Made by a program: the position numbers and the translations under genes. The notes beneath the pieces are model-generated. The model made no database searches and was not told where the DNA came from. It worked only from the letters and a program-made list of their open reading frames with translations. Shown here piece after piece: positions 1 through 30,917 of a stretch of DNA of 30,917 nucleotides. The stretch lies in the IMG/VR virus record IMGVR_UViG_3300032116_000905, positions 1-30,917 of that record; one strand, 5' to 3'. Every line of letters begins with the position of its first letter. Position 1 is the stretch's first letter. Origin of the DNA: a virus.

Positions 1-120
1 TAGCCCCCCTAGCCCTAGCCCCCCTAGCCCTAGCCCCCCTAGCCCTAGCCCCCCTAGCCCTAGCCCCCCTAGCCCTAGCCCCCCTAGCCCTAGCCCCCCT
101 AGCCCTAGCCCCCCTAGCCC
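1..120. repeat. 15-bp tandem array, 8 copies, telomere-like
   Basis: Eight uninterrupted perfect copies of TAGCCCCCCTAGCCC start at the first base of the window. The strand running 5'->3' toward the left edge is G-rich (GGGCTAGGGGGGCTA), as at a telomere, and could form G-quadruplexes. The core TAGCCCCCCTA recurs in the hairpin at 501-523. The array may continue beyond the edge; a sequence break at a repeat is the simplest alternative to a real genome end. Confidence 0.95.
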
Positions 121-178
121 TGCCTAGTATCCGCTTTTACTAGATCCGAATTTGTTATCAAAAAGTTATGCGACACGC

Positions 179-207
179 TTGACTTACTAACTCAATGAAG
201 GTATCTT
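179..207 (+). promoter_or_regulatory. sigma70-type promoter for the 270-491 gene
   Basis: The -35 box is TTGACT (179-184), the spacer is 17 bp and the -10 box is TATCTT (202-207). The word GACACGC lies just upstream at 172-178, as in front of several minus-strand promoters of this window. Confidence 0.65.
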
Positions 208-269
208 GATAGTAGTTAGGTAAATTGCCTAATGTAAAAAATGAAGCTAAATGAAATGGAGTAAATGAA

Positions 270-491
270 ATGAACACTAAAACTAAAAAAGTTGCTTACA
301 CAATAATTCGCCTGTTGCTAGGTTTAGTAATCACCCCCCTAGTTGCTGGTGTCTGGGTTGTAATCTATGGCTTGCTAGTTGCTAATGGTGCTGGACAGGC
401 TCATACACTAGGCGAAGTTTGGACTAATGGCTTAGTGCTAGGTTCAGTAGTATCTCTAGCCCTTGTAATAGTTCCCCTAGTAAAAAACTAA
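270..491 (+). CDS. small two-helix membrane protein
   Basis: This 73-residue protein has a short basic N-terminus (NTKTKK) and two hydrophobic stretches, about residues 9-38 and 51-71, so it should be an integral membrane protein with both ends on the same side. The ATG follows a GGAG ribosome site 8 bases upstream and a good promoter at 179-207. It is one of only two plus-strand genes seen and is convergent with the large terminase gene. Its DNA is unusually rich in CTAG. The size and topology would fit a holin or superinfection-exclusion protein, but no family is recognised and no function is assigned. Confidence 0.65.
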   Translation: MNTKTKKVAYTIIRLLLGLVITPLVAGVWVVIYGLLVANGAGQAHTLGEVWTNGLVLGSVVSLALVIVPLVKN

Positions 492-500
492 ATACTTGGT

Positions 501-605
501 TAGCCCCCCTAGCAATAGGGGGGTTAGCCCCCTAAAAAGTTTAGGGGTTTCTTTCATTTTCCCCTAAACACTAAGCCCCCTAGTCTAATTCACTAGGGGG
601 TTTAG
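501..605. terminator. triple hairpin terminator between convergent genes
   Basis: Three consecutive stems separate 270-491 from terL. They are TAGCCCCCCTA/TAGGGGGGTTA with a GCAA loop (501-526), TTAGGGG/CCCCTAA (541-567), and CTAAGCCCCCTAG/CTAGGGGGTTTAG (571-605). They serve both directions. The first stem repeats the core of the left-end tandem unit. Confidence 0.75.
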
Positions 606-606
606 T

Positions 607-2004
607 TTATCTAAATCTAAATAAGCTAGTGCCTGTTTTTCTACCCGTATCTATTTTTCTATGTGCCATAGACCTAGCAGTTATCTTGCCACCTGTAAAG
701 CCTGAAGGTGGCTTGATAAGCAGAGCAGTTAGAGCGTGAACTAAGGCATCAACTCTATCTGGGGACTTGCCTTCCCCTGGAATCCAAGAATACATCTGGC
801 TCTCAAGATCAGCTAAAAATCCTATGTGGTGAACCCTGTTTTGCTCATAAGCAAGAGTCACTGGCTCAGCTCTCAGGGCTTTACCGTATTTGCTATGAAC
901 CTCTAAAACAACTATGTTAGGGTCTATAGCATTGATAGCATTTCTAACTAATGCTCCACCCTGATTCACCTCAGCAACTACAGGACACCCCCACTTTCTA
1001 GCCATCTCTACAACCTTGTTGGCCCAAGTCTCAGGAGAACCTAGAACAGTAGCATCTTCCAAAACCCAAGCCTGTCTCTTGTATAAGTCTCTATCTGCTG
1101 TTGAGGCACAAACAACAATTCCGCATTCATCTCTAGGATTCTCAGCAACGCTAGGGTCTACCCCAATAATTCTTAGTGGAGTTCCAAGAGGCATACCACC
1201 CTCTCTGCCTCTCTCTATCATTTCACTAGTCCACAAGGCTCCCTCGACATCATCGAGCATCTCTCCATAGATTTCTTGCTGAGCAAGTCTGGTTCCAGCA
1301 TAGACACCTGTAATAGCATCAAGATAAGCACCAGACAAGTTTCCTGAATTGTCTAATGTGGACCCACGAGTAATCACTACTCGACCTGTCTTAGATTCCT
1401 CGATCAACTTATACAAAAGAGGAACCCGCTTAGGAGTAGTGGTAACTACTATTTGAGGAGTTCTACCTAGACGGGTTCCAACTCTCAAGTTATCAAAGGC
1501 AGTCATACCAGCTGCATCTGGTGTCTGTCTCCAAGCTGCAATCTCGTCGCCCCAAGCGTGGGTGAACTGAGGACCACGAAGAGAGTCAGGCTCATCAGCA
1601 GTAAAACAAGTAGCCGTATTACCATTAGGCCAAGTCAGTCTTCTCTTTGATGGTTCATACAAAGGTCTCTCACTAGGGGGAGTCACATTCATAATTCCGG
1701 ACTCACCTTCAACAATAACATCTCGCACATCAGCAGCAGTTCTAGCAACAAGGGCAAATCTTCTCTGCCCTGTAGTTGTGAACTTAGCTTGCTCTCTTAC
1801 CCATTCAGCTGCTGTCCTAGTCTTGCCTGCTCCACGACCAGCTATGTATGCCCAGATATTCCAGTCACCTTCAGGAGCTTGCTGCTCTGGCCTCCCCCAG
1901 ACTGACCAGTCCCAAACAAGAGAATCTGGATCCATACCAGACAAAACCTTAGCTTGCTCTTCAGGTGGAAGCATAGCAATCTGCTCCATAATACTTTTGG
2001 CCAT
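607..2004 (-). CDS. terL: terminase large subunit
   Basis: This is the ATP-driven DNA-packaging motor and headful or cos nuclease that fills the procapsid. It has 465 residues, the normal length. The N-terminal ATPase shows Walker A GRGAGKT (residues 56-62), a Walker B region THAWGDE (about 148-154, acidic D153/E154) and the coupling motif VVTTTP (186-191). The C-terminal RNase H-like nuclease has its acidic residues in GVDPS (D283), VVAEVNQGG (E345) and SPDRVDAL (D416/D419). The opening LPPEEQ plus the WDWSVWGRPEQ segment is typical of the DNA-packaging family that includes gene-transfer-agent and actinophage terminases. The ATG has AGGACCT upstream; a second in-frame ATG five codons later is possible. 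No terS precedes it. The candidate small subunit lies at the far end of the window. Confidence 0.95.
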   Translation of the reverse strand: MAKSIMEQIAMLPPEEQAKVLSGMDPDSLVWDWSVWGRPEQQAPEGDWNIWAYIAGRGAGKTRTAAEWVREQAKFTTTGQRRFALVARTAADVRDVIVEGESGIMNVTPPSERPLYEPSKRRLTWPNGNTATCFTADEPDSLRGPQFTHAWGDEIAAWRQTPDAAGMTAFDNLRVGTRLGRTPQIVVTTTPKRVPLLYKLIEESKTGRVVITRGSTLDNSGNLSGAYLDAITGVYAGTRLAQQEIYGEMLDDVEGALWTSEMIERGREGGMPLGTPLRIIGVDPSVAENPRDECGIVVCASTADRDLYKRQAWVLEDATVLGSPETWANKVVEMARKWGCPVVAEVNQGGALVRNAINAIDPNIVVLEVHSKYGKALRAEPVTLAYEQNRVHHIGFLADLESQMYSWIPGEGKSPDRVDALVHALTALLIKPPSGFTGGKITARSMAHRKIDTGRKTGTSLFRFR

Positions 2005-2068
2005 AGGTCCTACTTCTGATCTGTGTACATAAATAGTGTACTTTAGGTTTGAACCCCCCTATAAAACA

Positions 2069-2097
2069 AAAGCCCCCTGCTAATGCAGAGGGTTTTG
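2069..2097 (-). terminator. rho-independent terminator downstream of pstS and the non-coding stretch
   Basis: On the minus strand a stem with CTGC/GCAG core, flanking CCC/GGG pairs and a four-base loop is followed by CTTTTGTTTT. It lies about 240 bases beyond the pstS stop codon, so it ends either a long 3' UTR or a separate RNA. Confidence 0.75.
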
Positions 2098-2335
2098 TAG
2101 TGAATAGGTGGATTGCGTTTTACCACCAGTGCCTAGTCAATTCGGTTCTCAGTAAGATCCGCTTTTGAGCACACCCGCCCTTTATCCGCTAAGATGAACC
2201 GCTAAGTTCAGGCGTTGCCTTGTCTGACCCATTTGACGTTTCAGACTATTCAGCCATACTCCAGATCTCCCGTCGGATCTCTGTTAATAAAATATTATAT
2301 GAAGTTGTAAATTTATGCAAGGGGGTAGAGCAAAA
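2098..2335 (-). other. gene-free structured stretch between pstS and terL
   Basis: No plausible reading frame is present. Several short hairpins follow one another: GGTGG/CCACC (2107-2127), TGAAC/GTTCA (2195-2210), GTCTGA/TCAGAC (2222-2246) and AGATC/GATCT (2263-2280). A direct repeat CCGCTAAG occurs twice near 2185-2206. With the terminator at 2069-2097 this could be a small RNA or a packaging-related site. No known RNA family is recognised. Confidence 0.4.
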
Positions 2336-3385
2336 TTATCCAATTAATTTGATTTGGTTTAAAGCAGAGGTTTTTAGCTTTCCACCAATAGGCGCATAGC
2401 CCAGTAAAGCGGCTTTTGCTGGCATACAGGTCCCAACTACATACTTGAACCAGTCTTGAATAGCCTTACCCTTACCAACTGAAACTTTACCGGTTACCCT
2501 CTTAGGAGCTAGTCCATAGGCAACAATTGACAACTGGTAGGCACCCGGAATTACCTTTGTAAAGTTGATATTCAAGGTTCCGTTAGTAGCATCGGTCCCC
2601 CCAGTGATTGGGTCCTGTCCGCTAATGAACTTACCAGCAGCACTTGAAGTTGGAGCTACAAATACACCGGCTGCATTGCGAAGCTTAGCAATAGCCACGT
2701 CAGCATTGATAGCATCTGAAAGATCGAAGTAACCGAATGCGTTTGAGTTGTCTTCGATGTAAGCAGCCAACAGCTGAGAAGTAGAGAATGAGACTGCACC
2801 TGGAGCTAGACCACCGCTTGCTGATACCATATCGCTACTGCCTTTGGTCCAGTTACCAACAGTCTGATTTAGGTAGTTGGTTAGGTTTGAGTTTGTGCCA
2901 GAGCCAGAAGCGCGGTAAACAACCTTGATTGCTTTCTTCGGCAACTTCACACGAGGGTTCAAAGATTGGATCTTAGAATCATTCCACCGAGTAATCTCAC
3001 CCTTCAAAATTCCAGAGATCACTTCGGCAGTTAGGTTTAGACCATCGCCTACACCAACAGCTGAGTAGGCAAATGCCACCGGACCTGCTACAAGGGGCAC
3101 GGTCACAAAGCCCTTGCTAGGTACACCGCTTGTGTATGGGGCATCAGTTGCAGCCCATTCGATGTTGCCAGCAGCAAACTCGGTTCTACCGGTTCCAGAG
3201 CCAGTTGAAGTGTATGTGACACTATCGGCTACATAGGCAGCAGTGCAAGCTTGCATAGCTCCATTGGCAAAAGAGGATCCTTTACCGGATAGTGAAAATC
3301 CAGCTCCAAAAGCTGAACTTGATGATGTTGCTAGGGCAATTACCGCAATGGCAGTTGTGATCTTGATTAGAAGCTTATTAAGCAT
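2336..3385 (-). CDS. pstS: phosphate ABC transporter substrate-binding protein PstS-like
   Basis: This 349-residue secreted protein probably captures phosphate for the host PstCAB importer. A signal peptide covers about residues 1-28 (basic LNKLLIK start, hydrophobic core, small residues before GAG). The PstS fold is shown by SGKGSSF (33-39), TGSGTGR (61-67), the ATDAPY segment (79-84) and RASGSGT (158-164), which are the phosphate-contacting loops of the family. The start has a strong TTAGGAG site. No pstC, pstA or pstB is adjacent. Phage-borne pstS is well known in cyanophages as an auxiliary metabolic gene that helps a phosphate-starved host. Here it stands alone between terL and the wall-lysis module with its own leader. 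Confidence 0.9.
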   Translation of the reverse strand: MLNKLLIKITTAIAVIALATSSSSAFGAGFSLSGKGSSFANGAMQACTAAYVADSVTYTSTGSGTGRTEFAAGNIEWAATDAPYTSGVPSKGFVTVPLVAGPVAFAYSAVGVGDGLNLTAEVISGILKGEITRWNDSKIQSLNPRVKLPKKAIKVVYRASGSGTNSNLTNYLNQTVGNWTKGSSDMVSASGGLAPGAVSFSTSQLLAAYIEDNSNAFGYFDLSDAINADVAIAKLRNAAGVFVAPTSSAAGKFISGQDPITGGTDATNGTLNINFTKVIPGAYQLSIVAYGLAPKRVTGKVSVGKGKAIQDWFKYVVGTCMPAKAALLGYAPIGGKLKTSALNQIKLIG

Positions 3386-3466
3386 TTCTCTCCTAAGGTT
3401 AGTTGTTTACTTGGTTAACAGATTTAGTATGACATATTAAGAAAGAAATGAATTTTTAAAAAGAAA

Positions 3467-3490
3467 ACGACCCCGCATTTGCAGGGCCGT
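3467..3490 (-). terminator. terminator of the peptidoglycan-binding/small membrane protein operon
   Basis: On the minus strand the stem ACGGCCCTGC/GCGGGGTCGT with an AAAT loop is followed by TTTCTTTTT. It lies directly after the stop of 3507-4034 and before pstS. Confidence 0.8.
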
Positions 3491-3506
3491 ATTCAAAAGC
3501 TAGTTG

Positions 3507-4034
3507 CTAGCTGAGTGAAACTCTAACGTTAGGATCTCCTTCAAAAAGTGCAGTAAAGGTATCCGCATTCATCAAACCATCACCCGGGATGCCTTTGGAC
3601 TCCTGGAACTTAAGTACAGCATTTCTTGTGAGATCTCCATAGTAACCGGCTTTCACAGAGCCATCTTGCAAAAGCTCTAGCTCAATCAATCTACGCTGAA
3701 CGTGGAACACAGTTAGTGATCTACGGTTTGCATCATTCTTGTATACACAAGAAGATAGAAGAACATCATCAACTTCTCCATTGCCAACCACAGCTGGACC
3801 TGCTGGAGTGACTACCGCATTAGCAATATCTTCTGCAGTAACCGCAACTGGCTCAGCATACTTAAGAATGACTGGCTCAGCAACTACTTCAGCTACTGGC
3901 TCAGCAACTACTTCAGCTACCGCTTCTTCAACAAGCTCCGGCTCGACTACCGCAACTTCTTCAGTAGTTTCAGGTTCAACTACTGCAACTTCTTCTACGA
4001 CTTCCTCAGTCGAGTTTGTTTTCTTTTCTGCCAT
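3507..4034 (-). CDS. peptidoglycan-binding protein with acidic E/V/P-rich N-terminus
   Basis: This 175-residue protein has two parts. Residues about 5-66 are an acidic low-complexity arm built from repeats such as EEVAVVEPE and EVVAEPVA, probably extended. Residues about 95-168 form a PG_binding_1-like domain: VQRRLIELELL, GYYGDLTRNAVLKFQESKGIPGDGLMNADTF carries the usual Y/F-G-x-x-T and AV-x-x-FQ pattern. There is no catalytic domain and no signal peptide. It is last in a run with three tiny membrane proteins and the NlpC/P60 lipoprotein, so it may tether lytic enzymes to the wall or act as a virion-associated binder. Its start follows AAGGAGG. Confidence 0.8.
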   Translation of the reverse strand: MAEKKTNSTEEVVEEVAVVEPETTEEVAVVEPELVEEAVAEVVAEPVAEVVAEPVILKYAEPVAVTAEDIANAVVTPAGPAVVGNGEVDDVLLSSCVYKNDANRRSLTVFHVQRRLIELELLQDGSVKAGYYGDLTRNAVLKFQESKGIPGDGLMNADTFTALFEGDPNVRVSLS

Positions 4035-4061
4035 GAGGCCTCCTTCTAGATTCTTTATCTA

Positions 4062-4232
4062 TTATAAACGCTGTGAAAGAACAGCCATTGTGATCGATGT
4101 AAGTGCAAATACACCTGGAACTACCAGGCCACCTACACCAGCTACCGCAAGTACAATTGCAACTACCGCAAGTGCAACTGCAAGGACAGAAGTCCAAACA
4201 ATATCTCTAAGTCTTATTAACCAGCCAGGCAT
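4062..4232 (-). CDS. tiny membrane protein, holin-like size
   Basis: This 56-residue protein has a short basic head (PGWLIRLRD) followed by a nearly continuous hydrophobic stretch of about 40 residues that can form two helices broken at GVGGL. The ATG overlaps the previous stop as TAATG, implying translational coupling. It sits between an NlpC/P60 enzyme and a peptidoglycan-binding protein, where holins are often encoded, but holins have no reliable signature. A role as holin or antiholin is an inference. Confidence 0.6.
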   Translation of the reverse strand: MPGWLIRLRDIVWTSVLAVALAVVAIVLAVAGVGGLVVPGVFALTSITMAVLSQRL

Positions 4233-4426
4233 TACTTTGTCGCCTTTCCAGCAATCTTGCTATCTTCTTCTGAGTTGCAATAGCACCCGGATGAAGATCC
4301 AGGTAAGACTACCCCAAGAAGAGGTTTAACTTTTCTAGATCTTCTTTTTGCAATAACACCGTATGCAATTCCAAAAGAAGAACCGCATACTACTGCTAAA
4401 GCTAGTACTCCAATAATTGTTTCCAT
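4232..4426 (-). CDS. small single-pass membrane protein
   Basis: This 64-residue protein starts METIIGVLALAVVCG, with one transmembrane helix (about residues 2-24) followed by a basic KRRSRK motif and a short soluble tail with CYC and acidic residues. The topology is N-out/C-in by the positive-inside rule. The start is chosen at 4426 because GAGGAG lies just upstream, rather than at a more distal in-frame codon. It overlaps the next gene by one base (TAATG). No family is recognised; it is probably part of the wall-lysis or spanin-like set. Confidence 0.6.
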   Translation of the reverse strand: METIIGVLALAVVCGSSFGIAYGVIAKRRSRKVKPLLGVVLPGSSSGCYCNSEEDSKIAGKATK

Positions 4427-4427
4427 G

Positions 4428-4580
4428 TTACTCCTCGATATCTGAAATGTAATCAGCGTGATCTGCATGATTACGACTAAACAAGCTTAACAGGCCCAGG
4501 GCACCAATGGTGAGGCCCCCTAGCAAAACAGCTGTGGTGCTTATAGCTACCGCAACTGCAAGTATGATGTTAAAGTCCAT
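4428..4580 (-). CDS. small single-pass membrane protein
   Basis: This 50-residue protein has an N-terminal hydrophobic segment (about residues 4-34, glycine rich around GGLTIGALG) and a short charged tail NHADHADYISDIEE. GGAGGAG precedes the ATG. It begins the run of three tiny membrane-protein genes; the next start is 2 bases after its stop. No family is recognised. Confidence 0.6.
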   Translation of the reverse strand: MDFNIILAVAVAISTTAVLLGGLTIGALGLLSLFSRNHADHADYISDIEE

Positions 4581-4630
4581 TTTTACTCCTCCGTACTTAA
4601 TAATTTATATTCCCCTGGAAAGCGAGAAGG

Positions 4631-4648
4631 CCCTGGCAATACCAGGAC
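4631..4648 (-). terminator. hairpin after the NlpC/P60 gene
   Basis: The minus strand reads CCTGGTATTGCCAGG, a 5-bp stem followed by a pyrimidine-rich stretch. The U-tract is weak, so it may attenuate rather than stop transcription into the small membrane proteins. Confidence 0.4.
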
Positions 4649-4670
4649 CTCCTCAGCCGGAACTTAATCT

Positions 4671-5231
4671 TTAGGGAGCTTGTTCAACCACCCTCACATA
4701 CCGTATCTGACTGTGCTTGTAATTGCTCAAAGGCTCAATCACAGTAGTACCGTATGCTCGATTAGAGTTAAGGACTTTGTTATTTCCTATGTAAATGCCA
4801 GAGTGATAAAAATCAGTTCTACCGCGGTATGCAAATACCACAATATCTCCAATGTTTGGATCACTTACTCGCGTTCCTATTCCGGCTTGAGCAGTTGCAG
4901 AATGCGGTAGCTCTAGTCCAAAGTGTCTGTAAAGCCAGACAACCATACCGGAACAATCCCACCCGTAATGATTAGAACCAGAAAAAACATAAGGGGTTTT
5001 GTTTACCCTGGTCTTAATATATTTTAAAGTAAGCTTCATGCGTGCCTGGTTTCTAACTTCTTTTTTATTTTCAAAAAGAAGAGTAACCTTTGGATCGACA
5101 TTCGGCTTACTTATAATCGGGGTGGCTATATTCAGTTTTTGTTTTTGTTCAGTTACTGCATTAACTGCCGAAGCAGAACAACCGGCAATAGTCAAAGCTA
5201 TTCCCATTGTGATCGTTGCGAACTTTTTCAT
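4671..5231 (-). CDS. NlpC/P60-family cell-wall peptidase, predicted lipoprotein
   Basis: This 186-residue protein should cleave peptide stems of peptidoglycan. Its N-terminus is a lipoprotein signal (MKKFATITMGIALTIAGC) with lipobox IAGC and lipidated C18. The NlpC/P60 domain covers about 64-183, with catalytic C93 in WDCSG, H143 in YHSGIYIG and the typical GDIVVF strand before the histidine. P80-Y81 and the LPHSA segment are also family features. A ribosome site (GGTAGG) precedes the ATG. A lipid-anchored lytic enzyme is unusual for a phage endolysin and suggests secretion by the host, or a morphogenetic or exclusion role. It heads the operon of small membrane proteins. Confidence 0.88.
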   Translation of the reverse strand: MKKFATITMGIALTIAGCSASAVNAVTEQKQKLNIATPIISKPNVDPKVTLLFENKKEVRNQARMKLTLKYIKTRVNKTPYVFSGSNHYGWDCSGMVVWLYRHFGLELPHSATAQAGIGTRVSDPNIGDIVVFAYRGRTDFYHSGIYIGNNKVLNSNRAYGTTVIEPLSNYKHSQIRYVRVVEQAP

Positions 5232-5296
5232 TGGCGACCTACCTTTCCTGTTATGAATTGAGTTAGTACTCGGTCGTTATTGTTGGGTTCTCCCGT

Positions 5297-5320
5297 AACA
5301 CCACCTGGGCGGTGTTTTTT
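5297..5320. terminator. hairpin with T-tract between 5339-5548 and the NlpC/P60 gene
   Basis: AACACC and GGTGTT pair around CACCTGGGC-type inner bases, followed by a run of T on the plus strand. The T-tract favours plus-strand termination, though the flanking genes are on the minus strand, where it may act as a weak terminator. Confidence 0.5.
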
Positions 5321-5338
5321 TAGTTTAACAGTAGTTTT

Positions 5339-5548
5339 CTACTCGTTATCACTAAACTTGTAATTTTCCTGGGCAATAATTAATTTTTTTACAAATTCCA
5401 AGACATCGGTATCTCTAATCTCTACCTGGTGAGCATAGTACTCGGTTTGTAGATCCAGGTTTTCACTTAAAGATAAATCGCCAGGAACCAGGGTACCTTT
5501 TTTGTATTCGGCATAAGCCAGGGCAAGCTTTTCACTAGGAATGTTCAT
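5339..5548 (-). CDS. hypothetical small acidic protein
   Basis: This 69-residue, mostly helical protein (MNIPSEKLALAYAEYKKG...) is rich in Glu, Leu and Tyr, with no cysteine pair, signal or membrane segment. The ATG follows GGAGATTTT. It is the only gene after a roughly 200-base leader containing a strong hairpin and T-run (5648-5679), so it may be controlled by attenuation. No family is recognised. Confidence 0.65.
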   Translation of the reverse strand: MNIPSEKLALAYAEYKKGTLVPGDLSLSENLDLQTEYYAHQVEIRDTDVLEFVKKLIIAQENYKFSDNE

Positions 5549-5647
5549 AAAATCTCCGATCTCTATAAATTTTACCCCATAACCGCTAAACTAATGGACC
5601 CCCTGGATTTAGGGCCTGTACGGGGCTTCCAGGGCCGAAAAAGAGCT

Positions 5648-5679
5648 GTCCCCCGCCAGGCGCTAACTTGACGGGGGAC
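5648..5679 (-). terminator. attenuator-like hairpin in the leader of 5339-5548
   Basis: GTCCCCCG pairs perfectly with CGGGGGAC, with added CA/TG pairs. On the minus strand it is followed by AGCTCTTTTTC. It lies between the promoter and the gene, about 100 bases before the start codon, so it could terminate transcription prematurely. Confidence 0.55.
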
Positions 5680-5763
5680 TAATTTGGTCGTACACCTAAG
5701 CAGTTGTTGTGAACATTATTAAGTTATTTATACTTAGATGTTTGTCGCGGTTGCGACTAGAAA

Positions 5764-5792
5764 ACTCTATCAAAAAATTTATTTATCGGCAA
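5764..5792 (-). promoter_or_regulatory. promoter for 5339-5548
   Basis: On the minus strand: -35 TTGCCG (5787-5792), 17-bp spacer, -10 TAGAGT (5764-5769). Confidence 0.5.
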
Positions 5793-5876
5793 CTCCCCCC
5801 CCCTGGTAGCTTCTCCCTGGCGAACCTGGTGCCAGGATAAATTAGATCCTGGAACCCTGGAACCGCATAAAAATAA

Positions 5877-5900
5877 TCCCCCTGGTTTTCACCTGGGGGA
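5877..5900 (-). terminator. terminator of 5916-6263
   Basis: Stem TCCCCCTGGT/ACCTGGGGGA with a TTTC loop lies 16 bases after the stop codon, followed on the minus strand by ATTATTTTT. Confidence 0.75.
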
Positions 5901-5915
5901 CTATTCTTACCTGGT

Positions 5916-6263
5916 TTATCCAAAAACTATTTCACCGAACATCGCGACCTGGACAATAACATCGGTATCGGTAGCGTCATAATCTACATCGCTAGGGTCG
6001 GCCATAATCGCCTGGCAGACTGATTTGGTTGATCGGTTCACTTGTATTTTTCCGCTGGCAAGCTTCTCGGTAGCGTCTAGCAAATCCTGGTAAGAAATTG
6101 TTTTATCAACTACACCGGCAGTTTCATCAAGGCAGTCCGGTAATAGTGTGATCGCGTATGTTCTTTTTTCGGTGTCGTGTTCTGCTGTCTTTGCCCAATA
6201 GCCGATAGACATACCCGCGTCATCACAAATAAATTCAAAAATTTCAATTTGTTCCTGGTTCAT
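5916..6263 (-). CDS. hypothetical acidic protein
   Basis: This 115-residue acidic protein (MNQEQIEIFEFICDDAGM...) has no signal, membrane segment or recognised motif. The start is placed at 6263 because AAAGGAGAAAAG precedes that ATG; the in-frame extension upstream has no ribosome site. The C-terminus (DPSDVDYDATDTDVIVQVAMFGEIVFG) is strand-like. It is monocistronic with its own terminator, in the CCWGG-dense zone. No function is proposed. Confidence 0.65.
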   Translation of the reverse strand: MNQEQIEIFEFICDDAGMSIGYWAKTAEHDTEKRTYAITLLPDCLDETAGVVDKTISYQDLLDATEKLASGKIQVNRSTKSVCQAIMADPSDVDYDATDTDVIVQVAMFGEIVFG

Positions 6264-6392
6264 CTTTTCTCCTTTTTTTCTGCCAGGGTTCCCTGGTAAT
6301 AAGAAGCTTAGCAAATTTTTCCAGGCAAAACTAAAAACCAGGAATTATTTTTTCCGCGTGTCTAATTTCCTGGATCTAATTTTTATTACCGC

Positions 6393-6434
6393 ACCTGGAA
6401 CCTGGAACCTGGAACCTGGAACCTGGAACCTGGA
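6393..6434. repeat. 7-bp tandem repeat ACCTGGA, 6 copies
   Basis: Six perfect tandem copies of ACCTGGA lie in the intergenic region between 5916-6263 and 6482-6670. Each copy contains a CCTGG site, the word that is strongly enriched across about 5.3-6.7 kb. Confidence 0.95.
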
Positions 6435-6443
6435 AAAGATAAA

Positions 6444-6465
6444 CCCCCGGTATCTCTACCAGGGG
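6444..6465 (-). terminator. terminator of 6482-6670
   Basis: CCCCCGGT pairs with ACCAGGGG around a short loop, 17 bases after the stop codon. The minus-strand tail is TTTATC followed by the CCAGG-rich tandem array. Confidence 0.55.
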
Positions 6466-6481
6466 ATTATCGGCAACCAGG

Positions 6482-6670
6482 CTATTCCAGGGTCCCGGTA
6501 TCCTGGTCGCTGTGTGAGCAAGACCAATAGCCGTTCTCCCTGGTTATTTTTTCTTTGTCCCAGGACTTCACTTCATAGCACCTACCGCATAACTCGCACT
6601 GAATAAAGTTTTCTCCTGTGCTTAGTTTGACCAGGGTTGATGTTGTTTCTAGGTATTTAGAATAAGACAT
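6482..6670 (-). CDS. small zinc-binding-like protein
   Basis: This 62-residue protein has C-x2-C-x2-C (CELCGRC) and a later WSCSH, which could bind one zinc. The start at 6670 is preferred because TGGAG lies 6 bases upstream; an ATG four codons earlier has a weaker site. A promoter with TTGACG and TAAACT lies at 6710-6739. It is one of at least ten short cysteine-pair proteins in the window. Function unknown. Confidence 0.6.
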   Translation of the reverse strand: MSYSKYLETTSTLVKLSTGENFIQCELCGRCYEVKSWDKEKITRENGYWSCSHSDQDTGTLE

Positions 6671-6709
6671 TTGTTTCTCCATTTTCCACCAGGTTTTCCT
6701 GGTAATAAA

Positions 6710-6739
6710 AGTTTAGTGGCAGTAAATAATTTTCGTCAA
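6710..6739 (-). promoter_or_regulatory. promoter for 6482-6670
   Basis: On the minus strand: -35 TTGACG (6734-6739), 18-bp spacer, -10 TAAACT (6710-6715). GACACGCCA lies upstream near 6760. Confidence 0.6.
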
Positions 6740-6765
6740 GCTTCGGCAGATAATTTTTGGCGTGT

Positions 6766-6972
6766 CTAATTTATAGACTTAGTTCGGGTTAGATTTATCC
6801 CTGTTCTAATTCTAAGTTTGATCCAGAAAGTTCCGTGAGTTCGGCAGAATGTTCGGTGCTTACAGGGGACTAAAACTAGTCGCTTTACTTCTGGAAAAGC
6901 GTTTTTACTTTTGATTAGTCCTAATGCGTAAAGTTCTGCCTGTTCGGCATCTCCCTTTTTTTCAATAAACAT
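6766..6972 (-). CDS. hypothetical small basic protein
   Basis: This 68-residue protein has a helical start (MFIEKKGDAEQAELYALGL) and a basic C-terminal half with CKHRTFCRTHGTFW, which contains two Cys and two His that could bind a metal. It starts 9 bases after the stop of 6982-7179 behind a G-rich site (GGGGGCGGGT). It may be read from the promoter of that gene. No family is recognised. Confidence 0.5.
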   Translation of the reverse strand: MFIEKKGDAEQAELYALGLIKSKNAFPEVKRLVLVPCKHRTFCRTHGTFWIKLRIRTGINLTRTKSIN

Positions 6973-6981
6973 ACCCGCCCC

Positions 6982-7179
6982 CTAATCTATCTTTGGGTAG
7001 TAAGGGGTTGGGTCATAACAGGCTACACAATGGCCGAACTTTTCAGGGTTGCCTAAATTATCTATCAGGGTATTCTCGGCAGTAATAGGTTCTTGGCAGT
7101 CGGGGCATAATTCTTGTTTAGGTGCTAGTCCTGCCAATTTTGCCACACTCTCAATTTTTAGAAATTCGTTGATGTCCAT
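6982..7179 (-). CDS. small zinc-ribbon protein, paralogue of 9948-10253
   Basis: This 65-residue protein has a helical N-terminus and a zinc-ribbon-like C-terminus: CPDCQEPITAEN (pair 1), then LGNPEKFGHCVACYDPTP (pair 2). The same module ends the protein at 9948-10253, so the domain was duplicated and attached to a different N-terminus. The ATG is preceded by GAGAAAA. It heads a two-gene unit with 6766-6972. The module is reminiscent of actinobacterial small zinc-ribbon proteins that may contact RNA polymerase, but the function is not known. Confidence 0.65.
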   Translation of the reverse strand: MDINEFLKIESVAKLAGLAPKQELCPDCQEPITAENTLIDNLGNPEKFGHCVACYDPTPYYPKID

Positions 7180-7263
7180 TTTTTCTCGTTTCTACTAGGG
7201 AACTACTTACACTTATACCTTACCAAAAAAATACAAAATTATTCCAAAAACTAAAAAACTTTT

Positions 7264-7335
7264 TTTAGCGTGTCCCGAAGCTTCGGCAACCAAAAAAACC
7301 CCCTGCCAATTTCTCGGCAAGGGTTTAGTTTCTAG
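7264..7335. repeat. intergenic cassette, copy 1
   Basis: This 72-bp stretch is nearly identical to 7594-7667. It carries the 12-bp palindrome CCGAAGCTTCGG next to GCGTGTC, then a terminator hairpin (7297-7325). Confidence 0.85.
7297..7325 (-). terminator. terminator of 7359-7517
   Basis: Stem AACCC...GCC/GGC...GGGTT, followed on the minus strand by TTTTTTT. It is part of the duplicated cassette. Confidence 0.75.
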
Positions 7336-7344
7336 GGCCTATAA

Positions 7345-7362
7345 CTAACCGCAGACATTTAG
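7345..7362. repeat. 18-bp direct repeat, copy 1
   Basis: CTAACCGCAGACATTTAG here covers the stop codon and 3' end of 7359-7517. Confidence 0.9.
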
Positions 7363-7517
7363 ATAGGTTGCCCGCAGTTAGAACATTCAACGTGTTCATC
7401 ACATTCGCAGTCGTGCGTATGGAAAAACGGATCGTTCTCGGCGTTAGACACTTTCCAAGTGTCTGGTCCAGACTTACCACAATAACCGCAGTAGTCATTT
7501 TCTTTATCTTCTGCCAT
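7359..7517 (-). CDS. tiny zinc-binding-like protein
   Basis: This 52-residue protein has YCGYCG near the N-terminus and HDCECDEHVECSNCGQPI at the C-terminus, giving several cysteine pairs and histidines for one or two zinc sites. AAAGGAAA precedes the ATG. It is flanked on both sides by copies of an 18-bp repeat (7345-7362 and 7555-7572) and of the 72-bp cassette, as if it lay inside a duplicated unit. Function unknown. Confidence 0.65.
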   Translation of the reverse strand: MAEDKENDYCGYCGKSGPDTWKVSNAENDPFFHTHDCECDEHVECSNCGQPI

Positions 7518-7554
7518 TTGATTTCCTTTCGTATGGTCTATCTAAACCCTACAC

Positions 7555-7572
7555 CTAACCGCAGACATTTAG
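7555..7572. repeat. 18-bp direct repeat, copy 2
   Basis: Identical to 7345-7362 but located upstream of the 7359-7517 gene, in its promoter region, with no gene end here. It is probably a relic of a tandem duplication followed by deletion. Confidence 0.9.
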
Positions 7573-7593
7573 CAACATTCCCCGCGTGTCGTG

Positions 7594-7667
7594 TTTAGCG
7601 TGTCCCGAAGCTTCGGCAACCAAAAAATAAACCCCTGCCAATTTCTCGGCAAGGGTTTAGTTTCTAG
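7594..7667. repeat. intergenic cassette, copy 2
   Basis: Near-identical copy of 7264-7335, with CCGAAGCTTCGG at 7605-7616 and a terminator hairpin at 7629-7657 that serves 7675-7971. Confidence 0.85.
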
Positions 7668-7674
7668 ATCGTGT

Positions 7675-7971
7675 TTAGAGTTTCCCGATAACTTCTAATG
7701 TTTCGGCAAGAGAGTTATACCCCTGAAACTCGCCATAATTGTCTATCTTGTTATCGGCACTCACTAGACGGATAGTAAATAACTTTTGTTCGTGAGTGTA
7801 ATTCCACTCACTCGTTATGAATACCCTGCCTAGTCCGGTATTGGTAAGAGTTCCCCAGAAAATAGTTGATCCAAAAAAGTTTAGTGTTTCGGCACTAAAC
7901 CAATTTTTATTAGCCCCGATAATTTCCTGCCACTCGGGACTACTCTTTTTTAGTTGCGTTGCTTTGCTCAT
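7675..7971 (-). CDS. hypothetical protein
   Basis: This 98-residue protein (MSKATQLKKSSPEWQEIIGANKNWF...) is probably a compact alpha/beta protein with a strand-rich centre (STIFWGTLTNTGLGRVFIT) and no cysteines. AGGGGGAA precedes the ATG, which overlaps the stop of 7971-8162. The pair is translationally coupled. No family is recognised. Confidence 0.65.
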   Translation of the reverse strand: MSKATQLKKSSPEWQEIIGANKNWFSAETLNFFGSTIFWGTLTNTGLGRVFITSEWNYTHEQKLFTIRLVSADNKIDNYGEFQGYNSLAETLEVIGKL

Positions 7972-8162
7972 TAGTTCCCCCTAGTCGTTTTCTTTTCGCC
8001 TATTGAAACGGAAACATTGACTTCGTAAAAGCGTTCTACAACTTCTCGGGCTGTTTCCCAATACGCTAGGTCTATTGCTGTTTCTTCGTGAGTATCAACC
8101 AATTCATCGGCAAGGCGTTCTAATAGTTGATCGTTGGTTAGGTGCTTTACATACTTGCTCAT
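7971..8162 (-). CDS. hypothetical helical protein
   Basis: This 63-residue, acidic, helical protein (LTNDQLLERLADELVDTHEE) starts behind CAGAAAGTAGAG and overlaps the next start. It has no recognised motif. It heads a two-gene unit. Confidence 0.6.
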   Translation of the reverse strand: MSKYVKHLTNDQLLERLADELVDTHEETAIDLAYWETAREVVERFYEVNVSVSIGEKKTTRGN

Positions 8163-8200
8163 TTTCTCTACTTTCTGTCGGTGTATGTATTTTTAGGATA

Positions 8201-8236
8201 CCGAACAAGCCCCTAGATGTCTAGGGACTTGCTCGG
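8201..8236 (-). terminator. long hairpin after 8247-8534
   Basis: CCGA, CAAG and CCCTAG pair with CTAGGG, CTTG and TCGG around an ATGT loop, giving a near-continuous stem of about 14 bp, 10 bases after the stop codon. Confidence 0.75.
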
Positions 8237-8246
8237 CGTGTTGGAA

Positions 8247-8534
8247 TTAGACAAGTTCGGCAGAAACCTTATCTGTCCAAACAATTTCTATCTCTGGGTG
8301 GCTGTCTAGGTAGTTATCGTCAGGGTAGCCAATAAAGTCATCGCCAATAATTTCCTCATCAAACTTTACGATCTCTATTGCTTCGTGGAAACTGCGAGCC
8401 TTTATTGGAGCAGAGAACTCCAACTTTTTCATCTCACATTTTCCGTCATAGCCATCAGGGTAAATCTCTACCCACTGATAAACCCTGTAATTCTTTTTTA
8501 GTAAGTGAGTATGACCGCACTTTCTCTTGCTCAT
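8247..8534 (-). CDS. hypothetical protein
   Basis: This 95-residue acidic protein begins MSKRKCGHTHLLKK and contains a strand-rich segment (YRVYQWVEIYPDGYDGKC) followed by a helix (ARSFHEAIEIV). CGH and GKC could pair in metal binding, but this is weak. ACGGAG lies upstream of the ATG and a promoter at 8577-8606. Monocistronic, with its own terminator. No family is recognised. Confidence 0.6.
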   Translation of the reverse strand: MSKRKCGHTHLLKKNYRVYQWVEIYPDGYDGKCEMKKLEFSAPIKARSFHEAIEIVKFDEEIIGDDFIGYPDDNYLDSHPEIEIVWTDKVSAELV

Positions 8535-8576
8535 TTTTTACTCCGTATCCGTTAGGCAACTTACCTAACTACTCCA

Positions 8577-8606
8577 AACTTACCAGCCCTAAATCTATTT
8601 AGTCAA
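8577..8606 (-). promoter_or_regulatory. promoter for 8247-8534
   Basis: On the minus strand: -35 TTGACT (8601-8606), 18-bp spacer, -10 TAAGTT (8577-8582). GACACGC abuts the -35 box. Confidence 0.65.
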
Positions 8607-8630
8607 GCGTGTCGCAGATAATTTTTTAGA

Positions 8631-8691
8631 GCAGTTTAGACACTTGCTCAGGTGTTTTTCGTAATCGGGGAAATGAGAGAAACCCAATTAC
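8631..8691 (-). terminator. composite 3' hairpin element, copy 1
   Basis: Two adjacent stems lie just after 8688-8891. One is ACACTTGCTCAGGTGT (8640-8655), shared with copies near 9420, 13044, 15053 and 15728. The other is GTAAT.GGG/CCC.ATTAC (8661-8669/8683-8691) with loop GAAATGAGAGAAA. The same loop recurs at 13070-13082 on a different stem. The stem starts inside the last codons of the gene. Confidence 0.7.
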
Positions 8692-8891
8692 ACGCTTTTT
8701 ATTTTTTTCTTTCGGTGCTTGCTTTTTATTGCTGGTGCTAACTCGGCAACTATTAGAACCATAGCAACAAACCAGAACAGCCCGCCCAAGAATACTCCCC
8801 ACGCCAGCTCAGCAAGGTTATTATTAGTGATCCCGAAATAAATACCGCAAGCAGTAGAGAACACCGCAAACAGCAACAAGGTTGGTATCAT
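8688..8891 (-). CDS. small two-helix membrane protein
   Basis: This 67-residue protein has two transmembrane helices (about 2-22 and 30-52) and a basic tail KSKHRKKKIKSV. It overlaps 8888-9094, also a two-helix protein, by 4 bases (ATGA), so the two are co-translated and may form a complex. No family is recognised. Confidence 0.65.
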   Translation of the reverse strand: MIPTLLLFAVFSTACGIYFGITNNNLAELAWGVFLGGLFWFVAMVLIVAELAPAIKSKHRKKKIKSV

Positions 8892-9094
8892 CTCTTACCC
8901 CTAATCACTTCCACAGCGAACCAGACAGACATTAGCAAACCGAATACCGCACCATAACCCAAGTAGTCCAGCGGTGTATTACCGCTAGGACTAGCACCAT
9001 AAGCGATTAGCATTACGCAAACTAACAGATACCCGATAGAGCAACCGCTAGTGATTACCGCACTTGCGATAAGTATTCTCTTACCCTTGCTCAC
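8888..9094 (-). CDS. small two-helix membrane protein
   Basis: This 68-residue protein has hydrophobic segments at about 7-33 and 45-64 and a basic C-terminal RGKR. It overlaps both neighbours by 4 bases (ATGA), in a three-gene unit with a zinc-ribbon protein and another two-helix protein. Function unknown. Confidence 0.65.
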   Translation of the reverse strand: MSKGKRILIASAVITSGCSIGYLLVCVMLIAYGASPSGNTPLDYLGYGAVFGLLMSVWFAVEVIRGKR

Positions 9095-9300
9095 TCGTCA
9101 TCTCCATAATCAACTGAATTAGTTTTACCGCACTCGGCACACTCAACATCGGCAGTTCCAGATCGCCCTGAAACTACTGCTTCAACTTCGTTCTCTACTC
9201 CGCACTCGCACTCAAAGTAAAGTGTTATCTCTTTATCGTTATCCCAAGGGGTAGCGGTTTTCCAAGCGTCATAACCGCCCCCGATGTCGTATCCACTCAT
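9091..9300 (-). CDS. zinc-ribbon protein
   Basis: This 69-residue protein has two cysteine pairs, CECG (about 31-34) and CAECG (about 55-59), separated by about 20 strand-forming residues, a classical small zinc ribbon, plus acidic ends. AAAGGAG precedes the ATG. It is first in an operon with two membrane proteins (8688-9094), driven by the promoter at 9346-9375. Confidence 0.7.
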   Translation of the reverse strand: MSGYDIGGGYDAWKTATPWDNDKEITLYFECECGVENEVEAVVSGRSGTADVECAECGKTNSVDYGDDE

Positions 9301-9345
9301 TTAGTAATCTCCTTTTTCCGTTAGGCAACTTACCTAACTAATCTA

Positions 9346-9375
9346 AGACTAGCGGTGTTTTAGATTTTCCGTCAA
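9346..9375 (-). promoter_or_regulatory. promoter for the 9300-8688 operon
   Basis: On the minus strand: -35 TTGACG (9370-9375), 18-bp spacer, -10 TAGTCT (9346-9351). ACACGCCA lies upstream. Confidence 0.65.
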
Positions 9376-9412
9376 GTCCCTTGGCGTGTTTTTATTTATT
9401 TTTTTGTTGAGC

Positions 9413-9436
9413 CTTTTAGACACTTGCTCAGGTGTT
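9413..9436 (-). terminator. conserved 3' hairpin, copy 2
   Basis: ACACTTGCTCAGGTGT at 9420-9435, 5 bases after the stop of 9442-9672. Same element as at 8640. Confidence 0.65.
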
Positions 9437-9441
9437 CGGCA

Positions 9442-9672
9442 CTACTTCCACTCGCCTAATGCGATCATCAGTTCGTTAGGTGAAACTTCCAGCTCACGAC
9501 ATAAAGTAGCCATCATACCTGACGGGATTTGTCGTTGCTTGTGAAAGTATCGGCTCAGGCTAGACTTCTGTAAGCCTGTTGCGATAGCAAACTGATTTAG
9601 GGACTTGTAGCCCTGTTGCTCATACTTAGAAATAAACCAAGTCCAAGTATCAACCTTTTTAGTTCTTGCCAT
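9442..9672 (-). CDS. XRE-like helix-turn-helix DNA-binding protein
   Basis: This 76-residue protein matches the Cro/CI helix-turn-helix pattern: SLNQFAIATGLQKSSLSRYFHKQRQIPSGMMATLCRELEVSPNELM. Helices 2 and 3 are roughly FAIATGL and KSSLSRYFHKQ, and the rest of the domain is complete. It should act as a transcriptional repressor or regulator of phage genes. The start at 9672 has GAGGTGAG upstream; an in-frame extension by 8 codons is less likely. The promoter is at 9703-9731 and a conserved hairpin follows the gene. Confidence 0.8.
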   Translation of the reverse strand: MARTKKVDTWTWFISKYEQQGYKSLNQFAIATGLQKSSLSRYFHKQRQIPSGMMATLCRELEVSPNELMIALGEWK

Positions 9673-9702
9673 TTTCTCACCTCGTTTCATCGGCACTTAT
9701 TC

Positions 9703-9731
9703 AGTATGCCCGAATAGAAACAATTTAGCAA
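9703..9731 (-). promoter_or_regulatory. promoter for the XRE-like gene
   Basis: On the minus strand: -35 TTGCTA (9726-9731), 17-bp spacer, -10 CATACT (9703-9708). GACACGCCA lies upstream. Confidence 0.6.
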
Positions 9732-9770
9732 GTTTATCGGCAAACTTTTTTTTGGCGTGTCGGGTAAAGA

Positions 9771-9799
9771 AATAACCCTGCCAGCTCGGCAAGGTTATT
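9771..9799 (-). terminator. terminator of 9816-9935
   Basis: Stem AATAACC..GCC/GGC..GGTTATT around AGCTC, 17 bases after the stop. The minus-strand tail is TTTCTTTACC. Confidence 0.7.
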
Positions 9800-9815
9800 C
9801 TTGATCGTGTTTTGC

Positions 9816-9935
9816 CTAATCGTTCATTTTGGCAATAACTACTTCCAATTCTGCTAGTGCTTGCTCGGCAGTAATCTCCCTGCTCTCAAATTGGTCATAG
9901 ATTTTTTTGATTTTCTCGGCAACCTTATCCGTCAT
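9816..9935 (-). CDS. tiny helical acidic/basic protein
   Basis: This 39-residue protein starts MTDKVAEKIKKIYDQFESR and continues as an amphipathic helix. GGGGGAGAG directly precedes the ATG. It lies 12 bases after 9948-10253 and before a good terminator, so it closes that operon. It resembles short dimerising peptides, but no family is recognised. Confidence 0.5.
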   Translation of the reverse strand: MTDKVAEKIKKIYDQFESREITAEQALAELEVVIAKMND

Positions 9936-9947
9936 CTCTCCCCCTTC

Positions 9948-10253
9948 CTAATTAGTCGGTGTCGGGTCATAGCAACTAACACAATTTCCAAACTTCTCTG
10001 GATTTCCTAGATCACCTATTCTCTGGTTTTCATCAGTAATCGGCTCTTGGCAGTCGGGGCAAGTTTCCACTTTCTCGCTGTAATAAGTTATCCACTCGTC
10101 TAGTTTTGTATCGGTAAGTTCGCTAAATAGTATCCGTATTAGGTAATTCCTGAAATAAGGGTCTTGGGCATCTATTTTCTTATCTACGGATAAGTTCCAC
10201 TTGGCTACGGCAAGTTTTACAAACAAGACTTCTTTATCTATTCTCTCGGTCAT
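9948..10253 (-). CDS. zinc-ribbon protein, paralogue of 6982-7179
   Basis: This 101-residue protein has a helical N-terminal part (TERIDKEVLFVKLAVAKWN...) and a C-terminal zinc module (CPDCQEPITDEN, LGNPEKFGNCVSCYDPTP) almost identical to the end of 6982-7179. The start is set at the ATG at 10253, after CCGAAAGAAATGGAAAAG; a TTG extension of 23 codons is unlikely. The shared module on different N-termini points to domain shuffling within the genome. Function unknown. Confidence 0.65.
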   Translation of the reverse strand: MTERIDKEVLFVKLAVAKWNLSVDKKIDAQDPYFRNYLIRILFSELTDTKLDEWITYYSEKVETCPDCQEPITDENQRIGDLGNPEKFGNCVSCYDPTPTN

Positions 10254-10324
10254 TTCTTTTCCATTTCTTTCGGTGAGCTTTTGCTCTATAAATAAATTAC
10301 CATTTGGCAACAATTTCCGCAACT

Positions 10325-10450
10325 TTATTTTTTGGCGTGTCTAATCTCTCTTGCCTTTTTGTCTAATTGACTAGCATACCAATTTAGTCGGTGTGCCATA
10401 CCAAATAACTTCCCTGCTAGTGATCTAAGTATTTCGGCTAACTTGTTCAT
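10325..10450 (-). CDS. tiny basic helical protein
   Basis: This 41-residue protein (MNKLAEILRSLAGKLFGMAH...) could form an amphipathic basic helix. It overlaps the end of 10425-10613 by 26 bases in another frame, and its ribosome site is weak (GAGC), so translation would rely on coupling. Its stop lies just before the 9948-10253 gene. Plausible but uncertain. Confidence 0.4.
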   Translation of the reverse strand: MNKLAEILRSLAGKLFGMAHRLNWYASQLDKKAREIRHAKK

Positions 10451-10613
10451 TTTCAGCTCTCGCTTTCTCGCTATTTGCTCTCATAATCTTATAGCGTTCT
10501 GCTCTTACTTCTTGGCATTTAGGGCATTCTTGTCGGTGCGAGTTTTCCCCTATGTAATCTACTTCGGTAGGTGTTCCGCAACTCCAGCACCAGATCATAA
10601 TTTTTTTATTCAT
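10425..10613 (-). CDS. small zinc-ribbon protein
   Basis: This 62-residue protein has CWSCG (about 9-13) and CPKCQ (about 30-34), a zinc ribbon, followed by a basic/acidic helix (RAERYKIMRANSEKARAENEQ). It overlaps the previous gene by 8 bases. It is in an operon with 10606-10815 and 10815-11105. Function unknown. Confidence 0.65.
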   Translation of the reverse strand: MNKKIMIWCWSCGTPTEVDYIGENSHRQECPKCQEVRAERYKIMRANSEKARAENEQVSRNT

Positions 10614-10815
10614 TGGTCAAGTCTATACCTTGCTGTTCCAATTCAGCCCATTTCTGCGTGTCGGCATAACTTCCCCACTTGTAAGGTTCATAATCTACGC
10701 CAGCAACCAGCTTGCTAGTTTTCTGTATCTGCTCTAACTTACTTGGTCGGCAGATTTCTACTTGTCCGTTTTCGTGTATTACTTTCCATAGCAATACATA
10801 ACCTTTACTGCCCAC
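10606..10815 (-). CDS. hypothetical protein, GTG start
   Basis: This 69-residue protein (GSKGYVLLWKVIHENGQVEICRPSKLEQ...) has an N-terminal strand pair and a Trp-rich C-terminal half (YEPYKWGSYADTQKWAELEQQ). The GTG start overlaps the previous stop as TAGTG, so coupling is expected; no ATG is available near the N-terminus. No family is recognised. Confidence 0.55.
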   Translation of the reverse strand: MGSKGYVLLWKVIHENGQVEICRPSKLEQIQKTSKLVAGVDYEPYKWGSYADTQKWAELEQQGIDLTNE

Positions 10816-11105
10816 TATCTATCAACCCTATAAACCAGAATAATAAAGTCATCAGCGTAAGTTGCTGTTGTGTCGGTGAATGCCCATTGAGTAGCTTTTC
10901 CGTAATCTATCCACGATCCAGATTTTTTTGGATTATCGGGGTCGGCTAGATAGAAACCATTAGTTTGGATTTTCTTTACTGCCCTAGTTGCGTTTAGATA
11001 CCGGTGTGCCTTATCACTTTCAGTTTTAGGGTCAATACACTTTATCAGCGTTAGCTTTACATTAGGTTCAGCAACTACTCTTTTTAGGTCGGCTAGTGTT
11101 TTCAT
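10815..11105 (-). CDS. hypothetical protein
   Basis: This 96-residue protein (MKTLADLKRVVAEPNVKLTLIKC...) is an alpha/beta protein with strands such as NGFYLADP and DFIILVYRV. CACCGAGAGAAAGAG precedes the ATG. It overlaps 10606-10815 by one base. No family is recognised. Confidence 0.6.
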   Translation of the reverse strand: MKTLADLKRVVAEPNVKLTLIKCIDPKTESDKAHRYLNATRAVKKIQTNGFYLADPDNPKKSGSWIDYGKATQWAFTDTTATYADDFIILVYRVDR

Positions 11106-11129
11106 TTCTTTTTTCTCTTTCTCTCGGTG

Positions 11130-11354
11130 CTAGTTGTTTTCTAGCAATAACTCTACTTGATTACAGGCGTTCATTATGGCAATTCGGCAAGACACAATTT
11201 TTTCTCTAAGTTCTCGCTGTTCAGCTGTTAGTTTAGTTGTGTCTATAAAGGACAATTTTAGACTTTCATTAGTCCAGATCTCATTTATCAACCTAAACGC
11301 TGTTTCTAATTCGGTGTTGGTTTCTTGTAATCTCTCGGTGCTTGTTCTTGCCAT
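11130..11354 (-). CDS. coiled-coil small protein
   Basis: This 74-residue, almost entirely helical protein (ARTSTERLQETNTELETAFRL... EQRELREKIVSCRIAIMNACNQVELLLENN) has heptad-like hydrophobics. The leader CCGAGAGAAATGGAAAAGAG resembles those of its neighbours. It lies between 11387-11635, also coiled coil, and 10815-11105. Function unknown. Confidence 0.6.
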   Translation of the reverse strand: MARTSTERLQETNTELETAFRLINEIWTNESLKLSFIDTTKLTAEQRELREKIVSCRIAIMNACNQVELLLENN

Positions 11355-11386
11355 TTCTCTTTTCCATTTCTCTCGGTAATCTAAAC

Positions 11387-11635
11387 TTACAGATTTTTTC
11401 TAAGTTCGTCAAACTTTTCTTTTAGTTTTACTACTGCGTTTCGGTTATCCAATAATCTTTTTTCCGTAGCTGTTATGTGTTCTAACAAATTATCTATTTC
11501 GCCCTGACTTCTTGGATCTAAGTTTCTAAACATAACCAGCATTCCGTCTATTAGAGATGTTATTGCTGTTTTCTCTAAGTTTAGCTTTTTTAGGTCGGCA
11601 ACAATTTCTCTAATTTCTTGTTCTCTTTTGTCCAT
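11387..11635 (-). CDS. coiled-coil small protein
   Basis: This 82-residue protein is helical, with heptads at both ends (DKREQEIREIVADLKKLNLEK and ITATEKRLLDNRNAVVKLKEKFDELRKNL) and a loop around LDPRSQGE. It could be an oligomerising partner of 11130-11354. CACCGATAAAGAAAAGAG lies upstream. Function unknown. Confidence 0.6.
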   Translation of the reverse strand: MDKREQEIREIVADLKKLNLEKTAITSLIDGMLVMFRNLDPRSQGEIDNLLEHITATEKRLLDNRNAVVKLKEKFDELRKNL

Positions 11636-11662
11636 TTTTCATTTCTCTTTTCTTTATCGGTG

Positions 11663-11694
11663 CTAAGGGGATTAGCCTAACGCTAACCCCCCTA
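11663..11694 (-). terminator. terminator of 11706-12059
   Basis: GGGGATTAGC pairs with GCTAACCCCC around CTAAC, 12 bases after the stop codon. Confidence 0.7.
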
Positions 11695-11705
11695 ACAATT
11701 CTAGA

Positions 11706-12059
11706 CTAGTCCTTGACTTTTGCGAACTCTATAAACTCGGTGCGTGTATAGATTTTGCCCTTATACCAAACCGAACCTGTATCGGCATTTAGGGTTATGT
11801 CGGGATTATCGTTCCAGCCATTTTCGGTGTTGCTTGATGACCTAATACCATAACCTAAGTTGCCTGTGTAGTCCCCCAGAATTATTGCGAACTCGTAGAA
11901 TACCTGTGCTGTAAGGTATGAGTGATCGCCTATTCTGCCTGTTCTCTCTAAGACATTAGCAATAGCTCGCACTCCGTCTAGCCCTGCCCATTGTCCATAA
12001 AGCTCTATCGGGTTCGGCATACTTTCACTAGTGATAAAGACACTTGCTCTATCTCCCAT
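11706..12059 (-). CDS. hypothetical phage protein, MGDRA-type
   Basis: This 117-residue protein begins MGDRASVFITSESMPNPIELYGQWAGLDG. The GDRA start followed by a strand and a Y/H-x-W-x-G segment is seen in an uncharacterised family common in phages. The rest is strand-rich and ends with a helix (YTRTEFIEFAKVKD). AAAGGAAAC precedes the ATG and the promoter is at 12097-12126. Monocistronic. No biochemical role is known. Confidence 0.7.
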   Translation of the reverse strand: MGDRASVFITSESMPNPIELYGQWAGLDGVRAIANVLERTGRIGDHSYLTAQVFYEFAIILGDYTGNLGYGIRSSSNTENGWNDNPDITLNADTGSVWYKGKIYTRTEFIEFAKVKD

Positions 12060-12096
12060 TTTGTTTCCTTTCGGTAGTTGTTGTTTTGGTATGTAA

Positions 12097-12126
12097 AGTC
12101 TAAGGCTGAATTGTTTATTCCGTCAA
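12097..12126 (-). promoter_or_regulatory. promoter for 11706-12059
   Basis: On the minus strand: -35 TTGACG (12121-12126), 18-bp spacer, -10 TAGACT (12097-12102). It overlaps the last codons of 12115-12327. Confidence 0.65.
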
Positions 12127-12327
12127 GTTATTTTCTTGGTGTGTCTTAGCAATTTTGTTCTCTATTCTCTCTACCAGATTTAGTAGATCACTACATTTCC
12201 CCTTATGGTGATAACAATACCCATTCTCTAATGCGTCAAAGCAAACTTGGTTCTTTATCATTACTACAAAGGCTCTAAGTGGCAGTTCGCCCAGGCTGTT
12301 TATGATTTTGTCGGTATCTCTTTCCAT
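12115..12327 (-). CDS. hypothetical protein with Cys/His cluster
   Basis: This 70-residue protein contains CFDALENGYCYHHKGKC, which places three Cys and two His within 17 residues and could bind a metal, flanked by helices. AAAGGAAAC precedes the ATG and its own promoter lies at 12353-12382. Its 3' end carries the promoter of the next gene. Function unknown. Confidence 0.6.
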   Translation of the reverse strand: MERDTDKIINSLGELPLRAFVVMIKNQVCFDALENGYCYHHKGKCSDLLNLVERIENKIAKTHQENNLTE

Positions 12328-12352
12328 TTTGTTTCCTTTCGGTTAGGTGTCT

Positions 12353-12382
12353 AGTCTAAGGCTATTTTCTTATTTCCGTCAA
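12353..12382 (-). promoter_or_regulatory. promoter for 12115-12327
   Basis: On the minus strand: -35 TTGACG (12377-12382), 18-bp spacer, -10 TAGACT (12353-12358), nearly identical to the promoter at 12097-12126. Confidence 0.65.
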
Positions 12383-12412
12383 GCTTAGCCCTAGCGTTTC
12401 GGTAAATAAATA

Positions 12413-12438
12413 ATCCCCCTAGTCAATGACTAAGGGGA
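12413..12438 (-). terminator. terminator of 12457-12930
   Basis: TCCCCCTAGT pairs with ACTAAGGGGA around CAATG, 19 bases after the stop; the minus-strand tail is TTATTTATTT. Confidence 0.8.
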
Positions 12439-12456
12439 CTAATTAGGTGATCGTGT

Positions 12457-12930
12457 TTAGGCGAATAGTGCTGATGAACTTACACCGATAATGATTACCA
12501 GAATAACAGGGGCAACCTTTACAAGTCGCTCTATGTCCCTAAGAACAAATAGCATTACTAGCCAGACAAGAATAAAGGCTAGAACTACTGCCCCTAAATA
12601 AATTAGAGCGTGTAAGAGCGATACGGAACAGATAATTAGTAGCCCTGTTGCGATTAGCTTTACATCTCCCATACCAATAGTTCCCGATCTTTCGTGCCAA
12701 ATAGTCATACCGATAAGCATAAACAAACTTGCTAATAATCCAATTCCCCAATTTGCCCAAGTGCCGAACAGAACTGCGTTAGTCGTGCTGGTCGCAAGTG
12801 TGATAAAGAGCAGGGGGACTACAAACTTATTTGGAACTCTACTCTGTCTAGCGTTTATCACCAGAACAGGTATAGCCCCTACTAATAAATACGCTAGCGG
12901 TATTGCTGAAATTATTTGTTGAGTGGTCAT
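12457..12930 (-). CDS. prepilin peptidase-like (A24/CpaA-TadV type) membrane protein
   Basis: This 157-residue polytopic membrane protein has about five or six helices. It carries the A24 aspartyl-peptidase signature GMGDVKL (D89) and, earlier, NARQSRVPNKFVVPLL, which matches the family's D-x-R-x-x-x-I/V-P-N element except that the first catalytic Asp is Asn (N26). The N-terminal methylase domain of full PilD is absent, as in CpaA/TadV. Such enzymes trim type IV prepilin and Flp pilin leaders in the membrane. With one catalytic Asp missing it may be inactive or a decoy that interferes with host pilus assembly; this is inference. It has its own promoter (12972-13001) and terminator. Confidence 0.75.
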   Translation of the reverse strand: MTTQQIISAIPLAYLLVGAIPVLVINARQSRVPNKFVVPLLFITLATSTTNAVLFGTWANWGIGLLASLFMLIGMTIWHERSGTIGMGDVKLIATGLLIICSVSLLHALIYLGAVVLAFILVWLVMLFVLRDIERLVKVAPVILVIIIGVSSSALFA

Positions 12931-12971
12931 TTACTTTCCATTTCTCTAAGCTGTGGAGTTTCCACTTATCA

Positions 12972-13001
12972 AGTAAAGCATACTTTATCGGTTTAGGTCA
13001 A
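12972..13001 (-). promoter_or_regulatory. promoter for the prepilin peptidase-like gene
   Basis: On the minus strand: -35 TTGACC (12996-13001), 18-bp spacer, -10 TTTACT (12972-12977). Confidence 0.55.
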
Positions 13002-13034
13002 GGTTAGGTGATCGTGTTTCGGGTAAAGAAATAA

Positions 13035-13131
13035 GCAGTTTATAGACTTGCTTAGGTCTTTGGCAGTAGGAAATGAGAGAAACTACTGCCATTATCGGTT
13101 GCGAGAGTGGGCAAGAAAGAGCAACCGATAA
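13035..13131 (-). terminator. composite 3' hairpin element, copy 3, with an extra stem
   Basis: Three stems follow one another. The first is AGACTTGCTTAGGTCT (13044-13059), where AGAC/GTCT replaces ACAC/GTGT of the other copies. The second is GGCAGTAG/CTACTGCC (13062-13090) with loop GAAATGAGAGAAA. The third is TTATCGGTTGC/GCAACCGATAA (13092-13131) with an 18-base purine-rich loop. They lie after 13139-13477. The compensatory base changes support real RNA stems. Confidence 0.75.
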
Positions 13132-13138
13132 ACCAAAC

Positions 13139-13477
13139 TTACAGGGTTTTTATTTGTTCGTCAAGCTCGTATTTTCTACGCCTAACTAGCCAACCTAGTT
13201 CGGCAGAATACTCTATCGGCAAGTTATTCTCTCTTTTGAGTAGCCCCCAAGTAAGAGCCATAAACAACAGAAAGTCCGGGTCCCACTCCAAGTTGAGAAC
13301 GCTTACGCTATCTCTCTGGAATTGTAAGTAAGTATCGTCAAAGTCCCACTTCTGCGTTTCCTGATCATAACTTTCCACATAAGCAAAGAACACTCTGTCC
13401 GTATCTATCTCGCCAACAGCTCTAAGTTTTTCATCAGGGTTCTCGGTGTTATACAACTCTACAATTTGAGTAATCAT
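13139..13477 (-). CDS. hypothetical protein
   Basis: This 112-residue protein (MITQIVELYNTENPDEKLRAVGEIDTDRVFFAY...) is acidic in the N-terminal half with strand patterns. It then has a helical hydrophobic segment (DFLLFMALTWGLLKRE) and a basic C-terminus (GWLVRRRKYELDEQ). AAAGGAAA precedes the ATG. It is followed by an elaborate hairpin cluster. No family is recognised. Confidence 0.65.
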   Translation of the reverse strand: MITQIVELYNTENPDEKLRAVGEIDTDRVFFAYVESYDQETQKWDFDDTYLQFQRDSVSVLNLEWDPDFLLFMALTWGLLKRENNLPIEYSAELGWLVRRRKYELDEQIKTL

Positions 13478-13495
13478 TTTTTTTCCTTTACTTGT

Positions 13496-13717
13496 TTAGT
13501 TTTCTAGCTCGTTCAGCAACTCTAACATAATCCAACACTTCTCGCACCGATTATGTTTATGTTGCTTAGATTTTTTTATTGGCGGTCTAGTGATCGTTAT
13601 TCCACATAAAGCAACAGCATTAGGCGTATTTACTTCATCGGCTTTTACTAAATGAATTAGTGGCTTATCCTTTTCCGTTTCGGTGTTGTTCCGTTTCGGT
13701 GTTGTTTGTTGATCCAA
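13496..13717 (-). CDS. small zinc-binding-like protein, TTG start
   Basis: This 73-residue protein has an N-terminal polar repeat (TPKRNNTETEKDK, encoded by two copies of AACACCGAAACGG) and a C-terminal part LIHLVKADEVN...ALCGI...RCEKCWIMLELL. H, ALCG and CEKC match a common small phage zinc protein pattern. No ATG is available upstream; TTG at 13717 follows GAAAGAG and fits. Function unknown. Confidence 0.55.
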   Translation of the reverse strand: MDQQTTPKRNNTETEKDKPLIHLVKADEVNTPNAVALCGITITRPPIKKSKQHKHNRCEKCWIMLELLNELEN

Positions 13718-13741
13718 TTTTTTCTCTTTCCGTAAAGTAGA

Positions 13742-13784
13742 AACTCCCCTAATCTAAACTCTCGGTTTAGTTTATTAGGGGAGT
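13742..13784 (-). terminator. terminator of 13797-14099
   Basis: AACTCCCCTAA and the inner CTAAAC pair with GTTTAG and TTAGGGGAGTT around TCTCG, a very strong stem, 13 bases after the stop. Confidence 0.85.
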
Positions 13785-13796
13785 TATCTTTTCTAC

Positions 13797-14099
13797 CTAA
13801 ACTAACTTGATGTATTCGTATTCGGTAGTTCTTAGGCACTCGTCAAATACAGCAGGGTATTTTTCTTTCATCAAGTTTCGGTCAAAGCTAGTGTTCTTTC
13901 CTGCCTGTAAGACATAAGAACCCTTACCAACTACTACTGCTCGCTTAGCCCCATTTAGAGCATTGGCTAAGATTTCTGTTGCTTGTGCTTTTTGCTTTTC
14001 CAACTCGGCAATTTGGTCTTTTAGACTTTTTACTAGATCGTAAGCGTCTTTGACTTTCTTGCTCGTTAGTCTAACTTCTTGCGGTGTCTCGTTTTCCAT
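13797..14099 (-). CDS. hypothetical phage protein, coiled coil plus C-terminal recombinase-associated-like domain
   Basis: This 100-residue protein has a coiled coil at about 12-46 (VKDAYDLVKSLKDQIAELEKQKAQ) followed by GAKRAVVVGKGSYVLQAG and FDRNLMKEKYPAVFDECLRTTEYEYIKLV. That second half resembles the segment found at the end of YqaJ-type exonucleases and companion phage proteins (KGYKV, FD-x-x-x-LK-x-x-YP). No nuclease residues are present. It may be a DNA-metabolism accessory. AAGGAAAC precedes the ATG; the promoter is at 14155-14183. Confidence 0.6.
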   Translation of the reverse strand: MENETPQEVRLTSKKVKDAYDLVKSLKDQIAELEKQKAQATEILANALNGAKRAVVVGKGSYVLQAGKNTSFDRNLMKEKYPAVFDECLRTTEYEYIKLV

Positions 14100-14154
14100 T
14101 TTGTTTCCTTAGTTTTATACCGATTACTCGGCTACCGAAACTTTCGGTATTTAC

Positions 14155-14183
14155 AGATTACGCCTTTTAGTATTTTTGGTCAA
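14155..14183 (-). promoter_or_regulatory. promoter for 13797-14099
   Basis: On the minus strand: -35 TTGACC (14178-14183), 17-bp spacer, -10 TAATCT (14155-14160). GACACGCCA lies upstream near 14209. Confidence 0.7.
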
Positions 14184-14212
14184 GTATTTATGAAACTTTT
14201 TTTCTGGCGTGT

Positions 14213-14458
14213 CTAATAGTTTTCTAGCCAAGTCAAATACTCTTTTGAGTTTTCTACCCTTGCCAAGAGCTTTTTATTTTTGATGATCTCGGCATAATCT
14301 CTAAGACACTCTGCCCTGTTGTAATACTTCACCTTAGCTAATAACTCCCCTGCTAGTGTTCGGTAAGTTATCGTGGCTCGTATCTCTGCCCCGTATTCTG
14401 CCGAATAGGTGATCTCTCTACCCTTTACAACTTTACTTCTGCTTTTCTCTAAGTCCAT
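14213..14458 (-). CDS. hypothetical protein
   Basis: This 81-residue basic protein (MDLEKSRSKVVKGREITYSAEYGAEIRATITYRT...) has a strand-rich N-terminal half and a helical C-terminal half. Its start overlaps the stop of 14458-14634 (TAATG). Its stop falls at the GACACGCC element of the next promoter. No family is recognised. Confidence 0.6.
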   Translation of the reverse strand: MDLEKSRSKVVKGREITYSAEYGAEIRATITYRTLAGELLAKVKYYNRAECLRDYAEIIKNKKLLARVENSKEYLTWLENY

Positions 14459-14634
14459 TAGACAAGTTCCAATTCTCTATGTTCGGTGGCGTTAGTTTCT
14501 GGAACATCTAGCCAATTACAGCTTTTACATACAGCATAGATTTTTGGTGGCACATTGGTAATTGAGTAGCGATAGACATACTTAGTTAGGTCATACATAG
14601 ACACAATTTTTTTACATACAGCACAAGTAGTCAT
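14458..14634 (-). CDS. tiny zinc-ribbon protein
   Basis: This 58-residue protein has CAVCKK (residues 4-9) and CKSCNW (about 38-43) separated by strands, a zinc-ribbon arrangement. It starts 2 bases after the stop of 14637-14984 and overlaps the next start, so it is the middle gene of a three-gene unit. Function unknown. Confidence 0.6.
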   Translation of the reverse strand: MTTCAVCKKIVSMYDLTKYVYRYSITNVPPKIYAVCKSCNWLDVPETNATEHRELELV

Positions 14635-14636
14635 TT

Positions 14637-14984
14637 TTATTCTCCTGTAATCATCTCGGCAATACCGGCAAGCTTTACTAGCCTAGCAAGAACTACGGAA
14701 TAAGCAAGTCTATTTATGTCTGCTGTGTGTTTTCTATCTACTGCTGTAAATAAAGAGTTAGTGTCCGTAAGGTTCATAATCTCTACTGCCAAACTTTCAT
14801 AACGCTTGTTCCAAGTTCGGATCAGGTCAGCAGTAATAAACATCTGGTCAGCATACTTGGTAAAAGAGTTATTTGGATTAGCTTTGGCTAGTGTCTGGCT
14901 AAACTCGTTAGCAAGTTCTAACGCTTGTTCGGCAGTATCAGGGTCAGTTGAGATAAGTGCTAGTTGTAGTTTTTTATTTTCCAT
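14637..14984 (-). CDS. hypothetical helical protein
   Basis: This 115-residue protein (MENKKLQLALISTDPDTAEQALELANEF...) is nearly all helical. The start is placed at 14984 because AGGAAACGG precedes it and the promoter (15015-15043) lies just upstream; a longer frame would have to read through that promoter. It heads an operon with 14458-14634 and 14213-14458. No family is recognised. Confidence 0.65.
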   Translation of the reverse strand: MENKKLQLALISTDPDTAEQALELANEFSQTLAKANPNNSFTKYADQMFITADLIRTWNKRYESLAVEIMNLTDTNSLFTAVDRKHTADINRLAYSVVLARLVKLAGIAEMITGE

Positions 14985-15014
14985 TTCCGTTTCCTGTTCG
15001 GTTTTGATGTTTCC

Positions 15015-15043
15015 AAGATAGCACACTTGGATAAAGAAAGTAA
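15015..15043 (-). promoter_or_regulatory. promoter for the 14984-14213 operon
   Basis: On the minus strand: -35 TTACTT (15038-15043), 17-bp spacer, -10 TATCTT (15015-15020). It abuts the conserved hairpin at 15053-15068. Confidence 0.6.
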
Positions 15044-15094
15044 GCAGTTTATACACTTGCTTAGGTGTTTTGCTATTAGGCAGGTTCGCCTTAT
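15044..15094 (-). terminator. composite 3' hairpin element, copy 4
   Basis: ACACTTGCTTAGGTGT (15053-15068) adjoins a stem GCTA..AGGC/GCCT..TAGC around AGGTT (about 15071-15092), between the stop of 15095-15610 and the next promoter. Confidence 0.65.
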
Positions 15095-15610
15095 TTAGCA
15101 AATTTCAAATCCACCAGAGTTTTCCAGAAACTCGGCAAACTCTTTTAGATCATCAAGGTCTAGGGAATACCAAGTAGCGAAGTTGTCCTTTGTTCCCTCG
15201 GCATTACAGCTATTACACCAGCCCTTTATTCTGCCTAGAATAATTGCTTGCTCTTGTGGCAGTTCTCGGTCAGGCATACCATTTTCCACGCCAACCCTGT
15301 CTGTTCTAATTCCAGAACCTTTACAGATTTCGCAGGTTTCTCTTGGCAGTTCTGATAGAGCTTTGTTTCTCTGAACAATAAACTCGTTAGCCCTGCCATT
15401 TTCCAGATCGGTTTTTATGCGATTAGCAAGTTCTAAACTGCCTTTATCGTCTAGTCCATCGCCATCGTTGTAATGTCCAGATACTTCACCAACTAGGTCG
15501 TTATACATCTGCTCGCAGTAGTCCCAGAGTGGCCGCCAGCCCCAGACATTACGCCTGAAATAAGTGCCAACTTCGTTTTTAGGGTTCTTGCCATAAACAT
15601 CCATACCCAT
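15095..15610 (-). CDS. hypothetical phage protein, MGMDVYGKNP family, with zinc-finger-like loop
   Basis: This 171-residue protein begins MGMDVYGKNPKNEVGTYFRR and continues NVWGWRPLWDYC, a start shared by an uncharacterised family widespread in phages. An internal metal site of the DnaJ-like type is formed by CEICKGSG (about 102-109) and CNSCNAEGT. AAAGGAAAA precedes the ATG at 15610. The promoter is at 15656-15683. The molecular role is not established. Confidence 0.75.
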   Translation of the reverse strand: MGMDVYGKNPKNEVGTYFRRNVWGWRPLWDYCEQMYNDLVGEVSGHYNDGDGLDDKGSLELANRIKTDLENGRANEFIVQRNKALSELPRETCEICKGSGIRTDRVGVENGMPDRELPQEQAIILGRIKGWCNSCNAEGTKDNFATWYSLDLDDLKEFAEFLENSGGFEIC

Positions 15611-15655
15611 TTTTAGTTTTCCTTTCACTAGGGTTTTTTGTTATTGCCAAGTCAG

Positions 15656-15683
15656 TTTATAGCAACTCACCGACATTTCGCAA
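15656..15683 (-). promoter_or_regulatory. promoter for 15095-15610
   Basis: On the minus strand: -35 TTGCGA (15678-15683), 16-bp spacer, -10 TATAAA (15656-15661). Confidence 0.5.
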
Positions 15684-15718
15684 CTTTTTTATTGGCAAGT
15701 CGCAAATAAAGCTGATAA

Positions 15719-15746
15719 GCAGTTTAGACACTTGCTTAGGTGTTTT
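15719..15746 (-). terminator. conserved 3' hairpin, copy 5
   Basis: ACACTTGCTTAGGTGT at 15728-15743, 22 bases after the ssb stop. Confidence 0.65.
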
Positions 15747-15764
15747 CCGTTTTTCAGGAGTGGC

Positions 15765-16199
15765 TTAGTCCAATACCTCTGATGTGAGATCCATTTTTTC
15801 ATCATCAGGGTTGCCCTCGTTATCCTCGTTGTAAGAAACTCTAACAAAGGTGCTAGTTCCCCAAACTAAATCGTGTCCGATAGATGAAGCTTCTACTTCC
15901 ACCGAAGTCCCAGCCCGCTCGCCATTGTCCCAATCTCTAACTCTTAGAACCCCCGACACAACAACTCTGTCCCCTTTGGCGATAGATGTATTGGCGTTTA
16001 TAGCAAGTTGTCCAAAGGCAGTAATGGTGAACCAATTAGTATCTTTTGTAATCCAGCGAGCAGAGTGTCTGTCCCAAATCTTAGTGTGGCTTGCTAAACG
16101 GAAACTAGTGATCGCTAAATCTTCCCTAGTTATTATGTGCCTAGGTGTTGTAGCAACTAGTCCCTGAATAGTTATTGTTGAGTTTTCATTAGCAGACAT
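15765..16199 (-). CDS. ssb: single-stranded DNA-binding protein
   Basis: This 144-residue protein coats single-stranded DNA during replication and recombination. The OB fold is clear: ITIQGLVATTPRH (strand 1), LAITSFRLAS, TNWFTITAFGQLAINANTSIAKGDRVVVSGVLRVRDW, then SVEVEASSIGHDLVWG. It is close to the actinobacterial Ssb pattern. The C-terminus is acidic (DEKMDLTSEVLD) but lacks the canonical DDDIPF tip that docks host partners. AAAGGAATAAA precedes the ATG at 16199. It is the clearest replication gene of the window. Confidence 0.9.
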   Translation of the reverse strand: MSANENSTITIQGLVATTPRHIITREDLAITSFRLASHTKIWDRHSARWITKDTNWFTITAFGQLAINANTSIAKGDRVVVSGVLRVRDWDNGERAGTSVEVEASSIGHDLVWGTSTFVRVSYNEDNEGNPDDEKMDLTSEVLD

Positions 16200-16229
16200 T
16201 TTATTCCTTTTCTTTTTGTTGTTAGGTGA

Positions 16230-16253
16230 GCAGTTTATCAACTTACTCAGGTT
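16230..16253 (-). terminator. degenerate copy of the conserved hairpin
   Basis: GAGCAGTTTATCAACTTACTCAGG resembles the other copies (GCAGTTTA then ACTTGCTYAGG) in order and spacing, but its stem is broken. Confidence 0.35.
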
Positions 16254-16333
16254 TAGCAAGTTCTTTTTGTAGCAACTAAACTTACAAAAAAGCTGGATAG
16301 TATTGCGATCAACTCCAATACGGATACCTCCAT
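16253..16333 (-). CDS. possible 26-residue membrane peptide
   Basis: MEVSVLELIAILSSFFVSLV followed by ATKRTC: one hydrophobic helix and a basic end. AAGGTG lies 7 bases before the ATG. Just upstream of ssb. Small enough to arise by chance, hence low confidence. Confidence 0.35.
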   Translation of the reverse strand: MEVSVLELIAILSSFFVSLVATKRTC

Positions 16334-16530
16334 TTTTACACCTTAGTATCATCGGTGCTTAGTTTTTTCTTGCTAAGGAACAAGGGCAGTTTAGCGACAT
16401 ACTCCGGTCGGATTTCACTAAGTTTTCAGGGTAGCGATCCCCCGAACCCACCATACTAGTCGGTTCTATGAACGGACATCTTGGTTCTCCACCGATTTCT
16501 CGGTTTCGGGTTCTGCTTAGTGAAAGTCTA
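16334..16530. ncRNA. gene-free segment with multi-stem fold, candidate RNA
   Basis: A perfect 10-bp outer stem TTTCACTAAG/CTTAGTGAAA (16413-16422 with 16516-16525) encloses four inner elements. These are GGG/CCC (16429-16441), GAACCC/GGGTTC (16444-16449 with 16508-16513), GTTC/GAAC (16463-16473) and ACCGA/TCGGT (16491-16504). A minus-strand frame of up to 77 codons crosses it, but that frame has no ribosome site and overlaps the end of 16531-16950. No known RNA class or tRNA fits. Strand is undetermined. Confidence 0.35.
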
Positions 16531-16950
16531 TTACTCGTCAGAATACTCCTGCTCTGGCGATAAATCAAATCTAAATGTAGCTCGGTATTCATCGTGGCTA
16601 GATCGTGTAATTACCATTTCCTTTTCAGGCGTAATACTTATCCGTAGCGTGTAATCGCCATTTATGGATAAAGCGTCTAGCAAGTCTTTTGCCTTTGTAT
16701 CTGTCCAACCATTACTGCCTGTCCAACCCACACTCTCACCATAAACTCGGATCAGGGTTTCCTCTGTCCAACCTTTATGAAGTAAGTATGGCTCTAAGAA
16801 CTCGTCTTGGAAGTATTGCTTATCATCATCAAAGCAACCAAAACACTCACTACTAAACTCACTCTCGCCTGTTTCCTCGTTCTCTACTTCACAAGAACAA
16901 AGATTAGTGATCTCTAATTCGGTTGCCTGTGGCTCTGTGTTGTTATCCAT
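16531..16950 (-). CDS. hypothetical acidic protein with Cys cluster
   Basis: This 139-residue, strongly acidic protein has CSCEVENEE and SSECFGCFDDD near the N-terminus (four Cys, possible metal site), a Trp-rich middle (GWTEETLIRVYGESVGWTGSNGWTD) and a C-terminal strand region (YTLRISITPEKEMVITRSS). AAAGGAAAA precedes the ATG. No family is recognised; acidic small phage proteins are often DNA mimics, but nothing here proves it. Confidence 0.65.
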   Translation of the reverse strand: MDNNTEPQATELEITNLCSCEVENEETGESEFSSECFGCFDDDKQYFQDEFLEPYLLHKGWTEETLIRVYGESVGWTGSNGWTDTKAKDLLDALSINGDYTLRISITPEKEMVITRSSHDEYRATFRFDLSPEQEYSDE

Positions 16951-16981
16951 TTTATTTTCCTTTCGTTTGGATAGTAAAAGT

Positions 16982-17266
16982 TTATAGATTTACCAAAGTT
17001 TCGTCAAGCTCTTTCGGTGGATAATCTGGAACTCCACCTGCCATACAAATACCAACTTTGATAACAAGCTCGGCTGTGTTCATTCCCATAGCCTTAGCAA
17101 TTTCCTCTAACAATTCACTACTAGGCTGTTTCTTGCCCTGCTCTACTTCCCATAGGTAGTTGTGAGAGATTACGGCTTTGGTATTGTTGATCATCTGCCT
17201 AAGAGTGTATCTTGTTTCTTTCCGGTATTCAGAGATCACCCAAGATAACGCTGTTCTAAATAACAC
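16982..17266 (-). CDS. ClgR-like XRE transcriptional regulator
   Basis: This 94-residue protein matches actinobacterial ClgR/PspA-type regulators: LFRTALSWVISEYRKETRYTLRQM (helix 1 region), then NYLWEVEQGKKQPSSELLEEIAKAMGM, close to the family's GYLSEVERG-K-x-SSELL signature. ClgR activates Clp protease and stress genes in actinobacteria, so a phage copy could redirect host proteolysis or control its own operon. The GTG at 17266, after AAAGGA, aligns with the short N-terminus of ClgR; an ATG 7 codons upstream is the alternative. Confidence in the HTH is high, in the ClgR identity moderate. Confidence 0.75.
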   Translation of the reverse strand: MLFRTALSWVISEYRKETRYTLRQMINNTKAVISHNYLWEVEQGKKQPSSELLEEIAKAMGMNTAELVIKVGICMAGGVPDYPPKELDETLVNL

Positions 17267-17311
17267 TAGACACTTTCCTTTCGTCATTTACTAACTTCTT
17301 TTCTGGTGAGA

Positions 17312-17437
17312 GCTAGGCGATTAGAAACAGGGGGAAAAATAATCGCCTAGCCCTCGGTTGTGGATAGCAGAAAGGAAGTTGTGAAACATCTATCCACATT
17401 ATCGGTAAGCACAACAAGCAGGAAAAAAGCTTACCGA
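17312..17437. other. three tandem long-stem hairpins
   Basis: GCTAGGCGATTA/TAATCGCCTAGC (17312-17351, 12 bp), TGTGGATAG/CTATCCACA (17359-17398, 9 bp) and TCGGTAAGC/GCTTACCGA (17402-17437, 9 bp) fill the gap between 17447-18250 and 16982-17266. Plus-strand loops are purine rich (for example GAAACAGGGGGAAAAA). They may be terminators or RNA-processing signals. Confidence 0.8.
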
Positions 17438-17446
17438 AGTTTATTT

Positions 17447-18250
17447 CTATAACACAGGATAAACCTTATTTCCTGTTTCGTCAAATACTTCTATGAAAGT
17501 ATTATCTGATACTTCTAGGTTCTCTGTAATGCTCTCATAAGCTTTCGCAGGATCACTAGCCATAACCGAGTAATCGGTTCTGATTACAACCTTGTAAGGC
17601 TGAACAGGTTTAGGGCAGTCAGAATACCAACTTTCCTCGTCATCATCATTGGCACAAATACAACTATCCTCACTACCATTAGCAACATAGTCAGCGTGGC
17701 AACTCGGTATTTCCCAAGATCTAGTTTCATTGAGTTCCCCCTCTACGCCAAGAAACTCTGCCCCCCAACCTTGTTCCTCCTCGCAATAAAACTGAAACTC
17801 TAAGTTCGGGTGTTGCTCTACCATAGCCTCCATAGCAGGATAGGGAATACTCCAAGCTGTATCGTAGCGATAGATTATCGTGTCGGTTTCGCCTAACTTG
17901 TCTAAGATAGTTTCTAAGCTTGATCCTGATGTGTCCCACTTCACTCCCCAATTATCTATGTTCCACTGATACCAACAACCTTCGGGAAAGTCCTCTCTAC
18001 CCCAATACTCGTTAGTATCTAGTAGTTCTTGCTTAGGCGATACAAAGTTCCAGAAAGACAGATCACAAGGTTCGCTTATGTTCTTTTCGTTTTTCCTGTC
18101 CTCGTTCTTTACATTGTTTCCGTCAGCGTTCTTTATCCAAGTATCAGATAAATAATTTGTTTCGTGTTGCTGTTTAGCTTTGTTAGCAAACTCCAACAAA
18201 TCGGTTTTAGAGCCAGAAATCTCTACTTTGTTATAGACCCAATTTGGCAT
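17447..18250 (-). CDS. Api92-like / DUF1281-type protein
   Basis: This 267-residue protein begins MPNWVYNKVEISGSKTDLLEF and contains WNFVSPKQEL, WYQWNIDNWGVKWDT, YRYDTAWSIPYPAMEAM and FQFYCEEEQGWGAEFLG. This is the pattern of the YubB/Api92-like ferredoxin-fold proteins common on phages and plasmids (N-W-x-Y-N, WG-x-KW, TAW-x-P-P). A Cys-rich acidic insert (SCICANDDDEES) lies at about 200-212. The function of the family is unknown; it often sits with early genes. It is co-translated with 18250-18579 by a one-base overlap. Confidence 0.8.
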   Translation of the reverse strand: MPNWVYNKVEISGSKTDLLEFANKAKQQHETNYLSDTWIKNADGNNVKNEDRKNEKNISEPCDLSFWNFVSPKQELLDTNEYWGREDFPEGCWYQWNIDNWGVKWDTSGSSLETILDKLGETDTIIYRYDTAWSIPYPAMEAMVEQHPNLEFQFYCEEEQGWGAEFLGVEGELNETRSWEIPSCHADYVANGSEDSCICANDDDEESWYSDCPKPVQPYKVVIRTDYSVMASDPAKAYESITENLEVSDNTFIEVFDETGNKVYPVL

Positions 18251-18579
18251 TACTTCTTACCCCTCTTTTTTCTGAAAGCAGGGTGTCTAAGTTGAGAAGC
18301 CATTAGCTCTATTGCTGATGTGTGTTCCATTTCAGTTGTAATTACTAGATCAGTAATTTCCTGAATACCTAACTTCTCTGCTAATGCTTTGTAAGGCTCA
18401 AATGCTCGGTGAAAGAACGGATTAGGCATTTCCAGATTTACAGCAGTAGTAGCCATAGCACAGAAGATTTGGATAGCAAGTCCAGCAATTTCCTCTGTCG
18501 TTTCCAGCTCGGCAATTACTTCCATTAGGTCTTGCCCCTTTTCGTGATCGTGGTTCGGGTCTTGGCAGTTTTCACTCAT
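18250..18579 (-). CDS. hypothetical helical protein
   Basis: This 109-residue protein has an N-terminal His/Cys-rich segment (CQDPNHDHEKG), an all-helical middle (MEVIAELETTEEIAGLAIQIFCAMATTA) and a basic tail (FRKKRGKK). AAAGGAAAA precedes the ATG; a TTGACT box lies at 18633-18638, though the -10 is not clear. Function unknown. Confidence 0.6.
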   Translation of the reverse strand: MSENCQDPNHDHEKGQDLMEVIAELETTEEIAGLAIQIFCAMATTAVNLEMPNPFFHRAFEPYKALAEKLGIQEITDLVITTEMEHTSAIELMASQLRHPAFRKKRGKK

Positions 18580-18641
18580 TTAGTTTTCCTTTCGTAATGG
18601 TGATACTTCTATGGTATAGATTTTCCTGAACAAGTCAAGTT

Positions 18642-20510
18642 TTATCTACCCTGTTTCGCATTAGCACTTGTAAGAGCCTCTGCCCCTAGTTTCCCGATTA
18701 TCTCGGCAACTTCGGTTATGGAGTTTCCGACCTTGACTATCTTGGTATCAGTTCCAGCAGAAACAGCTTTTACATAATGTCCCCCCTCGTAAGTGATCCA
18801 TAGAACACCTACGCCAGATTTCATACACCGAGAGAGCCAATGCTTAGTGGCGTTGATTTCCTCGGCAGTATAGCAAGCGTCAGAAACAACAACTAGCAAC
18901 CTAGCACTTTTTCCGTCTAGCAGTTCTAGTTGTCCGTTTAGAGCCTGAAACGCCAAATCAAACTTTTCAGTTCCGTCATTAGCAGAATAGACATTTACTT
19001 CATCTAAGCGTTGCCCGACTTTGAGAGTTGGAAACACGCCTGAACCGAAATTGACCATAGCAGTTCTCGCTTGGATACGCCTACCAGCCTCACTTAGAAC
19101 CCAAGCAGTAGTAGCCATAGGTTTCATAGCAGAACCCATAGAGCCTGAAACATCTACCATAATTCCGATAGACAAGTTAGGAGTTTCGGTATGCTTGCGA
19201 GTTTTGTATTTCCAAGTTTCCACAGGAGTAAATACGCCCTTAGATTTCAGAGCCTCACGCTGAACAACTGCCCGACTACGCAAGCGACCTTTTGGCATTA
19301 CCGAAGTGATCCTAGTTTCAGTTCTGTTTCTGTATTTTGCTTTTGCCCAAAGTTTAGAGATTAGAACAGCACTAGCTCTTTCACTAGCAGTAGGTTTTCT
19401 AACTTCTACCAACTTAGAGTTAGAGCCAGAACCCTTATCAGTTTCAGGTTCGCCAAATACACGCTGACTTGACTTCTTGTGTTCTGCTTTTTCGGCAGAC
19501 TTATCTGCCCTTGCTTTGCCTGTATCTTTCCAAAACTTATCTATTTGTTGCTTACTAAGTTTCTCAATAGCAGTTAGTTCGGTGTTCTCTTTTGCTTTTT
19601 CTATCTCGGCAAGGATTTCCTCAATAGTTTTTTCTCTACTGCTACTTTTACCCTCGCCCTTGTCCTTGTCCTCGCCCTCGCCCTCGTTCTCGCCCTCGCC
19701 CTCGTCATCGCCCTCGCCTGACGGATAGCCACAAGTGCCACCCTCGCCATTTTCTTTTTCCTTTTCGGAAACTAACCTGTCCCACTCAATAGCTAGTGGA
19801 TAAAGTTTTTCAGCGTTATCGTGATCAGAGTGTAAAGATGCTTTTATCCAAAGTTCTCTTAGGTTCTCTACAAGGTCAGTTCCCAACTTGCCCTCAATTA
19901 GTTTTGCCAATTCAGGAACATCTGAAAGTTCCAAGATACCGACATCTACCCTACCTAGAATTAGGGTTGCCATTTTTGCTACATAGCGAGTTCCAGATAA
20001 AGCAATAGACCCTAATTTGTCCTCTGCCTTATCATCACCTAAGACAATTTCCAAGGCACAAGCAGATAAGAAGTATTTGTTAGTTGGCATTTCCCTAGAA
20101 CCAAACGCCTCAATTCTGATTTCCTCTAAGAAGTTGAGAGCTTTGTATTGCTTACCATTTAGTTCTTTACTTGCTAGTTCCATAGACCAGCGAGAATACT
20201 TAGCGTGGAGTGCCTCGTGGAAAATAGCACCTACGCCTTTTGGAAAGTCATAGTGATTTTCAGGATCAGACAAATCGGGAATAAGTGTCGGTGGCAAACT
20301 GCCAAAGCAAACTTCATTATTCACTTCTATCTCGGCACTAGCAGGGTCAAATAGAGCAGGTGCGGGTGCTTTCATTTCGCCACCTACATAAGCAATTAGG
20401 TCAGTTCTACCCGACCACTTGTTAGCCAATTCACCAACAGACTTACCAACTTTTAGCCACTCACTAGGAGTTTTCTTTACGCCAAGTTCGTTCTTACCAA
20501 AGTGCGACAT
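18642..20510 (-). CDS. VWA-domain protein with N-terminal HExxH metallopeptidase-like domain (partner of MoxR)
   Basis: This 622-residue protein joins three parts. Residues 1-245 resemble a peptidase-like domain with FHEALHAKYSRW (H98, E99, H102) and a downstream EEIRIEAF (E129-E134) that could give the third zinc ligand. Residues about 250-345 are a charged linker with GEGE/DKDK repeats. Residues about 445-600 are a von Willebrand A domain with the MIDAS start DVSGSMGS (D453, S455, S457), then a T in TTAW and D in VVVSDA. The layout recalls CobT and other VWA partners of MoxR AAA+ ATPases. The MoxR gene lies immediately upstream (20646-21677). AAAGGAAAA precedes the ATG. Confidence 0.85.
   Translation of the reverse strand: MSHFGKNELGVKKTPSEWLKVGKSVGELANKWSGRTDLIAYVGGEMKAPAPALFDPASAEIEVNNEVCFGSLPPTLIPDLSDPENHYDFPKGVGAIFHEALHAKYSRWSMELASKELNGKQYKALNFLEEIRIEAFGSREMPTNKYFLSACALEIVLGDDKAEDKLGSIALSGTRYVAKMATLILGRVDVGILELSDVPELAKLIEGKLGTDLVENLRELWIKASLHSDHDNAEKLYPLAIEWDRLVSEKEKENGEGGTCGYPSGEGDDEGEGENEGEGEDKDKGEGKSSSREKTIEEILAEIEKAKENTELTAIEKLSKQQIDKFWKDTGKARADKSAEKAEHKKSSQRVFGEPETDKGSGSNSKLVEVRKPTASERASAVLISKLWAKAKYRNRTETRITSVMPKGRLRSRAVVQREALKSKGVFTPVETWKYKTRKHTETPNLSIGIMVDVSGSMGSAMKPMATTAWVLSEAGRRIQARTAMVNFGSGVFPTLKVGQRLDEVNVYSANDGTEKFDLAFQALNGQLELLDGKSARLLVVVSDACYTAEEINATKHWLSRCMKSGVGVLWITYEGGHYVKAVSAGTDTKIVKVGNSITEVAEIIGKLGAEALTSANAKQGR
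19656..19730. repeat. low-complexity hexamer tract coding the GEGE linker
   Basis: Repeated CCCTCG/CCTTGT/CCTCGT hexamers on the plus strand (GAGGGC on the coding strand) encode the Glu-Gly-Asp-Lys linker of the VWA protein. It is prone to length variation by slippage. Confidence 0.8.
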
Positions 20511-20539
20511 TTATTTTCCTTTCAGTTGTCGTATCTATA

Positions 20540-20568
20540 AATCTAGTCTTGTTTATTTAGTTAGTCAA
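20540..20568 (-). promoter_or_regulatory. promoter for the VWA gene
   Basis: On the minus strand: -35 TTGACT (20563-20568), 17-bp spacer, -10 TAGATT (20540-20545). Confidence 0.65.
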
Positions 20569-20574
20569 GTTGTC

Positions 20575-20657
20575 GGGGGTAGAAATCTGAAAACAAGAAA
20601 AAGGATTTCTACCCCCTAAGCTAAAACTTAGGCAGGACACAGAGCCTAGATTTTAGC
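20575..20657 (-). terminator. two hairpins between the MoxR and VWA genes
   Basis: GGGGGTAGAAATC/GATTTCTACCCCC (20575-20616, 13 perfect bp, A/G-rich plus-strand loop) follows GCTAAAA..TAGGC/GCCTA..TTTTAGC (20620-20657). The latter includes the MoxR stop codon region. Confidence 0.75.
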
Positions 20658-21677
20658 AGTTTTTACTTCCTCGCCATAAACCCTAGATAGAACCTCGGCA
20701 ACAATAGGTCTATCTAGTTCAGGTGCTATGGCGATTAGGTTGCTTACTGCCCATTTCGTTCCAAAGGCGATCTCTAAATCTCTAAACGCTAATACTTCTC
20801 GCATTTGTGGCGACCAAGAGATTTCGCCAGAGATACGCTTTTTGGCTAAGTTCTGACTAGCAGTAGCGATAATCGCAGGGACACCTAACTTCTTAGCAAG
20901 CGACCAATCGGTAGTCAGTTCCACTTGTGCTGTAAAGCGTGAGAGTAATGCCTCTGATAAAACAACTCCGGGGGCATTAGGGTTAGTAGCACCAACTACA
21001 AAGAACCCCTCTTTTGCTTTTATTGTTCCCCTATCCAAGTTAGAAGTGATTACAAGCTCTTTTCTTCCGTCAAGCAGGGAATAAACAACCGACATAACTT
21101 TCGGGTCAATAAGTCCAACCTCGTCAATTAGCAATACGCCACCATTTTCGGCTGACTTTACCAAAGGTCCGTCTATCCACTCAAAGTTTCCACTTGGAGT
21201 TTGGACATAAGAACCGACTAAATCGCCAACCTCGGTATCGCCTGATCCTAGAATTGTATAAAGTTCCTCACCGAAACTAGCCTCAACCAGAGCAGTTTTA
21301 CCACAACCAGCCTCACCATAAAGTAAAGCGTATTGACTAATACCACGCAGTTTTTTCAGAACCTCGGTGTCCGAGTGTTCGCCCCAAGTCCGAGTGTAAT
21401 ACATCTCGCCATTAGGTCGCTTGATAGCATTTTCAGAAGTTAGCGTTTCTGCCATTTTTGTTTTCACGACTTTCTTTTTGTCCTCGGAATTACGCATTGT
21501 TAGCGTTCCAGATTTGCTTAGATTTGATTTTAGTTGCTCATTGGCAGTTTCATTTACCTTTTGAGCTGATACTGCTACCAACATAGTTGGCAGTTTTTCG
21601 TGTAGTTTCTCGGTAGCGTTTATTCTGTCTAACGCTACTTTTTGTTCGTCATTTAGACTTTGTGTTGTATTTATCAT
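20646..21677 (-). CDS. MoxR-family AAA+ ATPase
   Basis: This 343-residue ATPase has Walker A GEAGCGKT (121-128), Walker B VLLIDE (181-186), a sensor 1 GATNPN (229-234), an arginine-finger region LLSRF (244-248) and a C-terminal helical lid, as in AAA_5/MoxR and CobS. The first 80 residues are a variable, Lys/Glu-rich helical extension. MoxR ATPases act as chaperones that remodel a substrate through a VWA partner, here 18642-20510 directly downstream. GAGGACACTA precedes the ATG at 21677; a TTG four codons earlier is unlikely. In phages the CobS/CobT-like pair is widespread but its target is unknown. Confidence 0.9.
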   Translation of the reverse strand: MINTTQSLNDEQKVALDRINATEKLHEKLPTMLVAVSAQKVNETANEQLKSNLSKSGTLTMRNSEDKKKVVKTKMAETLTSENAIKRPNGEMYYTRTWGEHSDTEVLKKLRGISQYALLYGEAGCGKTALVEASFGEELYTILGSGDTEVGDLVGSYVQTPSGNFEWIDGPLVKSAENGGVLLIDEVGLIDPKVMSVVYSLLDGRKELVITSNLDRGTIKAKEGFFVVGATNPNAPGVVLSEALLSRFTAQVELTTDWSLAKKLGVPAIIATASQNLAKKRISGEISWSPQMREVLAFRDLEIAFGTKWAVSNLIAIAPELDRPIVAEVLSRVYGEEVKTAKI

Positions 21678-21701
21678 TAGTGTCCTCAACTTTCTTTTTT
21701 A

Positions 21702-22244
21702 CTATACAGCACTAGAAGTTTTTGTAGCAAATAGATCATCAGAAAAATCGTGTGCTTTTCTTGACCTTAGTATTCGCCTAATCAAAGCGTTAGGCGTGTT
21801 CCAATTAGAAGTGTCTAACAAGTCCTCTTTGGAAAACTCAACAACAAGGGGTTCTTTGTAAAGTTCCCAACCCTGTTCCATTATGCTTTGGAAAGTTCTG
21901 TCCATAAATAGCAAAGTGTCTATGGCATAAACTACTGCTTGATCCTCGGTTAGAGTTTCAGCGTTGTAAGAGTTGTTGTGTCGGTATTCTCGTCTATCGT
22001 TTATGACTTTCCACGCTTGACTATAAGCTCGCCAAGGTCGTCTAGGGTTCATTTCCGAAATCTGCCTACGCCAGATAGTAGTTGGAACATAAACCTCTTT
22101 TGTTCCACCAGAAGTGGTGTCGGGAAGTGTAGCCATACTTTCAGGCGTGTAGATAATTTGTAGTGTGTGAGTTTCTTTACGAAACTCGGTGTATAACGCA
22201 TAACCTACAAAAGTAGCAGAGTTATTTGTTGTTGGTTCAGCCAT
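21702..22244 (-). CDS. hypothetical protein in the MoxR/VWA cluster
   Basis: This 180-residue protein has an N-terminal strand-rich part (TFVGYALYTEFRKETHTLQIIYTPESM) and a helical C-terminal part with a tyrosine/tryptophan-rich core (RRPWRAYSQAWKVINDRREYRHNN). There are no cysteines. It starts 24 bp upstream of the MoxR gene and behind AAAGGACAC, so it is probably co-transcribed with MoxR from the promoter at 22289-22317 and may be an adaptor or substrate. No family is recognised. Confidence 0.65.
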   Translation of the reverse strand: MAEPTTNNSATFVGYALYTEFRKETHTLQIIYTPESMATLPDTTSGGTKEVYVPTTIWRRQISEMNPRRPWRAYSQAWKVINDRREYRHNNSYNAETLTEDQAVVYAIDTLLFMDRTFQSIMEQGWELYKEPLVVEFSKEDLLDTSNWNTPNALIRRILRSRKAHDFSDDLFATKTSSAV

Positions 22245-22288
22245 TTTATTTGTGTCCTTTCGGGGTCTAGTTTTCGGCTAATACTGAA

Positions 22289-22317
22289 ATCGTAATTCTT
22301 TTTTCTAGGGAAGTCAA
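22289..22317 (-). promoter_or_regulatory. promoter for the 22244/MoxR unit
   Basis: On the minus strand: -35 TTGACT (22312-22317), 17-bp spacer, -10 TACGAT (22289-22294). Confidence 0.6.
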
Positions 22318-22319
22318 GT

Positions 22320-22847
22320 CTAATAATGGAAATCTACTAAAACTAAAAATTGTTTTTCAGGTTCAGTATCTAAACGCTTACGGAAATAGGACAAATTGGC
22401 AGACCAAGTGTCCAGATCATAAATAGCTGTATCGGGTGTCCATACATCACTTAGAAGTTCTGTAAGTTTTCTAGCGTAATAAAGTGGCATATTGAGAGAG
22501 TATTTTACCTCGTGGTCGTAGTTCTCTGTAAATAAGATGTCCGACTTACCCTCTTTATATAAAGTGTTTCGGTATTCCTCTATGTCCCTGTATCGCAGTT
22601 TTACATACTTACCGATAGCTAGTTCAGCGGTTTCAGGATCATCAGAATAGCGTAGTGTGTCGTGTTCGGCAGTAGAACCGAAAAGATTATCGCCAGCCCA
22701 CCGACCAGCAAAACTTCTATCAAGGTTGCTATCTACTTCGTTCCAATCAGACCAAGCAGGTTCGCCACCAGCTAAGTAAGTGCCAACAAACCCCCTAGCT
22801 TGTGCGTGGTTATCTGCCTGAACTATAAGTATTTGTGAAGTGTGAAT
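22320..22847 (-). CDS. hypothetical protein, apparent ATT start
   Basis: This frame encodes 175 residues (xHTSQILIVQADNHAQARG...) with good protein character. It includes a Trp/Asp/Gly-rich part (GGEPAWSDWNEVDSNLDR and AGRWAGDNLFGSTAEHD) and a C-terminal helical part (YYARKLTELLSDVWTPDT). Between the upstream in-frame stop and the conserved-looking body there is no ATG, GTG or TTG. The only candidate with a ribosome site is ATT at 22845-22847, 7 bases after AAGGA. A promoter lies at 22884-22912. It precedes the MoxR/VWA cluster. Alternatives are an ATA three codons further in, or an upstream frame and a frameshift. Confidence 0.65.
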   Translation of the reverse strand: MHTSQILIVQADNHAQARGFVGTYLAGGEPAWSDWNEVDSNLDRSFAGRWAGDNLFGSTAEHDTLRYSDDPETAELAIGKYVKLRYRDIEEYRNTLYKEGKSDILFTENYDHEVKYSLNMPLYYARKLTELLSDVWTPDTAIYDLDTWSANLSYFRKRLDTEPEKQFLVLVDFHY

Positions 22848-22883
22848 TGTAGTGTCCTTCCGTCATTTGTTTTCTTAGTAGAA

Positions 22884-22912
22884 ATCCTAAGTGATTTTTC
22901 TACTTTTGTAAA
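22884..22912 (-). promoter_or_regulatory. promoter for 22320-22847
   Basis: On the minus strand: -35 TTTACA (22907-22912), 17-bp spacer, -10 TAGGAT (22884-22889). It overlaps a hairpin GTAGAAATC/GATTTTTCTAC. Confidence 0.5.
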
Positions 22913-22921
22913 GTCTAGTGA

Positions 22922-23173
22922 TCATCTAAGGTAAGTTTCCCCGAACTCCATACTTATCGGATTTACCATTATGTCCCAATAATCGCTACAAGCCCCCGCA
23001 TCAAGCACTTCTTTATAATTATCTAAAATAATTATTTGCGCTTTGTTGTATTCCTTTTTGTTCTCTGCCCAATAAACATAACGCCACTCGCCAGCTACAA
23101 ATCCAACATTGCCACTTCTTACACCTATGTTTATTTTTTTTTGTTCTTGATCCGTTAGACGAACATAAATCAT
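22922..23173 (-). CDS. hypothetical protein
   Basis: This 83-residue protein (MIYVRLTDQEQKKINIGVRSGN...) is compact alpha/beta, with strands GFVAGEWRYVYWA and AQIIILDNY. GAGAGGA precedes the ATG. It follows 23196-23399 by 22 bases. No family is recognised. Confidence 0.55.
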   Translation of the reverse strand: MIYVRLTDQEQKKINIGVRSGNVGFVAGEWRYVYWAENKKEYNKAQIIILDNYKEVLDAGACSDYWDIMVNPISMEFGETYLR

Positions 23174-23195
23174 TAGAAAATCCTCTCTACCTTTA

Positions 23196-23399
23196 TCAAA
23201 TTATATCTACCTTTATCCAATCATACTCAACGCTTTTCCAATAACTATCAAGTTCATCTGATTGAATTATCGTTATTTTGTCTATTGTGATGTAGTTATT
23301 TACTTTTAGTGCTACCTGCCACTGACCTTGCCTATAAATAAGAGAGCCAAGTCTTAGACACATTTCTAGCGTTAGCTCTGTGTATTTTGTTTCAAACAT
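23196..23399 (-). CDS. hypothetical protein, probably leaderless
   Basis: This 67-residue protein (MFETKYTELTLEMCLRLGSLIYRQGQWQV...) contains a helix then strands. The ATG has no ribosome site, but a -10 box TAAGTT ends exactly 6 bases before it, with TAGACA 18 bases further upstream. That is the geometry of a leaderless mRNA. Function unknown. Confidence 0.5.
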   Translation of the reverse strand: MFETKYTELTLEMCLRLGSLIYRQGQWQVALKVNNYITIDKITIIQSDELDSYWKSVEYDWIKVDII

Positions 23400-23432
23400 A
23401 CACAAAACTTAGCACTAAAAAAAATGTTTTGT

Positions 23433-23663
23433 CTAGTTTTCTAAGATAGGTGAAATACAGGTCTGGCAGATCAGGAACTCTATTTCCTCGTCTGCGATTT
23501 CAGACAGCACCAAAGCGCAAGGGTAAAATCCGTTAGCTGTAAAAGCGATCTGTTCCTCGCAATTTGAGCAATACTCAAAGGTCGCAAAGGTGGTCAGTCC
23601 GGTATTTTCGGCAAGTAAAGCGTCTTGCTCGGTATCTAAAATATGTAGCTCTATGTGTTTCAT
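23433..23663 (-). CDS. small zinc-binding-like protein
   Basis: This 76-residue protein has CSNCEEQ (about 32-38) and CQTCISP near the C-terminus (about 67-73), a zinc-ribbon spacing, with an acidic surface. GGAGG precedes the ATG closely. Function unknown. Confidence 0.65.
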   Translation of the reverse strand: MKHIELHILDTEQDALLAENTGLTTFATFEYCSNCEEQIAFTANGFYPCALVLSEIADEEIEFLICQTCISPILEN

Positions 23664-23714
23664 AATTCCTCCGTAGGGTCTATCCCAATTTTAGAGGAGT
23701 TTATAAATAGGCTA

Positions 23715-23951
23715 TTAGACCCCAGAGTTTCTTAGAGCTTGTTCTTGCTGTTCGGGAGCCTCAAAGATACGGATTACGTGAATACAAGGATCTCCTCCGT
23801 CATCAAACTCGGTCATTTCCTCGTCAGTCATAGGCACTCCGTCATGAGTATTACAGAACACTTTTGGAATTATCCAGCCTTGTTTCTTTCCGTATTCCAG
23901 CCAAGCCTCTAAGTCGTTGTTGCGGTCTTCGCTTATCGTAAAATCATTCAT
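23715..23951 (-). CDS. hypothetical phage protein, probably leaderless
   Basis: This 78-residue acidic protein (MNDFTISEDRNNDLEAWLEYGKKQG...) contains CNTHDGVPMTDEEMTEFDDGGDPCIHVIRIFE. The C-x2-H-D-G and D-P-C-x-H pattern recalls a small family seen in actinophages. The ATG has no ribosome site; TATACT ends 6 bases before it and TTGAAC lies 16 bases further up, so the mRNA would start at the ATG. It overlaps the end of 23944-24150. Function unknown. Confidence 0.6.
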   Translation of the reverse strand: MNDFTISEDRNNDLEAWLEYGKKQGWIIPKVFCNTHDGVPMTDEEMTEFDDGGDPCIHVIRIFEAPEQQEQALRNSGV

Positions 23952-24150
23952 GGTTGTAGTATATACCGATCGCATCGCAGTTCAAGCAAAATCTCAAAAG
24001 ACAATCACCATAGTTATTGGTTGGACATGAGGAGTCGCAAGATAAAGATGAGCTGTGTAAAAATGACGCTTTATAGTGGTCGCAGATTTTATCTATGGTT
24101 AGGTCAACACCTTTGTAGCTCGCACCATAGTATCCCCAAATAATAAACAT
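23944..24150 (-). CDS. small Cys-rich protein, probably leaderless
   Basis: This 68-residue protein has seven or so Cys, including CDSSCPTNNYGDCLLRFCLNC, plus CDHYK, suggesting metal binding. The ATG has no ribosome site; TAGAGT ends 6 bases before it with TTGACT 16 bases upstream. It overlaps the next gene by 8 bases and contains that gene's promoter. Function unknown. Confidence 0.5.
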   Translation of the reverse strand: MFIIWGYYGASYKGVDLTIDKICDHYKASFLHSSSLSCDSSCPTNNYGDCLLRFCLNCDAIGIYYNHE

Positions 24151-24450
24151 ACCTATACTCTATCGGTTCGGTTGAAAAAGTCAAGTTGCCATTTGGAGTG
24201 CAGGTGCTTCCTGACTTCTGATGAAGTTCGTTGGAAGTTAGCCGATGCGGCCGGATTTTCCTGGTGCAACTTCTAATCGGTTTCGTTGGAAGTTTTACCG
24301 GCTCCAGTGTGCTGGAATAGTTTTCCGGATGGTGGAAGTTCTAACGAGCTTCGTTAGAAGTTTGACGGGATGCGAGGAGAAATAATCCGCGCGTTCGTGC
24401 GGATAAAAAAAATCCCCGCTGTTTAGGCGGGGAAGTTTTTTACTGAATTG
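24151..24450. repeat. gene-free region carrying the left end of the TTCGTTRGAAGTT repeat field
   Basis: It contains repeat copies at 24227-24239, 24282-24294 and 24350-24362, a partial reverse copy near 24268, and an inverted pair TTCTAACGA/TCGTTAGAA at 24339-24359. It also holds a small hairpin ATCCGC/GCGGAT (about 24385-24404) and the terminator at 24412-24433. No coding frame is seen. Confidence 0.75.
24412..24433 (-). terminator. terminator of 24451-24741
   Basis: TCCCCGC/GCGGGGA stem around TGTTTAG, followed on the minus strand by eight T residues. It is 18 bases after the stop and the strongest classical terminator in the window. Confidence 0.9.
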
Positions 24451-24741
24451 TTATTCAGCAAATTGTTCAATCAAATCTTCAAAACCGTCATTCGGTTCTA
24501 CGTAATCGGTTCGGATTGATTGAATAAACCTTAGGTTGCAGGAATCGTCATACCATTCTATAAGCCTGTCAAGCATTTCTTCTTTTGACATGTCTTCGGT
24601 GTCGTACACGTACTCGTACTCGTAAATGCGCATTATAGAAACTTGCTCTTTATCTAGTAGCACATAGATCTTGTGGCATGAGTCCCATGCAATTCCTTGT
24701 GCTTCTTCGAGAGCTTCTTCTACTTTTTGAAAATTAACCAT
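24451..24741 (-). CDS. hypothetical acidic protein
   Basis: This 96-residue, very acidic protein (VNFQKVEEALEEAQGIAWDSCHKIYVLLD...) ends ...FEDLIEQFAE. AAAGGAAAT precedes the ATG, which overlaps the stop of 24741-25094. Last gene of a four-gene operon (25604-24451). No family is recognised. Confidence 0.65.
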   Translation of the reverse strand: MVNFQKVEEALEEAQGIAWDSCHKIYVLLDKEQVSIMRIYEYEYVYDTEDMSKEEMLDRLIEWYDDSCNLRFIQSIRTDYVEPNDGFEDLIEQFAE

Positions 24742-25094
24742 TAGATTTCCTTTTCTTTAGGTTTTAGTTTTGCTGTAAGTCTAATAGATTCTGCTAGTTT
24801 GTCAAGCTTTTGATTGCGCTCGATTGTTTTTACAAATTGAACTGCGCTGACACTTTCATAATTGTTTTTTCTCATTTCAAAGCCAACCGCTTGTAATTCT
24901 TTTGCTTCTTCATCGTCAAGATTCATTCCCATGATTCCTCTTGGAAAGTAATCCCCGCCAGCGGTAAACTTTACTCCTTTTTTGCGTAAAACTTCTAAAA
25001 CGTAGTTATTACGTCTAAAGCTGTAATAAATAATAACGCTGTATGTTCCTCGAGGTAGCGGAAGAAATTCGTGATAAGTGTATGACGGTTCCAT
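24741..25094 (-). CDS. hypothetical protein
   Basis: This 117-residue protein has an N-terminal strand region rich in Tyr (SYTYHEFLPLPRGTYSVIIYYSFRRNNYVLEVLRKKG) and a helical basic C-terminus (LDKLAESIRLTAKLKPKEKEI). AGAGGACTA precedes the ATG and the reading frame overlaps both neighbours by one base. No family is recognised. Confidence 0.65.
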   Translation of the reverse strand: MEPSYTYHEFLPLPRGTYSVIIYYSFRRNNYVLEVLRKKGVKFTAGGDYFPRGIMGMNLDDEEAKELQAVGFEMRKNNYESVSAVQFVKTIERNQKLDKLAESIRLTAKLKPKEKEI

Positions 25095-25393
25095 TAGTCC
25101 TCTGTCAGGTTTTCTGGTTGTTCATAATACCAGCTGTTCTTTTTGCTAAAAACTGTTTTGTCATGGTCTATGGCACAATCCAAGCACCACCACTCCCTAT
25201 AACCGCTCGGTTTGTAATCTACGCATTCGGTTGCTAAACCATCTCCGCAACATTCACACGTAAAGCAGTTTGAACCCTCCATGCAGTCTTTACATTGAAA
25301 AGCGCGTTTGCCTTTGTGATCGGTGTAGGAGGAAACTAGTTCGGCATCTGCCTCGGAGTTGCAACATGTTGAGCAATAATTAATCTTCGTCAT
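25094..25393 (-). CDS. multi-zinc Cys-rich protein
   Basis: This 99-residue protein has at least five cysteine pairs: CSTCC, CKDC, CFTCECC, then ATECV and WWCLDC. They probably form two or more treble-clef or ribbon sites. It shares this style with its upstream neighbour 25380-25604, and the two overlap by 14 bases. The ATG at 25393 has GAGGAG about 10 bases upstream; an ATG three codons earlier is possible. It may be a nucleic-acid or protein-binding adaptor. Function unknown. Confidence 0.65.
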   Translation of the reverse strand: MTKINYCSTCCNSEADAELVSSYTDHKGKRAFQCKDCMEGSNCFTCECCGDGLATECVDYKPSGYREWWCLDCAIDHDKTVFSKKNSWYYEQPENLTED

Positions 25394-25604
25394 AGTAGCC
25401 ATTCTCCTCTGCCTCTTCTTCAATGTCAAGACAGCAACTCATGCACAATCCATGTTCGAGTAAGTCTTCATCTACTTCACTCGAGCAGTCCCTACAAGTT
25501 CCTTTGCAATCAATGCACGCGGTTATCTCGCCCATCTCGGTAAATATCTTAGACGTCGGCACCCACATTAAACAGCGGGAGCAATATAAATTTTCTTCTT
25601 CCAT
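25380..25604 (-). CDS. multi-zinc Cys-rich protein
   Basis: This 74-residue protein has CSRC, CIDCKGTCRDC and CMSCC plus an acidic tail (DIEEEAEENGYYDED), enough for two zinc sites. It is first of the 25604-24451 operon. The ribosome site is weak. TATAAC lies 17 bases before the ATG and TTGATT 18 bases further up, within the end of the CHAP-like gene. Function unknown. Confidence 0.6.
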   Translation of the reverse strand: MEEENLYCSRCLMWVPTSKIFTEMGEITACIDCKGTCRDCSSEVDEDLLEHGLCMSCCLDIEEEAEENGYYDED

Positions 25605-25643
25605 ACAGAAGAAGCTAGCACGTTATATAAAAGAATGCAACTC

Positions 25644-26414
25644 TCAATCAATAACTTTAAAAAGATTTCCTGCCTCTGTGGACAGACGTCTTGCACTGTG
25701 AATGTCAGGAAGTCCGTTGACGTCATCTCCCAGGTATCCAATTCTTCGTTGGAAGTTTGCGAAGGCAGCTGCAGTCTTGTGGTCCCACTCGCCTCGTTTT
25801 GCTCCGCGGAGTCCAACAACTACAGACAACGCAAGTTGAATCGGAATCACGTACGCATGCTGAAGCCCGTGTTTAATAACGGACGGTTTCGTTAGAAGTT
25901 TTGCCGGATCTGAGCTGCCGTCGTCCAAACTTTCAATGAACATTCGTTTGAAGTTTGGCCGCGCGAAGGCGAGTACTTCGTAAACATATCGGTTTCGTCT
26001 GTAGACGCCATCGTTGGCTGAACTTCCTTTTGGAGTTCCGTTAGAAGTTTGGCCCTCGATGCACTGGAACATGCCGTGCTTTGCGAAGTGGTTGACGTCG
26101 GTAACGATTCCGCAGTGTGGCATACCTTGATCGGAGTCCTGTGAGAAGTTGAAGAAGACGATGTCTCCTGGTTTCGGTCGTACGTGAGTTTGTCCTCGTT
26201 GGAAGTAGTAGCTCAGCGCGCTGGCCGTGTTCAGATGCGATGGGAGATTCAGCCCAACGGTTCGTGCAACAACGTCAATGAAAGCTCCGCTCCAACTTTT
26301 GTTAGGGTACCCTAACTTGAGACTGTAAACGGATGGGTTGTTCATTCGAACTTGATACCCGCAGTGTGCTGCGGCCTCTTTAAGAAATGCTTCGCGGTTC
26401 GTCCTCTTCGTCAT
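25644..26414 (-). CDS. CHAP-like cell-wall amidase-fold protein with Ser in place of the catalytic Cys
   Basis: This 256-residue protein has an N-terminal CHAP/NlpC-like domain (about 5-150): NKSWSGAFIDVVARTVG, where the usual W-C-A-x-F nucleophile position is Ser. It continues with KPGDIVFFNF, then GMPHCGIVTDV (candidate His) and CIEGQTSNG. A C-terminal peptidoglycan-binding-like region (about 175-250) has HKTAAAFANFQRRIGY. It may be a lysin or a virion-associated binder; with Ser the peptidase activity is doubtful unless the adjacent Cys or the Ser itself serves. GGGAGAG precedes the ATG at 26414. It overlaps 26380-26586 by 35 bases. Five repeat copies lie within its coding sequence. Confidence 0.75.
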   Translation of the reverse strand: MTKRTNREAFLKEAAAHCGYQVRMNNPSVYSLKLGYPNKSWSGAFIDVVARTVGLNLPSHLNTASALSYYFQRGQTHVRPKPGDIVFFNFSQDSDQGMPHCGIVTDVNHFAKHGMFQCIEGQTSNGTPKGSSANDGVYRRNRYVYEVLAFARPNFKRMFIESLDDGSSDPAKLLTKPSVIKHGLQHAYVIPIQLALSVVVGLRGAKRGEWDHKTAAAFANFQRRIGYLGDDVNGLPDIHSARRLSTEAGNLFKVID

Positions 26415-26586
26415 CAATCTCTCCCGTCGTTAGAAGTTTCTCCAGATCCTGAAGCAAATGCGCTGCTTCGTTTGCTCTGGCGGTTAGTCTTATATGTTCT
26501 AGTCTAGTGGACGCCTGGTTGACGTCTGCAGCGAGCTGAGCTGCAAGTTCGCGTGCCTTCGTTAGAAGTTTGGGATCGTTACTCAT
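26380..26586 (-). CDS. small coiled-coil protein between terS and CHAP genes
   Basis: This 68-residue helical protein (MSNDPKLLTKARELAAQLAADVNQ...) has a long amphipathic helix and an acidic tail (EIDDEEDEPRS). GGAAAGG precedes the ATG, and it overlaps the terS stop by 8 bases. Two of its short segments (KLLTK and KLLTT) are encoded by the 13-bp repeat. Function unknown. Confidence 0.6.
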   Translation of the reverse strand: MSNDPKLLTKARELAAQLAADVNQASTRLEHIRLTARANEAAHLLQDLEKLLTTGEIDDEEDEPRSIS

Positions 26587-27637
26587 CCGTTACCTTTCCT
26601 TCCTGTGCGTCATCCGAAATGAGCTCAGCGTCGACAATGTTCGAATCAACTTCGTTAGAAGTTTTACCGGATGCATCGACTGTGCTCATCGGTTCAACTT
26701 CGTTAGAAGTTACCAGGATCCCAGCCTCATTCAATCTTGCTGCTGCTTCGATTGCGTTTGTTGCAAGTTTGTTCAGACGTTCGGAGATGATGCTAGCTGC
26801 AGGCCTAACTTCCAACGAAACGTTCGTGTCAATTTCCATTCCTCCGCGGACTCCGGCTCGGTCAAGGATTTCGGTGGCGGCTTTAAGTTTTACCGGTTCG
26901 CTTTCTGCGTTGGACATCATATCTTCGAGAACGTCGACGGCGTATGGAGCTGCCTGGAATAACTTCTGACGAGCTCGTTCGATGTCATCACCTGGACGAT
27001 GCTTCACACTCCTGAGGTGAATTCGACAAAGCCCGTCATCTTGCAGACGTCCCGAAGACCAGAGTTGGCATCGAATTCCGTCATCCTTGACGTTCGTACA
27101 ACGAGTAGGAAGTGCAGCAGGCTTCCTTCTTGAACTTCTAACGGGCTCCGTTTGTTCTTTGATCCAGGCCCTGGTAGCTCCAATGACCCAAGGCGGAACG
27201 ATATAGTCCGCAGCTTCTTCAGCTAGAAGATCGTAGCCAGTTATATAATCAGAGTTTTTGTTCGTTGGGTCTGTGAGGATGGGCTTTTTCTCGGCAAGGC
27301 TTATTATACGTTTCTCGGTTGCCATCTCGTGAGATATTGCCTGGATGAGTCCCGTTGGAACTCCGTTGGTTGCGTAGACTGGGATCCAGTTGAACTTCGC
27401 ACGACGTAGGATTTGTCGGTTCTCGAACGTGTCTTCGCAAATGCCTCGATCTACTTCCTCAATGCCGATGAGGTTGAGGTCTGGACGTAGGTTGATTGGT
27501 TCATTGATTTCTATAATAGGAGCTTCGGCTTCTGGAGTTGCAAATGGATCTGTAGTTGCTGGATCCGGGTTAACTTCCAATGGACGTTCATTAGAAGTTG
27601 AGCTGAAGGCAGCTGATGCGTCTTCGTTGTTTGTCAT
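26579..27637 (-). CDS. terS: terminase small subunit-like protein
   Basis: This 352-residue protein probably recognises phage DNA for packaging. A zinc-finger-like element RCTNVKDDGIRCQLWSSG...CRIH (about 180-205) is followed by AAPYAVDVLEDMM...PVKLKAATEILDRAGVRGG (about 228-270), which matches the repeated-helix segment of actinophage small terminases. The N-terminal 60 residues and the C-terminus (SNEVEPMSTVDASGKTSNEVDS) are acidic and repeat-rich. The ATG at 27637 follows GAAGG; an ATG two codons earlier is possible. It is unusual that terL is about 25 kb away in this window. Alternative: a DNA-binding protein of unrelated role. Confidence 0.6.
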   Translation of the reverse strand: MTNNEDASAAFSSTSNERPLEVNPDPATTDPFATPEAEAPIIEINEPINLRPDLNLIGIEEVDRGICEDTFENRQILRRAKFNWIPVYATNGVPTGLIQAISHEMATEKRIISLAEKKPILTDPTNKNSDYITGYDLLAEEAADYIVPPWVIGATRAWIKEQTEPVRSSRRKPAALPTRCTNVKDDGIRCQLWSSGRLQDDGLCRIHLRSVKHRPGDDIERARQKLFQAAPYAVDVLEDMMSNAESEPVKLKAATEILDRAGVRGGMEIDTNVSLEVRPAASIISERLNKLATNAIEAAARLNEAGILVTSNEVEPMSTVDASGKTSNEVDSNIVDAELISDDAQEGKVTDE

Positions 27638-27659
27638 TGACATCCTTCGTTTGAAGTTT

Positions 27660-27925
27660 AGGATCGGATGGAGTCAGTTGGGGAGAGGCTCATGACTCCA
27701 CCCGACCACTTTTGCGTTTGTTTTGGTAAACGCCGATAAGGGGAGCCTCTTCCCTAGACTTCGTTTATATAAACTCTATGAAGTCTAACGATATTCATTA
27801 TGGGGCAAGTTTGAAAAGTTTTTTAGGCGTGAGGTGTGAGAACGCTAGGTTTTGTGGTTTAGAAACAAAAAAATCCCCCCGAAGCTACAAGGCTTTTAGG
27901 GGGGACTAAGTAAAAGTTTAAAACT
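27660..27925 (-). promoter_or_regulatory. gene-free regulatory region upstream of terS
   Basis: It contains the 12-bp palindrome GTTTATATAAAC (27763-27774) inside a larger inverted pair AGACTTC/GAAGTCT (27756-27786), a probable operator or promoter core, and a terminator at 27874-27904. No coding frame is seen. Confidence 0.55.
27874..27904 (-). terminator. terminator of the 30195-27926 operon
   Basis: TCCCCCC/GGGGGGA with an inner AAGC/GCTT stem, followed on the minus strand by TTTTTTTG. Confidence 0.85.
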
Positions 27926-28054
27926 TTACTTTTCAGATTTTTTGCAGTTGCATTTTTCCCAACATTCTTGAGTTTGCTCTGCTTTGAGATTTTTAAAGTA
28001 ATTATCTTTAATTTGCAAGGATAGCTTTACCATTTCCGTAAATTCTTCATCCAT
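27926..28054 (-). CDS. tiny Cys-containing protein
   Basis: This 42-residue protein (MDEEFTEMVKLSLQIKDNYFK...) ends with CWEKCNCKK and a lysine-rich tail. It lies 16 bases beyond the stop of 28071-28280 and directly before a strong terminator. Function unknown. Confidence 0.45.
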   Translation of the reverse strand: MDEEFTEMVKLSLQIKDNYFKNLKAEQTQECWEKCNCKKSEK

Positions 28055-28070
28055 AACAAATCTTCCCGAT

Positions 28071-28280
28071 CTATCTCTCTTTGGTGTTAGGGAGTTGTGC
28101 ATTTATTAATCCTTCCTCAATTAGTGCCTCGGCAGTTCTTCCATAAAATCCTTGTAGTTTCCAAGCGTCGCCTGTATCTACCAAATACTGAAAAAGGGCA
28201 ATAAGTCTTTCTTCGGAAATTTCTCCGCTTTCAAAATCTATGATGTCCTGATACAAATCTTTTTTATTGTATTTCTTCAT
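28071..28280 (-). CDS. conserved small phage protein (LQGFYGRTA family)
   Basis: This 69-residue helical protein contains DIIDFESGEISEERLIALF and TGDAWKLQGFYGRTAEALI, a signature of a small uncharacterised protein found in many unrelated phages (TG-x-x-W-x-LQG-x-YGR-x-A). The start is placed at the ATG at 28280, which overlaps the end of 28264-28446. Function unknown despite wide occurrence. Confidence 0.75.
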   Translation of the reverse strand: MKKYNKKDLYQDIIDFESGEISEERLIALFQYLVDTGDAWKLQGFYGRTAEALIEEGLINAQLPNTKER

Positions 28281-28446
28281 TTGGAGTTTCTTCTTCCTCG
28301 GCAACTGGTGGAGTATTTACTTTACAGGTTTCGCAGTAGCAATACCAAATCTGTTCATACCAACGAATTTCTGGTCTACAAAGATGATGATGTCCTGTAT
28401 AGCAATAACCGCAGATCCTAAAATCCGAAGTCTTTTTCTTCGCCAT
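28264..28446 (-). CDS. small zinc-binding-like protein
   Basis: This 60-residue protein has CGYCYTGHHHLC (residues 12-23) and CYCETC (about 36-41), enough Cys and His for two zinc ions, then an acidic tail. Its start lies inside the end of 28418-28936 and its stop inside the next gene, so translation is coupled. Function unknown. Confidence 0.6.
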   Translation of the reverse strand: MAKKKTSDFRICGYCYTGHHHLCRPEIRWYEQIWYCYCETCKVNTPPVAEEEETPNEEIQ

Positions 28447-28936
28447 TACTTTCGTCTCTTTTATCTAAAAAGTCTTTATTCTCTTTTATGAATTTCATCC
28501 ATTCTACAAAAAACTCGTTCTGGAAGAAATCTTTAGCGTTTTTAATTCTTTCTTCTTGATTGAATAAATATTCTTCTGGCTCTGATTCTGGTTCTGGTTC
28601 TGGCTCATAATCTTCTGGCGGAGCTGAATAATATTCTTCTTCCTCTTTTAGATGTTCGAGCCACTCTTGTTCAGCGTCATTTTTATTCTTTAGTTCTTGG
28701 CTCTTGTCCATCCATTGATCGATCAGCTTCATAAGTTCTTCCAACGTAAAGTATTTTACTTTTCCGTTCCAATCTTCCATATTCCTAAGTGCCAACCTAA
28801 ACAGATCAACTGAATTCCTCAATCTCTCCATATCTGGTGGAGCGCTTAGCACTCTCAACACTTTTAAGCCTGGAAGTTCGTGTAAAGGCATTACCTCTAA
28901 TTCGATATCTGAAACTCTTACGGTTATGTATTCCAT
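28418..28936 (-). CDS. hypothetical acidic protein, weakly tail-chaperone-like
   Basis: This 172-residue protein begins MEYITVRVSDIELEVMPLHE and contains YFTLEELMKLIDQWMDKS, a pattern that loosely resembles actinophage tail-assembly chaperones. A low-complexity EPEPESEPEE stretch follows at about 113-123, then a charged helical end. No tape-measure gene is nearby and the neighbours are zinc proteins, so the chaperone idea is weak. It overlaps 28936-29427 by one base (TAATG). Confidence 0.6.
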   Translation of the reverse strand: MEYITVRVSDIELEVMPLHELPGLKVLRVLSAPPDMERLRNSVDLFRLALRNMEDWNGKVKYFTLEELMKLIDQWMDKSQELKNKNDAEQEWLEHLKEEEEYYSAPPEDYEPEPEPESEPEEYLFNQEERIKNAKDFFQNEFFVEWMKFIKENKDFLDKRDESNGEEKDFGF

Positions 28937-29427
28937 TATGAAACTCTTTCTTGGATTAAGGGGATTATTTTATGGTTTGGTGCTTCCCATTTGCAATAGC
29001 CATAGCCTTTGCATTGAGGGCAATCGTCAAGGTCTAATCTTTGATGAAGGCCTTTTCCATCGCAAGTTGGACAGGTAGTTATGATCCCATCATTTAGGTT
29101 CTCATACTCCTCGATAAGCATTAGTTCTGAATTGAATTCTGGAACAGCTTGAATTCTTCTAAAAGCTTCTTGAATAACTGGTTCTGCTTCAAAAGATCCT
29201 AATGTGTTCATATATTGCTCAACAAAAATCTTAACTATATTTCCACGAGAGCAAATTGAGTAAGTTGACCTACCTGTCACATCTTCCCGATATCCAATCA
29301 TCTCTTCGATGACCTCTCTGGCAATTTTTACCATTCGATCAAGTTCTCTAGTTTGAACGTATTGACCTAATTTTATGTATTTGATCTCTGCGTAAGTTTG
29401 AACTACTGGTCTATTCTCAATAATCAT
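28936..29427 (-). CDS. protein with DnaJ-type zinc motif
   Basis: This 163-residue protein has a helical N-terminal part (RELDRMVKIAREVIEEMIGY) and a C-terminal zinc element CPTCDGKGLHQRL followed by CPQCKGYGYC, the CxxCxGxG repeats of DnaJ-like cysteine-rich domains. There is no J-domain. It may bind unfolded protein or nucleic acid; unproven. It overlaps 29424-29729 by 4 bases (ATGA). Confidence 0.7.
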   Translation of the reverse strand: MIIENRPVVQTYAEIKYIKLGQYVQTRELDRMVKIAREVIEEMIGYREDVTGRSTYSICSRGNIVKIFVEQYMNTLGSFEAEPVIQEAFRRIQAVPEFNSELMLIEEYENLNDGIITTCPTCDGKGLHQRLDLDDCPQCKGYGYCKWEAPNHKIIPLIQERVS

Positions 29428-29729
29428 TGATTTCCGCCTTGCACCCAGATTTCCGGGATTTCGATTTTATCTTCTACTGTAGGACAATAGTCTACTCTTT
29501 TGGATTGTGCAAAATTTGGTGGAGTGCCATTTAAAAATGATTCTACTGAATACCAGCCTTTTTCAGAGTAAACCGTGTGCATCCAGGTTTTCTCATATCG
29601 AACCCTAGCCACCAGCTCGTCACATACCGAGCATCTGCCAAATGTAATAGATCCGTCTTTTCTGAATCCGTCTCTAGCTTCTAAAACTTCAAAGCCATTA
29701 CCTTTTGTATCTATATTTAATTCCGTCAT
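29424..29729 (-). CDS. hypothetical protein with Cys pair
   Basis: This 101-residue protein (MTELNIDTKGNGFEVLEARDGFRKDG...) contains CSVCDELVARVRYEKTWMHTVYSEKGWYS and a later DYCP, a possible metal site on a strand-rich fold. AGGATAGATACATA precedes the ATG. It lies 19 bases after 29749-30195 in the same operon. No family is recognised. Confidence 0.6.
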   Translation of the reverse strand: MTELNIDTKGNGFEVLEARDGFRKDGSITFGRCSVCDELVARVRYEKTWMHTVYSEKGWYSVESFLNGTPPNFAQSKRVDYCPTVEDKIEIPEIWVQGGNQ

Positions 29730-29748
29730 TATGTATCTATCCTAATGT

Positions 29749-30195
29749 TTAGAGTTCAGATCTGCAAGTCAAGCATAAAAAGACATTGTAGCCTTTTTTA
29801 CCATTCTGACTGATCGGAACAACATCTACTCTAGCAGGAGTTTCGCATTTATCGCAAATGCTCTCAATTAGCCACTCAACCTCGATATTTCTATCTTTAG
29901 CCACTTTCATAGCTTTTTGTAGCGCGTGATCTGGCCCTGGACCTTCTGTTCTTCTCAAGAAAGGTCTTGTATCAGAGACATCAGCCACTAGCCTAATCAA
30001 TTTGCAATCGCAAGACATTCTGCTAGGTGTACAAGAAACAACATCAGCAAAAGTTGCGTGTCTTGTATGTGGATGTCCACAAATACAAATTCGTCCATCA
30101 CGAATTCTTGGACTACTTTCTGATCTTTCAATCGCCTCTAAAGTCTCTTCTTCCGAAGAATTAAAAAAGCTCATAGGGTCTGTATTTTGTTCCAA
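29749..30195 (-). CDS. Cys/His-rich protein, TTG start
   Basis: This 148-residue protein has CICGHPHTRHATFADVVSCTPSRMSCDC (about 33-60), a Cys/His cluster typical of a small phage zinc domain, and a second ribbon CDKCETP...CLTC near the end. A central segment (GPGPDHALQKAMKVAKDRNIEVEWLIESI) is helical. TTG at 30195 follows TTGGAG 6 bases upstream and starts the operon 30195-27926; an ATG lies eight codons in. Function unknown. Confidence 0.65.
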   Translation of the reverse strand: MEQNTDPMSFFNSSEEETLEAIERSESSPRIRDGRICICGHPHTRHATFADVVSCTPSRMSCDCKLIRLVADVSDTRPFLRRTEGPGPDHALQKAMKVAKDRNIEVEWLIESICDKCETPARVDVVPISQNGKKGYNVFLCLTCRSEL

Positions 30196-30258
30196 TTTTT
30201 ACTCCAATCGATTTATAAAAATGATACCTTAGAAAACAACTATAACACAACTTAAAAC

Positions 30259-30353
30259 ACACTAAACGGATATTAACAACCTTTTTTTACTACGCGTATA
30301 GAGAAAAAATTCCGTGGTAATGGAAAATATAGTTGCTAATATCCGTTTAGTGT
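30259..30353. repeat. 22-bp inverted repeat with 51-bp loop
   Basis: The arms 30259-30280 and 30332-30353 share CACTAAACGGATATTA and differ at one position. The loop contains the palindrome TACGCGTA. Confidence 0.9.
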
Positions 30354-30367
30354 ATAGTTTAATAGTT

Positions 30368-30472
30368 ATACTATTCACTTTTTTAAAAAACTTTTCACTT
30401 TTTCCGATAGTATCTCCCCTATAGATACTATTCACTTTTTTAAATAATTTTTTAATTTTTCTGATAGTATCT
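30368..30472. repeat. two 48-bp direct repeats with nested inverted half-sites
   Basis: 30368-30415 and 30425-30472 are direct repeats. Each starts ATACTATTCACTTTTTTAAA and ends ATAGTATCT. At their junction ATAGTATCT and AGATACTAT form a 9-bp inverted pair (30407-30431). The AT-rich repeat structure suggests protein-binding sites, an origin or operators. Confidence 0.85.
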
Positions 30473-30511
30473 TTCCAAGAGTTGTACAAAGCGATCAAAA
30501 AAGGAGCTCCA

Positions 30512-30917
30512 ATGAGTAAAAAATATGACGGTTTTGACCCCAATTTTGACCCTCGAGTGTACAAAAATTTATATAATATACACCGAAAATACGACCCCCA
30601 ACGTAGATCGTTTTGGATCAAAACAAACAACAATTCCACCTCAAATTTAGAGTTCATACCTGCCTTAGTTTTAAGTTTTCTTGCCTGGCCGATCATGATT
30701 TGGTATTGGACGAAATCTTTCATTTACCCAATTTTCTCAATTCCGGCTTCAGCGACACTTTTTGGCTTTTCCATATATTTCTGGATTTTTGATCAAAGTC
30801 CATCTTTCTATCTTTGCACCGGATATCTATTTTTGATCCTAAGCTTCTTTTTCTGGGCTTTAAGCCTTCAAGACCTAATTTTGAAAAATCACTTTCCAGA
30901 TGAAAATACACAAAAAA
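30512..30917 (+). CDS. membrane protein, 3' end beyond the window
   Basis: At least 135 residues are visible and the frame is open to the right edge. The N-terminus is polar (MSKKYDGFDPNFDPRVYKNL...), with a hydrophobic region from about 50 to 120 forming two or three transmembrane helices (IPALVLSFLAWPIMIWYW, FGFSIYFWIF, CTGYLFLILSFFFWAL). AAAGGAG lies 6 bases before the ATG. It is transcribed away from the minus-strand genes. Aromatic-rich helices and AT-rich codons differ from the rest of the window. No family is recognised. Confidence 0.7.
   Translation, partial: MSKKYDGFDPNFDPRVYKNLYNIHRKYDPQRRSFWIKTNNNSTSNLEFIPALVLSFLAWPIMIWYWTKSFIYPIFSIPASATLFGFSIYFWIFDQSPSFYLCTGYLFLILSFFFWALSLQDLILKNHFPDENTQK

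Follow-up and report, generated by a model that had tools for sequence, protein, structure and literature searches.

A Divergent Region with Putative Tandem Operators and a Separate Inverted Repeat in Large Actinobacteriophage-like Phages

Introduction

The stoperators of the cluster A mycobacteriophages L5 and Bxb1 are 13-bp asymmetric sites, which are found at many places and also stop elongation (PMC6550527). The locus described here is like them in having a phage-specific site at several places, with promoter-associated copies, and in that the site sequence changes between related actinophages (PMC6550527). It is unlike them in that its site is a dyad of 45-50 bp at two loci. The RepA_N iterons of the PLE satellite, pSK41 and pTZ2162 are likewise direct repeats in which inverted half-sites converge towards an A/T tract (PMC7145576). 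The present repeats share that layout, but have a copy before a helicase gene and half-sites about 40 bp apart. The origins of geminiviruses and nanoviruses, with species-specific iterons and a stem around a conserved short motif (PMC10653810), are alike in layout only, whereas this locus belongs to a large double-stranded DNA phage and its ACGCGT core is unrelated in sequence. Actinomycetia phage DSL-LC01 has its own GTACTTAGA dyads at both loci as well as an ACGCGT core, but differs in half-site and arm sequences. The publication of the DSL-LC01 authors does not mention the element.

This report addresses a region between two divergent genes in a virus record of 30,917 bases, the whole of which is referred to as the window. 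We judge it moderately probable that the region is a control hub, with tandem operators for a dimeric phage protein and a separate, single-copy inverted repeat as a cis site. Such a hub would provide a control circuit open to testing in a large group of freshwater phages, most of them uncultured, in which hardly any gene has an assigned function.

Source Phage and Gene Setting

The window is probably a fragment of a phage, and end repeats were not detected in it. The best named-phage match of its genes is DSL-LC01 (OQ999401; 129 kb), with 67% identity for the AAA ATPase and 79% for the terminase; further matches are to a group of large phages known from metagenomes, of freshwater and other origin. 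The gene order is that of DSL-LC01 and of L087, a contig of 137.5 kb with a terminal redundancy of at least 100 bp. The relatives compared are contigs, several of them incomplete, and one near-identical contig of 20 kb ends before the repeat region. A whole-window megablast against cultured phages found no relative, and a search for close relatives through the left protein, using exact peptide patterns in viral_contigs, also returned none. A small serine recombinase (218-239 aa) is encoded in 10 of 18 related records, for example at L103:2068-2754 and in L104-L109, and in DSL-LC01.

The first-pass annotation had described very AT-rich DNA in which transcription diverges, and this is borne out: the intergenic DNA (30196-30511) has 27% GC, and the genes on both sides read outward. 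The features are as follows, the two promoter elements being readings of the sequence.

29749..30195, minus strand: left gene, a 148-aa double zinc-ribbon-like protein, with a TTG start behind GGAG
30239..30247, minus strand: putative extended -10 TGTTATAGT of a leftward promoter
30259..30280, no strand: arm 1 of the inverted repeat, a phage-specific sequence (repeat search, shuffles, relatives)
30281..30331, no strand: conserved core between the arms, which contains TACGCGTA, with ACGCGT at 30292-30297
30332..30353, no strand: arm 2 of the inverted repeat
30368..30413, no strand: putative operator unit 1, with ATACTAT at 30368-30374 and ATAGTAT at 30407-30413, 39 bp from start to start
30423..30472, no strand: putative operator unit 2, AGATACTAT ... 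ATAGTATCT, which adjoins the right gene
30462..30470, plus strand: putative extended -10 TGATAGTAT of a rightward promoter, overlapping the right half-site of unit 2
30512..30916, plus strand: right gene, start only, which runs off the contig; ribosome-binding site AAAGGAG

The left gene heads a long leftward unit, and its orthologs stand beside the element in about 30 relatives. The AlphaFold model of its product has a pLDDT of 91; a fold search of the PDB gave no match better than E 2.4, and a family search gave no hit. The product of the right gene is hydrophobic and probably a membrane protein. Cultured Microbacterium phages carry the left-gene ortholog without the divergent region and without the ACGCGT core.

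Structure and Conservation of the Repeats

The inverted repeat that was first noticed, with arms of 22 bp and a loop of 51 bp, is present as claimed; its arms are complementary at 21 of 22 positions, and none of 200 shuffles of the 270-bp region equaled it. The two direct repeats are also present and adjacent (30368-30424 and 30425-30481; 84% identical), but their period is 57 bp rather than the 48 bp given initially. They contain the half-sites that had been seen, ATACTAT beginning at 30368 and 30425 and ATAGTAT at 30407 and 30464. Exact ATACTAT occurs at three other places in the 31-kb window, which is near chance. Two further features had been missed: a short palindrome, ATAGTTATACTAT (30362-30374), which overlaps the first half-site, and a close tail-to-tail pair, ATAGTATCT-7-AGATACTAT, formed by R1 and A2 of neighbouring units. 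The proposal that the two types of repeat form one complex does not survive comparison with the relatives, in which the inverted and direct repeats represent different families of sites.

The divergent region and the gene order around it are kept in relatives. In L087, the intergenic region aligns end to end, and the alignment is poorer in the first part of the right gene next to it; contigs L097 and L100 also share it. Between the window and its close relatives, there are 0-5 differences in each half-site segment, 4 in the 51 positions of the core and 7-8 in the 63 of the leftward leader, against 16-17 in the 44 positions of the arms and 21-24 in the 39 of the right leader. As this uneven spread indicates, change is more rapid in the arms than in the core or the half-sites. 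DSL-LC01 has the same gene order and a divergent region, with a longer intergenic stretch of about 780 bp.

A Matching Dyad before the Helicase Gene

A search for the half-sites elsewhere, which the first-pass annotation had suggested, found one more place in each of the L087 and L097 records. There, a single unit with the same layout as operator unit 2 stands between a RuvC-like gene and a helicase gene (SNF2-related by Pfam), and lies about 30-40 bp upstream of the helicase ATG. The window is a fragment and this second place falls outside it, so that it is seen in the genomes of relatives. A scan of three genomes confined dyads with 0-1 mismatch to two places in each, namely 22784 and 22841 (first place) and 128154 (second place) in G001, 100771 and 100827 (first place) and 14085 (second place) in G017, and 18059 and 89010 in DSL-LC01. 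Shuffled half-sites gave no dyads in the same scan of the three genomes.

The class of half-site changes jointly at both places among these phages, being ATACTAT in some, ATATTAGCA in others and GTACTTAGA in others again. The phages of L084 and L044 have ATTAGCA/TGCTAAT half-sites in the divergent region and before the helicase gene alike, and DSL-LC01 has GTACTTAGA/TCTAAGTAC at both places, with at most 1 mismatch. Nine further helicase genes were examined and upstream units were visible for most of them; those with TACGGTC (the phage of L058) and GTGCTAGTATG (that of L083) have a like site in their own divergent region. The matched-pairing score was 268 against 246 +/- 4.4 for permuted pairs, with 0 of 20,000 permutations as high, in a test that only partly controls for the relatedness of the phages. 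In the same automated test, the match to the phage's own element ranked first in 7 of 13 phages and not in the other 6, so that the evidence for co-variation comes mainly from seven phages, including related ones.

Two unlinked sites that drifted independently would not stay alike. The joint change at both places thus implies a trans-acting DNA-binding protein with an evolving specificity, and tandem operators are the best reading of the direct repeats. The original suggestion of a replication origin or a regulatory switch is therefore partly upheld: a switch in the sense of an operator is supported for the direct repeats, through unlinked recurrence and co-variation, and an origin, for which no switch of GC skew was seen at the element, may apply to the inverted repeat. 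On this reading, operator specificity would have shifted repeatedly with both distant copies keeping in step, and the operator would connect a gene of the replication module with an early-type divergent region.

Proposed Control Circuit

The circuit that we favour would work as follows. In a large actinobacteriophage-like phage, the region would be the hub between two transcription units that diverge from it, and the 57-bp repeats would be two tandem operators, each with inverted half-sites about 40 bp apart and A/T tracts between them. A putative phage-encoded dimeric DNA-binding protein would occupy the half-sites; lying over the -10, it would block RNA polymerase and repress the rightward promoter. 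In the replication/recombination module, the same protein would repress the SNF2-type helicase gene at its promoter, which would couple the two promoters. The other half-site lies about 40 bp farther upstream, beyond A/T tracts, an arrangement that points to a dimer bending or looping the DNA. The inverted repeat would be a cis site of its own, present once per genome. A second protein with sequence specificity would most likely bind it, and it would act either as an origin-like initiator site or as an operator for the leftward promoter.

Repression is inferred from the overlap of the right half-site with an extended -10-like sequence. By eye, TGnTAnTAT is found at the right half-site, in the direction of the gene, in 8 of 13 helicase-upstream units, and TGnTAnnnT is found at the place of the leftward promoter in several relatives. 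These readings of the extended -10 are matches to a short consensus, and a standard promoter scan at the region found nothing above chance. A phage-specific activator or an RNA polymerase factor could act in place of the repressor. Upstream of the helicase gene there is no divergent gene, yet the left half-site is retained there, which argues against two simple back-to-back promoters.

Small HTH_3 proteins are encoded in 8 of 11 records of relatives, with no link to the dyad sites, and none was found in DSL-LC01. Two small proteins on the minus strand of the window, at 9442-9696 and 16982-17287, have weak HTH_3 matches below the cut-off and are candidates for a regulator.

The Inverted Repeat as a Separate Site

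About 20 relatives have an inverted repeat at the same place, around a core with ACGCGT or ACGCGCGT. Since the ACGCG motif served to select the elements of the more distant relatives, its presence in them is partly a result of that selection, which does not hold for the pairing of the arms. The ACGCGT core is partly alternating purine-pyrimidine. The sequences of the arms are wholly different between phages, and most of the inverted repeats in relatives are rarely reached by shuffles; that of L087 is weak and was missed by a strict search. Core and arms occur in one copy per genome in the three genomes scanned. A 15-mer from an arm gave 37 single matches in viral_contigs, about the number expected by chance for the size of the collection, and none had both arms.

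These properties make an origin-like site or an operator the most plausible reading of the inverted repeat, as far as its sequence can suggest. It may be that only the inverted repeat and its core act as an origin or as another single-copy cis site (e.g., pac), with the arms bound by the phage's own initiator and the direct repeats as unrelated operators. We hold this to be a credible reading with clearly less than even chances. One copy per genome, a conserved core between phage-specific flanking arms, and short tandem repeats inside the arms of L053, L055, L069, L073, L045 and L076 all speak for it. Against it, the GC skew shows no switch, and arm 1 overlaps the expected -35 of the putative leftward promoter, which a simple operator would explain equally well. 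If the single-copy element is an origin, replication initiation would be placed in these genomes for the first time. A bolder form, which we regard as rather unlikely, would be a new kind of origin in large actinobacteriophages, combining phage-specific inverted iteron arms, a conserved ACGCGT core and adjoining operators that would tie helicase expression to this control region.

That the whole complex is an origin, with the 57-bp repeats as iterons and the inverted repeat and AT-rich DNA as the melting site, is unlikely. Tandem semi-palindromic repeats with A/T tracts do resemble RepA_N iterons (PMC7145576), the region with its two 57-bp repeats is very AT-rich (27% GC), and the core of the single-copy inverted repeat is conserved, with arms that in several relatives hold iteron-like tandem repeats. 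However, the dyad stands alone before the helicase gene in relatives, and a RepA_N domain was not found in 11 records by a search that had no positive control. The skew analysis, which had been proposed as a check on the origin, covered DSL-LC01 and the 137.5-kb relative and showed a switch at the element in neither, and the cumulative GC skew rises through it in DSL-LC01 and G001; this is a weak test in phages and a weak argument against a bidirectional origin.

A structured RNA (5' leader or small RNA) in which compensatory changes maintain the stem would account for arms that change together and remain complementary. Among the mismatches in the stem, G.T (12) and A.C (11) are about equal, with no excess of wobble pairs on either strand, and without a G·U bias an RNA stem is not supported. 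An apparent 2:1 excess of G.T, from a loose alignment of the stem, was gone with strict arms. Additionally, there is no Rfam match and the putative leftward promoter lies downstream of the stem, which leaves an RNA very unlikely.

An invertible switch, in which recombination between the 22-bp arms flips the 51-bp core, is highly improbable: the orientation of the core does vary between groups of relatives (with L084/L086/L047, the core of the window and of L087 gives a better alignment when reversed) and a serine recombinase gene is common among these phages, but the orientation needs 2 changes on a tree of 20 phages against 6.9 expected by shuffling and is the same in all four close relatives, a stability that makes frequent inversion unlikely, while the arms are unlike symmetric recombinase sites of 26-28 bp and the recombinase gene is far away.

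Other Repeats in the Window

The first 120 bases of the window, at the contig end, consist of perfect tandem 15-mers, TAGCCCCCCTAGCCC; these could be genuine or could result from the assembly there. A 44-bp repeat of 95% identity occurs at 7292-7335 and 7624-7667, 332 bp apart. Several TTCGTTAGAAGTTT-like copies lie between 24217 and 26711, and are present in L087 too.

A motif of about 28 nt, ACACCTAAGCAAGTGTCTAAACTGCTTA, is found on the minus strand at 8629, 9408, 13032, 15041 and 15716, and none on the plus strand or in shuffles. It can form an H-type pseudoknot, and both helices co-vary between copies (ACAC/GTGT to AGAC/GTCT; AAGCA/TGCTT to GAGCA/TGCTC). The genomes of L087 and L084 hold more copies and that of DSL-LC01 holds none. 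Several copies lie about 85-100 nt upstream of start codons, and one lies between the SSB gene and the next gene.
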